Shown in pieces: positions 1-61,897 of a stretch of DNA of 61,897 nucleotides (positions within the stretch are counted from its first letter, which is position 1; each line of letters starts with the position of its first letter). The notes below the pieces were generated by a model. The model saw only the letters and a program-made list of their open reading frames with translations, ran no database searches and had not been told where the DNA came from. Location: assembly GCA_035717485.1 (NCBI GenBank), contig DASTIQ010000006.1:1-61897 (forward strand), given 5' to 3'. The position numbers and the translations under genes are program-made. The stretch is from Thermoanaerobaculia bacterium (lineage in GTDB: Bacteria; Acidobacteriota; Thermoanaerobaculia; UBA5066; DATFVB01).

Positions 1-81
1 GCGGCGACCGAGGCGTACCGATGCCGGCACTCCGCAGGAAGAGCGCGGGCGGCACGCGCCGAAGGTTCTCGCCGGAACCTT

Positions 82-209
82 GAAGCGGCGCGAGACGCGA
101 GCGAGACGCGCACCCACAGACCGCCGGACCCCGCAGGCGTACCGCGGCGTACGTCGGAGGGGCACGGCGGTCGAGGACGCGCGTATTCGCTCGATGTATG
201 GACGCGCCT
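82..209 (-). repeat. Interspersed intergenic repeat, copy 1 (degenerate)
   Basis: Read on the minus strand this stretch begins GGCGCGTCCATAC, continues through a CGAATACGCGCGTCC block and a CGTAC-loop-GTACG hairpin module (plus-strand 138-153), and ends in runs of CGCGTCTCGC. The same modules recur at 7190, 11953, 12418 and 39240. Bases 1-214 contain no convincing gene; the open frames here are antisense shadows. Confidence 0.5.
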
Positions 210-214
210 GCGCG

Positions 215-1039
215 CTAAGCCGAGGGTTTCCGGCCGGAGACCACGAAATAGTTCAGCATCACGAACACGTCGGGGTTCTGCCAGTAGGCCGCCGCCGCGG
301 CTTCCAGTCCCTTCAGCATCTCCTCCGTCATCGCTCCCGCGCGGACGAGCGGGGTGAGCATTCCGATGTCGAACTGGCGGCGGAAGGGCTCGATTCCCTG
401 CTCGTCGCTGTGCGCGACCGCGGTCGCGACCGTCACGTCGGAAAACCCCGCATTCGAAAGGATCTTCCAGAGCCGCCGGCCGATGCGGCGGTTCCCACCC
501 GCCCGCGCCTGGACCGCGGCCATCGTCTTTTCGAGCTCGGCGAACCCGGGGATCGGCGGATCGAAGATCGCGAGCAGGTCGTCGTCGGCGTCGATCACGG
601 CGAACGAGCCGCCCGGCCTCACGATCCGGAACGCCTCGGCCGCCGCGGAGGCGGGGTCGGGGAGGTGCTGGAAGAGGAGCCGCGCGACGCCGAAGTCGAA
701 TCGGTCGGCGGGAAGGCCGGTCGCGTCCGCGGAGCCGTGGACGAACGTCACGCGATCCAGACCCCTGCCGGCGAGATGAGCCCGGGCATCGGCGAACAGC
801 GATGCGTCACGATCGACGCAGGTGATTCGAGCGGCGGGCCAGCGATCGAGGATCTGGCCCGTGTAGAAGCCCGGGCCGCTCCCGAGCTCGACGACCTCCT
901 GGCCGTCGGAGAGTCCGGCGCTTTCGAGCGCCCGCGACTCGCTCTTCCAGGCGAGGGCCGCCTGGAGGCGCAGCCGATCGACTTCGGAGGAGCGGTCGCG
1001 GTTGGCCCGCGCGACGTCGTAGGAGCCGGGCCCGGTCAT
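215..1039 (-). CDS. Class I SAM-dependent methyltransferase
   Basis: A 274-residue protein with the Rossmann-fold methyltransferase signature. Motif I is VVELGSGPG at about residues 49-57, a VDRD acidic strand end follows near residue 75, and the post-motif II region reads FDFGVARLLFQHLPDP, typical of the Methyltransf_11/25 families. The N-terminus (GSYDVARANRDRSSEVDRL) resembles the substrate-binding cap of small-molecule methyltransferases. The substrate cannot be read from the sequence. ATG start at 1039; the gene is divergent from the secreted protein at 1174 and has a repeat copy just past its stop. Confidence 0.85.
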   Translation of the reverse strand: MTGPGSYDVARANRDRSSEVDRLRLQAALAWKSESRALESAGLSDGQEVVELGSGPGFYTGQILDRWPAARITCVDRDASLFADARAHLAGRGLDRVTFVHGSADATGLPADRFDFGVARLLFQHLPDPASAAAEAFRIVRPGGSFAVIDADDDLLAIFDPPIPGFAELEKTMAAVQARAGGNRRIGRRLWKILSNAGFSDVTVATAVAHSDEQGIEPFRRQFDIGMLTPLVRAGAMTEEMLKGLEAAAAAYWQNPDVFVMLNYFVVSGRKPSA

Positions 1040-1173
1040 CGCGGAGCATTCTACGAAAAGGGGAGCGCAAACGTCGCAAAGGGATTGCCGACGAGCGCCG
1101 TGATTTTCCTGGATCAGGCGCCGCGATGGCTCTCGGCGTAGCGTGGGTGCGTTCTCGAGAAGGAGTGAGTCTC

Positions 1174-2538
1174 ATGAAATCCATGCTTCGAGGCGCCGTT
1201 TCCGGCGTGATCATGGTCCTCGTCCTGGCGTCGTCGGCCGCGGCCCAGGCCCGATTCCGCCGGGCGTCCGGCGGCGAACCCGGGGTGCTGATCGGTCCGA
1301 ACGCCGCGGTGGCGTCGGGCGTTCCCCGCAACATGCCCCTGATCGGGCGTCTCCTCGGCGCCGACGACATCCTGTTCCGCACGTCCGTCGACATCCAGAA
1401 CAACACCGACGCCGCGACGCTCGTGACGTTCTGGATCCACGGGAGAAATCTCCACACCGGCGAGACGATCTCGGCCTACGGCAACATCACCAACGACGAC
1501 ACCGACGAGTTGATGAAGGGAATGACGAACTTTCACACCGACGACATCGTCGCCGACCTCGTCGATCAGCAATTCCTCCCCGCCTCGCTCCTCACGGACG
1601 GATTCCTCGGCTCGGGATTCGTCGTCTTCCAGGGGTTCGGAACGGGTCAGGGAGCGATGCAGGCCCGCTTCTACAGCGAGGTCGGATCGGCCGGCGGAAC
1701 GATGGCCGGGGGGACGATCGGCGTGTCCCTGAACAGCAACGACATCGGACGCAACGAGCCCCGCACGCTCTACGGGGTGTTTCGGGACAGCCGCGGATTG
1801 TCGGGCACGCCCCAGCTCTACTCCAACATGTTCCTGAACAACGTCGGCTACGTCAACGACCAGAGCCAGCTCGTCGGCGACACGATCGACGTCCGGCTGA
1901 CCGCCTACTCGACGACGACGTGCCAGGAGACCGGAGTCGTCCGTACCGTCCAGCTCGCGCCGTTCCAGACCGTCGGGGTTTCCGACGTCGTCAAGTACAT
2001 GGGAGTCAACCCGCCGACGGAGGACGACACGATCATCGTCAAGGCGGAAGTCGTGAACGGGCTCTCGGCCATCCAGGGCATCGGGGCGATCATCGACCAG
2101 ACCACCAAGGACCCCTCGGGATTCGAGATGCACGAGGCTCGTCCCGTGCAGACGCCGGTTCCGACCGTGGACGGGACGTGGAACCTGACGTTCACGATCA
2201 CGGCGAGCTCCGGATCGGGTGTACCGCCCAAGAACACGCATGCCCCGGGCCGGATGACCCTGGTGACCTCCGGCTCGAACGCGTCGGGCACCCTCTACGG
2301 AACCTACAACTACGGTTCCGAGCAGGTCGAGTGGGGGATGCAGATCGCGGGCACGGTCGACAGCCAGGGGGTGGTCGCCTTCTCGATCACGCAGATCACC
2401 GCCTGCTCGGGGCCGATGACGGGCACGGGATCGATGACCCTCGCGGCGGACGGAAATCATCTCAACGGGAGCTACACCGGGCACGACAACTGCGGCCACT
2501 CGGTTTCCGCTGACATCGCGGGCGGCCGCGTCTTCTGA
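1174..2538 (+). CDS. Large secreted protein of unknown function
   Basis: A 454-residue exported protein not assigned to a family. The start is placed at the ATG at 1174 because AAGGAG lies at 1160-1165 and the protein then opens with a textbook signal peptide (MKSMLRGAVSG, hydrophobic core, cleavage after SSAAAQA); the longer frame from 1126 lacks this. The mature part is rich in Asn, Gly, Thr and Ser, as in extracellular beta-rich proteins. Residues about 345-454 (GTWNLTFTITASS to the end) look like a separate small beta-barrel domain with one Cys-Gly-His-containing strand near the C-terminus. No catalytic motif is visible. It could be a surface or adhesion protein, but that is a guess. Confidence 0.8.
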   Translation: MKSMLRGAVSGVIMVLVLASSAAAQARFRRASGGEPGVLIGPNAAVASGVPRNMPLIGRLLGADDILFRTSVDIQNNTDAATLVTFWIHGRNLHTGETISAYGNITNDDTDELMKGMTNFHTDDIVADLVDQQFLPASLLTDGFLGSGFVVFQGFGTGQGAMQARFYSEVGSAGGTMAGGTIGVSLNSNDIGRNEPRTLYGVFRDSRGLSGTPQLYSNMFLNNVGYVNDQSQLVGDTIDVRLTAYSTTTCQETGVVRTVQLAPFQTVGVSDVVKYMGVNPPTEDDTIIVKAEVVNGLSAIQGIGAIIDQTTKDPSGFEMHEARPVQTPVPTVDGTWNLTFTITASSGSGVPPKNTHAPGRMTLVTSGSNASGTLYGTYNYGSEQVEWGMQIAGTVDSQGVVAFSITQITACSGPMTGTGSMTLAADGNHLNGSYTGHDNCGHSVSADIAGGRVF

Positions 2539-2590
2539 CCCCAGCTCGCCGCGGCATTCCGATCGGGCGCCGAAAGGCGCCCGATCTGCT

Positions 2591-3157
2591 TCAGGCGGCC
2601 GGTTTTCCCGTTGTGTTCGGCCGCCCGGCCGGCCTCCGCAACCTCAGCGCGGCGAAGATCACGGCGAGCGAGGGGATCCAGAGCCAGGCGATCTCGCTGT
2701 TCGTCACGCGAATCCCGCCCGGATCGAGCCAGGGATTTCCGGTCGGCGGCGTGACCCGGATCGGGCGGAACAAGGAGTGATATCGGGTCGCCGAGAACGG
2801 CGCGAGGACGGCGACGCCGACGCCGCTCGCCATCGACGCGTCGAGGAATCCGTGCGAAAGCCCGGCGAGCAGGAGGGCCGCGCCGGCGCGCGCGCGGAAG
2901 TCCGGCGGGTCGTTGCGGAACAGGAAGAAGAGGAGCGCCGCCGACGCGGCGACCGCGAACGCGACGGAGTGGGTGATCCCGCGGTGCCCGAACATCCCTC
3001 GATAGCGGGCTCCCATCCACACGAAGCTGATATCGACGTCCGGCACGACCGCGATCGCGGCCGCGGCGACCCAGTATCGCGCGGGAGGTCTCTTCGTCGG
3101 CCGGAGAACCGCTGCGATCGCCGTCGCCGTCAGCGCGTGGGAGAGGACGGCGGCCAG
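2591..3157 (-). CDS. Membrane-bound metal-dependent hydrolase (YdjM/DUF457-like)
   Basis: About 188 residues with four or five hydrophobic segments and the family pattern of histidines and aspartates: SHALT near the N-terminus, VVPDVD, GHRGITHS and LSHGFLDA. These match the LexA-regulated YdjM/DUF457 group of inner-membrane hydrolases, whose substrate is not established. The frame is open far into the esterase gene, and no ATG sits at the natural N-terminus. A CTG at 3157 just after the esterase stop (3162-3164) gives the family length, so the start is uncertain and GTG codons inside the esterase are alternatives. It is the last gene of the minus-strand run with the esterase. Confidence 0.7.
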   Translation of the reverse strand: MAAVLSHALTATAIAAVLRPTKRPPARYWVAAAAIAVVPDVDISFVWMGARYRGMFGHRGITHSVAFAVAASAALLFFLFRNDPPDFRARAGAALLLAGLSHGFLDASMASGVGVAVLAPFSATRYHSLFRPIRVTPPTGNPWLDPGGIRVTNSEIAWLWIPSLAVIFAALRLRRPAGRPNTTGKPAA

Positions 3158-3161
3158 GAGC

Positions 3162-3869
3162 TCAGTTCTCCGGCGCGGCGCGCGAGACCCGCGCCTCGAG
3201 CCAGCCTCGGACGAGCGGCAGCGCTTCGGCGGGGAAGTCGTGCCCGGTCTCGAGCACCTCACGCGTGACGTTCGCGCCGCGACTCTCGAGCGCCGCGGCA
3301 TTCCGGGCGATCGTCTCCGGCGGATAGAACTCGTCCGAACGCCCGGCGAGGTAGAGCACGTCGAGGGCCGCGTCGCCGTACCGGGGGGAATCGCTCCAGT
3401 CTCCCGGAATCCCTCCGGCGATCGCGATCACGCCCCGGACCCTCCCGGGATACGTGAAGGCGTAACGGAAATTGAGCGCGACCGATTGCGAGAATCCGAG
3501 GAGGAAGACCGCCCCGGGATCGATCCGGCGCCCCGCGGCGAGCCGCGCCACGATCGCGTCGATCGCCGCGTGGTGGAGCGCGATCGACTCGTCCGGCTTC
3601 CAGTTCGAGATCCACCCGAAACCGACGCCGAGCGGCTTCGACCGGTCTTCGGGGCGGATGAGATGCGGGTGAGGACCCTGAAGGCAGACCAGCGCGAAGC
3701 CGTCGGGAACCGCGGGCCGGACGAGCCGTCCCATGGACCTCTTGCTGCCCCCGTAGCCGTGCAGCGCGACGAGGAGCGGCGCGGCGGGCCGCTCCGGAAG
3801 GGAAACGTCGCACCACGACGCGGATTCCTGCGGGATGCGCCATTCCTCGGTGCCCCGCTCCGGCGTCAT
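3162..3869 (-). CDS. Alpha/beta-hydrolase esterase (phospholipase/carboxylesterase-like)
   Basis: A 235-residue alpha/beta hydrolase of the Abhydrolase_2 type. LLVALHGYGGSKRSM forms the oxyanion-hole turn, GFSQS (125-129) carries the likely nucleophile Ser127, Asp179 lies in AGRSDEFYPP and His210 in ETGHDF. The nucleophile elbow ends in Ser rather than the usual Gly of G-x-S-x-G, which is seen in this family. No signal peptide, so probably cytoplasmic. The ATG at 3869 overlaps the stop of the DUF4019 gene as ATGA, implying translational coupling. The longer upstream frame is a shadow of that gene. Confidence 0.85.
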   Translation of the reverse strand: MTPERGTEEWRIPQESASWCDVSLPERPAAPLLVALHGYGGSKRSMGRLVRPAVPDGFALVCLQGPHPHLIRPEDRSKPLGVGFGWISNWKPDESIALHHAAIDAIVARLAAGRRIDPGAVFLLGFSQSVALNFRYAFTYPGRVRGVIAIAGGIPGDWSDSPRYGDAALDVLYLAGRSDEFYPPETIARNAAALESRGANVTREVLETGHDFPAEALPLVRGWLEARVSRAAPEN

Positions 3870-4303
3870 TTGATGAAGTATCCAGCCGCCTTCCAGTCGC
3901 TCCCCTCGCGAACGGCCGTGACGGTCTCGACGGCATCGGCCTTGGCCGCGTAGGAGGCGTGGAACTGGATCACGAAGTACTCGCCGTCCGGCGCGCCCGG
4001 CAGCGACCTCCGGAAGTCGGCGGATTTCAGGGTGCGTTTGCCGAGGTCGCCCATCGGTTTCCTCCCGCCGTTCATCGCGTCCACCCATCGCTGTCGGGAC
4101 ACGGCGCCCTGGAAGAGCTTCGACGCGTCGTCCCAGGACTGTCCGTACTTTCCTTCGTCGATGACGTGGAGCCACGTCGTCATGGCCGTGACGGCGGGCA
4201 GCGAGTCCGGCGGCTTGGGCGGCTCGTCGGCCGCGCGGGCGGCGAAGGGCGCCAGGACGAGGGCCAGAGCGGCGCCGAGGAGCGCGAGGGGACGAAGACG
4301 CAT
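3866..4303 (-). CDS. Secreted DUF4019-family protein
   Basis: A 145-residue protein with a clear signal peptide (MRLRPLALLGAALALVLAP, cleavage near ARA-ADE). The mature domain has the DUF4019 pattern: a helix with W...IDEGKYGQSWDDAS, then RWVDAMNGGRKPMGDLGKR, then beta strands ending WKAAGYFIK. The family is usually periplasmic and of unknown function. It precedes the esterase with a 4-bp overlap; 64 nt separate it from the upstream secreted protein, so read-through is possible. Confidence 0.85.
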   Translation of the reverse strand: MRLRPLALLGAALALVLAPFAARAADEPPKPPDSLPAVTAMTTWLHVIDEGKYGQSWDDASKLFQGAVSRQRWVDAMNGGRKPMGDLGKRTLKSADFRRSLPGAPDGEYFVIQFHASYAAKADAVETVTAVREGSDWKAAGYFIK

Positions 4304-4367
4304 GAGAACCTCCCTCCGGGACGGCCCCGGAGGGAAGATTCTAGCCTGCCGGCGCGGCGATCCGCGG

Positions 4368-5339
4368 TTACTTCGCGCCGCTCTTCTTCGCGAACGCGGA
4401 AGCCGGCACGTCCCCGGAGATCGTGACGCCGTCGTCGGTGCGGCTCACCTTGATCCTGCGGATCGCCGACACGAGCTCGGGGTTCTTCGACTGCGCCGAC
4501 ATGCGCCACGCCGCGAGCATCCCGCGGAGGACGTCCTCGAGGTTCTGCCGCGTCTCCTCGTCGGAAGCGACGCCCGTCGCCGAGATCGACACGGCCGAAC
4601 CGGAGACGTCCGCCTGGAACGTCACCAGCGACAGGGACCGGAGCGCTCCCGCGAGCTGCGCCGCCGGGCTGTCTCCGCCTTCGCGGGCCGAGGAAGGATG
4701 GATCCGCTGGATCCGGGCGGCGTCGACGATCGCCCAGGCGGCCGAACGCGTATCGACGCGGCCGAGAGCGTCGGAAACGAAGGAGTGCGGCGGGAGGCCG
4801 GCCGACCCGGCCGCATACGCGTCGAGCGCGTGGAGAAGCGCCGGTTCGCTTCCCGCGATCACGAGCGTCGACGAGACGAAGGCCACCGCGCCGGAGTCGT
4901 GCGCGTGCTCTCCCGCGTGGGCCGGAAGCCGGTAATACGGGAAGGGGGCGGCGTCGATGCGCACCGCTCCCCGCGACGCGGTCGCCGCGGCGAGAGCGTC
5001 GGGGTGGAAGCGTCCCTCGAAGACGACGAGCGGTCCCGGATCGCCGGTCCCGGCGGCGGTGAGCGAGAAGACGGCGGAGTCGACGTCCTTCTTCGGATCG
5101 AGGCCGGCGTCGTTCAGGAACCGCGCGGCCTTTCCGTCGGCCGAAACCGCATCGGTCTCGTGGAACAGGTCGGCCGAGACCGCGCTCGATTTCAGCCGGT
5201 CGAATCGGACCTCGCCGACCGCGAGGGCGTCCGAAGGCACGAGGGCGAGCCCGTCGGCGGGCGGCGCCGCGGGCGCCGCCGAAACGGCGCCCGCGAAAGC
5301 GGGGACGAAAGCGCAGAGGAGAAGGGCGAGGCGTTTCAT
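4368..5339 (-). CDS. Secreted protein coupled to an ABC exporter, unknown function
   Basis: A 323-residue exported protein (signal peptide MKRLALLLCAFVPAFAGAVS, Ala-rich cleavage region). The first mature words, GLALVPSDALAVGEVRFDRL, are typical of lipid- or ligand-facing periplasmic proteins in this kind of genome, but I do not recognise a named family. His-Ala-Gly-Glu-His-Ala-His around residue 135 could bind a metal. The ATG at 5339 overlaps the permease stop as TGATG, so it is translationally coupled to the ABC transporter and probably its periplasmic partner or cargo (inference). Confidence 0.75.
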   Translation of the reverse strand: MKRLALLLCAFVPAFAGAVSAAPAAPPADGLALVPSDALAVGEVRFDRLKSSAVSADLFHETDAVSADGKAARFLNDAGLDPKKDVDSAVFSLTAAGTGDPGPLVVFEGRFHPDALAAATASRGAVRIDAAPFPYYRLPAHAGEHAHDSGAVAFVSSTLVIAGSEPALLHALDAYAAGSAGLPPHSFVSDALGRVDTRSAAWAIVDAARIQRIHPSSAREGGDSPAAQLAGALRSLSLVTFQADVSGSAVSISATGVASDEETRQNLEDVLRGMLAAWRMSAQSKNPELVSAIRRIKVSRTDDGVTISGDVPASAFAKKSGAK

Positions 5340-6193
5340 CAGAAATCCTTTCTCTGGAAGAGCCATGAGGCGAGCAGGAAACAGGCGAGCCCGAAGGCCG
5401 CCGTCGTTCCGAAGGAAAGAGCGGAAATCGAGCCCGTCACCTCGTGCGGCACGGCGCGGCCGCCGACGAGCGCGATGGCGGCGCGGCCGAGCTCGACGAC
5501 TTTCGGGAGCGTCCAGTAGAGCCCCCGCACGATCGCCGCCTGCCACTCGTGCGCCATCGCCGCCTCGATCTTCTCGTGGCCCGCGAAGATCGTCGAGAGG
5601 AAGAAGATCGCGTAGGTCGCCATGATCGAGACGCCGGTCGAGGAGGTCACGACGCCGATGCAGAACGAGAACGCCATCAAGACCGCGATCGTCAGCAGGA
5701 TCACGAGCGCCGCGAGAAAGAACCGCGGGTGCATGACCTTCGTCTTCCACGCCACGATCGCCCAGATCGCGCCGACGAGATAGACGACGTTCGCGGCCGC
5801 GAGCAGCATCCCGGCCACGTAACGCGACGCGAGGAGGCGGACGCGGCCGGTCGGCCGCGAGAGGTAGAGGTCGATCGTTCCCTTCTCCTGGAGGCGCGGC
5901 GTCAGGTGCGCCGTCGCGAAGATCGCGAGGAACGTTCCGATGACGTAGAGGAACGCGGAGAACCCCGATTCGAATCCGATGACGAGCCGGTCGAGGTCGA
6001 CGCGCTCTCCTCCCATCTGCACCGACTGCCCGAAGAGCTTCGCTCCCGCGAGCGCGCCGTTGACGATGTCGAGATTGACGGCGAAGGCGAAGATCAGGAT
6101 GAACAGGGAAGAGAGCACGAAGTAGGCGACGAGCGTCCACCGCGCCGCGGCCTCGCGAAAGACGTCCTCGACGTTGGCGGCGAGCGTTCTCAT
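5339..6193 (-). CDS. ABC-2 type transporter permease
   Basis: A 284-residue membrane protein with about six hydrophobic segments, the first at residues 19-40. The loop LTPRLQEKGTIDLYLSRPTGR resembles the coupling helix of NosY/ABC2_membrane_2 permeases, where a conserved E-x-G-T/S motif contacts the ATPase. ATG at 6193 overlaps the ATPase stop as ATGA. With the ATPase it makes a minimal two-gene exporter; substrate unknown. Confidence 0.88.
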   Translation of the reverse strand: MRTLAANVEDVFREAAARWTLVAYFVLSSLFILIFAFAVNLDIVNGALAGAKLFGQSVQMGGERVDLDRLVIGFESGFSAFLYVIGTFLAIFATAHLTPRLQEKGTIDLYLSRPTGRVRLLASRYVAGMLLAAANVVYLVGAIWAIVAWKTKVMHPRFFLAALVILLTIAVLMAFSFCIGVVTSSTGVSIMATYAIFFLSTIFAGHEKIEAAMAHEWQAAIVRGLYWTLPKVVELGRAAIALVGGRAVPHEVTGSISALSFGTTAAFGLACFLLASWLFQRKDF

Positions 6194-7146
6194 CGGTTCT
6201 CCTCCGGCGCCGCGGCGGCGGGGGCTCCGGCGGGCTCGTCGGCGGGGCGGAACAGCCCGACGAAGACGTCTTCGAGGCTCGACTTGAGCGGCGCGAGCTC
6301 GAGGAGGTTCGCGCCGCGGGTGCGGAGGCGGTCGACGAGCGCGTTGACGTGATCGAGGTCCCGGACCGAAAGCAGGAGGTGTCCGTTCTGCCGCTCGACG
6401 CCGGCGCCCGTCTCGCGGAAGGCCGCGAGGAGCGCCTCGTCGACGGGAGCCGCGGCCATGCGCCAGCGGGATTCGCGGCGCGTGAGCTCCTCGACGGTGC
6501 CCTGCGCGGCGATCTTTCCGGCGCGGAGGATCGCGACGCGCGAGCAGGTGAGCTCGATCTCGGAGAGGAGGTGGGAATTGACGAGCACGGCCTTTCCGCG
6601 TCCGGCCTCCTCCTGGAGGAGATCGCGGATTTCCCGGCGGCCGACCGGATCCACCCCGTCGGTGGGCTCGTCGAGGAGCAGGACGTCCGGATCGTGGACG
6701 AGCGCCGCGGCGAGCCCGAGCCGCTGGACCATGCCCTTGGAGAATTTCTTCACCCGCACGCCCGCCCATTTCTCCAGGCGGACCCGCGCGAGAAGCTCCG
6801 GAATGCGCCGCGCGAGCGTCGGGGAGTCCAGTCCCGACATGCGGCCGAAAACGGAGAGGGTCTCGCGGGCCGTGAGGTATCCCGGAAAACGATGTCCTTC
6901 CGGGAGATATCCGACGCGCCGCCGGCTCTCGGGGTCCGACACGGGGATTCCGTGGATCGACGCGTCGCCCGAGGTCGCGCGCGTCAGGCCGAGGAGGATC
7001 TTGACGGTCGTGGTCTTGCCGGCGCCGTTCGGGCCCAGCAGCCCAAACAGCTCGCCGGAATGGACTTCGAGATCGATCCCGTCGAGCGCGGTGATCGAGC
7101 GGTAGACCTTGCGGAGACCGCGCGCGGCGAGGACCGTGGTCGTCAT
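6190..7146 (-). CDS. ABC transporter ATP-binding protein (ABC-2 exporter type)
   Basis: A 318-residue ATPase. Walker A GPNGAGKT is at 38-45, the signature is FSKGMVQRLG (about 135-144, a KGM variant of SGGQ), and Walker B/D-loop is VLLLDEPTDGVDP (155-167). The roughly 100-residue C-terminal extension is the one seen in CcmA/NosF-type ATPases. It heads the run ATPase-permease-secreted protein, each junction overlapping by 1-4 bp. Start ATG at 7146. Confidence 0.92.
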   Translation of the reverse strand: MTTTVLAARGLRKVYRSITALDGIDLEVHSGELFGLLGPNGAGKTTTVKILLGLTRATSGDASIHGIPVSDPESRRRVGYLPEGHRFPGYLTARETLSVFGRMSGLDSPTLARRIPELLARVRLEKWAGVRVKKFSKGMVQRLGLAAALVHDPDVLLLDEPTDGVDPVGRREIRDLLQEEAGRGKAVLVNSHLLSEIELTCSRVAILRAGKIAAQGTVEELTRRESRWRMAAAPVDEALLAAFRETGAGVERQNGHLLLSVRDLDHVNALVDRLRTRGANLLELAPLKSSLEDVFVGLFRPADEPAGAPAAAAPEENR

Positions 7147-7189
7147 AGTGGTAATAACGGAGAACAGGAAGGGAAGTTCAGGTATTGCA

Positions 7190-7300
7190 AGCGCGGACCA
7201 TACGGGCTGCCATGCGCGTCCGCGCCCCGAACGCGTCTTTCAACCCGTCTGGCCGCGCCTCATCTCTGACCGAAAAGGCGCGGCCGGGAAGCCCGTTTGC
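7190..7300 (+). repeat. Interspersed intergenic repeat, copy 2 with a back-to-back remnant
   Basis: Reads GCGCGGACCATACGGGCTG, then the family core GAACGCGTCTTTCAACCCGT ending GGCCGCGCCTC. A perfect 10-bp inverted repeat GGCCGCGCCT / AGGCGCGGCC (7251-7260 and 7276-7285) then continues into GGGAAGCCCGTTT, which resembles the start of a copy in the opposite orientation. The 220-nt gap 7147-7366 holds nothing else recognisable. Confidence 0.65.
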
Positions 7301-7366
7301 GAGCGTTCGACATCCGGGATTCGAGTCGTTTCCGATTTCGGATTCGGTTTTCGGTTCTTTTGATGG

Positions 7367-8194
7367 CTACAGCCTTTCGCCTCGCAGCAGCAGCGCGACG
7401 GTCATCGTGAGGCCGACCGCGACGACGGTCCATCGCGCGGGACCTCTTCCGATCCGCCGCGCCAGACGCGCGCCGCCGTAACCGCCGATCGCGGACCCGG
7501 CGACCATCACGGCGACGGAGGGCCAGTGGACGGCGCCGCGGACGATGAAGTAGGCGGAGGCGACGCCGTTGATCGCGGTGACGAAGAAGCCTTTCAGGCC
7601 GTTGGCGGCGTGGATGTCGGAGAGGCCCAGGAAACCGAGCAGGGCGAGGATCAGAATCCCGCTTCCCGCCCCGAAATACCCTTCGTAGACGGCGACGACG
7701 AGAAGCAATCCGCCGACGAAGGCGATGCGGCGCCGGCTCGGCGGGCGGACGGACGCGGGCCGCCGGAACGAGAGCGCGCCCTGCAGGACGAAGAGCGACG
7801 TCGCGAAGAGGACGAGCCACGGCGCGATCCGCGCGAAGTCGCGTTCCGGCGTGGCGATCAGGAGCGCCGAGCCGATCGCGCCCCCCGCGAGGCCGGGAAC
7901 CAGGAGCGAGGCGATCCAGCGCGGGTGCTTGCGAACGTCTTCGAGGTGTCCGACCATCGCGCCGGCGCCCGTCGGAAGCATTCCGACCGTCGACGTCGCG
8001 TTGGCGACGACGGCCGGGAGGCCGAGCAGCACGAGCGCGGAAAACGTGATCAGAGTGCTGCCTCCCGCCATCGCGCCGATCGCGGAAGCGACGACGGACG
8101 CCGGGAAGAGGACGGCGGCGGCGAACGGGGAAAAGGAGATCCCGGGGGTCGCCGCTCCCGGCGAGACCGCGCCCGCCGCCAACAGCGGGCTCAC
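7367..8194 (-). CDS. TSUP/TauE-SafE family membrane permease
   Basis: A 275-residue polytopic membrane protein. Its two halves carry the TSUP repeat signatures: GAMAGGSTLITFSALVLLGLP with VANATSTVGMLP in the first half, and YEGYFGAGSGILILALLGF with NGLKGFFVTAING in the second. Family members move sulfite, sulfoacetate or other small organic or sulfur anions; the substrate here is unknown. GTG start at 8194 overlaps the DinB stop as GTGA. The longer open frame upstream is the DinB gene in another frame. Confidence 0.88.
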   Translation of the reverse strand: MSPLLAAGAVSPGAATPGISFSPFAAAVLFPASVVASAIGAMAGGSTLITFSALVLLGLPAVVANATSTVGMLPTGAGAMVGHLEDVRKHPRWIASLLVPGLAGGAIGSALLIATPERDFARIAPWLVLFATSLFVLQGALSFRRPASVRPPSRRRIAFVGGLLLVVAVYEGYFGAGSGILILALLGFLGLSDIHAANGLKGFFVTAINGVASAYFIVRGAVHWPSVAVMVAGSAIGGYGGARLARRIGRGPARWTVVAVGLTMTVALLLRGERL

Positions 8195-8685
8195 TCGACG
8201 CTTCTCGCGCGGACTTCCTCCGACGTCAGCCCGTAGAGCGGCGGCGTCTCGATCCCGAGCATCCCGAGCATCAGGTAGATCTGGCCGCGATGATGCACCT
8301 CGTGCTCGATCATCGACCGCAGCCACTTGCCGACGCGGATCGACGCGCCGCCCGGCGTCTCGCAGCGGGCCTCGAGGTCCGAGGCCGAGAGGCTCCCGAA
8401 GATCGCGACGGATTCCCGGTGGCGGTCGCGGAGATAGGTGAGCACGGCGTCCCGGCCGTCGGCGAGCTCCCGTCCGCAGCCCGCGTAGCGGCTCGGACGG
8501 CGCATCGCGTTCTCGGCGAACATCCAGCGCTCCGTCGCCGCGATGTGGCGCACGACGTCGCCGAGCGTGAACTTTCCTTCGGCGGGCGCCCACTCGATCC
8601 TGTCGTCCGGGATCAGAACCGCGACGCGCTCGGTCCGCGCCCGGATCTTTTCGAAGTAGATGAGGAATTCGGCGGGCGAGTCCAC
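8191..8685 (-). CDS. DinB-family metal-binding protein
   Basis: A 164-residue four-helix-bundle protein with the DinB/YfiT three-histidine metal site: His47 (VVRHIAATE) plus His128 and His132 (EHEVHHRGQ). Members include thiol-dependent transferases and stress-induced proteins; the exact activity is unknown. Start taken at GTG 8685 (VDSPAEFLIYFEKI), since the extra N-terminus of the longer frame is Arg/Pro-rich and unlike the family. It is translationally coupled to the TSUP permease. Confidence 0.85.
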   Translation of the reverse strand: MDSPAEFLIYFEKIRARTERVAVLIPDDRIEWAPAEGKFTLGDVVRHIAATERWMFAENAMRRPSRYAGCGRELADGRDAVLTYLRDRHRESVAIFGSLSASDLEARCETPGGASIRVGKWLRSMIEHEVHHRGQIYLMLGMLGIETPPLYGLTSEEVRARSVE

Positions 8686-8799
8686 GGCGTCAGTATAGGC
8701 CGCGCACCCGGGATCCGGTTCCCGTCGAGCGTCCGGACGCCGGGTTTCCCCGGACCGAAGACAATACACGAAATTCCGGCGGGAGCGCGCTCTTCGCGG

Positions 8800-8979
8800 C
8801 TACGCTTCGGCCTGGATCGGCGGCTGCGCCGGCGGGGGGTCGCCGATCGGGGGCGTCGGACCGGTCGGCGGAACCTCGGGCGATCGGGGCGGAGTCACGA
8901 CCGGTGGCTCGGGGCGGCGCGGGGACGACGGCTCCCGGGGCGGGACGATCTTTCCGGGACGATCGGCATATTCGGACAT
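8800..8979 (-). CDS. Small proline-rich protein
   Basis: A 59-residue ORF starting ATG at 8979 behind GGAGG (CGGAGGTCTCG before the ATG). After MSEYADRPGKIVPPREP the sequence is nearly all Pro, Glu, Thr and Gly (PPVVTPPRSPEVPPTG...), so it should be disordered. The good ribosome binding site and isolated position favour a real gene. High GC makes Pro-rich frames common by chance, so I remain cautious. No family recognised. Confidence 0.5.
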   Translation of the reverse strand: MSEYADRPGKIVPPREPSSPRRPEPPVVTPPRSPEVPPTGPTPPIGDPPPAQPPIQAEA

Positions 8980-9070
8980 CGAGACCTCCGCCGGAACCGT
9001 TCTGCAATCGGGAGGCCGGGACGACGGACGCCCTTCCCGGGAAGGACTTTCGAGTCGCGGCGGCACGTGT

Positions 9071-10288
9071 CTAGCGGCCGGGATGGTCCGCGCTGGCCAC
9101 GCGTTGCGCCCGCAGCTCGCGGACCGCCCGGACCACCTCGCCGGCCGCGTAATCGACTTCGTCCTCGGTGTTGAATCGGCCGAGGCCGAAGCGGATCGCC
9201 GAATAGGCGAGCGCGTCGGGGACGCCGATCGCCTTCTGGACGTGCGAGGGCTCGATCGAAGCCGACGTGCACGCCGCCCCGGAGGAGACCGCGACGTCGC
9301 GAATGCCGGCGATCAGCGCTTCTCCCTCTACCCCCCCGAACGAGACGTTCAGGTTTCCGGGGATCCGCCACTCCGGCCCCTCCAGATTCCCGTCGGCGTC
9401 GATCTCCGGCAGCGGATAGCCGTTGAGATGCAGGTCGTCGAGCGCGGAGATTCGCGCCCACAGACGCGCGCGCAGGCGGCGGAGGCGCCGGGACTCTTCC
9501 GGGAGCTCCGCCGCCGCGAGCTCGCAGGCGCGGCCGAGCCCCACGATTCCCGGGACGTTCAGGGTTCCCGAACGCAGCCCGCGCTCGTGGCCGCCGCCGT
9601 GGATCATCGGCGACAGCCGCACGCGCGGCGCCCTTCCCCGCACGTAGAGAGCCCCGCATCCCTTCGGCCCGTAGATCTTGTGCGCGGTGATCGACACGAG
9701 ATCCACGCCGAAGGTCTCGACGTCGAACGGGATCTTTCCCGCTCCCTGCACCGCGTCGGTGTGGACGAGCACCCCGCGGGCGCGGCAGATCGCCGCGATC
9801 TCGCGCAGCGGATGGATCGTCCCGATTTCGTTGTTGGCGAGCATCAGCGTGACGAGCACGGTCCGCTCGGTGAGCGCGGATTCGACCTGGGCCGGAGAGA
9901 CCTGCCCGAAGCGGTCGGGAGCGAGCACCGTCACCTCGAAGCCCTCGCGCTCGAGCTCGCGGCAGGAGTCGAGGACGGCCTTGTGCTCCGTCGCGCCCGT
10001 CACGATATGGTTCCCCTTCTCGCGAGCGTGGCGCGCGGCGCCGAGGATCGCGAGGTTGTCGGACTCGGTCGCGCCGGAGGTGAAGACGATCTCGGCCGCC
10101 GTTGCGCCGAGGAACGCGGCGACCTTCTGTCGCGCCTCGTCCACGGCGGCCTCCGCCTCCCAGCCGTAGAGGTGATTCCGCGAGGCGGCATTCCCGAAAG
10201 CCGTCGTCAGGTAGGGCATCATCGCGTCGAGCACCCGCGGATCGATCGGCGTCGTCGCGTGATTGTCCATGTAGATCGGCGCCTTCAT
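9071..10288 (-). CDS. iscS: Cysteine desulfurase (IscS/NifS type)
   Basis: A 405-residue fold-type I PLP enzyme that takes sulfur from cysteine for Fe-S cluster and thio-cofactor assembly. Visible landmarks: [11 protein letters not shown] at the N-terminus, TEHKA with His102 stacking on [12 protein letters not shown], the Schiff-base Lys204 in [21 protein letters not shown], and the active-site Cys340 in [10 protein letters not shown] on the long IscS-type loop. Size fits IscS/NifS (about 400). No iscU, iscR or hscBA is adjacent, so it stands alone. Divergent from thyX, with 73 nt between start codons. Confidence 0.93.
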
Positions 10289-10345
10289 GATTCGATTCTA
10301 CGCCGCACCGGCCGGCCGAACGCGGCGCGCCGTCGGGCGAACTGG

Positions 10346-10351
10346 TAAAAT
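10346..10351 (+). promoter_or_regulatory. -10 box for thyX (probable leaderless transcript)
   Basis: TAAAAT lies 10 nt before the thyX ATG at 10362, with no Shine-Dalgarno sequence between. A start site 6-10 nt after a -10 box would fall at or next to the ATG. The same geometry is seen before ruvB and the gene at 34511. Confidence 0.5.
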
Positions 10352-10361
10352 CGTCGCTTCG

Positions 10362-11951
10362 ATGTCCACCGTGCGAGCGCCCGAAAATCCCCCGTTTGCC
10401 TTCCTCTCTCCGGCGCCGCACGTGCGCCTGACGCACGCGTTCACGCGTCCCTTCGAGAACGTCGTCGCGACCGCCCGGACGTGTTACTCGAGCAAGGGCG
10501 TCGTCGACGAGGACCAGGCGTCGCGAAATCCCGGGAAGCGCGACGCCCTCGCGAAGTCGATCTACGAGGCCGGGCACCACACGACTTTCCAGCACGCCCA
10601 CTTCCAGTTCGCGATCTCGAACGTGTCGCGACAGTTCCTCTGGACGTTCCTCCACAGCCACCCGTTCTACAACTCCGAGCAGGTTTCGCAGAGGTACGTG
10701 GAGGTCAAGGCCGGGAACTTCGCCGTTCCGCCGCTCGCCGGCGAAGCGCGCGAGCTCTTCGAGAGGACCGCGCGGCTCCAGAACGAGGCGTATGCCCGCC
10801 TGACGGAGCTCCTCGTGCCGATCTGCCGCGAGCGGTATTTCGGGCTCTTTCCGGGACGCCTCCGGGGAGACGGGCCACAGCGGTTCGCGGGAGCGGTCGG
10901 GAAGCGCGCGCAGGAGATCGCCCGCTACGTCCTTCCGGTCGCGACGTTCGCGTTCCTCTACCACACGGTCTCCGGCATCACGCTCTTCCGCTACCGCCGG
11001 CTCTGCGAGTCTTTCGACGCCCCGGTCGAGCAGCGTTACGTCGTCGACCGCATGGTCGCGGAAGTCCTGGCGCTCGACCCTCTGTACGCGACGGTGCTCG
11101 AGGATCCGATTCCCCTCGAGGAAACGCCGGAGTTCGAGGCGTTCCGGAGCGTCGCCGGCCGGCCCCCGTTCCACGCTCGGTTCCGGGAAGAGTTCGACGC
11201 GTCGCTCGAGGGCAAGACCTCGAAGCTCGTCGACTGGAAGGCGAACAACGAAGCGGTGCTCGCCGCCGCCGTCCGCGAGGTCCTGGGACTCCCCGCCTCG
11301 GAGATGAGCGACGACGATGCGATCGCGCTCTGCCTCGATCCCTCGAAGAACCGGCTGCTGGGCGAGACGCTGACGCTCACGACCCACGGGAAGGTCAGCC
11401 GGGCGATGTTCCACCCGGCGTGGACGTTCCGGAAGAAGCTCTCGCACACCGCGGACTCGCAGGACCAGCGCCACCGGATGACGCCGGCGTCGCGGCCGGC
11501 GCTTCCCGCCTACCTATCCGACGCGCCGGACTACGTCGTCCCGATGCTGATCGGCGAGGTGCCGGAAGCCGCCCGCCTCTACCGGGAGACGATGGAGCGG
11601 ACGTGGGAGGCGATCGGGACCCTCCGTGCCCGCGGCGTCGCCGACGAGTTCGCCGCGTACCTCCTCCCCAACGCCGTGCCGGTCCGGTTCACCGAGTCGG
11701 CCGATCTCCTGAACCTCCACCACAAGATGGCGATGCGTCTCTGCTACAACGCCCAGGAAGAGATCTGGGCCGCGTCGCGCGAGGAGGCGCTCCAGATCCG
11801 CGAGATCAATCCGCGGATCGGCCGCTGGCTCCTCCCGCCCTGCTCGCTCCGCCACGCGGCCGGAGTGCGGCCGGTGTGCCCGGAGGGAGACCGGTTTTGC
11901 GGCGACGTGGTGTGGAAGAGGGACGTCGCCGACTTCTCGAGAAAATTGTAG
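10362..11951 (+). CDS. thyX: Tandem-domain FAD-dependent thymidylate synthase (ThyX-like)
   Basis: A 529-residue protein, over twice the usual ThyX length (about 220-250), made of two ThyX-like domains. Domain 1 (about 20-240) has HHTTFQHAHFQFAISNVSRQ (72-91), a Ser-Glu-Gln-x-Ser-Gln-Arg-Tyr motif (105-112) and the helix VLPVATFAFLYHTVSG, but LHSHPFYN stands where RHR should be. Domain 2 (about 290-529) has RHRMTPAS (370-377), then LLPNAVPVRFTESADLLNLHH and an NAQEEIW helix. Known ThyX active sites form between subunits, so a fused pseudo-dimer with one or two hybrid sites is plausible. Role: dUMP to dTMP using methylene-THF, NADPH and FAD. ATG chosen because of the -10 box just upstream. Confidence 0.85.
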   Translation: MSTVRAPENPPFAFLSPAPHVRLTHAFTRPFENVVATARTCYSSKGVVDEDQASRNPGKRDALAKSIYEAGHHTTFQHAHFQFAISNVSRQFLWTFLHSHPFYNSEQVSQRYVEVKAGNFAVPPLAGEARELFERTARLQNEAYARLTELLVPICRERYFGLFPGRLRGDGPQRFAGAVGKRAQEIARYVLPVATFAFLYHTVSGITLFRYRRLCESFDAPVEQRYVVDRMVAEVLALDPLYATVLEDPIPLEETPEFEAFRSVAGRPPFHARFREEFDASLEGKTSKLVDWKANNEAVLAAAVREVLGLPASEMSDDDAIALCLDPSKNRLLGETLTLTTHGKVSRAMFHPAWTFRKKLSHTADSQDQRHRMTPASRPALPAYLSDAPDYVVPMLIGEVPEAARLYRETMERTWEAIGTLRARGVADEFAAYLLPNAVPVRFTESADLLNLHHKMAMRLCYNAQEEIWAASREEALQIREINPRIGRWLLPPCSLRHAAGVRPVCPEGDRFCGDVVWKRDVADFSRKL

Positions 11952-11952
11952 C

Positions 11953-12093
11953 GAGCGCGGCCATACGGGTCGCCATACGCGTCCGTGGCGTCCGCCGGCG
12001 GGATCAACGTACGCGCCGGTACGCCTCACCCGCCGGCCGGGCGCCCCGAACGCGTCTTTCAACCCGTCTGACCGCGCCTCGATCTCGAACGGC
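11953..12093 (+). repeat. Interspersed intergenic repeat, copy 3 (full length)
   Basis: Follows the thyX stop directly. Modules in order: GCGCGGCCATACGGGTCGCC, ATACGCGTCCGTGGCG, a CGTAC-loop-GTACG hairpin at 12008-12023 followed by CCT, then the core GAACGCGTCTTTCAACCCGT ending GACCGCGCCTC. The core is identical to copy 2 over more than 20 nt. Confidence 0.7.
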
Positions 12094-12174
12094 TGTCGAG
12101 TCTTCGGGGACGGACACAACCGCGGAGGCGGAGGCCTTCTTAATCCGGGCTTCATCTTTTGACGGACAAAGAGG

Positions 12175-12195
12175 GGCCCCGCCTCTTGCGGGGCC
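12175..12195 (+). other. GC-rich hairpin before the small ORF
   Basis: GGCCCCGC, loop CTCTT, GCGGGGCC: a perfect 8-bp stem. It ends 11 nt before the ATG at 12207 and abuts the GAGGAGGAG ribosome binding site, so it may be the 5' stem of a small RNA or control access to that site. Confidence 0.55.
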
Positions 12196-12206
12196 GAGGA
12201 GGAGTA

Positions 12207-12284
12207 ATGAAGGTTACTGGTTATTACGTCGAACGCGCGGGAAGGTTTCGTTATTTCCGGAAAACGAACTGGCGCGAATCTTGA
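12207..12284 (+). CDS. 25-residue peptide ORF or structured small RNA
   Basis: A 26-codon frame (ATG at 12207, TGA at 12282-12284) preceded by the strong ribosome binding site GAGGAGGAG. The peptide is very basic and aromatic: it begins MKVTGYYVERAG and ends KTNWRES, with four Tyr/Phe plus Trp. It matches no small ribosomal or known peptide family that I can recall. The transcript could equally be non-coding: stems TTTCGTT/AACGAA (about 12246-12267) and AACCC/GGGTT (about 12284-12298) sit between the GC-rich hairpin and a strong terminator. It lies between convergent thyX and rng, bracketed by inverted repeat copies. Confidence 0.45.
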   Translation: MKVTGYYVERAGRFRYFRKTNWRES

Positions 12285-12311
12285 ACCCCGGGAGGGTTCC
12301 TTCTTTTCCTG

Positions 12312-12344
12312 GGCCCGGGGAGCAATCCCCGGGCCTCTTTTTTT
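12312..12344 (+). terminator. Rho-independent terminator
   Basis: GGCCCGGGG, loop AGCAAT, CCCCGGGCC (9-bp perfect stem), then TC and seven T residues: the clearest intrinsic terminator in the window, for plus-strand transcription. It ends the small ORF/RNA or a long thyX 3' UTR. Confidence 0.85.
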
Positions 12345-12417
12345 CGCAGGCGTGGTGGCCAATCGTCGAGGCTCTGCGCGGGTCCCGGAGGTTGCGCCCT
12401 CAGTTCCGCCGAACTTG

Positions 12418-12500
12418 AGGCGCGGCCAGACGTGCGGGAAGACGGGTTCGGCGGCACGGCCTCGACGGACCCGTATAACCGCGCGTATGGTCCGCGCCTT
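12418..12500 (-). repeat. Interspersed intergenic repeat, copy 4 (inverted)
   Basis: On the minus strand: GGCGCGGACCATACGCGCGG, TTATACGGGTCCGTCGAGGC, then a core variant GAACCCGTCTTCCCGCACGT ending CTGGCCGCGCCTC. It is in the opposite orientation to copy 3 and directly abuts the rng stop. Together the two copies enclose 12094-12417. Confidence 0.65.
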
Positions 12501-13985
12501 TTACAGGACCGCGATTTCGTATCGCGCGGGAGGCAGGCTCTCGTCTTCCCTCAGCACGATCGACACTTCCAGCTCGCGCTCGACGTCGTCCAGGATCCGT
12601 TTCTCCTCGCGGAGCAGGCGGACGACGTCTCCCGAAACCCGGACGAGGATCGTCTCTCCCGACGTGAACGAGCGCGCGAGCTTCATGATCTCGCGGCGGA
12701 TGTCGAGGGCGACCGTGTAATCGTTCTTGACGCGCCCGTTGCCGCCGCAGGACGGGCACGGCTTCGTGAGCGCCCGTTCGAGCGAAGCCCGGGAGCGCTT
12801 GCGCGTGATCTGAACGAGGCCGAATTCGGAGATCTGGAGGATCTTCGACTTCGCGCGGTCCTTCTTCATCTCGGCCTCGAACGTCTCGAAGAGCTGCTGC
12901 CGGTGCTGCGCGTCCTCGAGATCGATGAAATCGACGACGAGGATGCCTCCGAGGTCCCGGAGGCGGATCTGCCGGACGATTTCCCGCGCCGCCTCGAGGT
13001 TGACGGCGAGCACCGTGTCCTCGAGGCTGTCCTTCCCGACGAACTTCCCCGAGTTGACGTCGATCGACACGAGGGCCTCGGTCGGGTTGATCACGATGTA
13101 GCCGCCGGACTTCAGCCACACCTTCGACTTGATCGCCTTCTCGATCTCCGCCTCGATCCCGAACTCCTCGAAGAAGAGGGGACTCGGCTTGTGCAGGCGC
13201 ACGCGGGAAACGAGCGCCGGCTCCATCGCGTTGACGAACTCGACGACGCGGCCGAACGCCTCGTGATCGTTGACGCGGATCGCCGCGACGTCCCGCGACA
13301 GGAGATCCCGGATCGAACGAAGGAGGAGGTCCTGCTCGCGGTGGAGGAGGGTCGGCGGGCGGGCGGACCGGGCGCGCGCCTGGATCGACTCCCAGAGCGC
13401 CGCTAGGTACGTCCGGTCGTTCTCGAACTCGTCGGCGGCGCGGCCTTCCGACACCGTGCGGGCGATGAACCCCCCCTCGCCGCGGAAAGCGTCGAGCAGC
13501 GTCTTCAGCCGCTCGCGCTCGGCTTCGTCCTCGATGCGCCTCGATATCCCGACGCGCGGCGAGAACGGGGTGAAGACGAGGAGCCGCCCGGGGAGCGAGA
13601 CGTTCGTGGAGACCCGCGCTCCCTTCGCGCCGATCGGTTCCTTGACGACCTGGACGACGAGGTCCTGCCCCTCCTTCAGGAGATCGTCGATCGAGATCGC
13701 CGGACGGGGCCGCGGCTCCTCGTCGGGAACGTCTTCTTCGTCCTCCCAGTCGTCGCGCACGTCGGCGACATAGAGGAACGCGTCCTTGTCGAGCCCGATG
13801 TCGACGAACGCCGCCTGCATCCCGGGAAGGACGCGCGACACCCGGCCGAGGTAGATGTCGCCGACGGTGCCCGAGCGCCGGGCGCGCTCGAGGAAGAGCT
13901 CCGCGGGCTTGCCGTTCTCCGTCAGCGCGACGCGGGTCTGCGCCGGGCTGCAGTCGATGAGGATCTCCTTGACGACGTCGTTCAT
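12501..13985 (-). CDS. rng: Ribonuclease G (RNase E/G family)
   Basis: A 494-residue endoribonuclease of the RNase E/G family, cutting AU-rich single-stranded RNA and maturing 16S rRNA 5' ends. Visible: the S1-domain N-terminus (GDIYLGRVSRVLPGMQAAFVDIG), an acidic insert (DDWEDEEDVPDEEPRPRP, about 79-96), the DNase I-like catalytic core with SIDVNSG and VVDFIDL (paired Asp residues for Mg), and the Zn-link CPSCGG. Length is that of RNase G, without the long RNase E C-terminal scaffold. Last gene of the mre run, 21 nt after rodA; rng next to mre genes is a widespread arrangement. Confidence 0.93.
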   Translation of the reverse strand: MNDVVKEILIDCSPAQTRVALTENGKPAELFLERARRSGTVGDIYLGRVSRVLPGMQAAFVDIGLDKDAFLYVADVRDDWEDEEDVPDEEPRPRPAISIDDLLKEGQDLVVQVVKEPIGAKGARVSTNVSLPGRLLVFTPFSPRVGISRRIEDEAERERLKTLLDAFRGEGGFIARTVSEGRAADEFENDRTYLAALWESIQARARSARPPTLLHREQDLLLRSIRDLLSRDVAAIRVNDHEAFGRVVEFVNAMEPALVSRVRLHKPSPLFFEEFGIEAEIEKAIKSKVWLKSGGYIVINPTEALVSIDVNSGKFVGKDSLEDTVLAVNLEAAREIVRQIRLRDLGGILVVDFIDLEDAQHRQQLFETFEAEMKKDRAKSKILQISEFGLVQITRKRSRASLERALTKPCPSCGGNGRVKNDYTVALDIRREIMKLARSFTSGETILVRVSGDVVRLLREEKRILDDVERELEVSIVLREDESLPPARYEIAVL

Positions 13986-14006
13986 GCGTTGCCGAACCGC
14001 CGCGCC

Positions 14007-15098
14007 TCAGGCATTGGCGAATCTCCTCGCTTCGACCGAGAGGATCAGGCCGATCGAGGCGAGCGTCGTCGCGACGGAGGATCCGCCGTACGAGAGGAGC
14101 GGCAGCGGAATCCCGGTCGTCGGAAAGAGGCCGATCATCATCCCGGTGTTCAGCATGACGGAGAAGAAGAGGCACGCCGTGAGTCCCAGCACGAGGAACG
14201 CTCCGCCCCGGTCGCGCGCGTGGAGCGAAAGGCGCAGGCCGCGCAGGACGACGGCCGCATAGAGCGACAGCACGACGAGCACGCCGAGGAATCCGAACTC
14301 CTCGGCGAGAACGGCGAAGATGAAGTCCGTGTGGCGGACCGGGAGGAACCGGAGCTGGCTCTGCGTGCCGCGCCGGTATCCCTTTCCGACGAGCCCGCCC
14401 GATCCCACGGCGATCTTCGACTGGCGCACCTGGTATCCCGCGCCGGACACGTCCGCGTCGGGGTGGACGAACGTCGCGATCCTCTGCTTCTGGTATCCCT
14501 TCAGGAAGAGCCATCCGACGGCGCAGCAGGCGACGAACGTGATCGCGAGGACCGCCCACCACCGGCGGCGCATGCGGCCGAAGTACATCCCGACGAGGAG
14601 GAGGGGAATGAACGTCAGCGCCAGTCCGAGGTCGGGCTGCAGGAAGACGAGGAGGCAGGGGAAGAGGACCATCGCGAAGAGCTTCACGAGCGCGGCCGGC
14701 CGCAGTCTCCGGTCCTGCTCGTTCTCGAAGAGGTAGGCGAGGAGCAGCGCGGTCGCGACCTTGGCGACCTCCGCCGGCTGGAACTGGTATCCGCCGAACC
14801 GCACCCAGGACCGGACGTGCGCGATCCGGTGCCCGAAGGCGAGGAGATAGACGAGGGGAACGAGAGAGGCCGCGTAGATCGGGAAGGAGAACTTCAGGAG
14901 CACGCGGTAGTCGATCGCGAGCATCGCGAGCATCGCCGCCAGTCCGACGGCCATCCAGAGCGCCTGGCGGCCGGCGAGATCCCCGAAACGGCCGCCGAGG
15001 GTGGCCGAGGTGACGAGCAGGAGGCCGATCCCGAGGAGGGCGAGGACCGGCAGGACGAGCGCGACGTCGACGCGGCGGCGGCGAAGCAGTCCCCTCAC
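14007..15098 (-). CDS. rodA: Peptidoglycan glycosyltransferase RodA (SEDS family)
   Basis: A 363-residue polytopic SEDS glycosyltransferase polymerising lipid II for lateral wall growth with PBP2. Diagnostic stretches: VRFGGYQFQPAEVAKVATAL with the catalytic-region Glu, FLQPDLGLALTFIPLLLVGM, VRHTDFIFAVLAEEFGFLG and PTTGIPLPLLSYGGSS. About ten membrane segments. GTG at 15098 overlaps the mrdA stop as GTGA, fitting tight RodA/PBP2 stoichiometry. Confidence 0.93.
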   Translation of the reverse strand: MRGLLRRRRVDVALVLPVLALLGIGLLLVTSATLGGRFGDLAGRQALWMAVGLAAMLAMLAIDYRVLLKFSFPIYAASLVPLVYLLAFGHRIAHVRSWVRFGGYQFQPAEVAKVATALLLAYLFENEQDRRLRPAALVKLFAMVLFPCLLVFLQPDLGLALTFIPLLLVGMYFGRMRRRWWAVLAITFVACCAVGWLFLKGYQKQRIATFVHPDADVSGAGYQVRQSKIAVGSGGLVGKGYRRGTQSQLRFLPVRHTDFIFAVLAEEFGFLGVLVVLSLYAAVVLRGLRLSLHARDRGGAFLVLGLTACLFFSVMLNTGMMIGLFPTTGIPLPLLSYGGSSVATTLASIGLILSVEARRFANA

Positions 15099-17044
15099 CG
15101 GCGTCTCTCCGGAATCGAGGGGGGCGGAACACGCGCCTCCGGCGCCGCCGCCTGCCGCACCGGGAACCCGGCGGCGGCGGGCGCAGCGGCGATCGTCGCG
15201 GGCGCGGGAGGCGCTTCCGGCGGCTCGGCCGGGTGCGGGACGGGAACGCCGAAATACGTGGCGACGAGATCGCGCGCCAGGGGCGCCGCGGCCGAGGCGC
15301 CGTGCTGGCCGTGCTCGACGAAGACCGCGACGACGATCTTCGGATCGCGCTTCGGCGCGAAGCCGATGAACCAGGCGTGATCGCGCTTTTCGAAGGGGAG
15401 CGAACCCTCTTTCTTCGTGTCCTTCTGCGCGACGACCTGGACCGAGCCCGTCTTCCCGCACAGCTCGATCCCGGCGAGCTTCGAGAGATACGCCGTCCCC
15501 CCCGGCTCGTTGACGACCGCCCACATCGCGTCCTCGATCTGCTCGACGATCGACGGATCGATCTTCATGCGCGGCTCGACCTCGTCGACGTACTCGAAGC
15601 GCGCTCCGCTCTGCGGGTCCTGCGCCGAGAGGAAGAGGTGGGGCCGCGGGAACCGGCCGCCGTTGACGAGCCCGGCGAGCCCCCGCGCGAGCTGCACCGA
15701 CGAAACGAGCAGGGGACCCTGGCCGATCGCGACCGAGATCGTCTCCGACGGATACCAGTGAGCTTTGCGCACCTTCGCGCTCCACTCTTCCGAGGGCACG
15801 AGGCCGCTCTTCTCGTTCGGGAGGTCGAGGCCGGTCGGCTGGCCGAACCCGAACGCGCGGGCCGCCTCGGCGATCTTCTCGATCCCCATCTTCTTGCCGA
15901 GCGTGTAGAAGTAGACGTCGCAGGATCCGCGGATCGCCTCCCGGAGGTTCACCCACCCGTGCCCCTCCTTCTTGTGGCACTTGAAGGCCCGGCCGTAGAA
16001 GGTCGCGTAGCCGGGGCAGAACACCTTCGTGTCGGGGGTGACGTATCCGCCCGCGAGGCCTTCGGCGGCGAGGAAGACCTTGAACGCCGACCCCGGAGAG
16101 TAGACGTTCTGGATCGCGCGGTTCTGGAGCGGACGGAACGGATTGTCGACGAGCGTCGCCCATTCGGCTCCGGTCATCCGCCGCGAGAAGAGGTTCGGGT
16201 CGTACGACGGGGCCGAGACGAGCGCGAGGATCTGGCCGGTCTTCGGGTCCATCGCGACCGCCGAGCCGACGCGGTCGCGGAAGTACCGCTCGGCGACGTC
16301 CTGGAGCCGCTGGTCGATCGTGAGCGTGAGGTTCCGGCCGGGCACGGGGTCGACGCGGCTCTCCTCCGCCGTCTCGTGGCCGAAGGAGTCGACGATGATC
16401 CGCCGTTCGCCGTCGCGCCCGGCGAGGAGGTCCTGATACGCGCTCTCGACGCCGCGCTGCCCGACGGAGACTCCCGGGCGATAGCGGTCGGGCTGGGCGG
16501 CGATCTGGTTCGGCGTCGCCTCGGAGAGATAACCGAGCGTCTGCGCGGCGGCGGAAGACTTCGTGTAGAGCCTCCGTTGTCCGACGCCGACCGCGAACTC
16601 GGGATGCTCCGCTCCGCGCGCCTCGATGGCGGCGACCTCGCCGATCGACAGGTTCTCGGCGAGCGCGATCGGAACGAAGTCGAAGTACGTGCGGTAGCGC
16701 GCGACGCGCCGCTCGACGTCCTCGCGCGGGAGCCCGAGCAGCGCGACCGCGGTGTCGATCGACGCCGAGAGGTTCTTCGTCTCCCGGCGGTACAGGTAGA
16801 GCGTGTACGACGGCTCGTTCTCCGCGAGCGCGACGCCCCGGCGGTCGTAGATGACGCCCCGGGCGGCGGTGACGGCGACCGAGCGGAGCCGGTTGTTCTC
16901 CGAGAGGCGGAAGTAGTAGTCGCCGCGGACGATCTGGGTGTACCAGTACGCGGTCGCCATCGCGGCGAACGAGAACGCGGCCGCGATGAACGCGACCTCG
17001 ATCATCCGATGGAAGGACTCGCGATCCTCAGACGATCTCGCCAT
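15095..17044 (-). CDS. mrdA: Penicillin-binding protein 2 (elongasome transpeptidase)
   Basis: A 649-residue class B PBP. It has an N-terminal membrane anchor (about 12-32), a non-catalytic pedestal with RGVIYDRRGVALAENEPSY, then the transpeptidase domain: SxxK in SPGSAFK near residue 316, SCD near 373 (the SxN-position motif of PBP2) and KTG in CGKTGSVQV near 530. The roughly 45-residue C-terminal tail after VPHP is Pro/Ala-rich and probably disordered. It sits between mreD (3-nt gap) and rodA (4-bp overlap). Confidence 0.94.
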   Translation of the reverse strand: MARSSEDRESFHRMIEVAFIAAAFSFAAMATAYWYTQIVRGDYYFRLSENNRLRSVAVTAARGVIYDRRGVALAENEPSYTLYLYRRETKNLSASIDTAVALLGLPREDVERRVARYRTYFDFVPIALAENLSIGEVAAIEARGAEHPEFAVGVGQRRLYTKSSAAAQTLGYLSEATPNQIAAQPDRYRPGVSVGQRGVESAYQDLLAGRDGERRIIVDSFGHETAEESRVDPVPGRNLTLTIDQRLQDVAERYFRDRVGSAVAMDPKTGQILALVSAPSYDPNLFSRRMTGAEWATLVDNPFRPLQNRAIQNVYSPGSAFKVFLAAEGLAGGYVTPDTKVFCPGYATFYGRAFKCHKKEGHGWVNLREAIRGSCDVYFYTLGKKMGIEKIAEAARAFGFGQPTGLDLPNEKSGLVPSEEWSAKVRKAHWYPSETISVAIGQGPLLVSSVQLARGLAGLVNGGRFPRPHLFLSAQDPQSGARFEYVDEVEPRMKIDPSIVEQIEDAMWAVVNEPGGTAYLSKLAGIELCGKTGSVQVVAQKDTKKEGSLPFEKRDHAWFIGFAPKRDPKIVVAVFVEHGQHGASAAAPLARDLVATYFGVPVPHPAEPPEAPPAPATIAAAPAAAGFPVRQAAAPEARVPPPSIPERRR

Positions 17045-17047
17045 GAC

Positions 17048-17548
17048 CTACCGCAGGCGCCGCCGCTGCCGGCGCCGCCATTCTTCCTTCCAGGGAAACC
17101 GCCACGCCCAGTAGAGGAGGCCGCCGGCACACCCCGTGGCGACGCTCCCGCCGACGTCCGCCGGCGTGACCGCGAACGGCGTGCCGAGGAGGAGCCGGCC
17201 GAGAACGGAGACGATCGCTCCGTCGGCGAGCTCCGCGACGGCGAGCGTCGCGCCGATCACGATCGAGCCTCCGAAGACCATCCGCACGGCGACGAGCGCG
17301 AGCGTGTAGCCGAGAAACGCCTTCGAGAACGCATGCGCGCCCTTGAGCGGATGGAGCAGGAGATCCTCGACGAGGCCCGCGATCGCGCCGCCGATCGTCG
17401 CCGGGACGAAGCTCGCCGACGCCGCCTGGTAGGCGACCGCGAGCAGGAACCAGTCGACCGCCGAGAGGACCGGCGCCCGGAGCGACCCGAACAGGACCGT
17501 CGCACCGGCGGCCGCGAGGATCGAGATCGCGACGCGGAGCGCCTTCAC
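17048..17548 (-). CDS. mreD: Rod shape-determining protein MreD
   Basis: A 166-residue membrane protein with five or six hydrophobic segments, the MreD size. The pattern FVPATIGGAIAGLVEDLLLHPLKGAHAFSK is the conserved MreD stretch (G-x-x-x-G-L-x-x-D). The C-terminus is very basic (WRRRQRRRLR). GTG start at 17548. It sits between mreC and mrdA as in canonical shape operons. Confidence 0.88.
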   Translation of the reverse strand: MKALRVAISILAAAGATVLFGSLRAPVLSAVDWFLLAVAYQAASASFVPATIGGAIAGLVEDLLLHPLKGAHAFSKAFLGYTLALVAVRMVFGGSIVIGATLAVAELADGAIVSVLGRLLLGTPFAVTPADVGGSVATGCAGGLLYWAWRFPWKEEWRRRQRRRLR

Positions 17549-17583
17549 GGATCAGCGGCCCTCCCGGCCGCGCCCGGCCCATT

Positions 17584-18442
17584 TCATTGCTCGGACGGGC
17601 TCCGTCCGGGCTCCGCGGAAGGGGCGGGATCGAGGACGAGCACGTCGTCGAGCCGGTGGAGGGGCGCCGCGGGCGCGACGCGCACGGCGAGGAAGAGCGC
17701 TTTTCCGCGGGTGACGCGGGTGACGGTCCCGACCGGAATGCCGCGCGGGAAGATCCCGTCGATTCCGGCGGTCTCGATCGCGTCGCCCGGCCGGACGTCC
17801 GCGATCGCCGACAGGTAGTCGATCCGCAGGGCGCCGCCGTCGCCGCGCACGACTCCCTGCTCGCCCGTCCGGACGATCCTCGCGCCGACGGCCGAGTCGG
17901 CGTCGGTCAGGAGGATCGCCTTCGCGAACCGCGTCGAGACGGTCGTGACGCGGCCGACGAGCCCCGCGGGCACGACGAGCGGAGACCCGGCGAGAACGCC
18001 CTTCTCGGCTCCCGCGCCGATCAGCGCCCGCCGGTACGCCCCGCGTTCCTCGATCGAGAGAAGCGGCGCGGCGGCGCGCACGCCCGGCAGGAACGGAGAG
18101 AGCTTCAGGAGCGCGCGAAGATGCTCGGCGTCTTCCGCGCCGGCGCGCAGCGCGAAGAGCTGCTTCTCGAGCGCCGCGATGCGCCGGTGGAGCGCCTCGT
18201 TCTCGGTCCGCGCGCCGAAGTACGAGCGGATCGAGGCGACGAAGTCCTGCTCCGTGCGCGCGGCCTGGTGGCTGCCCGCGACCACCGGGCCGAGGACGAG
18301 GAGTCCCGTGCGCTCGAGGATCGACGGTCCCCGTCCCTTCTGGCGCGCCTGCGCGGACATCAGCAGCAGGCAGCCGCCGAGAGTCCCGGCGAGGACGATC
18401 CGCGCGTGGCGGGAGGCGGCGGCGGGCGAGGAGAGGCGAGGA

Positions 18443-18450
<8 letters not shown>
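17584..18450 (-). CDS. mreC: Rod shape-determining protein MreC
   Basis: A 288-residue bitopic protein: one membrane segment (about 18-34), a coiled coil rich in Glu/Arg/Leu (about 75-105, [20 protein letters not shown]), then the double beta-barrel periplasmic domain with [20 protein letters not shown] and [13 protein letters not shown]. It links MreB to PBP2/RodA. TTG start at 18450, inside the mreB 3' end (8-bp overlap). The C-terminal tail is short and Pro/Ser-rich. Confidence 0.92.
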
Positions 18451-19468
<1,018 letters not shown>

Positions 19469-19496
19469 GGATCTCCTTCGTGCGGGAGCTACCCGA

Positions 19497-20942
19497 TCAG
19501 AATAATTCCACGAATACGCGAATGCGTTTGACGGTCTCTCGCCCCGCGGCGTCGGCGGCCTTGACGACGATCTGCGACTCCCCCTCGGTGTCCACCGAGA
19601 CGGTCGTCTTGAACGAGCCGTCCGGCTCGACGTCGGCGCGTTTGCCCGCGACCGACACCGAGGCGGACGGATCGGTGTGCCCGAAGATCAGGAACAGGTT
19701 TCCCATCTGCTGCGGCGTTTCGAGCTGCAGCGGGGGAGCGGCGCCGGCCGGGGCGCCGGTCTTGGCGGCGTCGGCGACCACCCGGAAGCGGCGGTAGGGG
19801 CTCCAGTCGGAAGCGATCCCCTTCGAGCTGACCGCGGCGACGCGCCAGTAGTACGAGCCCTCCTCGTGGGGCCGGATCGCCGCGGACAGGCCGCGTCGGT
19901 CGGGAAGGTCGAGCGGAGTCGCGTCGGGGATGAAGAGGCGGGAGCGCGACACCTGCAGGCGATAGCGGGCCGCCTCCTTCACCGACGTCCAGCGCAGCAC
20001 GACGTCCGCGTTGTTCTTCAGGTCGAAGATCCGGTTGTCGGCGGGGTCGACGGGCGCCGGGGATTCGGGAAGAGCGATCTTGCTCCCGAGGCGCTGCGAC
20101 GAGACGTCGGCGCGCACGCGCTCGCGCTCCGACAGCACCACGCTGTCCCGTTCCGTGCGGAGCACCGCCTGGCCGCGGTAGTTCGAGATCTCGGTGTCGC
20201 GCTTGTCGTCGACCGAGACCCCGACCTCGGAATCGCGCTGCACCTCGGCCGACACCGCCTTCGTGTTGATCTGCGACGGCGAGTTCGACGTGTAGACCTG
20301 GATCGAGCCGGACACCATGTCGACCGCGCTCGACTTCTCGCGGTCGGGGCGCTGGCCGCTCTTGACCTCGAACAGCGAATCCGGGTGGAGCTGGTAGAGC
20401 GTGCCGTCGAAGAACATGATCTCGGCCGATCCGGAAGAGGCGGTCTTGATGAAGTCGCCGTCGTAGAGCGACTGGCGCAGCCGGCATTCCTCCCACGTGC
20501 CTCGGCCGGCGCGCTGGAGCGAGACCTCGCCGTCGAGCGCGACGAACGTGGCGTCTCCGATGTCGGAATGCCCGGCGCGGCCGAGCGCGCGACGCGAGAG
20601 CGATTCCGACTCGACGGCCAGGTTGTACGCCTCGATGTTCTTCGCGTTCTCGAGGGCGCTCCGGGCATCGGCGAGCCGCTCTTTCGCCTGCCCGAGCGTC
20701 GCCGAGAACCGCGACGCCTCGGGGCTCGCCTCCGCGCTGCGGTAGGTCTTGTCGGCCTGGTCGATCTGGCGCTGCGCGCGCACCTCGGGCGAGACGTGGT
20801 TGTGGCGGTAGACGTAGACGCCCCACGTGCCGCCCGCGCCGGCGACGAGGAGGATCACGATCCAGCGACGGACGGTCGAATAGGAGAAGACGATCCATTC
20901 GAGGTCTCCCCGAGTCGCCCTCTTGTTCGCTGCTTGCGCCAT
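19497..20942 (-). CDS. FecR-domain membrane protein with fibronectin-like and Ig-like repeats
   Basis: A 481-residue protein: cytoplasmic N-terminus, one membrane segment (about 29-46), a coiled-coil/helical hairpin (about 50-120, [18 protein letters not shown]...), then a FecR-like beta domain (about 130-280). The FecR signs are [52 protein letters not shown], quoted here only as landmarks W, L.DGD, T...A.I.F.DG and L...S. A fibronectin-type domain with the YYWRVAAVS strand follows (about 310-395), and a final Ig-like domain ([17 protein letters not shown], about 415-481). Unlike anti-sigma FecR regulators it has no sigma factor nearby. Position upstream of mreB suggests an envelope role. 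Confidence 0.8.
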
Positions 20943-21018
20943 AACTTGTGGAGTGAGCGGTACTTGCCGCCGACCGCCTTATACCATAGCCCCCGGACCG
21001 GAACGCACGGAGTCCGCT

Positions 21019-21047
21019 TTGCCGAGTGCGCCCCGCGTTGTTAATAT
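21019..21047 (+). promoter_or_regulatory. Sigma70-like promoter of the ppiD-ruv run
   Basis: TTGCCG (21019-21024), 17-nt spacer, TAATAT (21042-21047). The start codon follows at 21089 behind GAAGGAG (21071-21077). On the other strand TATAAG/TATGGT near 20978-20988 could serve the FecR-domain gene. Confidence 0.6.
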
Positions 21048-21088
21048 ATCAAGTTCGCTCGAACGACTCGGAAGGAGAACGTCAGTCC

Positions 21089-23032
21089 ATGCTCAAAGTG
21101 ATGCGTCGGAGCTTCCAGCATCTGAAGTGGGTCCTCTGGTTCGTGGTCGTGGTGTTCGTCGCCTTCATCTTCGTCGACTGGGGAATGGGGCGCGTCCGCG
21201 GCGACAAGACCTCGTCCGGCGAGATCGCGAGCATCCACGGGGAGCCGATCACCGCCGTCGACTTCGATCGGCAGTACAAGCAGACCGAGGACCGCTACCG
21301 GCAGATGTACAAGGGGAACTGGTCTCCGGCGCTGGCCCGGGCCATGGACCTTCCGAACCAGGTCCTGAACGGGATGATCGAGCGCCGGATGCTCCTGGAG
21401 TCCGCCCAGCGGAGCGGGCTTCGCGTCTCCGACGACGAGCTCGCCGACCGGATCCAGGCGATGCCCGCTTTCCAGCGCAACGGGCAGTTCGTCGGCGCCT
21501 CCGAGTACGCCAGCGTGCTCGCCTCCTACGGGCTGACCGTCGAGCAGTTCGAGCACGGCTACCGGGAGGACATGCTGATCGAGAAGTTCAACGCGCTCGT
21601 GGCCGCGAGCCTCGTGGTGCCCGACGACCGGCTGAAGTCCCAGTTCGAGGCGCAGAACGAGAAGGCGAAGATCGAGTACGTCCTGATCCCTTCCGCCCGG
21701 CTCGCCGCCGCGTCCGTCGCCGTGCCCTCGGACGCGGATCTCAAGGCTTTCTACGATCAGAACAAGGAGCTCTTCCGCGAGCCGGAACGGCGGAAGCTCA
21801 AGTACCTGCTCGTCGAGCAGGGGAAGCTCCGGGAGAAGCTGAAGCCCTCGCCCGCCGAGATCCAGGCGTACTACGACGCGCACGGGGACGACTTCGCGGT
21901 GCCGGAGCGGGTTCACGCCGCCCACATCCTCGTCAAGGTGGCCAAGGACGCGTCTCCCGCGCAGGACGCCGCGGCGCGCCGGAAAGCGGAAGATCTCCTC
22001 GCCCGCGCGAAGAAGGGGGAGGACTTCGGCGAGCTCGCCCGGAAGAACTCGGAAGATCCCGGATCGAAGGAGCAGGGGGGCGATCTCCCGCCGTTCGGCC
22101 GCGGTCAGATGGTCCCGCCCTTCGAACAGGCGGCCTTCGCGATGTCCCCGGGCGAGATCCGCGGCCCCGTCAAGTCCGACTTCGGGTATCACGTCATCAA
22201 GCTCCTCGCGAAGATCCCCGCGGGCAAGCAGACGCTCGCCGAGGCGACGCCCCGCATCACGGCGCTCCTCACGCAGGATCAGGTCAAGAGCGCCGCCGAG
22301 CGAAGGGCCGACGCGCTCGCCAAGTCGGTCGGCCGGAACGCGAGCGACGAAGACCTGCGGAAGCTCGCCGACGACGTCGTTTCGTTCGACGCGACCGACT
22401 GGGTGACGGCGCAGGGGCAGGTCCCCGGAATCGGGTACGCGCCGGGATTCCTCAAGGCGGCGTTCGCGCTGAAGAAGGGGGAAGTCTCGCCGCAGCCGAT
22501 CCCGACCCCGCGCGGCCCCGCGATCGTCAAGGTGGCCGACGTCACGCCGCCGGGCATCGCCGATTTCTCCGAGGCGCGGGGGAAGGTCGCCGCCGAATAC
22601 ACGCGACGGAAGACCGAGCAGCAGGAGCTCGCCACGGCCGCTCCGGTCGTCGCGGAGCTGAGGGGCGGGACCGCGCTCGCCGCGGTCGCCAAGAAGTACG
22701 AGACCGACGTGCAGACGCCCGCCGAATTCGGGAAGGGGGCGCCGGTGGGCAGTCTCGGAGCGTCTCCCGCGCTCTCGGACGCGGTTTTCAAGACGCCGGC
22801 CGGCCAGTACGGCGATCCGGTCGCGCTCCCGGGCAAGGGGGTCGTGATCTTCCACGTCGTCTCGAAGACCGACTTCGACCCGGCCGCGTTCGCGATCCAG
22901 AAGACGAAGCTCGCCGAAGCGGCGCGCCAGCAGGAGGCCCAGAAGCTGATCCAGGCGGAGCTCGCGCGCCGACGCGCCCAGGAGAAGATCGTCGTCAACG
23001 ACGACCTGCTGAAGCGCTACACGCAGGGGTGA
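21089..23032 (+). CDS. ppiD: PpiD/SurA-type membrane-anchored peptidyl-prolyl isomerase
   Basis: A 647-residue periplasmic folding factor anchored by one N-terminal membrane helix (about 12-33, after MLKVMRRSFQHLKW). Then come a SurA-N chaperone domain (NQVLNGMIERRMLLESAQRSG), a parvulin rotamase domain (about 270-380: HAAHILVKV, FGELARKNSEDPGSKEQGGDLPPFGRGQ landmarks, PFEQAAFAM, FGYHVIKL) and a second, less conserved C-terminal parvulin-like region. The layout matches PpiD at the SecYEG exit, though the catalytic set looks better kept than in E. coli PpiD. ATG 21089 chosen for its ribosome binding site and promoter. It overlaps the next gene as TGATG. Confidence 0.88.
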   Translation: MLKVMRRSFQHLKWVLWFVVVVFVAFIFVDWGMGRVRGDKTSSGEIASIHGEPITAVDFDRQYKQTEDRYRQMYKGNWSPALARAMDLPNQVLNGMIERRMLLESAQRSGLRVSDDELADRIQAMPAFQRNGQFVGASEYASVLASYGLTVEQFEHGYREDMLIEKFNALVAASLVVPDDRLKSQFEAQNEKAKIEYVLIPSARLAAASVAVPSDADLKAFYDQNKELFREPERRKLKYLLVEQGKLREKLKPSPAEIQAYYDAHGDDFAVPERVHAAHILVKVAKDASPAQDAAARRKAEDLLARAKKGEDFGELARKNSEDPGSKEQGGDLPPFGRGQMVPPFEQAAFAMSPGEIRGPVKSDFGYHVIKLLAKIPAGKQTLAEATPRITALLTQDQVKSAAERRADALAKSVGRNASDEDLRKLADDVVSFDATDWVTAQGQVPGIGYAPGFLKAAFALKKGEVSPQPIPTPRGPAIVKVADVTPPGIADFSEARGKVAAEYTRRKTEQQELATAAPVVAELRGGTALAAVAKKYETDVQTPAEFGKGAPVGSLGASPALSDAVFKTPAGQYGDPVALPGKGVVIFHVVSKTDFDPAAFAIQKTKLAEAARQQEAQKLIQAELARRRAQEKIVVNDDLLKRYTQG

Positions 23033-24282
23033 TGGCGGACCGCGACCGGCCGCATCCTCGCGAGCTCGACACGGCGGCGGTCCGCGCCGGCGAAGACGAC
23101 GCGACCGGAGCGCTCGTCGACCCGATCTGGCAGACGGCGCCGTTCTGGTTCAAGGACGTCGCCGAGCTCGAGCGAACCGCCCTCGGCGAGAGGCCCGATC
23201 TCTTCTACTCGCGCTACGGGAATCCGACGATCACCGGCGCCGAAAGGAAGATGGCGGCTCTCGAAGGCACCGAGGATGCCGTCCTCTTTTCCTCCGGCCT
23301 CTCCGCGATCGGCGTCTCGCTCCGCGCCCTGCTCTCGCCGGGCGACCACATCGTGGCGACGGAGGACCTCTACGGCGGAACGCTCCTGCTCTTCCGGGAC
23401 GTCTTCTCCGCGGCGGGAATCGCCGTTTCGCTCGTGCCGACCGCGCCCGAGCCCGATTTCGCGTCGGCGATCCGTCCCGAGACCCGGCTGCTCTACGTCG
23501 AAACGCCGACCAACCCGCTCGTCAAGATCGTGGATCTCGCGTTCGTGGCGCGGACCGCGAAGGAGAGGGGGCTTCTCTGCGCGGTCGACTCCACTTTCGG
23601 CAGCCCCGTCCTGCAGCGGCCCGCCGCGGCCGGCTTCGACCTGGTGCTCCACTCGGCGACGAAATACCTGAACGGCCACGCGGACGTGACGGCGGGATTC
23701 GCGTGCGCGTCGTTCGCGGCCGCCGCGCGGCTCCGCGGCGCGCGCAAGATGTCCGGCACCGTTCTCGATCCGCATGCGGCGTGGCTCCTGACCCGCGGGA
23801 TGAAGACGGTCGCGCTCCGCGTGCGGGCGCAGTCGGCCAACGCCATGGAGATCGCGCGCCGGCTCGCCTCCCACCCGGCGGTCGAGCGGGTGCACTATCC
23901 GGGCCTTCCCGATCACCCCGGCCACGCCGCCGCCGCGCGGCAGATGAGCGGCGCGTTCGGGGCCATGCTGGCGTTCGACGTGCGGGGCGGCGCGCCGGCG
24001 GCGCGCCGGCCGGTCGAGGCGCTGCGGCTGATCCGGCGCGCCACGTCCCTCGGCTCGGTCGAGTCGACCGCGGATCTCCCGGCGATCACGTCGCATTCCC
24101 GCGCGATGATCGCGCCCGAGCGCCGGGAAGCGCTCGGCATCCGCGAATCGACGATCCGGCTCTCCGTCGGCGCCGAAGACGTCCGGGACATCGTCGCGGA
24201 CCTCGAAGCGGCGCTCGCGGCCGCGCGGGATGCGACGCCCGACGTTGCCCGGCACGCGGCGCCCGGCGCCGGCCGCGAATGA
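23032..24282 (+). CDS. Cys/Met-metabolism PLP enzyme (cystathionine gamma-synthase / gamma-lyase family)
   Basis: A 416-residue trans-sulfuration family enzyme. It shows PIWQTAPF, the Arg-Tyr-Gly-Asn-Pro-Thr motif (SRYGNPTI), [39 protein letters not shown], the PLP Lys211 in [11 protein letters not shown], and [11 protein letters not shown] near the C-terminus. These fit cystathionine gamma-synthase, cystathionine gamma-lyase or methionine gamma-lyase, and sequence alone cannot decide. The Met-gamma-lyase active Cys position is not evident. ATG at 23032 overlaps the ppiD stop (TGATG) and its own stop overlaps ruvA (ATGA). Metabolic and repair genes are thus coupled here. Confidence 0.88.
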
Positions 24283-24863
24283 TCGCGCGTCTCTCCGGCG
24301 TTCTCTTCGAGAAGCTCCCCGACCGCGTCGTTCTCGACGTGGGCGGCGTGGGGTACGCCGTCGCGATCTCCTTTCAGACGTACCAGGAGCTCCCCGAGGC
24401 GGGAAGCCCGGCGGCGCTCCTCGTCCACACGCACGTCCGCGAGGACACGCTCGCCCTCTTCGGCTTCGCTTCGGAGCGCGAGAAGAAGCTCTTCGAGATG
24501 CTGATCTCGGTCTCGGGAGTGGGCCCGAAGCTCGCGCTGACTCTCCTCTCCGGGATTCCCGCGGACGACCTCCTCCGCGCGCTCGCGAAGGGGGACGCGC
24601 GGCGGCTCGTCTCGATCCCCGGGATCGGAAAGAAGACGGCCGAGCGCCTGACCCTGGAGCTGAAGGAAAAGGCGGAGAAGCTCTTCGTTCCGCCCGAGGG
24701 CGGGACGGGCGTCGAAGCGGAGGACGTGGTGTCGGCGCTCGTGAACTTCGGCTACCGGAAGTCGGACGCGGAACGGGCCGTCGAGCAGCTGACGCGGCGC
24801 GGCGCGCCGGAATCGTTCGCGGAGTTCCTCAAGGAAGCGCTGGCGGCGCTCTCCGGCGCCTGA
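24279..24863 (+). CDS. ruvA: Holliday junction branch migration protein RuvA
   Basis: A 194-residue protein with the full RuvA plan. The N-terminal OB fold is [26 protein letters not shown], two helix-hairpin-helix motifs follow ([17 protein letters not shown] and [19 protein letters not shown]), then a flexible linker and domain III ([20 protein letters not shown]) that contacts RuvB. RuvC is not adjacent. The stop lies in a palindrome at 24852-24876. Confidence 0.95.
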
Positions 24864-24876
24864 ATCAGGCGCCGGA
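24852..24876 (+). other. Perfect palindrome over the ruvA stop
   Basis: TCCGGCGCCTGA, one A, TCAGGCGCCGGA: 12-bp arms with no mismatch. The left arm contains the last codons and TGA of ruvA. No T-tract follows, so it is more likely an mRNA 3'-end or processing hairpin than an intrinsic terminator. Confidence 0.6.
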
Positions 24877-24884
24877 CCGGGTCA

Positions 24885-24978
24885 GTTCCGAGTCGCGAGT
24901 CGGAACTCTGGCCGGCGCCCTGTCCGTGATCGGGCCCGGCATCAAACTTTCGACTCGCAACTCGGAACTCGCGACTGA
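24885..24978. repeat. GACTCGCGACT-type intergenic repeat, inverted pair
   Basis: Left arm GTTCCGAGTCGCGAGTCGGA and right arm, in reverse complement, GTTCCGAGTTGCGAGTCGAA, about 45 nt apart. It separates ruvA from ruvB although both genes read the same way. Similar words occur at 27040-27100, 28555-28645, 35560-35595 and 47520-47541. Confidence 0.55.
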
Positions 24979-25009
24979 TCCGCGCGATCTGGCGATCGCG
25001 CGGATGCGC

Positions 25010-25015
25010 GATAAT
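25010..25015 (+). promoter_or_regulatory. -10 box for ruvB (probable leaderless transcript)
   Basis: GATAAT 9 nt before the GTG at 25025, with no Shine-Dalgarno between. This suggests ruvB has its own promoter after the ruvA hairpin and decides the GTG as start over the ATG at 25004, which lies upstream of the -10 box. Confidence 0.5.
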
Positions 25016-25024
25016 CGCTTCGCC

Positions 25025-26050
25025 GTGAACGAAGCCACACGTTCCGTCCTGTCGCCCTCCGCCCTCGAAGACGAAGTCGCCGTCGAGCCGAAGCTCCGGC
25101 CGCGAAAGCTCGCCGAGTACATCGGGCAGACGAAGGTTCGGGACAACCTCGCCGTCTTCCTCGAAGCGGCGAAGGCGCGCGGCGAGGCGCTCGATCACGT
25201 CCTGCTGACCGGCCCGCCCGGCCTCGGGAAGACGACGCTCGCCCACATCATCGCGCACGAGATGGGCGTCGGTCTTCGGATCACCGCGGGTCCGATGATC
25301 GCGCGCGCGGGGGACCTGGCGGCGATCCTGACGAATCTCCAGGCGGGAGACGTTCTCTTCATCGACGAGATCCACCGGCTTCCGACCGCGGTCGAGGAGG
25401 TCCTCTACTCCGCGATGGAGGATTTCGTCCTCGACGTGGTGATCGGCGAGGGCCCGGCCGCGCGCACGCACCGGATCGACCTGAAACCGTTCACCCTCGT
25501 CGGAGCGACGACGCGCCCGGGACTCCTCTCGCAGCCGCTCCACGCGCGGTTCGGGATCCATCACCGGCTCGATTTCTACGATCCGGATTCTCTCGCGACG
25601 ATCATCGAGCGTTCGGCGCGGATCCTCGGCGTGCCGATCGAGGACGACGCCGCCCGCGAGATCGCCCGGCGGAGCCGCGGAACGCCGCGGATCGCGAACC
25701 GCCTGCTCCGGCGCGTGCGCGATTTCGCGCAGGTCGCCGGCCGCGAGCGGCTGGACCGCGCGGCCGCCGCCGACGCGCTGGCGAAGCTGGAGGTCGACGA
25801 ATACGGCCTCGACGAGCTCGACATCCGCATCCTCACCGTGCTCGTCGAGAAGTTCGGCGGCGGCCCGGCGGGCGTGTCGTCCCTCGCCTCGTCGCTCGGG
25901 GAAGATCGCGGGACCCTGGAAGACCTGTACGAGCCGTTCCTTCTCCAGGCGGGATTCATCCAGCGCACGCCCCGCGGGCGCGTGGCGACGGCGCGCGCCT
26001 ACAAGCGGCTGGGAGTTTCGCCCGGCGCCGCCGGGGGCTCGCTCTTTTGA
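25025..26050 (+). CDS. ruvB: Holliday junction helicase RuvB
   Basis: A 341-residue AAA+ motor that drives branch migration with RuvA. Landmarks from the GTG start: [12 protein letters not shown] (24-35), Walker A GPPGLGKT (63-70), Walker [10 protein letters not shown] (111-119), sensor 1 [11 protein letters not shown], and the arginine-finger/sensor 2 region [17 protein letters not shown]. The winged-helix C-terminus contains [24 protein letters not shown] 25025 gives the usual 25-30 residues before the conserved RP-x-x-L. The stop overlaps the next gene as TTGA. Confidence 0.95.
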
Positions 26051-26970
26051 GCTCTCCCGCGGAACCGGCGCCGTCCCGCGCGCCGCGGCGCGGCGTCCTG
26101 ATCTACAACCCGACCGCGGGGCAGCGGGACCGACACGCGGCGATGCACTCCCTGATCGACCGCATGCGGGCCGAGGGCATCGAGCTCGCCAACGCCCCGA
26201 CGCGCGGACCCGGTCACGCGACGCGGATCGTCCACGAGCACCTTCCGGAGAAGCCGGACGTCGTGGCGGTGTGCGGCGGCGACGGTACGGTGTCGGAGGC
26301 CGCGGCGGCTCTCCTCGGCACCGACGTCCCGCTCGCGATCATCCCGGGCGGGACGTCGAACGTGCTCGCCGTCGAGCTCGGAATTCCATTCGACGTCACC
26401 CGAGCCTGCCGGCTGATCCTCGACGGGGAGGTACGGACGGTGCGCGCGGCCGTCGCGAACGACCGCCCCTTCCTCCTGATGGCGGGCATCGGGCTCGATG
26501 CGCGCGTGATGGGGAAGATGAGCCTGTTCCTCAAGCGATGGTTCGGCCGGGCGGGGATCTTCGTGACCGCCGTTGCCGAGTTCCTGAAGTACGAGTTTCC
26601 CCGCCTGGACGTCGAGGTGGACGGAACCCACCACGCGGCCACTTTCGCCGTGGTCGCGAACTCGAAGCACTATGCCGGCGACTGGATCGTGGCCCCCGAC
26701 GCCTCGGCCGAGTCGGACACCCTGGAAGTCCTGATATTCGACTCCCGGCGCCGAATCGACCTTCTCCACCTCTTCCTCGGGATGCAGGGGGGCAAGGGCG
26801 CCCACCTCGAGCGCGGGATCGCCCGGATCGTGCGGGGGCGCGCCGTGAGGATCACCTCGCTCGAGTCGTATGCGGTCGAAGTCCAGGTCGACGGGGACTG
26901 CGTGCTGGAGACCCCCGTCGTGTGCCGGGTAGCCGAGCGGCGGCTGCGGGTATTAGCTCCGAAGCGATAG
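26047..26970 (+). CDS. Diacylglycerol/lipid kinase family protein
   Basis: A 307-residue DAGK-catalytic-domain protein (YegS/DgkB/LCB5 superfamily). Visible: [10 protein letters not shown] near residue 19, nucleotide-binding [10 protein letters not shown] (GGDGT at 77-81), [11 protein letters not shown], and in domain 2 [10 protein letters not shown] and a C-terminal VQVDGDCV strand. These enzymes phosphorylate diacylglycerol, sphingoid bases or similar lipids; the substrate is not readable. TTG at 26047 overlaps the ruvB stop. Confidence 0.88.
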
Positions 26971-27202
26971 CGGGCACGGCGATGCATCCCGCCGGGCTCG
27001 CGCCTCGCCGTGCTTCCTTGTTGTGATAACTGACAGGTGGCCCGTCCCTCCGACCGGCGACTGATTTCTCCGAGTCGCGACGGTCTCGACTGTGCGGACT
27101 GGGAACTTCGAATCCCCTATACTCCGCGAAAAGGATCCGGGCGATTTTCGCGAAAGCCATGCTCGCTCGCGGAGAACGTCCGGAAGGCGCGAGGAGGAGA
27201 AC
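26971..27202 (+). repeat. Gap with partial repeats of both families and a promoter
   Basis: 26978-27010 carries the module GATGCATCCCGCCGGGCTCG followed by CGCCTCGCCG, also present near 39330. 27040-27105 has CGACTGATTTC, GAGTCGCGACGG and related words of the second repeat family. A candidate -10 TATACT is at 27118-27123. No gene seen. Confidence 0.5.
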
Positions 27203-28552
<1,350 letters not shown>

Positions 28553-28651
28553 TCGCGAGTCCGCGAGTCACGAGTCGGGGAATCCGGACTCGGGTTCACG
28601 ACGCTCGAATGTTTTCCGACCCGAAACTCGCCGACTCGCGACTGGCCGCCG
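28553..28651. repeat. GACTCGCGACT-type repeat between convergent genes
   Basis: Begins at the transporter stop with GTCGCGAGTCCGCGAGTCAC and ends with GCCGACTCGCGACTGGCCG. The two ends are inverted relative to each other and could pair into a hairpin that terminates both convergent genes. No T-tract. Confidence 0.5.
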
Positions 28652-28972
28652 CTACGCCATTTCGGGTTTTTCTCCGAGCTTCCTCAGGTATTCGTACGAG
28701 TAGATGCCGTCGTTGTGCCCATCCTGCCAGTAGATCTGGATCGCGTAGCCGCCGACCTTGTTCCAGCCGTGCATGAGGAACGCGCCGAGGCCGAACGGCC
28801 GCTTCGGCGCGCGGTAGACGTTGCCCAGCAGGTCTCCTTCCCCCTTGCACATCGCGCACGGGCATTCGCGCCGGAGCGTCTCGAGCGAAAAGTAGTCCTC
28901 GCGGCCGTCCGCCCAGACGACGACGAGCTCGCGACCGATCTGCTGGATGGAGGTCGGGACGGGATGCGGCAT
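28652..28972 (-). CDS. DUF971-family protein
   Basis: A 106-residue protein matching DUF971, also the N-terminal domain of gamma-butyrobetaine hydroxylase. It has a beta-rich start (ELVVVWADGREDYFSLETLRRE), the Cys pattern CPCAMC (38-43) and the C-terminal WQDGHNDGIYSYEYLRKL strand/helix. In other bacteria such proteins are linked to Fe-S or MRP/ApbC contexts; none is adjacent here. Its ATG overlaps the SurA-like stop as TGATG. Confidence 0.85.
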   Translation of the reverse strand: MPHPVPTSIQQIGRELVVVWADGREDYFSLETLRRECPCAMCKGEGDLLGNVYRAPKRPFGLGAFLMHGWNKVGGYAIQIYWQDGHNDGIYSYEYLRKLGEKPEMA

Positions 28973-29946
28973 CAGCTCTTCTTCCTCGCCTCTTCGTCCT
29001 CCGCGGCGAGGTCCTTGTCGAAGATCTTGACGATCGCGCCCTTGCGGAGGTCGACCAGGTAATCGGCGAACTTCTTGTCGTAGATCTCCTCCGACATCCG
29101 CTTCCGGATCTCTTCCTTGACGTCGTCGAACGGCCGGAACCCGGCCTTCTCGCGATCCGTGATCGAGAGGAGAGCGAACCCGTCCTTCAGCTCGACCGGG
29201 CCCGCCAGGGCGTCGGTGCTCCCGAAGATCGCCTGGTCGAGCGGCGGCGTGAGGTCGCCGTGCGACACGATGCCGAGGTCGCCGCCCCTCGCGCGGGCGG
29301 GGCCCTCGGTGATCTCGCGGGCGACGTCTCCGAAAGCCTTTCCGGCCGCGATCTGCGAGCGGGCCGCGTCGATCTTCGTCCGGGCGGCCTCCTTCGAGGC
29401 GGCGTCCGACGGCTCGAACCGGACGAGGATCTCCGCGACGTGCGCTTTCTCGGGAATCCCGTACTTCTGCTCCTTCACCTTCTCGTACTCGGTGCGAAGG
29501 GCATCGTCGTTCAGGTTGATCGGCACTTCCCGGGCGAGCACCTTGTTCGTCAGGAGCGATTCCCGGAGCTGCTCGCGGAGCGTGTCCCGGTCGATGCCGT
29601 TGGCCGCGAGCGCGCGGTCGAAGTCCGCGTCGGAAGTGAGCCCGTACTGCGTCTTGACGCGGTCCATGGCTTCGTCGACTTCTTCGGGAGTCGCGGTGAT
29701 TTCGAGGCGCGCCGCCTTCCCCTCGACGAGCTTCTGCCGGATCATCTGCTCGAGGACCGTGATCCGCAGCTTGTTCAGATCCGTCGGCGCCTGGGGATCC
29801 TTCCGGGCCCGGTCGACGCGCTCGTCGAGCTGGCTCTGGGTGATGATCGCGTCGTTGACCCGGGCGACGACGCGCTCGACGAGATCGGCGGCCGTCGCCG
29901 CCGAGGCGAGCGCGCCGAGGGCGAGGAGGGCGAAGAGCTTCCTCAT
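28972..29946 (-). CDS. surA: SurA-like periplasmic peptidyl-prolyl isomerase
   Basis: A 324-residue exported parvulin chaperone. Signal peptide MRKLFALLALGALASAATAA, SurA-N domain (VVARVNDAIITQSQLDERVD, VLEQMIRQKLVEGKAARL), then one parvulin domain (HVAEILVRF, FGDVAREITEGPARARGGDLG landmarks, LDQAIFG, ELKDGFALLSI). One rotamase domain instead of the two in E. coli SurA. It should escort outer-membrane proteins. ATG at 29946 has GGAAAGGA upstream and overlaps the stop of the lipoprotein parvulin (ATGA). Confidence 0.88.
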   Translation of the reverse strand: MRKLFALLALGALASAATAADLVERVVARVNDAIITQSQLDERVDRARKDPQAPTDLNKLRITVLEQMIRQKLVEGKAARLEITATPEEVDEAMDRVKTQYGLTSDADFDRALAANGIDRDTLREQLRESLLTNKVLAREVPINLNDDALRTEYEKVKEQKYGIPEKAHVAEILVRFEPSDAASKEAARTKIDAARSQIAAGKAFGDVAREITEGPARARGGDLGIVSHGDLTPPLDQAIFGSTDALAGPVELKDGFALLSITDREKAGFRPFDDVKEEIRKRMSEEIYDKKFADYLVDLRKGAIVKIFDKDLAAEDEEARKKS

Positions 29947-31046
29947 GATTCCTTTCCTCCGGGAAGAAAGCTTCCCGTGTAGACGAAGGGGAGCCGGTCG
30001 AAATACACGCGCAGGCGACCCTCGCGCCGGGCCGCGTCGACGATCCCGTGGAGATACCGGTCGGTCTTTTCCCTCGCGAGACGGCTCCGGATCTCGGGAG
30101 CGGCCTCGTCCCGGGAGAGTGTCCGCGCCGGATGGCGGTCGAGCATCTTGAAGACCAGGAATCCCTCCTCCGCGGCGATCACCGGCGAAACCTCGTCCGG
30201 CTTCAAACGGAAGACCGCCGCCTCGAATTCCGACGGCAGATCGCCGCGCTGAACCCATCCGAGGGCGCCCCCGCGAGCCGCGTCCGGCGCCCGCGAAACC
30301 GTCCGCGCCAGCTCGCCGAAGTCGTTGCCCGACACGGCGCGGGAGCGGGCCCTCTCCGCCTCGGGGCGGGTGCGGGTGAAGATTCGCGCGACTTTCGCCT
30401 CCTCCGGACGCCGCCACCGTTCCGGGTGGCGATCATATTCCTCCGAGGCCTCCGCGTCGGTCGGCCGGACCACGTCTCCCGCGCGCGCGACGAGCATTCC
30501 GGGCGCCTCGCGGCGGTCGACATTGTCGTCTCCCGTGTCGAGCTTCGCCTCGCGGCGCCAGGTCTCTTCCCGGAGGAACTCGTCGAACAGCCCCGAGACG
30601 ACGGCGGGCTGGGACTCCGCGATCGGCCTTCCCGCGTTGGCTTCGAAGAACGCCCGGAACGACCGGAGCGCGACCGGGCGGCCGTCGATCTCGGCGATCG
30701 TGTCGATCGGGGGAGCGGGGCGCCGGGCGCAGGCGCCGGCGAGAAGCGCCGCGGCGGCGAGGAGAATCGCCGTCGAAATCCCGCCGTTGCCAAATCGATT
30801 CTTGAAATGCCGGAGCGCGGTGCTCTCGGAACGGGATTCGGAGCGGCGACGGCAGTCGAGCAGCTTCGGTTCGGGCCCTTCGCATTGCGGGGGATCCTCC
30901 GCGAAGTAACCGAGCGGAGGTCCCGCGATGCGGGAGCGGAAGCGTGGGCGAGGGGGTGGCGGCTCCGCGGTCGAGTCGCTCGTTCGAGGAGCTGCGGAGC
31001 CGTCACTCGCTCTCGGTCCCCGAGCCAGCTTCCGCGACGGGTTCAC
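29943..31046 (-). CDS. SurA/PrsA-like lipoprotein parvulin, start uncertain
   Basis: A second parvulin-type foldase. From about residue 90 it reads ISTAILLAAAALLAGACARRP: a lipoprotein signal with lipobox LAGAC. A SurA-N-like part (IDGRPVALRSFRAFFEA) and a rotamase domain (AKVARIFTRT, FGELARTVSRAPDAARGGAL) follow, with weak conservation of catalytic residues. The only standard in-frame start is GTG 31046, overlapping the mfd stop (GTGA). This adds about 90 low-complexity Arg/Ser/Pro residues before the signal. The natural N-terminus would need a rare codon such as ATT at 30779. So either the leader is unusual or the start region is damaged. Confidence 0.7.
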   Translation of the reverse strand: MNPSRKLARGPRASDGSAAPRTSDSTAEPPPPRPRFRSRIAGPPLGYFAEDPPQCEGPEPKLLDCRRRSESRSESTALRHFKNRFGNGGISTAILLAAAALLAGACARRPAPPIDTIAEIDGRPVALRSFRAFFEANAGRPIAESQPAVVSGLFDEFLREETWRREAKLDTGDDNVDRREAPGMLVARAGDVVRPTDAEASEEYDRHPERWRRPEEAKVARIFTRTRPEAERARSRAVSGNDFGELARTVSRAPDAARGGALGWVQRGDLPSEFEAAVFRLKPDEVSPVIAAEEGFLVFKMLDRHPARTLSRDEAAPEIRSRLAREKTDRYLHGIVDAARREGRLRVYFDRLPFVYTGSFLPGGKES

Positions 31047-34000
31047 GCCGCCTCGAGGAGCGCGTCGAGGAACGCCATCACGGCCTCGACGCTCCATTCC
31101 GGCGGCAGGGAGACGACGCCGGACGGCGACACGGCCGCGCCGGTCTTTCCGCGCAGAAGCGCGACGACGCGCCCGGGTTCCGCCCGCGACTCGCCGTCGA
31201 AGACGAGGCGATACGCGCCGCGGCGGCGCTCGATCGACTTGATCGCGAGGCGCTCCGCGCGGCGTCGGAGGCGCCCGTACTCGATCAGATTCGTGACGGC
31301 GGGCGGCGGAGGGCCGAATCGGTCCTCCGTCTCCTTCGCGATTTCGCGGATCTCGGCGTCGTCCCGCGCGCGCGCGATCCTCTTGTAGAGCGCCATCCGG
31401 AGGCTCTCTTCCGGGAGGTACGCGGCGGGAATCGACAGGTCGCTTCCGAGGGAGATCGTGACGGTCCGTTCGGGCAGGACTTCCTCCCCCTTCATCTGGC
31501 GCATCGCTTCGTCGAGGAGGTCGAGATACATCTCGAGGCCGACGGCGGCGATGTGCCCCGACTGCTCGGCGCCGAGGAAGTTCCCCGCGCCCCGGATCTC
31601 GAGATCCTTCGCGGCGATCCGGAACCCGGCGCCGAGGTCGCAGAACTCGCGGATCGTCGCCAGGCGCGCCCGCGCCGTCTCCGTCAGCGCCGCTCCCGGC
31701 TCGATGACGAGCCAGCAGTACGCCGCCTTGTCGCTCCGGCCCACGCGCCCGCGGAGCTGGTAGAGCTGCGACAGGCCGAACGTGTCGGCGCGGTCGATCA
31801 CGATCGTGTTGACCGACGGGATGTCGATCCCGTTTTCGATGATCGTCGTCGCGAGCAGGATGTCGGACTTCCGCGACACGAAGTCGATCATCGTCTTTTC
31901 GAGCTCCCCCTCGCTCATCTGGCCGTGGCCCACCGCGATCCGCGCGTTCGGCAGGAGCTCCGACAGGAACGTCTTCTCCGCGAGGATCGATTCGACGCGG
32001 TTGTGGACGTAGAACACCTGTCCCCCGCGCTCGAGCTCGAATCCGATCGCCTCGCGCACGAGATCGCCCTCTTTCGGGATGATCTGCGTCTCGATCGCGA
32101 GGCGGTTGCGCGGCGGCGTCTCGATGATCGAGAGGTCGCGGAGTCCCGAGAGCGAGAGGTTGAGGGAACGCGGGATCGGCGTGGCCGACATCGACAGGAC
32201 GTCGATCGACGCCTTCCATTCCTTGATGCGTTCCTTCTGGGCGACGCCGAACCGCTGCTCCTCGTCGACGACGAGGAGTCCGAGGTCGTGGAAGCGAATG
32301 TCCTTCGAGAGCAGTCGATGGGTCGCGATGAGGATGTCGACGCCCCCTTCCGCCGTCTTCGCCGCGATCTTCTTCTGTTCCCCGCGGTCGCGGAACCGCG
32401 AGAGGAGCTCGATCGTCACCGGGAACGCGGCGAAACGGCGCGTGAACGTCCGGTAATGCTGGTCGGCGAGGATCGTCGTCGGCGCGAGGACCGCGACCTG
32501 CTTCCCGTCGAGGACCGCCTTGAAGGCGGCGCGCATCGCCACCTCGGTCTTGCCGTACCCGACGTCGCCGCAGAGGAGGCGGTCCATCGGCGAGGGCCGC
32601 TCCATGTCGCGCTTCACGTCCGCGATCGCCTGCGCCTGATCCGGCGTCTCGACGTGCTCGAACGCGTCCTCGAACTCCTTCTGCCAGGGGGAGTCTTTCG
32701 AGAACGCGAAGCCCTGCGCCTGCGCGCGGCGGGCGTAGATCCGGAGCAGGTCTTCCGACAGGTCCTTGACGGCCTTCCGCGCCGCTTCCTTCTTGCGGCC
32801 CCACGAAGCGCTCCCGAGCCGGTCGATCTTCGGCTCGCCGCCCTCCGCGCCCGAGTACTTCTGGACGAGATCGAGGCGCTCGACGGGGAGAAGGAGCGTC
32901 TTGTCGTCGACGTAGACGATCTCGACGAACTCGCGCTCGTTCCCCTCCACCGGAATGCGCTTCAGCGCCCGGAAGCGCCCGACGCCGTAATCGACGTGGA
33001 CGACGAAGTCGCCGGGCTTCAAGTCCCGGAGGTCGGAGAGGAACGCTTCGGATGCCCTCCGCCGCGGAGCCGGCGTCGTCCGTTCCGGACCGAAGATCTG
33101 CTCCTCGGCCCAGACGGCGAGCGCGCTCTCGCGCAGCCGGAAGCCCGCGGAGATCGGTCCCGGGATCGCGGTCGCCGGGACGTCGAATTCGCGGGCGAAT
33201 CGCCGGAGCTTCTCGGCGCCCCCTTTCGGATGCACCGCCACGAGGACGCTCTCGCCGCGGGCCGCGGCGGCGCGGAGCTCCGCGGCGGCTTCCCGCACGC
33301 GCCCGTCGAACGCCGTCACCTCCTCGGCGGAGAGCGGGAGGGGAGTTCCGGGGACGAGCCCGAGGCGGTCGAGAGCCACCGTCGCGCGGGAGGCGAGCAT
33401 CTCCCGAATCGCCGGGACCGGATGGAGGAGCGCCTCCGGCGAGATCGCGTCGCGCTCGGGCTCGTAGTCCGCCGCGACCCGGTCGCTCCACCGCGTCAGG
33501 GCGTCCTCGACGGAGGCGGGCTCGAGCACGACGACCTGAGCCTCGGGAGCGAAGTCGAAGATCGTCGCGGCATTTCCGGCGACGGCCGGGAGGAAGAGAG
33601 TTCTCTCGGCCGAGGACGGGACCCGGCCGAGGGTTTCCTCGAGGAGCGCCTCCGCTTCCTTCGATTCCGAGACGGCGGCGAGGGGCCCGAAGACGACGCG
33701 CTCGAGAGTCGCGTCGGAGCGCTGCGTGTCCGGGTCGAACGTGCGGATCGAGGCGACTTCGTCCCCGTCGAGCTCGATGCGGACCGGCCGGTCCCGATCG
33801 GGAGGGAAGACGTCCACGATTCCGCCCCGCGCGGCGAAGTCTCCCGTTTCCGTCACGAGGTCGGTTGCCGCGTACCCTTCCCGCGCGAGGAACGCGAGGA
33901 GCGCTCCCCGCTCGATCGCCCCGCCGCGGGAAATCGGAAACCGGCGGGCGGTGAAGCTCTCGGGGGAGGGGAGCCGCGCGAAGAGGAAGCGCGCGGGCAC

Positions 34001-34402
34001 CGCCGCGATCCGGCAGGTCCCCTCCGCGAGCGAGGAGAGCAGGGCGAACTCGGACCGCCGGTACTTGAGCGAGGGCCCGACCCGCTGGTAGGGAGTCAGG
34101 GAGGGCTCCGGAGCCACGCAGATGGCGCCCGCTCCGAACGCGGCGGCGTCCGCTGCGGTCGTTTCCGCGGAAGGCTCGTCGGTGGCGACGACGATGACGG
34201 GTCCGGATTCGGAGAGCAGGGCGGCGATCGCGCCGGGGAGCGCCCCCACGGCGCCCGAGACGACGAGCGTCCGCCGGCCTTTTCGCGCGTCGGGCGCGCG
34301 CACCCCCGCGCGCCGGAGGGCTTCCGCCACTTCCGCGAGCTCCGGGCGTTGCCGGCCGGTGGCGACGGCGCTATCCGGCGACCGCGCTCCCTGCGAAGCC
34401 AA
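31043..34402 (-). CDS. mfd: Transcription-repair coupling factor Mfd
   Basis: A 1119-residue protein with the full Mfd order: UvrB-like N-terminus (SLTPYQRVGPSLKYRRSEF, ARGGIVDVFPPDRDRPVR), RNA-polymerase-interaction domain (DLKPGDFVVHVDYGVGRF), RecG-like helicase motor and a C-terminal TRCF domain. The helicase shows Walker A GDVGYGKTEVA near residue 614, DEEQRFGV near 712, SATPIPRSL and QLRGRVGRSDK. It removes RNA polymerase stalled at lesions and recruits UvrA. The start is TTG 34402, shortly after a TACTAT -10-like box on the minus strand (34419-34424). Divergent from the membrane protein at 34511. Confidence 0.95.
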   Translation of the reverse strand: MASQGARSPDSAVATGRQRPELAEVAEALRRAGVRAPDARKGRRTLVVSGAVGALPGAIAALLSESGPVIVVATDEPSAETTAADAAAFGAGAICVAPEPSLTPYQRVGPSLKYRRSEFALLSSLAEGTCRIAAVPARFLFARLPSPESFTARRFPISRGGAIERGALLAFLAREGYAATDLVTETGDFAARGGIVDVFPPDRDRPVRIELDGDEVASIRTFDPDTQRSDATLERVVFGPLAAVSESKEAEALLEETLGRVPSSAERTLFLPAVAGNAATIFDFAPEAQVVVLEPASVEDALTRWSDRVAADYEPERDAISPEALLHPVPAIREMLASRATVALDRLGLVPGTPLPLSAEEVTAFDGRVREAAAELRAAAARGESVLVAVHPKGGAEKLRRFAREFDVPATAIPGPISAGFRLRESALAVWAEEQIFGPERTTPAPRRRASEAFLSDLRDLKPGDFVVHVDYGVGRFRALKRIPVEGNEREFVEIVYVDDKTLLLPVERLDLVQKYSGAEGGEPKIDRLGSASWGRKKEAARKAVKDLSEDLLRIYARRAQAQGFAFSKDSPWQKEFEDAFEHVETPDQAQAIADVKRDMERPSPMDRLLCGDVGYGKTEVAMRAAFKAVLDGKQVAVLAPTTILADQHYRTFTRRFAAFPVTIELLSRFRDRGEQKKIAAKTAEGGVDILIATHRLLSKDIRFHDLGLLVVDEEQRFGVAQKERIKEWKASIDVLSMSATPIPRSLNLSLSGLRDLSIIETPPRNRLAIETQIIPKEGDLVREAIGFELERGGQVFYVHNRVESILAEKTFLSELLPNARIAVGHGQMSEGELEKTMIDFVSRKSDILLATTIIENGIDIPSVNTIVIDRADTFGLSQLYQLRGRVGRSDKAAYCWLVIEPGAALTETARARLATIREFCDLGAGFRIAAKDLEIRGAGNFLGAEQSGHIAAVGLEMYLDLLDEAMRQMKGEEVLPERTVTISLGSDLSIPAAYLPEESLRMALYKRIARARDDAEIREIAKETEDRFGPPPPAVTNLIEYGRLRRRAERLAIKSIERRRGAYRLVFDGESRAEPGRVVALLRGKTGAAVSPSGVVSLPPEWSVEAVMAFLDALLEAA

Positions 34403-34497
34403 AACTGATCATCCGGCAATAGTAACGCGTCGCCGGAGGTACCCATTCCCTGCCCGCTCAGCGGGTTGCCTCCGGAAACTCTCGTGCCCGGGTCGCG

Positions 34498-34503
34498 TAA
34501 TAT
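34498..34503 (+). promoter_or_regulatory. -10 box, probable leaderless start
   Basis: TAATAT with only 7 nt (CCGGGAG) before the ATG at 34511. Transcription would start at or next to the ATG. Confidence 0.45.
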
Positions 34504-34510
34504 CCGGGAG

Positions 34511-35539
34511 ATGACCGACGCCGAGGCCCGCCGCCCCCTTCCGGCCGCTTTCTGGGCGTCGGCGGGACTGATCGCGGCGGTCTGCGCCGCGATCGTGCGC
34601 ACCCCGCTGTTCGAGCGCGCCCCCGAGATGGGCGCGTTCGGGGTGACTTTCGACTTCTGCGTGACGATCCCCGCGCTCTATTACGCGCTCGTCGTACGCC
34701 GGGGAGCTCACCCCGCGACGCTCATCCCGGTCTTCGGCGGAGGGATGCTCCTGGCGCGGCTCGTCGTCCCCCGAGGCCACCAGGAGTTCCTCCACTCGCT
34801 CGCCCCGCTCGGCTCGGTCCTCGATCTCGTTCTCCTCGCGGTCGTCTTCGCGCGCGTCCGGCGGATCTCGCGGGTTCTTCGGGCGGCGGACGCGGCGGAC
34901 CCGGTCGAAAAGATCCGCATCGCGTGCGAGGGCATCTTCGGCGCCGGGCGGCTGGCCGGCGCGGTCTCCGCCGAGATCGCGATTCTCTGGTATGCGCTTT
35001 TCTCGTGGCGCCGGACGACGGCGCACGCCGAAACGCGTCGGCGCCCCTCCGCGGACGGTCTCACGTTCTACCGCGCGAGCGGATGGCCGACGGTCCTCGC
35101 CGTCGTGTTCCTCCTGATCGCGGGGGAGGGCTTCGGCGCCCACCTCCTCCTCTCGCGATGGAGCATCCGGGCGGCATGGACCTTCACCGCTCTCGACTTC
35201 TACTCGGTCCTGTGGCTCCTCGGCGACTTCCAGGCGCTGCGGCTGCGTCCCGCGACTTTCGACGGAGAGACGCTCCGGCTCCGGTTCGGCCTGCGGTGGT
35301 CCGCCGAGATCGACGCCTCGAACATCGAAACGGTCGACCGGGTCGCCCCGGGCGAGTTCCCGAAGTCGCGCGACACGCTTCGCTTCTCGATGCTCGACGA
35401 GCCGCGATACGCGATCCGGTTCCGTGAGCCGGTGGCCTTCCGCGGGATCGCGGGGCTGGAACGGCGGGTCCGGGCGGTGGGCGTCCTCCCTGACGGAGCG
35501 GCCGATTTCGAAGCCCTTTTCGCCGGCTTTCTTTCCTGA
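34511..35539 (+). CDS. Polytopic membrane protein of unknown function
   Basis: A 342-residue protein with about seven hydrophobic segments in the first 240 residues (PAAFWASAGLIAAVCAAIV, FDFCVTIPALYYALVV, and others). A soluble C-terminal beta-rich domain follows (TFDGETLRLRFGLRWSAEI... IETVDRV), resembling a small PH-like domain as in bPH-type membrane proteins. I do not recognise a named family. ATG 34511 is preferred over 34466 because the -10 box lies between them. Confidence 0.7.
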   Translation: MTDAEARRPLPAAFWASAGLIAAVCAAIVRTPLFERAPEMGAFGVTFDFCVTIPALYYALVVRRGAHPATLIPVFGGGMLLARLVVPRGHQEFLHSLAPLGSVLDLVLLAVVFARVRRISRVLRAADAADPVEKIRIACEGIFGAGRLAGAVSAEIAILWYALFSWRRTTAHAETRRRPSADGLTFYRASGWPTVLAVVFLLIAGEGFGAHLLLSRWSIRAAWTFTALDFYSVLWLLGDFQALRLRPATFDGETLRLRFGLRWSAEIDASNIETVDRVAPGEFPKSRDTLRFSMLDEPRYAIRFREPVAFRGIAGLERRVRAVGVLPDGAADFEALFAGFLS

Positions 35540-35672
35540 TTCTCGCTTTTCCGACCTCACCCCGCGCGACTCGCCGCTCGTCACTGACTTCCGGCGGCAC
35601 GTCGATTGCTCCCTCCCTCTCCCGTGGCGCCCGGCGCGAAGCCGGTTTCCCGCGCCGGAAAGGAACGTGAAC
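35540..35672 (+). other. Gap with second-family repeat words
   Basis: Contains CCGCGCGACTCGCCGCTCGT and CACTGACTTCC, related to the GACTCGCGACT family, then the ribosome binding site GGAAAGGA before the phosphoesterase. No gene. Confidence 0.35.
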
Positions 35673-36854
35673 GTGAATTCGCAGAGTCCGCGCGCCCGAA
35701 TCGCCACGGCACTCCTCGTCGCGCTCGCCACCGCCGCCGTGGCCGGAGCCGCCAAGCGTGACAAGGCACTTCCGCTTCCCGAGAAGTCGGGAATCCAGCA
35801 CATCGTCGTCGTGATGATGGAGAATCGCTCCTTCGATCACCTGCTCGGATGGCTTCCCGGCGCCGACGGGCGGCAGACGGCCACCTATACCGACAAGAAC
35901 GGCAACCCGCAGCCGACCTACCCGCTCGCTCCCGATTATCAGGGGTGCGCGTACGCGGATCCCGACCACTCCTTCGACGGAGGCCGGATCCAGCTCGACG
36001 GGGGGCTCTGCGACGGGTGGCTGCTCGCCGGGACGGACGACCTGTTCCCGATCGGTTACTACGGGCAGAGCGATCTCGCGTTCCTCGGACGCGCGGCGGG
36101 CGACTGGACGGTTCTCGACCGTTATTTCGCGCCGGTTCTCGCTCCGACGTATCCGAACCGGATCTACCAGCACGCGGCGGTGACGGACCGCCTCGACGAC
36201 TCGATTTTTCCCCCCTCGACCCTTCCGACGATCTGGGACCGGCTCGCCGAAGAGGGATATTCCGGGCGCTACTACGCGAGCGACATTCCGTTCCTGGCCC
36301 TCTGGGGAACGAAATACGCCTCGATCACGCGGACGTACGACGACTTCCTCGCCGACTGCGCCGCGGGCACGCTGCCGGACGTCGCGTTCGTCGACCCGCC
36401 GTTCAACGGCGAGTCGAACGGCACGTCCGCCGACGACCACCCGCACGGCGACATCCGCGCCGGAGAATCCTTCCTCGACCGCACGTACGAGGCGATCGTC
36501 GCGAGCCCCGACTGGTCGTCGACCGTCCTCGTCGTGAACTTCGACGAATGGGGAGGGTTCTTCGACCACGTTCCGCCGCCCGCCGCCGACGACGTGGATC
36601 CGGCCTTCACGCAGCGCGGCTTCCGCGTTCCCGCCCTCGTCATCTCGCCGTGGTCCCGGCGCGGCTGGGTCGGCTCGAACGTGTACGACCACACGTCGGT
36701 CCTGAAGATGATCGAGTGGCGGTTCCATCTCCGGCCGCTCTCGGTGCGCGACACGAACGCCCGAAACCTCGCGGAGGTCCTCGATTTCTCCAACCCGAGT
36801 CTGTCGGCGCCCGCCTACGGCGTGCCCGACTTCACCCCGACGGCATGTCCATGA
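35673..36854 (+). CDS. Secreted phosphoesterase (phospholipase C / AcpA superfamily)
   Basis: A 393-residue enzyme of the phosphoesterase family PF04185 (non-hemolytic phospholipase C, acid phosphatase AcpA). N-terminal signal peptide (ARIATALLVALATAAVAGA), then the metal/nucleophile motif VVMMENRSFDHLLGWLPGA. Mid-protein signs are PTYPNRIYQHAA and DDHPHGDIRAGESFLD, and the C-terminal metal motif is VNFDEWGGFFDHVPPP with YDHTSVLKMIEWRF. It should hydrolyse phosphoesters outside the cytoplasm; head-group preference unknown. Start is GTG 35673 (or GTG 35667) behind GGAAAGGA. It lies upstream of the 63-residue gene. Confidence 0.88.
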   Translation: MNSQSPRARIATALLVALATAAVAGAAKRDKALPLPEKSGIQHIVVVMMENRSFDHLLGWLPGADGRQTATYTDKNGNPQPTYPLAPDYQGCAYADPDHSFDGGRIQLDGGLCDGWLLAGTDDLFPIGYYGQSDLAFLGRAAGDWTVLDRYFAPVLAPTYPNRIYQHAAVTDRLDDSIFPPSTLPTIWDRLAEEGYSGRYYASDIPFLALWGTKYASITRTYDDFLADCAAGTLPDVAFVDPPFNGESNGTSADDHPHGDIRAGESFLDRTYEAIVASPDWSSTVLVVNFDEWGGFFDHVPPPAADDVDPAFTQRGFRVPALVISPWSRRGWVGSNVYDHTSVLKMIEWRFHLRPLSVRDTNARNLAEVLDFSNPSLSAPAYGVPDFTPTACP

Positions 36855-36868
36855 ACAGGAGGAAACCC

Positions 36869-37060
36869 ATGTCCGGCAAGAGAGAGCTGATCGAACCGCA
36901 CCCCGGAGACAAACGCTTCGTGCGGCGGGACGACAAGGGACAATTCTCCGACGTCGTCGACGTCGGCAAATCGCTGTCGCAGGATCGCCGGCAGCATTCG
37001 AACACCGTGGCCAGACCGGGGGAAGGCGACCGCGGCGATCGACCGTCGAAGAAGAAGTGA
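36869..37060 (+). CDS. Small conserved hydrophilic protein
   Basis: A 63-residue protein, ATG at 36869 with AGGAGG at 36857-36862. Sequence features: KRELIEPHPGDKRFVRRD, KGQFSDVVDVGKSLSQDRR, and a basic tail. I recall near-identical short proteins in many unrelated soil bacteria (motif P-x-P-G-D-K-R-[FY]-V-R-R-D); no function is known to me. No hydrophobic segment. Followed by a perfect hairpin. Confidence 0.75.
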   Translation: MSGKRELIEPHPGDKRFVRRDDKGQFSDVVDVGKSLSQDRRQHSNTVARPGEGDRGDRPSKKK

Positions 37061-37063
37061 CCT

Positions 37064-37093
37064 ATTCCCCGCTCACGGCCGTGAGCGGGGAAT
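37064..37093. terminator. Perfect 30-bp palindrome between convergent genes
   Basis: ATTCCCCGCTCACGG and its exact reverse complement with no loop spacer. It lies 4 nt after the small-protein stop and 19 nt from the stop of the convergent gene, so it can end transcripts from both sides. The A/T ends serve as short U-tracts at best. Confidence 0.7.
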
Positions 37094-37111
37094 CGTCATC
37101 GCGCCCGCAGC

Positions 37112-38263
37112 TCAATCCGCGCCGCGCGACCTTCCGATCGAGAAGTCCGCGCCGCCGCCGAGCGTGAACTGCGTGATCGGGAAATGTCCTCCGCGCCGCA
37201 CGGACAACTCGACCGGCGGGAGGGCGCCGGCCGGATCGGTCATCGACACGGTCTCGCCCCCCTGGATCACGCGAACGTAGCCGCGCAGGTGGACGCCGGG
37301 CGAGATCCGGTGCCGTGCCGCGAGATCCCAGACGACCTCCCGGGTTCGGGAGACGGAACGGTAGCCCGCATCGAAATATCGAGTCTCTTCCCCCAGGATC
37401 GCCATGGCGACGAACGGCAGCCGCGACCGGTCGGCCCCGATCGAGAAGGACAGGTCGGTGCCGCCCCACGTCTTCTCGACGAAGAGCGAGGCCGCCGAGA
37501 GCGTCGCCCGCTCCGTGTACGAGACGTGGGCGAAATCGGGAACCCTCTGTTCGTTGACGTCCATGTCGGTCGCTTCCGCCTCGGCCGACGCACCGAGAGA
37601 AAACGTACCGTGCCGCCATCGCCCTTCGATCTGGCCCCCCGGCATCCATTGCTTTCCCTGGCGGTAGACGAAGGCCGTGTTGTATTTCCCCTCGGGGCGG
37701 ACCTCGCGGAACGCCGCGCCGATCTCCGCGTTCGTGAACCGGTGCCTCCAGCCGATCGAGACGTCCACGCGCTGGGCGAAGAGATCGCGCTCCTCGGAGA
37801 ACTGGAACTTCGATCCGCCCAGGTTGACGAGATCGACGATCTTGTGGACGCGCTGAGCGACGGCCGCCTCCACCGAATCGCGCGCCCCGAGGGGAATCCG
37901 CGCCCCGGCCTCGAAGTTCTCGTAGCGCCCGGTGCCGGTCGCCACGACCGCGTCGGGGATCCGGAACGTCTGGCTCTGCTCGTCGTGCGAGTTGGCGATC
38001 GAGAGACGCGCGAACCACTCGCGCGCGGGGGTTCCGGCGCCGAGACCGGGCGCGGCATCCCCGGCATTTCCCATCCCGACGAGGAGGAACTTCGGCGTCA
38101 CGTCGGACGCGTCGTTGTGGAAGACGGTGGGACTGTCGTCCCGGCGCTCGAGCGTCGCGTACGACGCCGCGAACTCGGCCGAGAGCCCCGGAGAAGCGGG
38201 AAGTCCCGTCCGAAGGAGCGACATCCCGCAGAACACGCACGCGGTCAAGAGGTCGGGAGTCAT
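37112..38263 (-). CDS. Probable outer-membrane beta-barrel protein
   Basis: A 383-residue protein with a short hydrophobic N-terminus (MTPDLLTACVFCGMSLLRTG) and then regular amphipathic strands alternating hydrophobic and polar residues, with turns rich in Asp/Gly/Asn, such as FEAGARIPLGARDSVEAAVA, FTNAEIGAAFREV and GTFSLGASAEAEAT. This is the look of a 12-16-strand barrel. The C-terminus (GGGADFSIGRSRGAD) lacks the terminal aromatic BamA signal. No named family recognised. Confidence 0.65.
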   Translation of the reverse strand: MTPDLLTACVFCGMSLLRTGLPASPGLSAEFAASYATLERRDDSPTVFHNDASDVTPKFLLVGMGNAGDAAPGLGAGTPAREWFARLSIANSHDEQSQTFRIPDAVVATGTGRYENFEAGARIPLGARDSVEAAVAQRVHKIVDLVNLGGSKFQFSEERDLFAQRVDVSIGWRHRFTNAEIGAAFREVRPEGKYNTAFVYRQGKQWMPGGQIEGRWRHGTFSLGASAEAEATDMDVNEQRVPDFAHVSYTERATLSAASLFVEKTWGGTDLSFSIGADRSRLPFVAMAILGEETRYFDAGYRSVSRTREVVWDLAARHRISPGVHLRGYVRVIQGGETVSMTDPAGALPPVELSVRRGGHFPITQFTLGGGADFSIGRSRGAD

Positions 38264-38282
38264 GCGGCGCGCATCCTATCGT

Positions 38283-38391
38283 GGGCCGGCGCGGCGATGC
38301 ATCGAGCCGGGCGGGCGCGTGCCGCCCGCCGTCGCGTGACGGGCGCACATCAGAAGCGCCGAGTCAAGCGGCTCAGCCGCTTCGACTCGGC
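38283..38391. repeat. Repeat module plus long hairpin
   Basis: 38292-38318 carries GCGATGCATCGAGCCGGGCG then GGCGCGTGCC, also present at 39245. At 38358-38391, GCCGAGTC-AAGCGGCT, C, AGCCGCTT-C-GACTCGGC forms a 16-bp stem with one bulge. Both sit before the dioxygenase gene. Confidence 0.6.
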
Positions 38392-38457
38392 CTAACTCGG
38401 CCTTGTGGATTGACACGGCGCCGGCCCGGCGAAACGATCCAGTTCGTGCCGACCACG

Positions 38458-39225
38458 ATGCCCACACTTTTCTTCGGTCACGGAAACCCGATGAACGCGA
38501 TCGAGGAGAACGCGTGGACGCGCGCGTGGGCGGCGATCGGGAGCGCCCTTCCGCGTCCGGCCGCCGTGCTCGCGATCTCCGCACACTGGTACGTCCCGCA
38601 GACGGCGGTCACCGCGATGGAGAGTCCCCGCACAATACACGATTTCGGCGGGTTTCCGCCGGAGCTCTTCGCGGTGCGGTACCCGGCGCCGGGGAGTCCC
38701 GCGCTCGCCGAGCGCGTCGCGGATCTCCTGTCGCCGCTTCCCGTCGAGCGCGACCGGCGGTGGGGGCTCGACCACGGCGCCTGGTCGGTCCTGTGCCGCG
38801 TCTACCCCGACGCCGACGTCCCCGTGGTCCAGCTGTCGATCGACGAAACCCGGCCACCGATCTTCCACTACGAGGTGGGGAAGCTCCTGGCTCCGCTCCG
38901 CGACGAAGGCGTCCTCGTGATCGGCAGCGGAAATCTCGTCCACAACCTGCACGCCTATGCCTGGGGTCGTCATCCGGTCGCCCCGTTCGACTGGGCGGTG
39001 CGTTTCGAGGAGCGCGCGCGCCGTCTCCTCCAAGAGGGCGACGACGGCCCGCTCGTCGACTACGAGTCGCTCGGGCCCGACGCCAGGCTCTCGATTCCGA
39101 CCCCCGACCATTACCTGCCCCTCCTGTACGTGATCGCCCTGCGGCGCCCGGGAGAGAAGGTAACGTTTCCGGTGGAGGGGGTCGATGGGGGATCGATTTC
39201 GATGCTGAGCGTCCGCGTCGGCTGA
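38458..39225 (+). CDS. ygiD: 4,5-DOPA-dioxygenase-like extradiol ring-cleavage enzyme (YgiD/LigB)
   Basis: A 255-residue class III extradiol dioxygenase. It shows MPTLFFGHGNPMNAI with metal ligand His8, AISAHWYVPQTAV with His43, GLDHGAWSVL, VVQLSID, and GSGNLVHNLH with another histidine. The family cleaves catechol-type rings with non-haem Fe or binds Zn; the natural substrate in bacteria is mostly unknown. ATG 38458 is used; GTG 38446 in frame is an alternative. Single gene flanked by repeats. Confidence 0.9.
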   Translation: MPTLFFGHGNPMNAIEENAWTRAWAAIGSALPRPAAVLAISAHWYVPQTAVTAMESPRTIHDFGGFPPELFAVRYPAPGSPALAERVADLLSPLPVERDRRWGLDHGAWSVLCRVYPDADVPVVQLSIDETRPPIFHYEVGKLLAPLRDEGVLVIGSGNLVHNLHAYAWGRHPVAPFDWAVRFEERARRLLQEGDDGPLVDYESLGPDARLSIPTPDHYLPLLYVIALRRPGEKVTFPVEGVDGGSISMLSVRVG

Positions 39226-39563
39226 CGCACCGTCGGCAGGCGGGGCGATGCATCGAGCCGGGCGGGCGCGTGCCCGCCGGCCGCCGGCACGACGTACGTT
39301 CTCAGTACGCCTTAGCCGACGGCCGGCTGCCCGCATCCCGCCGGGCTCGCGCCTCGCCGCGCCTCGATCACCTCGTTGCCATCGCCCTGGCGCCTTCCAG
39401 GACCATGTACGCCTTGCCGGCCGGCCGGCCCGCCCGGACCCGTCTTCCAACCCGTCTGGCCGCGCCCTGAGTCTGTCGGGCAGCCGGGGAGACGTGGAGG
39501 TGAGGCAACGTCTCGGACGGACGTTGAGGCGCGTCGAGAGCCGAGCGAGACGCGCGTGCAAGC
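39226..39563 (+). repeat. Interspersed intergenic repeat, composite copy 5
   Basis: The longest composite. 39245 has GCGATGCATCGAGCCGGGCG. 39293-39309 has the CGTAC-loop-GTACG module followed by CCT. 39328-39360 has GCATCCCGCCGGGCTCGCGC. 39400 has GGACCATGTACGCC. 39437-39469 has the core variant GACCCGTCTTCCAACCCGTC ending GGCCGCGCC. 39523-39560 has GAGGCGCGTCGAGAGC and GAGCGAGACGCGC, as near position 90. This fills the whole gap; no gene seen. Confidence 0.65.
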
Positions 39564-40874
39564 CTAGAAGACGAACATGCCGAGGGCGGCGCCGAACATC
39601 AGGAGCGTGGTCAGGCCCACGATCACCCGGCTCGCGACCGAGCTGGGCTGGTGCGCCATCAAAGTCCGATCGGATGCGACGACGAGGACGCCGACGAGCA
39701 GGAACGGCGCGAGGATCCCGTTGAGGACCGCGGACCAGAACAGCGTGCGGACGGGGTTCAGCCTCGCGAGGTCCATTCCGATCCCGACCGCCGTCGCCAG
39801 CCCCGCCACGAGATAGAACTGTTTCGCGCCCCGGAGCTTCTGATCGAGTCCCTGTCGCCAGCCGAAGGTCTCCGCGAACGCGTACGCGGCCGAACCGGCG
39901 AGCGTCGGGATCGCGAGGAATCCGACCCCGAGGATGCCGACGGTGAAGAGCGCTGCCGCGAGCTTTCCGGCGAGCGGAGCGAGCGCCTGGGCCGCTTCCT
40001 TCGTCGTCCGGATTTCCGTCGTCCCGTGGACGTGGAGCGTCAGCGCGGTCGTCAGGATCACGAAGAACATCACGAGGTTCGAAGCGAACGTTCCGACCCC
40101 CACGTCGATTCGCCGGTCCGTGATCTCGCGGGACGTCGCGCCCTTCCGGCTCACCAGCATCCGCCGCCCCATCGCCTTCTCCTCTTCGACCTCCTGGGAA
40201 GCCTGCCAGAAGAAGAGGTAGGGACTGATCGTCGTTCCCAGGATCGCGACGAGGGTCGCCCAGGCTTCCCTCCCTTTCGGCATCGAGGGGACGAACGCGT
40301 CCCGCGCGATCGTTGCCCAGTGCGGGTGAACGAGGAACGCGGTGACGACGTAGGCGCCGAGCGCGAGAGCGAGCCACTTGAGCACCGACGCGATCTGCGC
40401 GTATCGCAGGCGCACGGTCGCGATCATGATCGCGGCGGCGAACGCCACGACGGCGATATGGGAATTGACGCCCGTCAGCATCTCGGCGGCGTCGGCCATT
40501 CCGGCGAGGTCCGCGCCGATGTTGATCGCGTTCGCGGCGAGGAGAGCCACGGCCGCGGCGACGAGGAGCGGCTGCGGAAACTTCTTCCGGAGGGCCCCCG
40601 CGAGGCCGCGGCCGGTCACCATCCCGATCCGGGCGCACATCATCTGAACGGCGGCCATCAGAGGCCAGGTGAGGAACGCCGTCCAGAGCAGGCCCGTCCC
40701 GAGCTGCGCGCCGGCGATCGAGTAGGTCGCAATCCCCGACGGATCGTCGTCCGCCGCGCCGGTGATCACGCCCGGGCCGAGGGCGGCGGCCACGCGGCGC
40801 GGGAGGGACGGGCGTCGGGAGGTCACGACGCGGATGGTAACGCGGCGTTGAAACTCTTCCTCGGGCAGGGACAT
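39564..40874 (-). CDS. Nramp-related divalent metal transporter (NRMT-like, Mg/Mn type)
   Basis: A 436-residue LeuT-fold transporter with 11 membrane segments. TM1 has DDDPSGIATYS where classical Nramps have DPGN, keeping the Asp but replacing Asn by Gly. TM6 has TTISPYLFFWQASQEVEEE where classical Nramps have the Met-Pro-His motif, so the soft-metal Met is absent. In the described Nramp-related magnesium transporters (NRMTs) the same two positions are changed. I therefore expect Mg2+ or Mn2+ rather than Fe2+ transport (inference). ATG 40874 has GGAGG upstream; it is divergent by 33 nt from the small gene at 40908. Confidence 0.85.
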   Translation of the reverse strand: MSLPEEEFQRRVTIRVVTSRRPSLPRRVAAALGPGVITGAADDDPSGIATYSIAGAQLGTGLLWTAFLTWPLMAAVQMMCARIGMVTGRGLAGALRKKFPQPLLVAAAVALLAANAINIGADLAGMADAAEMLTGVNSHIAVVAFAAAIMIATVRLRYAQIASVLKWLALALGAYVVTAFLVHPHWATIARDAFVPSMPKGREAWATLVAILGTTISPYLFFWQASQEVEEEKAMGRRMLVSRKGATSREITDRRIDVGVGTFASNLVMFFVILTTALTLHVHGTTEIRTTKEAAQALAPLAGKLAAALFTVGILGVGFLAIPTLAGSAAYAFAETFGWRQGLDQKLRGAKQFYLVAGLATAVGIGMDLARLNPVRTLFWSAVLNGILAPFLLVGVLVVASDRTLMAHQPSSVASRVIVGLTTLLMFGAALGMFVF

Positions 40875-40877
40875 AAT
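40848..40877 (+). promoter_or_regulatory. Sigma70-like promoter of the small secreted gene
   Basis: TTGAAA (40848-40853), 18-nt spacer, CATAAT (40872-40877). The -10 overlaps the ATG of the divergent metal transporter, so the two genes cannot be transcribed independently of each other at this spot. AAGGAGG (40898-40904) and ATG 40908 follow. Confidence 0.6.
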
Positions 40878-40907
40878 TTCGCCTCCGTTCCCCGACAAGG
40901 AGGCCGC

Positions 40908-41018
40908 ATGAACCGGATCGCCGCGCTCTTCGCCGCCGCCCTCTGCCTCGCCGTCCCGGCGGCAGAGCCCGCTCCCGCGCCGCTCCGTGGGGTTCCGCCG
41001 GGAGCCGTCTGGATCTGA
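40908..41018 (+). pseudogene. Small secreted protein, probably frameshifted (sense continues to 41071)
   Basis: ATG 40908 with AAGGAGG upstream opens a signal peptide MNRIAALFAAALCLAVPAAE but stops after 36 residues at 41016-41018. In the -1 frame a protein-like segment DLTSSGTATGTVTLTKPGA runs to a TGA at 41069-41071. That TGA overlaps the TTG start of the methyltransferase exactly as TTGA, the coupling used all over this window. This suggests one original gene of about 54 codons with one lost base between about 40990 and 41012. Sequencing error, natural decay or a programmed shift are all possible. Confidence 0.5.
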
Positions 41019-41067
41019 CGTCGAGCGGAACGGCGACCGGGACGGTGACCCTGACGAAGCCGGGCGC

Positions 41068-42054
41068 TTGACCTACGTCTGTCCGCGCTGCCACGGAGCG
41101 CTCTCCTCCGCGGAGGAGGCGCTCGTGTGCGACGCCTGCGCCCGCGCGTATCCGGTCGAGGACGGGATCGCCGATTTCTCCGAAGGGGAGTACTACGACG
41201 CGTTCTCGTCGGAGCGCGACGTCACTCCCGTTCTGCTGCAGGGCCTGGAGGACGAAGTCGCCGGGACCCGCGCGCGCGTCGGGAGTTTCTTCCTCCCGCG
41301 GCTGCGTTCGCGCTTCGGCCGAGTCGAGGGGCTGCGGATCCTGGACTGCGGGTGCGGCAACGGGCTCGCGACGGACCTGCTCGTCGCGGCGGGCGCCGAT
41401 GCATGGGGAAACGATTCTTCGAAGCTCCGCCGCTGGCAGTGGCGCGGTCGGGAGAACCCCGCCCGGCTCTGCGTCGCCTCGGGTTCCCGCCTTCCGTTTC
41501 CCGCCGCCTCTTTCGACGTCGTCGTGAGCTCCGGCGTCCTCGAGCACGTCGGCGTCGTCGAGACGGCCGGCCCGCCGTACGCCGTCCGTCCCGCTCCGAC
41601 GCGCGACGACGAGCGCCTGGTGTTTCTCCGCGAGCTCCTGCGGGTCGTCGGGCCTTCGGGAGTCGTGTGGCTCGACTTTCCGAACGGCGCCTTTCCGATC
41701 GACTTCTGGCACGGGACCGGAGCGGGCGGCGCGCGCTTCCATTCGACGAGCGAGGGTTTCCTCCCGAAGGTGGGCGAGGTCCGGAAGCTCGTCCGCCGGG
41801 TCGATCCCGCTCTTCGGCTCCGCGCCGTCAGCCCTTCCGGGCGCCTCCAGTTCAAGCGCGTGCGGAGGCGCTGGTTCGGCAAGCTCTTTTCTCCCGCGAT
41901 CGCCGCCTTCTTCTCGGCGATGAAGGTGCCGGGCCTCCGCGGTCTCGCGGCTTCGCCTCTGAATCCCTATCTCGCGCTGGAGATCGAGAATCCGGCCAGG
42001 AAGATCAACCCGCCGGGAAGGCGCGACGCGCTCGGTCCGGGGGAGGGCGGCTGA
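41068..42054 (+). CDS. Zinc-ribbon class I methyltransferase
   Basis: A 328-residue protein. Residues 5-24 form a four-Cys zinc ribbon (CPRC...CDAC) followed by ARAYPVEDGIADF, as in Trm112-like/RlmA-type methyltransferase leaders. The Rossmann domain has motif I ILDCGCGNGLATDLL near residue 91, then WGNDSS, LPFPAASFDVVVSSGVLEHV and VWLDFPNGAFPIDFWHG. The C-terminal part has a hydrophobic helix and ends in a polar tail. Substrate unknown; small-molecule, lipid-head or sugar methylation are candidates. TTG start chosen for its stop/start overlap. Confidence 0.82.
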   Translation: MTYVCPRCHGALSSAEEALVCDACARAYPVEDGIADFSEGEYYDAFSSERDVTPVLLQGLEDEVAGTRARVGSFFLPRLRSRFGRVEGLRILDCGCGNGLATDLLVAAGADAWGNDSSKLRRWQWRGRENPARLCVASGSRLPFPAASFDVVVSSGVLEHVGVVETAGPPYAVRPAPTRDDERLVFLRELLRVVGPSGVVWLDFPNGAFPIDFWHGTGAGGARFHSTSEGFLPKVGEVRKLVRRVDPALRLRAVSPSGRLQFKRVRRRWFGKLFSPAIAAFFSAMKVPGLRGLAASPLNPYLALEIENPARKINPPGRRDALGPGEGG

Positions 42055-42097
42055 GACGCCTCGGGGTCGGACTCTTCGGGGAGGCCGGAAGAGACGT

Positions 42098-42115
42098 CCT
42101 GGGGGCGTCCCCAGG
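42098..42115 (+). other. Hairpin in the 42055-42302 gap
   Basis: CCTGGGG and CCCCAGG with a 4-nt loop, 44 nt after the methyltransferase stop; a possible weak terminator without T-tract. The rest of the 248-nt gap shows TACTTGCTTAAATCTCC near 42180, which may contain the promoter of the YCII gene, and nothing else. Confidence 0.35.
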
Positions 42116-42302
42116 CCGGAAGGACGGAAATCCGGGCGGACGAGGCCGAAACCGGTACTGATTCCGTCGCCCTTTCTGGTACTTGCTTAAATCTCCGGTT
42201 TTCGTCGAATGAGCTGTCGATTCCGCCGGTTCTGGGTCATCGTGAGATCGAGCCGGGAATGGCAGACTCGAAAACGGGGACGACGGAAGAAGGGAGTCGA
42301 CG

Positions 42303-42737
42303 ATGAGGTTCATGGTGATGGTCAGGGCGACGAAAGAGTCCGAAGTCGTGGGCGCCATGCCGAGCGAGAAGATCCTCGCCGAGATGGGCGCTTTCAACGA
42401 GCAGCTCATGAAAGCGGGGGTCCTGCTGGCGGGGGAGGGCTTGCAGCCGAGCGCGAAGGGGGCGCGCGTGAAGTTCTCCGGAACGAAGCGGACGGTCGTC
42501 GACGGTCCCTTCCCCGAGACGGACGAGCTGATCGCGGGGTTCTGGATCCTGCAGGTGAAGTCGAAGGACGAGGCGATCGAGTGGGTGATGCGGTGCCCGA
42601 ATCCGTTCGAGGGGGAGTCGGAGATCGAGATCCGGCAGATCTTCGAGGCGGAGGATTTCGGCGCGGAGTTCACGCCCGAGCTCCGCGAACAGGAAGAGAG
42701 AATGCGCAGGGAGATGGAGAAGCGGAAGACGTCGTGA
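42303..42737 (+). CDS. YCII/DGPF-domain protein
   Basis: A 144-residue protein with the YciI-like alpha+beta fold. MRFMVMVRATKESE starts it, GEGLQPSAKGARVKF lies mid-domain, and the family's Asp-Gly-Pro-Phe motif occurs in VVDGPFPETDELIAGFWIL. The tail is charged and helical. Such proteins often sit next to ECF sigma factors (none here) and are of unknown function. The ribosome binding site AAGGGAG precedes ATG 42303. Confidence 0.88.
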   Translation: MRFMVMVRATKESEVVGAMPSEKILAEMGAFNEQLMKAGVLLAGEGLQPSAKGARVKFSGTKRTVVDGPFPETDELIAGFWILQVKSKDEAIEWVMRCPNPFEGESEIEIRQIFEAEDFGAEFTPELREQEERMRREMEKRKTS

Positions 42738-42793
42738 ACGCCGGCGCTCGCGCCGGCGCGGGAAGTGGCATTTCTTCGGGAAAGGAGTGAATC

Positions 42794-43204
42794 GTGAACC
42801 TGGAACCGTATCTCGCGTTCAACGGGACGTGCGCGGAGGCCTTTCGGACGTACGAGAAGATCCTCGGGGGAAAGCTCGAGATGATGAAAAACGGCGAGTC
42901 GCCGGTCGCGGACCAGACTCCCGCCGATCAGCGCGACCGGATCCTGCACGCGCGGCTCGACCTCGGCGGCGGGGCGGTCGTGATGGGCTCGGATGCTCCG
43001 CCCCAGTACTTCACGAAGCCGCAGGGCTTCTCCGTCGCGATCGGCGTGACGAAGACGTCGGAGGGGGAGCGAATCTTCAAGGCGCTCTCCGAAGGCGGCG
43101 AAGTGAAGATGCCCTTTGCGAAGACTTTCTGGGCGGAGCGCTTCGGGATGTGCATCGACCGGTTCGGCATCCCCTGGATGGTCAACTGCGAGAAGGAAGG
43201 CTGA
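42794..43204 (+). CDS. PhnB-like VOC (glyoxalase-fold) protein
   Basis: A 136-residue VOC-superfamily protein of the PhnB/3-demethylubiquinone-methyltransferase-like group: YLAFNGTCAEAFRTYEKILGG, HARLDLGGGAVVMGSD and RFGMCIDRFGIPWMVNCE. Function unknown; it is often paired with YCII/DGPF proteins, as here, 56 nt downstream of one. GTG start at 42794 with AAAGGAG. Confidence 0.88.
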   Translation: MNLEPYLAFNGTCAEAFRTYEKILGGKLEMMKNGESPVADQTPADQRDRILHARLDLGGGAVVMGSDAPPQYFTKPQGFSVAIGVTKTSEGERIFKALSEGGEVKMPFAKTFWAERFGMCIDRFGIPWMVNCEKEG

Positions 43205-43229
43205 CGCTGCCCGACGTCTTCGGGGGCCG

Positions 43230-43568
43230 GTGAGGACGCCCCCCGGCCTTTCGCCGTCCTATCGCGCGATCTACCGGGTCGTCGCGAAAATCCCCCGCGG
43301 GCGTGTGGCGACGTATGGCCAGGTCGCGCGGCTCGCGGACCTCGAGGGCCACGCCCGGCTCGTCGGCTACGCGCTGCATGCGCTGCCGGACGGCGCCCCC
43401 CTCCCCTGGCACCGGGTCGTCAACGCGAAGGGCATGGTCAGCCGGCGGCGGAGCGGCTCGGGGCACGACGTGCTTCAGAGGCGAATGCTGGAGCGCGAAG
43501 GCGTCCGGTTCGAAGCCGAGGGGCGGCTCTCGCTCGCGACGTTTCGATGGCAGCCGCGGGTGCGATAA
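43230..43568 (+). CDS. Alkyltransferase-like DNA-binding protein (ATL, MGMT family)
   Basis: A 112-residue protein equal to the C-terminal DNA-binding domain of O6-alkylguanine transferases. It has the winged helix RGRVATYGQVARLADL (23-38), Arg finger region HARLVGYALHALP (41-53), and PWHRVVNAKG. The alkyl-acceptor Cys of the PCHRV motif is Trp60, as in ATL proteins. These flip and flag alkylated guanines for nucleotide excision repair instead of repairing them directly. GTG at 43230. It lies just upstream of tRNA-Pro, whose promoter overlaps its 3' end. Confidence 0.9.
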   Translation: MRTPPGLSPSYRAIYRVVAKIPRGRVATYGQVARLADLEGHARLVGYALHALPDGAPLPWHRVVNAKGMVSRRRSGSGHDVLQRRMLEREGVRFEAEGRLSLATFRWQPRVR

Positions 43569-43580
43569 TCGTCGGCGTCT

Positions 43581-43657
43581 CGGGGCGTAGCGCAGCCCGG
43601 TAGCGCTCCTGCTTTGGGAGCAGGAGGTCGTCGGTTCAAATCCGACCGCCCCGACCA
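43581..43657 (+). tRNA. tRNA-Pro (TGG anticodon)
   Basis: A 77-nt cloverleaf. Acceptor CGGGGCG pairs with CGCCCCG, then discriminator A and encoded CCA. Anticodon stem CCTGC/GCAGG has loop TTTGGGA with anticodon TGG at 43615-43617. T-arm GTCGG-TTCAAAT-CCGAC. A -10-like GATAAT at 43564-43569 precedes it, and a run of six T follows directly at 43658-43663. Confidence 0.97.
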
Positions 43658-43906
43658 TTTTTTCCAATGGGTTACGACCCCATTCCTCCCGCGCGCGCGA
43701 GGGACGAGTTCAAGAAGTCAGGCAAATTGGGGAGTTCGGAGCAGTCCCGCGCTCTGGAACGGCCCTGCAGAACTCTCGCTTCGCGAATTCGAATGCAAAC
43801 AAGGAGAGCAGTTGAGAGGATTCCTCTTGCAGGAGAGATATAGGGAGTAGCGGTAGCCTGAGATCGGGTCGTGGACTCCTGATTGTGCCGAAGGAGAACT
43901 CGAGAA
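43658..43906 (+). other. Lower-GC gap after tRNA-Pro
   Basis: After the T-run there is a short hairpin AATGGG/CCCATT (about 43669-43686). The remainder is visibly poorer in GC than its surroundings, with words such as CGAATTCGAATGCAAACAAGG. A plus-strand frame ends in ELSLREFECKQGEQLRG-like residues, possibly a gene remnant but without a start or family. No direct copy of the tRNA 3' end was found downstream. Confidence 0.4.
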
Positions 43907-44782
43907 ATGGCAAAAGCGCTTCGATTCGTCATCGTCCCGAAAGTCGCGCACCCCTGGTTCGACGAGGTACACAAAGGCGCGCAGGATCAGGCCGAAATCC
44001 TGAGCCGTGAGCTTGGTGTCGAAATTGTGGTCGACTATATGCCGCCGTCGATTGCGGACGTCGCCGAGCAGAACGCGATCCTGGAAAAGGCCGCCCGCCG
44101 CCGCCCGACCGGCATCGCCGTCGATCCGGTCGACGCGATAGGCCACATGACGGCGATCAACCACATCAGGGATCAGGGGATTCCGGTGGTTCTCTTCGAC
44201 TCACCATCGCCGGATCCCGGCATCACCTGCGTCGGCAACGACTTTGCCCAGCAGGGAATCGTCGCGGCCGAGCGTCTCGTGAAACTGATCGGGTACGCCG
44301 GCAAGGTGGCGGTGATGCAGGGATATCCCACGGCGCCAAACCACAAAGAGCGCTACGAAGCTCAGATGGCCGTCCTGGGGAAATATCCCGGTACATTCAT
44401 TGTCGACGGCGGCATGGACAATGACGACATCGAGACTGCTCGCCGGCAGGCCTTGGCGGTTCTCGAATCGCATCCCGATCTGAGTGGTTACCTGTGCTGC
44501 GATGCTTCGGGTCCCATCGGCATCGCCACCGCCATCAAGGAGGCCGGGAGGGTCGGCAAAGTGAAAGTCGTCGGCATGGACGGGATCAAGCCGATACTCG
44601 ATGCCATCAAAGAAGGCGTGATCGAGTCCTCGTCGGCAACCATTCCGAAAATGCAGGGCTCGATGTCCGTCCTGATGTTGTGGCAGGCATCGCTGGGCGT
44701 TCCGCTGCCTCGGGCCGTCGATACGGGCATCGACGTGATCACGCCGGAAAACGTGGACGAATATCTGGCGGCTGCGGTCTAA
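43907..44782 (+). CDS. Periplasmic-binding-protein-fold sugar-binding-like protein without signal peptide
   Basis: A 291-residue type I binding-protein fold like RbsB (Peripla_BP_4). It starts MAKALRFVIVPKVAHPWFDE, then VAEQNAILEKAARRRPTGIA, GIPVVLFDSPSPDPG, VGNDFAQQGIVAAERLVKLI and VVGMDGIKPILDAIKEGVI. ATG 43907 follows AAGGAG at 43891-43896. There is no signal peptide, no membrane anchor, no helix-turn-helix domain (so not LacI) and no transporter genes nearby. GC by eye is roughly 55-60 %, against about 70 % around it, which suggests transfer. Possible roles: a cytoplasmic sugar sensor, or a binding protein exported by an unseen route. Confidence 0.8.
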   Translation: MAKALRFVIVPKVAHPWFDEVHKGAQDQAEILSRELGVEIVVDYMPPSIADVAEQNAILEKAARRRPTGIAVDPVDAIGHMTAINHIRDQGIPVVLFDSPSPDPGITCVGNDFAQQGIVAAERLVKLIGYAGKVAVMQGYPTAPNHKERYEAQMAVLGKYPGTFIVDGGMDNDDIETARRQALAVLESHPDLSGYLCCDASGPIGIATAIKEAGRVGKVKVVGMDGIKPILDAIKEGVIESSSATIPKMQGSMSVLMLWQASLGVPLPRAVDTGIDVITPENVDEYLAAAV

Positions 44783-44985
44783 AGACCCGACACCGTAGGG
44801 CACGGCGGCGCGTGCCCCCGAAGGCATCGTCGTTCGGGGACCGATCGGGGGTATCGAACATCTCGTTGCCGCGGTCGCGTACTCGCGTGCGCGTCGCTGA
44901 ACTCGGGCCGTTCGGCGACGCTCCCCGCCGGCCCCTCCGAAAACTTTCGTCCGTCCGGTTCGTAGCGACAAGGACGGAGAGAATC

Positions 44986-46044
44986 ATGAAGAAGAGCTTC
45001 ACCATCGCGGCCGGCCTGGTTCTAACGGCCGGGCTCGCCCGCGGCCAATACGTCCTCGACCTCCCGGAAGCGAGTCCCGCGGCCTCCGCGATGCAGACGA
45101 TCGGGATCACCGACGTCGAGGTCCGCTACCACCGGCCGGCGGTGAACAAGCGGAAGATCTGGAACGGTCTCGTGCCGTACGGGGTGGTCTGGCGCGCGGG
45201 CGCCAACGAGGGCACCACGATCTCCTTCTCGACGCCGGTCACCGTCGAGGGAAAACCCGTGGACGCGGGCACCTACGGGCTCTTCATGATCCCGGGGGCT
45301 TCCCGGTGGACCTTGGCGCTCAGCCGCTTTCCCGGGGGGTGGGGGACGTACAGCTATGATCCCTCCGAGGATTCCGCCCGCGTCGACGTCTCTCCGCAGC
45401 CGCTCGCCGAGCCGCAGGAGCGCCTCCTCTACACGTTCGACGATCTCGCCGACGACGCTGCGACGCTTTCGCTCCGGTGGGAGAAGGTGAGGATCCCGGT
45501 CCGGATCGCGGTCGACGTTCCGGCGACGGTGCGCGTCTCGGTTCGGGACGAGCTCCGCGGCGGCAAGCACTGGAACGCCGACGCGTGGGCTCAGGCGGCG
45601 CGCTGGGAGCTCGCGCACGGCGGGGTCGACGCCGCGCTCGAGATGGCGGACCACGCGCTCTCGCTCGCGGAAACCTTCTCGACGCTGCGGACGAAAGCGG
45701 CCGTTCTGGAGAAGAAGGGAGACTCGCGGGGCGCGGCGGCGCTCCGTGACCGTGCGAAGGCGATCGCCAACGAGGCCCAGGCGATCATCGTCGCCGTCTC
45801 GACGTTGAACGCGCAGAAGAAATACGACGACGCGATCGCCTGGCTGTCGGACTACGCCGCGAAGCACCCCAACAGCCGGGAGCTGTGGCGGGTCCATGCC
45901 CAGCTGGGCGACACCTATCTCGCCCGGAAAGACCGCGCCCGCGCGCGGGCCGAATGGGACAAGGCCATGGCGCTTGCTCACGACACGGCGGAAAAGGTGG
46001 AAGTCCAGGATTCGATAAACGCGGCGGGGGCCGAAGGGGAGTGA
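44986..46044 (+). CDS. Secreted DUF2911 protein with TPR-like C-terminus
   Basis: A 352-residue exported protein (signal MKKSFTIAAGLVLTAGLARG). Residues about 25-165 match DUF2911: VEVRYHRPAVNKRKIWNGLVP, VWRAGANEGTTISFSTPV, VDAGTYGLFMIPG, and WTLALSRFPGGWGTYSYD. The remainder is helical with tetratricopeptide-like repeats (AAKHPNSRELWRVHAQLGDTY). DUF2911 is common in Bacteroidota and Acidobacteriota secreted proteins; function unknown. GGAGAG lies just before the ATG at 44986. The 203-nt gap before it holds no clear gene. Confidence 0.88.
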   Translation: MKKSFTIAAGLVLTAGLARGQYVLDLPEASPAASAMQTIGITDVEVRYHRPAVNKRKIWNGLVPYGVVWRAGANEGTTISFSTPVTVEGKPVDAGTYGLFMIPGASRWTLALSRFPGGWGTYSYDPSEDSARVDVSPQPLAEPQERLLYTFDDLADDAATLSLRWEKVRIPVRIAVDVPATVRVSVRDELRGGKHWNADAWAQAARWELAHGGVDAALEMADHALSLAETFSTLRTKAAVLEKKGDSRGAAALRDRAKAIANEAQAIIVAVSTLNAQKKYDDAIAWLSDYAAKHPNSRELWRVHAQLGDTYLARKDRARARAEWDKAMALAHDTAEKVEVQDSINAAGAEGE

Positions 46045-46051
46045 TCGGCCG

Positions 46052-47143
46052 ATGATTCCGCGACCCGCGCTTCGCGCCCTCGGTGCGGTGGTCCTCACGG
46101 GACTCGGTCTCGCGCGGCTCGCGGCGGCCGCGGGCGAGTTGCCGCGTAAGGGCGGCTCCCGTTCCGAGACGTATCCCGGAATCGCCGTGGAATACGGGAG
46201 CGTCGCGGCGCCCGGGGGACCGCGTCTCCGGACGATCGTCACGAAACCGGCGGGCGCATCGGGCCGTCTTCCGGCGCTCTTCCTCGCCGGCTGGCTTTCC
46301 TGCGACTCGGTCGAGGCGCCGGACGGCGCCTCCGATTCGACGTCCGCGACGATTCGCGGACTCGCCTCGCGCTCCGGAATGCTCTTCTACCGGGTCGACA
46401 AGGCGGGGGTCGGCGACAGCGAAGGGGTGTGCGGCGAAACGGATTTCGACGCGGAGCTCGCCGGCTACCGTGCCGCGTTCCGGCAGCTTCGCGCCCGAGC
46501 CGACGTGGATCCCTCGCGGATCTTCGTCTTCGGCTGGAGCAACGGCGGAGGCTTCGCCCCGCTCGTGGCCGAAGACGCGCCGGTCGCCGGGTACGTCACG
46601 GCCGGAGGCTGGGTGAAGACCTGGTTCGAGCACATGATGGAAATCGAGCGGCGGCGCATGACGCTCGCCGGGAAGGCTCCCGGCGACGTCAACGAAGTCA
46701 TGCGGAAGACGGCCGCGTTCTACGTCCTCTATCTGAATCGCGGCATGACTCCCGCCGAGATCGCGAAGGAGAGGCCTGAGCTCGCGGGGGTGTGGTCCGA
46801 CGAGCCCGAGCGGCAGTACGGCCGCCCGCTCGCGTACTACCGGCAGCTCCAGGGGCTGAATCTCGAAGAGGCCTGGGCGCGCGTCGCCGTCCCGGTCCTC
46901 GCGATCCACGGCGAGTACGACTTCATCATGAGCCGGGAGGATCACGAGCGGATCGTCTCGATCGTGAACGCCCGGCGAGCAGGCGCCGCCCGGTTCGTCG
47001 AGGTGCCGGGGATGGACCACGTCTTCGCCCGGCACGCGTCCGCGGTGGAGGGAATGACCCGGATGGGAACCGGACCGTTCGCCGTGGACGCGCTGGAGAC
47101 GATCCTCGCGTGGCTGAAGGAGCAGACCGCGCCGGCGAAGTGA
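46052..47143 (+). CDS. Secreted alpha/beta hydrolase
   Basis: A 363-residue exported hydrolase: signal peptide through about residue 26 (LGLARLAAAA), oxyanion region PALFLAGWLSCDS, nucleophile elbow FGWSNGG, acid in AIHGEYDFIM and base in VPGMDHVFARH. An Asp/Gly-rich VDKAGVGDSEGVCGETDFDAE loop resembles YtmA/esterase-type enzymes acting on bulky esters. It starts 7 nt after the DUF2911 gene, so the two are likely co-transcribed. Confidence 0.87.
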   Translation: MIPRPALRALGAVVLTGLGLARLAAAAGELPRKGGSRSETYPGIAVEYGSVAAPGGPRLRTIVTKPAGASGRLPALFLAGWLSCDSVEAPDGASDSTSATIRGLASRSGMLFYRVDKAGVGDSEGVCGETDFDAELAGYRAAFRQLRARADVDPSRIFVFGWSNGGGFAPLVAEDAPVAGYVTAGGWVKTWFEHMMEIERRRMTLAGKAPGDVNEVMRKTAAFYVLYLNRGMTPAEIAKERPELAGVWSDEPERQYGRPLAYYRQLQGLNLEEAWARVAVPVLAIHGEYDFIMSREDHERIVSIVNARRAGAARFVEVPGMDHVFARHASAVEGMTRMGTGPFAVDALETILAWLKEQTAPAK

Positions 47144-47153
47144 GCGGGCGCGT

Positions 47154-47396
47154 TCAGCGTCTCCGCAAGGCCACGATCGCGGCGATTCCCCCGATCGCGA
47201 CCGCGGCCACTCCGGCCCCGCCCCAGATCTCCGCTCCGTCGAGGTAGACCTCCGCGCCGGACGGATCGACCGGCATGCACGCGCGGTATTGGCGCCAGCT
47301 GCCCGCCGCGCGCGTGAAGGCGAAACCGACGGCGATGAAGGCGGCGACGGCGACGAGGAGAGCGAAGGCTCTCGGAAAACGGCGGGGCGACGGCAC
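47154..47396 (-). CDS. Small two-helix membrane protein
   Basis: An 80-residue protein with hydrophobic segments at about 9-27 (FALLVAVAAFIAVGFAF) and 59-76 (GGAGVAAVAIGGIAAIVAL). An extracytoplasmic loop between them has one Cys and YRACMPVDPSGAEVYLDG. It ends with RRR. Convergent with the hydrolase, stops 10 nt apart. No family recognised. Confidence 0.6.
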   Translation of the reverse strand: MPSPRRFPRAFALLVAVAAFIAVGFAFTRAAGSWRQYRACMPVDPSGAEVYLDGAEIWGGAGVAAVAIGGIAAIVALRRR

Positions 47397-47518
47397 GGGC
47401 CGATTATCCCCGCTGCGCAGGCCGCCGTTCGGCCCGGGAAACGCCTCGCGCGGGGAAGAGAACGGTTCCCGCGCGGGGCGCCGGCTCTTCGAAAGAGGGC
47501 CCCATCGAAGGTCTCCCC

Positions 47519-47541
47519 ACTCGTGACTCTCGGACTCGCGA
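47519..47541. repeat. GACTCGCGACT-type repeat word before the USP stop
   Basis: ACTCGTGACTCTCGGACTCG then CGACTATCC, matching the words near 24890 and 28560. It marks the end of the minus-strand stress operon. Confidence 0.4.
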
Positions 47542-48429
47542 CTATCCTTCCCTCAGGATCTTCCACAGATCCTTCAGGAGTCCCGCGGGGCTCGATCGGA
47601 CGATCAGGACGGGAACGTTCGCCCGGACGATCACGTCGCGGGTGACGCTCCCCAGCATCGACGTGCGGAGCCGGCCCCGGATCGGCGAAGAGCCGACGAC
47701 GAGGAGCTGAGCGTCGATGCGCCGGCAGACGTCGAAGATCGTGCGTTCGATCGAGTCGCTCTCCTCGAGGACGAGAGTCGCGGCGACCTCCTCCTTCTGG
47801 AAGATCGCCAGCTGGTCGCGCAGCACTCGCGCGAGACGGCTCTCGCCGGCGAGCAGCCGGTCGGGAGTTCGCGGCACCGGCGCCCAGGCCCGGTACATCT
47901 CCGGCGCGACCGGGAGGATGTGGAGGAGCGAAACCTGGGCGGCGAGGCACCGGGCGAGCGTCGCGACGAACCGGACGCCCTTCTCGATGTAGCGTTCGCC
48001 CCCGGTGCAGACGAGGATCCGCTCGACGGAGGGCTTCGCTTCCCGGGGAATGAGCAGGACCGGCGTGTCCACGGTCTTCGCCAGCTGCCAGACGGCGAGC
48101 GAAAGGCGCCGTCCTTCGCGCCCGGTCCTCGCCGAAGCCCCGAAGACCGTCAGGTCGTATCCGTCGCGCGCCTTCTTCGCCGCTTCGGCGATCAGCTCGC
48201 CCTCGACGATCGCCGTTTCGACGGCGACGGAAGACTTGCCGAGGGTCGTCGTCGCTTCGGCGAGAGCCCGCTCGAGATCGGTGCGCACCTCGCCCGCGCG
48301 CGCGACCGAGAAGGCGGTCACGGCCGCGCCGCATCGCGCCGCGAAGAGGCCGGCGAACCGGGTCGCCGTCTTCGCGGCTTCGGAGTCCGCGACGAGAAGA
48401 AGGACCCTCCCGATCGTTTTGTCGCTCAC
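47542..48429 (-). CDS. Tandem universal stress protein
   Basis: A 295-residue cytoplasmic protein of two UspA folds. The second half keeps the ATP-binding pattern Gly-x2-Gly-x9-Gly-Ser in VVGSSPIRGRLRTSMLGSVTRD-type order followed by NVPVLIVR. The first half ends DTPVLLIP but lacks the glycine loop, so only one domain should bind nucleotide. GTG 48429 overlaps the TauE stop (GTGA). Coupling to a permease suggests it regulates that transporter's activity (inference). Confidence 0.88.
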   Translation of the reverse strand: MSDKTIGRVLLLVADSEAAKTATRFAGLFAARCGAAVTAFSVARAGEVRTDLERALAEATTTLGKSSVAVETAIVEGELIAEAAKKARDGYDLTVFGASARTGREGRRLSLAVWQLAKTVDTPVLLIPREAKPSVERILVCTGGERYIEKGVRFVATLARCLAAQVSLLHILPVAPEMYRAWAPVPRTPDRLLAGESRLARVLRDQLAIFQKEEVAATLVLEESDSIERTIFDVCRRIDAQLLVVGSSPIRGRLRTSMLGSVTRDVIVRANVPVLIVRSSPAGLLKDLWKILREG

Positions 48430-49349
48430 AGCAGCCCCCGATGATGCAGCTCGTAGAGGAGAGTCGCCGCTCCGAGGATCGGCAGCGGCGCGAAGGCGAG
48501 GCGGATCCCCGGCCCGTGGAACTTCTCGGTCGCCTGCGCTCCGATCTGCGCTCCGATCGCGGCGCCCGTGTGCATGACGAGCGCGATCAGGATGTCCACG
48601 TTTCCCTTCAGCGCGTGCGAGAAGGTTCCGTAACCCGCCGAGAGGATGATCTCGAAGAGATCCGTCCCGATCGCGACGTGGGTCGGGACCCCGAGCACGT
48701 AGACGAGCATCGGCATGCGGATGTATCCCGCTCCGCCGCCGAGGAAGCCGGAGAAGAATCCGCCGATCAGGGAGATGCCGAGCACCGCCCAGAACGAGAC
48801 CCGGATCCCGGAGATGGGCAGCCGGATCATCGGCCGGATGCGGACGCCGTGGATCCACTGCCAGAGGGAGTTGAAGTGGAGGCGGTCTTTCTTCGGCGCG
48901 TTCCTGGTCCGGATCTTTCCCGTCTTGCTCGCGCGGCTCCGCCGCAGCGCACCGAGGCTCTCCCAGATGATGAACGCGGAGATCACGAGGAGGACGATCG
49001 AGAACGACAGGCCGAGCGCGACGTCCGCGTGCTTCGTGCGCTTCAGGGCCTGAACGAGCCGCGCTCCGACCTCGACGCCCGGAATCGTCCCGAGCGCCAT
49101 GAGAAGACCGAGCTTGATGTCGACGTTGCCGAGCGCGCGGTGTTTCTTCGCCGCGACCACCGACTTTCCGACGATGTGCGCGATGTCGGTCCCGACGACG
49201 TAGTTCATCGGGAGACCGAGCACGTACAGGGCGGGTCCGGCGAGGAACGAGCCGCCGACGCCGAAGAATCCGCCGAGAATTCCGACGACGAAGCCGACGG
49301 CGATCAGCCACGGCGTCGCGATCGTGACGTGCGAGATCAGGAACGTCAT
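48426..49349 (-). CDS. TauE/SafE (TSUP) family permease
   Basis: A 307-residue membrane protein with about eight segments. The two TSUP repeats read [25 protein letters not shown] with [13 protein letters not shown], and [27 protein letters not shown] with [13 protein letters not shown] charged cytoplasmic insert ([19 protein letters not shown], about 135-153) separates them. Candidate substrates are sulfite, thiosulfate or organosulfonates. ATG 49349 overlaps the upstream gene as ATGA. Confidence 0.9.
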
Positions 49350-49618
49350 CGCCTTCGGCCGTTCGAATCCCGCCGGAAGAGCCCGACGAGGACCTTCGTC
49401 AGGAGCTCCAGCACGATTCCCTGCAGGAGGATGAGGAGGATCGCGGTGAACGCGTACGTGACGCGGTGGCGCTCGAACATGACCGCGAGGGGGCGGTCGA
49501 GCGTCTTCAGGACCAGGAGGAGATAGCCGACGATCAGCGCCGAATAGACGACGAGCTCGAGCCACATCCGGGAGCCGTCCATCCGCTCGGACTCGGACGA
49601 TTTGCGCGAATTGCTCAC
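49346..49618 (-). CDS. Small two-helix membrane protein of the TauE-USP operon
   Basis: A 90-residue protein with two hydrophobic segments ([19 protein letters not shown] and [19 protein letters not shown]) joined by a basic loop [16 protein letters not shown]. It ends in [13 protein letters not shown] 49618 is taken as start. It is translationally coupled to the permease (ATGA). Not a family I recognise; possibly a small accessory subunit. Confidence 0.72.
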
Positions 49619-49969
49619 TCGGGCCAAGCCGGAGAGCAAGGCGGGGGCCAATCCCCGCCGGCCGCGCGGCGCGGTGCGTCCGCGCCGGGAACCGCGGTCC
49701 GGTTCCGGGCCGGCGCCCGGGAACACCGATGGCGATCGTGGCGTTCGGAGCGCCGCCGCCCGGACCCGAAGGGAGCCGCCCCGCTCCGAACGATCTCTGC
49801 GTCACGCCTCGGGCCTTCGCCGCGCCGAAGTGGCTTCGGCCACGCCGGCGGGCCCGACGCTCCCGGCGTCCGCTCCCACGGCGCGTCTCGACCTCGTTCA
49901 ACGGCGGCAGGCTCGGCGCGTTCGCTATCCGCGTTCCGGGGCACTAAAATCCGCTCACGGAGGGCGTTC
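49619..49969. other. Divergent intergenic region
   Basis: 351 nt between the stress operon and the E1 gene. It is very GC-rich, with no repeat copy and no convincing gene; frames here are short and Arg/Pro-rich. TAAAAT at 49945-49950 is a candidate -10 for the E1 gene, followed by CGGAGG at 49958-49963. Confidence 0.4.
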
Positions 49970-52075
49970 ATGGCGTCGGAAGCACGAGTCGAGAAATACC
50001 ACGGTTTGGACGCTTCGACGCTCGTCGCCGCGTACCGGAACATCTACCGTTCCCGGCGGGTGGACGACAAGGAGATCCAGCTCAAGCGACAGAACCGAAC
50101 GTACTTCCAGATCAACGGGGTGGGACACGAGGCCGTGCTCACGGCCGCCGGCATGGTGGTCAAGCCCGCGCACGACTGGTTCATCTGCTACTACCGCGAC
50201 CGTGCGCTGTGCCTCGCCCTCGGCGTGACGCCCTACGAGATGTTCCTCGGCGGAACGGGCGCCAAGGACGATCCCGCCTCCGGCGGCCGGCAGATGCCGT
50301 CGCACTGGGGACACAAGAACTTCAACCTCGTGTCGAAGTCGTCCTGCACGGCGATGCAGTTCCTGAACGCCGTCGGAATCGCGGAAGCCGGGATGCGGAT
50401 GGCGAAGATTCCGGGTCTCCAGGAAAAGGCCTTCCGCTCCGACGAAATCGTCCTCGTCTCGGGAGGCGAGGGGCAGACGGCGGAAGGAGAGTTCTGGGAA
50501 TCGCTCAACACCGCCTGCAACCTGAAGCTCCCGGTCCTGTATCTCATCGAAGACAACGGGTACGCGATCTCGACGCCGGCGGAAGTGGGGCTCGCGGGGG
50601 CGTCGATCTCGAAACTCGTCCGGGGGTTCCCGAATCTCTTCGTGACCGAGGTCGACGGCTGCAACTTCCTGGAGTCGTACGACGCGCTCCGGTACGCCGC
50701 GGAGTACTGCCGGCTCCGGAAGGGCCCGGCGCTCGTTCACGCCCACGTGATCCGCCCCTACTCGCACTCCGTTTCCGACGACGAGAAGCTCTACCGTCCC
50801 GCCCCGGAGCGGGAACGGGAGCTCGCGCGCGACCCGGTCGTCAACTTCGCGAAATTCCTCGCCGCGGAGGGCGTCGCGAGCGAGGCGGAGATCGCCTCGC
50901 TCCAAAAGGAGATCGACCGCCAGATCGACGAGGACGCCGAGCGCGCGCTCGAGGCGCCGCTACCGGCGCCGGAGAGCGCCCTTCAGTGGGTCTATTCGCC
51001 CGACGTCGATCCGACGTCGTCCGCCTTCGACGGGCCGAAGAAGGAGGAAGGCGATCCGCAGACGATGGTCGATCTCATCAACGCGTGCCTGCGCGACGAG
51101 ATGAAGCGCGATCCGCGGATCGTCGTGTTCGGAGAGGACGTCGCCGACGCCTCGCGCGAGGCGGTGCTCGGAGAGGTCAAGGGGAAGGGGGGCGTGTTCA
51201 AGGTCACGCACAATCTCCAGCGCCTGTACGGGCACGAGCGCGTCTTCAACTCGCCGCTGGCGGAGGCGAACATCGTCGGCCGGGCGGTCGGGATGGCGGT
51301 GAAAGGGCTGAAGCCGGTCGTCGAAATCCAGTTCTTCGACTACATCTGGCCCGCGTACATGCAGCTCCGGAACGAGCTCGCGACGATGCGGTGGCGCTCC
51401 GGAGGGAACTTCTCCGCGCCGGTCGTCGTGCGCGTTCCCGTCGGCGGCTACATCGCCGGCGCCCTCTATCACTCGCAGTGCGATCCCGTGATGTTCACGC
51501 ACGTTCCCGGCCTGCGGGTGGTGCTGCCGTCGAACGCCCAGGACGCCAACGGCCTCCTCCGAACCGCGATCCGCGGGGACGATCCCGTGATGTTCCTGGA
51601 GCACAAGCACCTCTACCGCCAGACGTACAACAAGGGCCCCTATCCGGGGCCGGATTATTCGATCCCGTTCGGCAAGGCGCGGATCGTCCAGGAAGGCTCG
51701 GACGTGACCGTCGTCTGCTTCGGCGCGCAGGTGCAGCGCTCGATCGTCGCCGCGGCGAAATCGAAGGAAGCGTCCGGCGTCTCGACCGAGATCATCGACC
51801 TGCGCTCGCTCTCGCCCTACGACTGGGACGCGATCGCGACGTCCGTGAAGAAGACGAGCAAGGCGATCGTCTGCTACGAGGACCCGATCTCGTGGGGCTA
51901 CGGCGCGGAGATCGCCGCGCGGATCTCGGGGGAGCTCTTCGAGTGGCTCGACGCCCCGGTCGCGCGCGTGGCGGCGACCGACACCTTCGTCGGCTACGCG
52001 CCGACTCTCGAGAAGTTCATCCTGCCCCAGATCGAGGACATCTCGGCCGCCATCGAGAAGATCGCGAAGTACTGA
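49970..52075 (+). CDS. Fused 2-oxoacid dehydrogenase E1 alpha/beta
   Basis: A 701-residue ThDP enzyme joining E1 alpha (about 1-330) and E1 beta (about 365-701) in one chain. Alpha part: [13 protein letters not shown], the Gly-Glu-Gly...Asn ThDP/Mg motif ([17 protein letters not shown] to [10 protein letters not shown]) and [10 protein letters not shown]. Beta part: [41 protein letters not shown] and [18 protein letters not shown]. It is closest to branched-chain 2-oxoacid or pyruvate-type E1; substrate unresolved. No E2 or E3 gene lies nearby. Fused E1 chains occur in Bacteroidota and Acidobacteriota. ATG 49970 with CGGAGG. Confidence 0.9.
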
Positions 52076-52084
52076 CCCTCGATC

Positions 52085-52528
52085 ATGTGGCCCGACGACC
52101 TCTCGCTCCTGCTCCGGCTGCTCGCCGCGGGCGGGTTCGCGGCCGTTCTCGGCTGGGAGCGCGAGAAGGCGGGGAAGTCGGCCGGCCTCCGGACCCACAT
52201 CCTCGTCGGGATCGGCGCGGCGATGTTCGTCGCGCTCGCGCGCGTCACCGCGGCGGAGTCGGGCGGGACGAACGCGAGCGTGCTGCGCCTCGATCCGATC
52301 CAGGCGGTCGCGACGGGGATCGGATTTCTCGGGGCGGGGCTCATCTTCAAGAGCGAAGACAAGGTCCACGGCCTCACGACCGCGGCCTCGATCTGGACGA
52401 CGGCCGCCGTGGGGTTCGCCTGCGGGATCTCCCATTTCGTGCTCGCGGCGGGGGCGACCGTGATCCTCTTCGCCGTGCTCCGCTTCCTCGCGCGGTTCGA
52501 AAGGGCGGAGGGCACGACTCGCCGCTGA
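52085..52528 (+). CDS. mgtC: MgtC/SapB family membrane protein
   Basis: A 147-residue protein with four hydrophobic segments. The MgtC core shows LGWEREKAGKSAGLRTHILVGIGAAMF, IGFLGAGLIFKSEDKVHGLTTAASIWTTAAVG and a last helix. It lacks the C-terminal ACT-like domain of long MgtC. It is linked elsewhere to growth in low Mg2+ and to F-ATPase or c-di-AMP-level homeostasis. It starts 9 nt after the E1 gene. Short spacing suggests co-transcription, though no functional link is obvious. Confidence 0.9.
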   Translation: MWPDDLSLLLRLLAAGGFAAVLGWEREKAGKSAGLRTHILVGIGAAMFVALARVTAAESGGTNASVLRLDPIQAVATGIGFLGAGLIFKSEDKVHGLTTAASIWTTAAVGFACGISHFVLAAGATVILFAVLRFLARFERAEGTTRR

Positions 52529-52550
52529 TTCGAGGCATACACTTCCGGTC

Positions 52551-54431
52551 GTGATCTCCCGGCGGGGATTCGTTCGCGGCGCCGTCTCGACGGCGGCGCT
52601 TCTCCGGGCCGCCCGTTTCGCCTTCGGGGCGCCGGCGGCGCCCCCGGCGGCGGAGGGCCTCCTGGCGTTCGACCTCCCCCGGGTGCGGCTCCTTCCGGGA
52701 CCGTTCTTCGACGCGGCCGGGGTGAATCGCCGGTTCCTGATGAACCTCGATCCCGATCGCCTGCTCCACACGTTCCGGGTCACCGCGCGAATTCCCTCCT
52801 CCGCCGATCCGCTCGGCGGATGGGAGGCGCCGGAAAACGAGCTCCGCGGGCATTACACCGGGCACTACCTGTCGGCGCTCGCGATGCGGTTCGCGGCTTT
52901 CGGGGACGACGAGGCGAAGTCCCGGGGCGGCGCGATCGTCGAGGCGCTCGCGAAGTGCCAGAAGGCGCACGGAAACGGCTATCTCTCCGCCTTTCCCGAG
53001 GAGCTCTTCGACCGGCTCCGCCGCGACGAGCGCGTCTGGGCGCCGTTCTACACGCTCCACAAGATCCTCGCCGGGATGATCGAAATGGCGACCCTCGCCG
53101 AAAACGCGCAGGCGCTCGACGTCGCCCGCGGAATGGCGAACTGGACGGCGCGGTGGACGCAGCCGCTGGGCGAGGCGGCGATGGCGCGCGTCCTCGAGCG
53201 CGAGTACGGCGGCATGAACGAGGCGCTCTACGACCTCGCGGCGATCACGGGCGACGAGAGCCTCCGCGACGTCGCCCGCCGCTTCGACCACGAGCGGATC
53301 TTCGCGCCTCTCGCCGAGGGCCGCGACGAGCTCAAAGGCCTTCACGTCAACACGACGATCCCCAAGATCGTCGGCGCCGCCCGCCGGTACGAGCTGACCG
53401 GCGAGCGCCGGTATCGCGACGTGGCGGAATACTTCTGGCGGGAGGTCACCGCGCGGCGCGCCTACTGCACGGGGGGCACGAGCAACGGCGAGAGCTGGAA
53501 CGCCGCACCGGGCGTCATCGCGGGGGAGCTCTCGGGATACACGCAGGAATGCTGCCCGACGTACAACATGCTGAAGCTCACCCGGCACGTCGCGGCATGG
53601 GCGGAGGACGCCGCCCCCGCGGAATACGCCGAGCGTGCGCTCTGGAACGGCATCCTCGGAACCCAGCATCCCGCGGACGGGTCGAAGCTCTACTACGTGC
53701 CGCTCGCTTCCGGGTACTGGAAGCTCTTCGGGACGCCTCTCCACGATTTCTGGTGCTGCACCGGAACGGGGAGCGAGTCGTTCGCGAAGGTCGGCGAGCA
53801 GATCTGGAGCCGCTCCGGCGAGGCCGCCGTCGTCGATCAGTTCATCGCTTCGGAGCTGGACTGGAAAGAGAAGAAGCTCCGACTCGTCCAGGAGACGCGC
53901 TTCCCGGAAACCCCGGAGACGAACGTCGTCGTCCGGGCGGCCGAGCCGGTTCGGGCGGAGATCCGGCTCCGGATCCCCTCCTGGACGGAGGGCCGCGCGG
54001 CGGGAACCTTGAACGGCCGTCCGGTCGAGGGCTTCGCGGCGCCGGGAAGCTGGTGGTCGCTCGACCGCGTGTGGCGCGACGGCGACAGGGTGTCGCTCAC
54101 GCTGCCGATGCGGGCGCGCTTCGAAGCGACTCCGGACGATCCTTCGACGCAGGCCGCGATGGTCGGGCCGATCGTGCTCGCCGGAAGGCTCGGAAAAGAG
54201 GGGCTGACGCCCTCGACGCTGCGCGCCGAGCCGACGAAGCCGCGCACCGTCCCGGAGTACAAGCTCGATCCGGTATCCGCTCCCGAGCTCCGCGGGGCGT
54301 CATTGTCCCCGGGGGCCCGTCCTCTCGAGTTCCGGGCCGCGACTATCGACGGCCGCGCGATGGAGCTCGTGCCGTTGAACTCCCTGTTCGACGAGCGTTA
54401 CGCGGTGTACTGGAAAATCCGGAGCGCGTGA
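52551..54431 (+). CDS. Tat-exported GH127-family glycoside hydrolase (beta-L-arabinofuranosidase-like)
   Basis: A 626-residue enzyme. The N-terminus SRRGFVRGAVSTAALL is a Tat signal. The (alpha/alpha)6 barrel shows GGWEAPENELRGHYTGHYLSA-type words, WAPFYTLHKILAGM and GGTSNGESW. By comparison with Bifidobacterium HypBA1 (Zn on Glu338, Cys340, Cys417, Cys418), the ligands here are Glu333 and Cys335 in QECCPTYN and Cys402/Cys403 in FWCCTGTG, Cys402 being the likely nucleophile. Glu314 is a candidate acid/base. C-terminal beta domains follow. Expected role: removing L-arabinofuranose or related sugars in the periplasm. GTG start. Confidence 0.9.
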   Translation: MISRRGFVRGAVSTAALLRAARFAFGAPAAPPAAEGLLAFDLPRVRLLPGPFFDAAGVNRRFLMNLDPDRLLHTFRVTARIPSSADPLGGWEAPENELRGHYTGHYLSALAMRFAAFGDDEAKSRGGAIVEALAKCQKAHGNGYLSAFPEELFDRLRRDERVWAPFYTLHKILAGMIEMATLAENAQALDVARGMANWTARWTQPLGEAAMARVLEREYGGMNEALYDLAAITGDESLRDVARRFDHERIFAPLAEGRDELKGLHVNTTIPKIVGAARRYELTGERRYRDVAEYFWREVTARRAYCTGGTSNGESWNAAPGVIAGELSGYTQECCPTYNMLKLTRHVAAWAEDAAPAEYAERALWNGILGTQHPADGSKLYYVPLASGYWKLFGTPLHDFWCCTGTGSESFAKVGEQIWSRSGEAAVVDQFIASELDWKEKKLRLVQETRFPETPETNVVVRAAEPVRAEIRLRIPSWTEGRAAGTLNGRPVEGFAAPGSWWSLDRVWRDGDRVSLTLPMRARFEATPDDPSTQAAMVGPIVLAGRLGKEGLTPSTLRAEPTKPRTVPEYKLDPVSAPELRGASLSPGARPLEFRAATIDGRAMELVPLNSLFDERYAVYWKIRSA

Positions 54432-54433
54432 CG

Positions 54434-55912
54434 TCAGCGGTCGGGAGCGATCCGTTTGACGACCGCTCCTTCTTCCGCGCCGGGAAAAGCGATCCCGGGG
54501 TAAGGCTCCGCCCATCGCGTGAGCGCCGAAGTCCGACCACCGCGAAGGACCAGCCACGCGGTCTTCCCCGGCTCACGGAGCCACGCGATCGATGCCGGAT
54601 CGTCCCGGACCGTGACGATCGAACGCGCGCCGGGCGAGTGCAGTGTCTCGAACCAGTCCGCCCCCGCGACGTAGTAAGTGACGCAGACGAAGGTGTAGTC
54701 GGTGTCGGTGATGATCCGCTCATCGGCCGGGCTCGCCCGCAGGTAAGCGCCGAGCGGCCGCCAGTCGGGTCGGCCGGTCCGAAAGTATTCGCGGAGCGAC
54801 ACGATCTCGAGCGCGGCGGACAGGATCAGCAGCCCGATTCCGAGCCGCTTCGTCGAAGGTCGGGCGATCAGCGCCGACAGGGATAGCGCAAAAAGGCCGA
54901 CGAGGGCGATTCCCATCGGCGTGTAGTGGAAGATCGAGTCGAAGATCGGATGATGTCGTTCCAGGATCTCGAGGATCGCGAACCCGCCGATGGACCACGG
55001 CAGAAGGAACCGAACGCCCGGCCTTCTGCAGGCCAGGACGGCCCCGGCGGCGCATCCCCCGGCGAAGAGCGCTCCCGGCCACCCGAGAGGCTGCCAGTCG
55101 ACGTGTCCGAAACCGAAAAACGAGAAGAACCGGGGGATCCGCGCCATCGAAAATACGGGAGCGGTTCCCATCGGAGCGCCGCGGATCCCGGTCAGGAAGA
55201 CCGGCCACCACGGCAGGAACCCGAGCCACAAGGCGATTGCGAACACCGGACCGGCCGCCAGGAATCGACGCGCGGAACGCGACCGGACCCGGTCGGAGGA
55301 AAACGCGTCCTCGATGACGAGAGCGGCGCCGGCCAGGAGGAGGGCGAGCGCGGCGACGTAGAGAGCGTACGCGGTCGCAAGGCTCGCGCCGTAGAGGGCG
55401 GCCAGGCGCGTGACCGAGGGCCGCGCCAGGAAGCTCTCGAGCGCGAGCAGTGACGCGCACAACAGGAACATCCCGAGCGAGTACGGTCTCAGTTCCTGTG
55501 AGTAGTGGACGTGGAACGGTGAAACGGCGAGGAGAACGCCGGTCACGACCCCGGCGATCCGGCCGGCCCGCCGGGCCATGAAGGCCGCCGCCGTGACGAC
55601 CGTCGCCGTTCCCCAGACGACCGCCGGCAGCTTTCTCGCCGCGTCGGAGGGATGCAGCGTGCCGAGAATCTTTCCGACGACGTAATCGATGGGCGCCTGG
55701 ATTCCCTGGGACCGAAGCGACCGCCACAACCCTTTCCAGGAATCGTGAATCGTGAAGGATTCCAGGATCTCGTCGAGCCAGTACGAAAAATGATTCAGAC
55801 GATAGAGGCGAATGGCGACCGCGACGAGGGCGAGGGAGCCGAGGATCGCCCACGGAATGGTGCGCGGTCGATCCTCCCCGCCGGGATCCGCTTGCCACGG
55901 AACACCCTTCAA
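54434..55912 (-). CDS. GT39/ArnT-like membrane glycosyltransferase
   Basis: A 492-residue polytopic protein with about 10-11 hydrophobic segments. The first periplasmic loop carries the Asp-Glu pair FSYWLDEILESFTIH typical of GT-C lipid-linked-sugar transferases (PMT/ArnT). PFHVHYSQELRPYSL is the second loop motif of this group. The C-terminal periplasmic domain is soluble (ADERIITDTDYTFVCVTYYV). It should transfer a sugar from a polyprenyl-phosphate donor; acceptor unknown. Start TTG 55912 is the frame limit and may be too long. Convergent with GH127, only 2 nt between stops. Confidence 0.82.
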   Translation of the reverse strand: MKGVPWQADPGGEDRPRTIPWAILGSLALVAVAIRLYRLNHFSYWLDEILESFTIHDSWKGLWRSLRSQGIQAPIDYVVGKILGTLHPSDAARKLPAVVWGTATVVTAAAFMARRAGRIAGVVTGVLLAVSPFHVHYSQELRPYSLGMFLLCASLLALESFLARPSVTRLAALYGASLATAYALYVAALALLLAGAALVIEDAFSSDRVRSRSARRFLAAGPVFAIALWLGFLPWWPVFLTGIRGAPMGTAPVFSMARIPRFFSFFGFGHVDWQPLGWPGALFAGGCAAGAVLACRRPGVRFLLPWSIGGFAILEILERHHPIFDSIFHYTPMGIALVGLFALSLSALIARPSTKRLGIGLLILSAALEIVSLREYFRTGRPDWRPLGAYLRASPADERIITDTDYTFVCVTYYVAGADWFETLHSPGARSIVTVRDDPASIAWLREPGKTAWLVLRGGRTSALTRWAEPYPGIAFPGAEEGAVVKRIAPDR

Positions 55913-56023
55913 CGGCTTGTCTGAAGAAGGTAACTCAACGGGAGCGCGATGGGCAATGGAAGCTCCGACCGGCGGGGACAGAGTCAGGATTCCCGGGATG
56001 CTGAAGCGCCGTTCCGGATCCCC

Positions 56024-56557
56024 TTATTGCGGCTCTTTGAAAGAGACACGGCCATCGTTCAGGATCGTGATGCTCGATCCTTCCTCCACCGAGCGAAGTG
56101 CGACGGCGCTTCCCCGCCGCCACTGAACTCCGATTTCCGCGCCGCGATGAGGATAGGCGACGAGCGTGACGTCCTGTCCGTCCTTGCCGTCGAGCGTCAG
56201 GAGAGCGTTTCCCCCGGTCTTCGTCTCGTCCGTGACGTAGCCGCCGCGCTCGTCGCCCGCCGCGTCGCAGATCAGGATTCCGGAAACGGGTTCGTCCCGC
56301 TTGATCCGGCGGCCATCGGCGATCGGGTCCGGTAACGGGGCGCCCAGGCGAACTCGTACCGTGCCGTTCGCGTCGACGACGGAGAGCCCGCGGACGGTGA
56401 GGAATCCGGGTGTTTCCCGTCCCCGAGGCGAATGACAGGCGCTGACGACCACGGCGACAGTGACCAGGTAGCCCGCTCCGATCAGCGCCACCAGCCTCCG
56501 AAGCTCCCGGATTTCGTCCTCCAGGTTTCGGCTGTTCCCTCGTTCTCCGTTCTCCAT
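56024..56557 (-). CDS. Membrane-anchored protein with beta-strand repeats, unknown
   Basis: A 177-residue protein. ATG 56557 follows AAGGAGG (56565-56571). A short coiled-coil start (NLEDEIRELRRLVAL) runs into one membrane helix (IGAGYLVTVAVVVSACHS). The outer part repeats beta-strand words such as LSVVDANGTVRVRLGAPLPD, ILICDAAGDERGGYV and GGNALLTLDGKDGQDVTLVA. Similar short proteins with D-x-x-G-x-x-R-[VA]-x-[LI] strands occur in Acidobacteria, function unknown. It lies between the two glycosyltransferase genes. Confidence 0.68.
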   Translation of the reverse strand: MENGERGNSRNLEDEIRELRRLVALIGAGYLVTVAVVVSACHSPRGRETPGFLTVRGLSVVDANGTVRVRLGAPLPDPIADGRRIKRDEPVSGILICDAAGDERGGYVTDETKTGGNALLTLDGKDGQDVTLVAYPHRGAEIGVQWRRGSAVALRSVEEGSSITILNDGRVSFKEPQ

Positions 56558-56740
56558 CGGTCGTCCTCCTTCGCTGGCGGGCGTGCCGCCCGCGCCCCGT
56601 TGCCGCTTGCTCAACCGATGCCAGCATCAATCCGATGGACGAGCAAGGGGAACTGCCTCCCGTTCTCGACGGACTCGGAACGGTTGGGAGTCGACGGCCG
56701 ATCGATCCCGGCGCGCTTTGGAATTCCGCTGGCGCGCTCG

Positions 56741-57376
56741 TCAGGAATGCGCGGCCCAGATCTTGATCGAAACGACTTTCCGGTTCTTCACTTCGATGGA
56801 AATGGGAAACGGCTGATAGCTCAGGAGAGTGGTCTCCGTGCCCTGCAATTTCTCCGAGGCCGTCACGGGGCCCAGAACGTCCTTCAGGAGCCGGATCGAA
56901 TCTCCCAGCCGAAGCCCGGAAAAGCTGTACGGGTCGGGCGTCTCCTCGCCGGAGAGCTGGATCGCCGTGGCGCGCCCTGCTTTGAACGTGACGGCGAAAT
57001 AGGGATTGGCTTCGGGGTCTCCGTGAATGGGATAGACGCGGATCGTCTCGCCTCTTCCGCCCCCGACGACCTTCCACGGCCTCCCCAGGCGGTCGTCCAC
57101 TCTTTCCGTCGTCTCGTCGACCGCGATCGCTCCGATGTGGAGGCATGGAGCGAGGCCCCGGTCGCGCGGCCGAGGTTCGTTCTCGGAGATGCACACCAAC
57201 GCGCCTCCGAGGTAGCGAAACTCGTTGACGACACCGACCGGGGGCGGCGGGAAGGAGACGGCGTGCTGCGCCGCGGCCGGCGGCACGACGCAGAGGACCG
57301 CGGCCGCGACGGAAGTGACCGCGCTCCATACGACGATTCGCCTCCGCGGCGGCGAGATGCTCGACTTCCGCTTCAT
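56741..57376 (-). CDS. Exported protein between glycosyltransferases, unknown
   Basis: About 211 residues from ATG 57376; ATG 57394 is an alternative. Signal peptide with Arg-rich n-region and a hydrophobic core (VVWSAVTSVAAAVLCVVPPAAAQ). The mature part has two Cys (LVCISENEPRPRDRGLAPCL), probably a disulfide, then VVGGGRGETIRVYPIHGD and a C-terminal strand pattern ending VVSIKIWAAHS. No family recognised. GC and codon use match its neighbours. Confidence 0.65.
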   Translation of the reverse strand: MKRKSSISPPRRRIVVWSAVTSVAAAVLCVVPPAAAQHAVSFPPPPVGVVNEFRYLGGALVCISENEPRPRDRGLAPCLHIGAIAVDETTERVDDRLGRPWKVVGGGRGETIRVYPIHGDPEANPYFAVTFKAGRATAIQLSGEETPDPYSFSGLRLGDSIRLLKDVLGPVTASEKLQGTETTLLSYQPFPISIEVKNRKVVSIKIWAAHS

Positions 57377-57457
57377 CGGGTCGCTCGTGGCCATTATGCG
57401 GAGAGCGGCAGGCGCAGCCAGATGCAAATGCATGCCGCCGGGAAGGGGCGGTTCGCT

Positions 57458-59008
57458 TCAGTCGAGCGAGTGGTCGGTGTTTTCGGCGCCGACCCGAAGG
57501 CGGTGCCCACGTGCCGTCGGCGCCCTCGCGCCGGATGCGGTCACGAGCGTGGTCAATCCGAGGATCCATGAAAGCAGGGCGGTGGCTTCGGCGGCAACGG
57601 CAACGGGTGCCGGCCGGGACCGCCGAAATGCTTCGAGCATCCGGGGATAGGAGGCACCGCTGATAACGATGATTGGCCCGTTCGAATTCGCGAGGAAGCC
57701 GCTCGGTTCGGCGAACAGAGCCAGGTCCCCGGCAACCGTCAGAAGCAGGAAGCCCGACAGCAGGATCGGGAACCATCGGCCTCCCCGTGGGCTGTGGACG
57801 AGCCCCCAGGTGAGGAGGAGTGCTTCCGGAAGAGCCATCGCCCACAGGTACCAGCCACCCACTCCGCCCGGCGAGCGATAGGCGGCGAAATTCTTCGTCG
57901 CGAAGTAGGCGGCGGCGATGAGGAAGAGGATGACGGGGATCGAAACGGATGACAGGTTGCGGCGATCCCGTGCACTCGACCGCGGAGCCGAAGCCGACTT
58001 CCACAGGCAGACCGCGAGTCCGATCGCGAGCACGACGTAGACGAGCGACGGAAAGACTCGAACCGACATCCCGGACACCCACAGGTGGGACTTCACGAAG
58101 GCCCAGGCGTCGCGAGCCCAGGGGACGTCCCGGAGTCGCACGGCGGCCGGGTGGGTGAGCACGTCGGCCAACGCGATTTCGGATCCGTGGATCCGCCGCG
58201 ACAGAACGGCGAGCGCAACGGCCGGCAAAATGAGGAGGGCGGCCGCGATCCTTCGGTTCCGCTCTCCGCGGCGGAGAGCCCGGACGAGAACGCCCGGAAT
58301 TGCCGCGAGGCCGTACAGCTTGGCCCAGGGAGCAGTCCCGGTCGACGCGGCGGCCAGGATCGCTCGTCTCCGGCCGCGCGAATCCTCGAGCGACGCACCG
58401 ATGCCGATCGCGAGGCAGAGTGCGCACAGGGCGTCGTTGCTCACGCGGACGAGCGCGATCGCGAAGCCGGGAACGAAGGCGAGAAGGGCGAGCGGAAACC
58501 AGGCGCGCTCCGAGAAACCGGCGCGCCGCGCGGCCACGATGGTCGCCACGCCCACGAGGAGAGCGAGCCCGGCGTTGACGATTCGCAGAAGGTACAACTC
58601 GGCAATGGGAGAGAGGGGCGGGAGAATTCGGAGGAGCAGCCCCGCGCCGAGATAGTAGGCCGGAGACTGCTGCGTTTCGTAGTTCCCTTGCCGCGGCCGG
58701 GGGGCCGGACCATTGGTCATGCCCGGAACCCGCGCGTCGAAGCCCCCGCGGCGGCCGCGCCAGTCGCGCTCGGCATCGACGATGCGCGTCGGGACGTAAA
58801 CCGAGCGGAAAGCGTGCCAGCGCGGGGTTTCGGCGCACGTTTCCACGTAGCCGTGATGCGCGTACTCGTCGAAGCCGCCCCAGGGGAGAAGGAGGAACGC
58901 CCACGCGAGGAGGCGGCAGCCGAGAAACAGGAAGACGAGAAGTTCGATCCGGGAGAGCGGCCGGGGCCGCTCGGGAACCGCCGTCCGACGATCCGGATCA
59001 GCTCCCAT
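57458..59008 (-). CDS. Second polytopic GT-C-type glycosyltransferase
   Basis: A 516-residue membrane protein with about 11-12 hydrophobic segments. The first loop contains LLPWGGFDEYAHHGYVETC, an Asp-Glu plus His pattern of GT39/GT83-like enzymes and DUF2142 proteins. A long loop before the second helix (GRRGGFDARVPGMTNGPAP) and NYETQQSPAYYLGAG match the latter group. Probably transfers a sugar from polyprenyl phosphate on the outer side of the membrane. ATG 59008 overlaps the acyl-CoA synthetase stop by 11 bp. Confidence 0.78.
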   Translation of the reverse strand: MGADPDRRTAVPERPRPLSRIELLVFLFLGCRLLAWAFLLLPWGGFDEYAHHGYVETCAETPRWHAFRSVYVPTRIVDAERDWRGRRGGFDARVPGMTNGPAPRPRQGNYETQQSPAYYLGAGLLLRILPPLSPIAELYLLRIVNAGLALLVGVATIVAARRAGFSERAWFPLALLAFVPGFAIALVRVSNDALCALCLAIGIGASLEDSRGRRRAILAAASTGTAPWAKLYGLAAIPGVLVRALRRGERNRRIAAALLILPAVALAVLSRRIHGSEIALADVLTHPAAVRLRDVPWARDAWAFVKSHLWVSGMSVRVFPSLVYVVLAIGLAVCLWKSASAPRSSARDRRNLSSVSIPVILFLIAAAYFATKNFAAYRSPGGVGGWYLWAMALPEALLLTWGLVHSPRGGRWFPILLSGFLLLTVAGDLALFAEPSGFLANSNGPIIVISGASYPRMLEAFRRSRPAPVAVAAEATALLSWILGLTTLVTASGARAPTARGHRLRVGAENTDHSLD

Positions 59009-61151
59009 TCCCCGGTTCGCGACCGGACACCCGGATCCGGACGTCCACGGCCAGCCCGCCGCGTCCCTTCGGCGAGACGAAGAGCGGGTTGACGTCCATC
59101 TCCGAGATCTCGGGGAAGTCGGTCACGAGCTGGCAGACGCGGAGGATCGCCTCGACGAGGAACTCGCGGTCCCCCGCCGGCTCGCCGCGGACGCCGGACA
59201 GCAGCGCTCCCGCCTTGAGCTTGTCGAGGGCTTCGAGGACTTCTTCGCGGGAGACGGGGGGCAGCACGAACTTCACGTCCTTGAAGATCTCGACGTAGCG
59301 GCCGCCGAGCCCGAACATCACGAGAGGGCCGATCCGCGGATCGTTCGTCGCGCCCGCGACGAGCTCGCGGCCGCTCGCCTCGCGCTGCAGGATGTACCCC
59401 TCGAGATGTTCCGCCGCGCCGTGCCGCGCGAGATCCGCTTTCATCCGCGCGAGCGCCTCGCGGAGCTCGGCGGCGTCCCGGATCCCCGTGGCGACGCCCC
59501 CGACGTCCGACTTGTGGACGATCTTCTCGCCCGCCGCCTTGAGGACGACCGGATAGCCGACTCTTTGCGCTGCCGAGGCGAGGAGCGATTCGCGGCGCAC
59601 GAAGACCGGCCGCGCGGCGGGAATTCCCGCCGCCGCGAGCACCGAGAACGCGTCATCCGGATCGAGGTAGCCGCCGCCACGCCGCCGTCGCCGCGCGATG
59701 ATCTTCCGGATCGTCTCGGTCCTCATCCGGAAACGCCGGAACGTTCCGCGCGGCTTCTTCTGCCAGCGACCGATCTTCCACATTTCGGCGAGCACGCGCG
59801 CGGCCGGTTCGGGGAAACGGTAGATCGGCGGATGCGCCGGCATCGACCGCGCCTCGTCGTAGAACTCCTCGTTGGCCATGAAGACGGAGAGAACGGGCTT
59901 CTCCGCGCCGCGGGTCGCCGCCATCAACGCGTCCCAGACGGAACGGGGTCCGTAGAGGACGGGGGTCACGTTGATGACGAGAACCGAGTCGACGCCGCGA
60001 TCCTCGAGCAGGATCTTCGCCGCGCGCCCGTAATTGACGTCGGAGGCGGAGGCGATCATGTCGACGGGATTGCCGAGCGACGCCTCGGACGGAAGGAATG
60101 CGGCGAGACGCCGCTTCGTCCGGGCCGAGAGCTCCGCGAGCCGCAGGCCCTGCTGGATCACGGCGTCGGTCGCCATGATGGCGGGGCCGCCGGCGTTCGT
60201 GAGGATGGCGACCCGGTCTCCCTTCGGGAGGGGCTGCGAAGTGAGCGCGGAAGCGAGGTCGAAGAGCTCCTCGATCGTGTCGGAGCGGGAGACCCCGCAC
60301 GCTTCGAGCACGGCGTCGATCGCCACCTCGGAGGCGGCGAGGGCGCCGGTGTGGGAGGACGCGGCGCGCGCTCCCGCGACCGTCCGGCCGGACTTCACGA
60401 CGAGCACCGGCTTCTTCTTCGTGATCCGGCGCGTGAGCTCGACGAACCGGCGCGGGTTCCCGAACGACTCGAGGTAGAGCGCGATGATCCGCGTGCGGGG
60501 GTCGTTCTCCCAGTAGCCGAGCATGTCGTTGGAGGAAATGTTCGCCTTGTTTCCCATCGACACGAACTGGGTGAACCCGAGCTTGAGCGCCTGGGCCACG
60601 TTCAGGATCGCGACGCCGAGGGCGCCCGACTGCGACGCGAACGCGAGCGGCCCGTAGGAGGCGGGGGTGGGGGAGAACGTCGCATCCATCGCGTATTCCG
60701 GCTCCGCGTTGATCACGCCCATGCAGTTCGGGCCGATCATCCGCATCCCCTTCTTCCGGACGAGCTCGACCAGCTGCCGCTCGAGCTCCGCGCCGTCCGG
60801 TCCGACCTCCTTGAAGCCGGCCGTGATGACGACGAGGCCCCGGATACCCTTTTTCGCGCATTCCGAGACGACGCCCAGAACGCCCTCCTTCGGCACCGAA
60901 ATGATCGCGCAGTCGATCTCGTCCGGAACGTCGAGGACGGAGGCGTAGCACTTCACGGAATGGAGGACCGACGCCCGCGGATTGATCGGGAAGATCTTCC
61001 CCGTGAAGCCCGAACGGAACAGGTTCGAGAGGAGATTGCCGCCGATCGAGTGCGGCCGGGTGGAGGCGCCGACGACGGCGATCGCGCGCGGGCGGAAGAT
61101 CGCGTCCAGCCCTTCCGGGCGGGGGATCTCGCGTTTCCGGTGGCTCTTCAC
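58998..61151 (-). CDS. ADP-forming acyl/acetyl-CoA synthetase (alpha-beta fusion)
   Basis: A 717-residue protein with the NDP-forming acyl-CoA synthetase order. CoA-binding Rossmann domain (FRPRAIAVVGASTRPHSIG, INPR, VVITAGFKEVG), GPNCMGVIN, and the succinyl-CoA-ligase-like domain with the phospho-His near residue 266 in SSHTGAL follow. The ATP-grasp beta domain is YPVVLKAAGEKIVHKSDVGGV near 555-575, with EMDVNPLF near the end. Converts acyl-CoA + ADP + Pi to acid + CoA + ATP, or the reverse. No fused acetyltransferase (Pat) domain. Start is GTG 61151; divergent from the permease. Confidence 0.92.
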   Translation of the reverse strand: MKSHRKREIPRPEGLDAIFRPRAIAVVGASTRPHSIGGNLLSNLFRSGFTGKIFPINPRASVLHSVKCYASVLDVPDEIDCAIISVPKEGVLGVVSECAKKGIRGLVVITAGFKEVGPDGAELERQLVELVRKKGMRMIGPNCMGVINAEPEYAMDATFSPTPASYGPLAFASQSGALGVAILNVAQALKLGFTQFVSMGNKANISSNDMLGYWENDPRTRIIALYLESFGNPRRFVELTRRITKKKPVLVVKSGRTVAGARAASSHTGALAASEVAIDAVLEACGVSRSDTIEELFDLASALTSQPLPKGDRVAILTNAGGPAIMATDAVIQQGLRLAELSARTKRRLAAFLPSEASLGNPVDMIASASDVNYGRAAKILLEDRGVDSVLVINVTPVLYGPRSVWDALMAATRGAEKPVLSVFMANEEFYDEARSMPAHPPIYRFPEPAARVLAEMWKIGRWQKKPRGTFRRFRMRTETIRKIIARRRRRGGGYLDPDDAFSVLAAAGIPAARPVFVRRESLLASAAQRVGYPVVLKAAGEKIVHKSDVGGVATGIRDAAELREALARMKADLARHGAAEHLEGYILQREASGRELVAGATNDPRIGPLVMFGLGGRYVEIFKDVKFVLPPVSREEVLEALDKLKAGALLSGVRGEPAGDREFLVEAILRVCQLVTDFPEISEMDVNPLFVSPKGRGGLAVDVRIRVSGREPGNGS

Positions 61152-61190
61152 GCGCCCGGCATCCTAGCATTGGCCGCGTTGGTCGAAGGA

Positions 61191-61897
61191 ATGCCCCCGA
61201 TGCTGCGGCGGAACCTGTTCCTGCTGGCGACGGCGGTGATCGCCGCGGCCGCGCTCGCGACCGGTCTCGTTCCCTGGCGGGACATCCCGCGGGTCGAGGA
61301 TTCCCGGCTGCTCGTCACGCTCGCCGCTCTCGTGATCTCCGTGGGGCTCCTCCGCGGGTCCGGATCGCTCGACTTCGCGGTGCGCCGCGTCGTGCGCCGG
61401 TTCACCCGCGCGCGGTCGCTGACCGCGGCGCTCGTCGTCGCCTCGGGAGCGCTCTCCGCGATCGTCACCAACGACGTCGCGCTCTTCGTCGTGATCCCGT
61501 TCACGGTCGCCGCCTCGCGTTTCTCCGACTTCCGGGTCCGGAACGCGGTGATCCTCGAGATCACGGCGGCCAACGTCCTCGGATGCGTGTCGCCGATCGG
61601 AAACCCGCAGAATCTCTTCCTGCTGCACCGTTCCGGGATGACGATCGGCCGATTTCTGTCGGCGATGACGCCGTTCGGCGCCGCCGCGGCCGGCGCTCTC
61701 GGGGCGGCGATCCTGATCCTGGAGCCGGCACGCGCGATCGTGCCGATCGAGCGCGCCGTGCCGCCGGTCGCGCCCGCGGCCGCGGCAGTGGGAGGGGCCG
61801 GAATCCTCCTCGTTCTGCTGTCGATCACCGGTTTCGTTCCTCCGCTCGCCGCGCTCGGCGTCGCCGCGTTCGGATGGCTCCTGCTGCCGGGCCGCCG
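61191..61897 (+). CDS. SLC13/ArsB/CitMHS-type anion permease, cut by the window end
   Basis: The first 235 codons are present, open to the window edge. Hydrophobic segments start at once (MPPMLRRNLFLLATAVIAAA). The ion-transporter superfamily signatures are visible: IVTNDVALFVVIPF and CVSPIGNPQNLFLL, the latter like the first-half substrate/Na+ loop of CitMHS and ArsB/NhaD proteins. Substrate (citrate, dicarboxylate, arsenite, Na+/H+) cannot be chosen from half the protein. Starts 39 nt from the divergent acyl-CoA synthetase start. Confidence 0.85.
   Translation, partial: MPPMLRRNLFLLATAVIAAAALATGLVPWRDIPRVEDSRLLVTLAALVISVGLLRGSGSLDFAVRRVVRRFTRARSLTAALVVASGALSAIVTNDVALFVVIPFTVAASRFSDFRVRNAVILEITAANVLGCVSPIGNPQNLFLLHRSGMTIGRFLSAMTPFGAAAAGALGAAILILEPARAIVPIERAVPPVAPAAAAVGGAGILLVLLSITGFVPPLAALGVAAFGWLLLPGR

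Follow-up and report, generated by a model that had tools for sequence, protein, structure and literature searches.

A candidate small-RNA gene between stop-codon-anchored palindromic repeats in the thyX–rng spacer of an Acidobacteriota genome

Results

The thyX–rng locus

The 61,897 nucleotides analysed here, referred to as the window, make up contig 6 in the draft genome (3.8 Mb, G000) of an uncultured member of the Acidobacteriota. The window carries two convergent genes: thyX, for a flavin-dependent thymidylate synthase, which ends in a TAG codon at 11949-11951, and rng, for a protein of the ribonuclease E/G family, which lies on the minus strand and has its end at 12501 (Table 1). The closest named relatives of thyX are Acidobacteria MAGs, e.g. 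gp7 AA6. The segment 12094-12417 is the convergent spacer of these two genes. Past the thyX stop lies copy 3 of an interspersed palindromic repeat, followed by a 334-nt interior and then by copy 4, and the two copies face each other because thyX and rng are themselves convergent. A first-pass annotation, made from the letters alone, had described copies 3 (+) and 4 (-) facing each other around 12094-12417, with hairpins, a ribosome-binding site, a small ORF and a terminator between them; the coordinates were confirmed and all of the small features are present where it had placed them. They include an 8-bp GC hairpin at 12175-12195, a second GC hairpin at 12283-12299 and a terminator stem at 12311-12336 that runs into seven T.

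Table 1. Features of the thyX–rng region, in positions of the window
Feature	Position	Strand	Evidence and remarks
thyX (flavin-dependent thymidylate synthase, Thy1)	10287..11951	+	Pfam PF02511, E 4e-53
Repeat copy 3	11953..12081	+	Starts 1 nt past thyX stop; model R1 128 bits; covariation
C/U-run TCCTCCTC with GC hairpin 12195-12175 and weak T-tail; weaker candidate	12166..12218	-	R2 16.1 bits, R3 11.0 bits
26-codon ORF MKVTGYYVERAGRFRYFRKTNWRES* (25 aa + stop), probably spurious	12207..12284	+	No homologue; GC3 0.52
Sigma-54-like site TGGCGC-GAATC-TTGAA (TGGCGCGAATCTTGAA)	12270..12285	+	9/11 consensus letters; GA not GC at -12
Proposed sRNA: GGAGGG, C/U-rich CCTTCTTTTCC, terminator 12311-12336 and seven T	12291..12344	+	R3, R2; fold z -2.5
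Repeat copy 4 (short form)	12416..12499	-	Starts 1 nt past rng stop; R1 72.6 bits
rng (ribonuclease E/G family)	12501..13985	-	Pfam PF10150, E 4e-99

A family of palindromic repeats anchored at stop codons

A repeat profile made from 28 copies gave 133 matches in the genome, and removal of the opposite-strand duplicates of the palindrome left 111 distinct copies. The repeat is an imperfect hairpin of about 128 nt, with a short form of about 80 nt that is without the middle, and it keeps a single fixed orientation to genes. With neighbouring genes called by a simple coding score made for this analysis, the gene reads into the repeat at 95 of the 108 copies with a callable neighbour (binomial p 7e-17), and in 84 of 108 testable copies the repeat starts 0-15 nt past the stop codon of the inward-reading gene. 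Covariation supports the hairpin: over 29 copies, drawn from two species, pairing holds in 91.8% of cells, compared with 28-41% when the structure is slid, and there are 85 double changes against 29 in shuffles. Only three pairs are held by model R1, which came from a mixed alignment, and it was the restricted alignment A2 that yielded the true hairpin. Besides copies 3 and 4, the window has repeats at 81-209, 7189-7262, 39238-39366 and 39407-39469.

Pairs of repeats face each other at ten sites genome-wide and stand in tandem at seven, the latter with a uniform spacing of 35-46 nt; no back-to-back pair was found among the repeat copies of the genome. All nine facing pairs other than that between thyX and rng also lie at convergent genes, and their spacers measure 48-154 bp, against which the 334 nt between thyX and rng are exceptional. 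The palindromes that flank the interior are independent 3' elements of thyX and of rng, one each.

The family is abundant in the second genome of the genus (G001), with 110 matches, and 29 other relatives have almost none of it, so that among 31 genomes it is confined to the genus bar two marginal matches. Where sites could be tested in both G000 and G001, the element was present in G001 too at 22 of 27, and its sequence was often closer to a different copy than to its positional partner. The repeat sequences give the impression of having been exchanged or homogenised, as concerted evolution or replacement in place would do.

The interior

In the 62 kb of the window, the only terminator with a stem of at least 8 and at least six T is that at 12311-12336, and a genome-wide search with one pattern gave only about fifteen comparable seven-T terminators. 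Those elsewhere in the genome lie mostly 19-39 nt past a stop codon where an ORF could be identified. The succession of C/U-run, hairpin and T-tract occurs twice in the 324-nt segment 12094-12417, one per strand, where the sister species has seven such successions in 650 kb, or about one per 90 kb. The interior is single-copy in the genome, and nothing in 40 relatives matched it at the DNA level beyond short GC-rich or terminator-like stretches. No sigma-70 promoter was found in the segment, and at gathering score the window holds no known RNA family except a tRNA.

An sRNA-like unit downstream of rng in relatives

Just downstream of rng and on the rng strand, 14 relatives (11 in family f2 and three in the sister family f3) carry a conserved C/U-rich segment with a terminator, roughly 30-150 nt past the rng stop. 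At the f2 loci (L313, L316, L318, L319, L321-L323, L325-L327 and L330) the unit shows TGGCAC-N5-YTGC, followed in most of them by GGCGCACACTCCAGCCTCTCCTCCCA and after that by a GC-rich terminator and a T-tract; the first motif has the form of a sigma-54-type promoter. The f3 versions, from three genera, consist of GGRGTCAGCACGCGATACCTTCCTTCC followed by a terminator and have no clear sigma-54 site. The unit of these relatives has no match in Rfam, and almost no literature on sRNAs of Acidobacteriota was found. Judged from sequence conservation, it is an undescribed rng-linked sRNA-like gene that is conserved across the order. A model built from the f2 versions (R2) had its top whole-genome matches at rng sites in f2. 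One genome, G011, has an extra copy that is not linked to rng (L350).

The interior compared with the rng-linked unit

With filters off, model R3, which rests on the three f3 sequences only and whose E-values are rough, gave its best score in the window, 25.0 bits (E 1.3e-4), to 12291-12344 (+), the next match having 12.5 bits. In controls, R3 gave at most 15.4 bits to the seven-T terminator loci of the genome and at most 16.9 bits in 838 kb of other sequence from the genus. R2 likewise ranked this plus-strand module first in the window (17.5 bits) and the minus-strand module (12241-12168) second, with the reservation that unrelated terminators of the genome also receive 17-24 bits from it. 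Like the unit of the relatives, the plus module has a C/U-rich segment and a strong terminator that score with both of their models, and it lies downstream of rng, 157-210 nt past the stop and behind copy 4. It differs in strand, the best module being opposite to rng and the weaker one on the rng strand, and the R3 match is short, without the GTCAGCACGCGA part that is conserved in f3.

The sigma-54-like site starts 21 nt ahead of the R3 match. It retains nine of 11 consensus letters and is missing the near-invariant GC at -12; four sites of such quality occur in the window, counting both strands. The minus module shares both strand and side with the relatives' rng-linked sRNA, and in a shuffle test its similarity to the f3 units L315 and L317 was significant, at z 4.9-5.9 (5.9 with L317; controls at most 3.3), with comparable scores at two other places in the window. 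The plus and minus modules were also considered as inverted duplicates of each other, a comparison that was not significant (z 1.8). In G001, a C/U-rich terminator unit beside a lemA-like gene (L359, 1499-1566 of G001:C20) scored 30 bits with R3, which was run there because R2 had flagged the locus; this unit is a possible second family member in the genus.

Discussion

We propose that the interior of the thyX–rng spacer holds this species' version of the rng-linked small-RNA gene and is not a transposable cassette, a reading to which we give about an even chance. Conservation of a unit after rng in the relatives and the best match of the window in the corresponding spacer both point to it. 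One suggestion of the first-pass annotation, an sRNA locus of the chromosome that the repeat had entered twice, came close to this explanation, and what can now be added is the sRNA-like locus that follows rng across the order and the agreement of R3 and R2 on the interior as its best match in the window. An apparently odd cassette has in this way led to a putative, undescribed small-RNA gene of an Acidobacteriota order that adjoins an RNase gene. Our confidence is limited because the orientation of the plus module to rng is reversed, because the -12 box of its presumed promoter is defective and because the sister species has an assembly gap at this place: in G001, which is the only further genome from the genus, one contig breaks off within thyX and another just within rng.

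If the module is homologous to the relatives' unit and is transcribed, its product would be a plus-strand RNA of about 50 nt, running from about 12291-12295 to 12344, in which a strong terminator hairpin comes after a single-stranded C/U-rich part. The degenerate sigma-54-type promoter that overlaps the end of the small ORF may drive it, the f2 counterpart having a promoter of the same type. By analogy with trans-acting C/U-rich anti-Shine-Dalgarno (aSD) sRNAs, this C/U-rich part would reduce the translation of target mRNAs by pairing with their G/A-rich ribosome sites; the aSD motifs of the sRNA NfeR1 pair with ribosome-binding sites (PMC10746234). NfeR1 (alpha-r14) of Sinorhizobium has in common with the candidate that it is a short RNA with a C/U-rich unpaired segment complementary to the Shine-Dalgarno sequence and a strong terminator hairpin (PMC10746234). 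The candidate differs from it in that there is no CCUCCUCCC identity and in having one or two modules where NfeR1 has three hairpins; it also belongs to another phylum, is rng-linked and has a sigma-54-type promoter in its relatives. A further likeness is to the Rfam family suhB/mmgR (RF00519), with which it shares two hairpins, a C/U-rich linker and a terminal poly-U, and which scores 31.4 bits at 12279-12350, below the gathering score of 41. The suhB/mmgR family is alphaproteobacterial, and the resemblance is likely to be one of architecture rather than descent.

The main rival is that the spacer is ordinary 3' UTR with no separate gene and that the transcripts of thyX and rng overlap in it, those of thyX passing copy 3 and stopping at 12311-12344 and those of rng stopping at the weaker 12195-12175. 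The convergence of the flanking genes agrees with this, as do the failure to find a sigma-70 promoter in the segment and the presence of terminators on both strands in the places that overlapping 3' ends need. However, a terminator of any kind follows within 350 nt at only one of 101 other testable repeat copies, and in six relatives none was found within 600 nt of thyX. An ordinary 3' UTR also sits poorly with the length of the spacer compared with the other nine facing pairs and with the R3 match of the interior to the rng-linked unit, and we consider it rather unlikely. Another explanation is a real small-protein gene, in which a basic 25-residue peptide would be translated from its own Shine-Dalgarno sequence and the mRNA would be ended by the terminator. 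The ATG at 12207 is directly preceded by such a sequence (GAGGAGG or GGAGGAG), and only 1.8% of the dinucleotide-shuffled versions of the segment contained an ATG that had GGAGG and at least 24 codons, although looser rules raised this to 21%. The terminator begins 26 nt past the ORF stop, within the 19-39 nt that are usual in this genome, and one seven-T terminator elsewhere does follow a tiny gene. Against this, no homologue of the peptide was found in 149 genomes of the class, in 396 sampled from the phylum, in plasmids, in Pfam or in PDB; weak matches (E 0.04-1), among them those in G009 and G193, cover short parts of unrelated frames and were dismissed. The GC3 of the ORF is 0.52 against 0.92, and no 25-codon stretch in four genes of the neighbourhood has less than 0.76. 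Its Shine-Dalgarno sequence is the antisense of the minus-strand C/U-run, and its last codons coincide with the sigma-54-like site. Because it has no homologue, uses foreign codons and draws its ribosome site from the complement of a C/U-run, the ORF is probably spurious; a real small protein seems improbable to us, and the part of the first-pass reading that concerned the ORF is not supported, since neither conservation of the ORF nor host-like codon use was found. An attenuator with a leader peptide was rejected, as no plus-strand gene follows the interior before rng, which is antisense.

The first-pass annotation had offered as one reading a mobile cassette, MITE-like or RNA-bearing, whose terminal inverted repeats would be the two repeat copies, since facing copies do enclose an interior that has hairpins and a terminator. 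Each copy, though, is a complete palindrome by itself, belonging to thyX or to rng and anchored at the stop of that gene (11951 or 12501, respectively); nine further convergent sites have facing pairs as well, and the spacers differ among the ten. The check that had been suggested, a search for the same unit at other loci, found no second site, the interior being detected neither elsewhere in the genome nor in 40 relatives. We therefore hold a mobile cassette to be hardly credible. The repeats could bear on the small-RNA gene in another manner, in that the plus module may have been reversed with respect to rng through recombination between the two facing palindromes, which would give exactly such a reversal. 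It is very improbable, in our estimate, that they form an inversion switch that flips the interior so that the sRNA module points now to rng and now to thyX; were this so, the partner or antisense target of the module would change between cells or species.

The tiny gene mentioned above (L270, G000:C234 near 2740-2874) encodes a 22-aa Lys/Ala-rich protein, MATKKKAAPKKKATAKKSSKKK, which is histone-H1-tail-like, and has a strong RBS ahead of it and a seven-T terminator behind.

The flanking repeats resemble REP/BIME palindromes (PMC3733652) in having more than 100 copies, in being intergenic near gene 3' ends and in that convergent genes each have their own copy close to the end. Di Nocera et al. 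(PMC3733652) report this arrangement for REPs, in which each of the two ORFs has a convergent REP next to its 3' end, and stop-codon-proximal REPs are discussed in PMC12306157. Unlike REP/BIME, the present repeats are about 128 nt long, take one fixed orientation to the gene, show no GTAG-type tag and, apart from the two marginal matches, are confined to one genus of the 31 genomes. No RAYT (Y1_Tnp) gene was found in the genome (a draft, 97% complete), and a RAYT-mobilised REP was rejected on this ground. Integron attC sites were considered because of the size, the palindrome and the stop-codon anchoring; by eye, the repeats have no RYYYAAC/GTTRRRY ends, and the copies are dispersed at housekeeping genes. 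With more than 80 genes of one genome ending in stop-codon-anchored hairpins, the family offers a good test system, in which an action of such hairpins on translation termination, mRNA decay or transcription end could be examined. Two stop codons at which G000 carries the repeat have in G001 another, GC-rich sequence, with CGTCGCGGGAGC in common (L299, 2083-1743; L301, 6239-5893), perhaps an alternative repeat family that is likewise anchored at stop codons.
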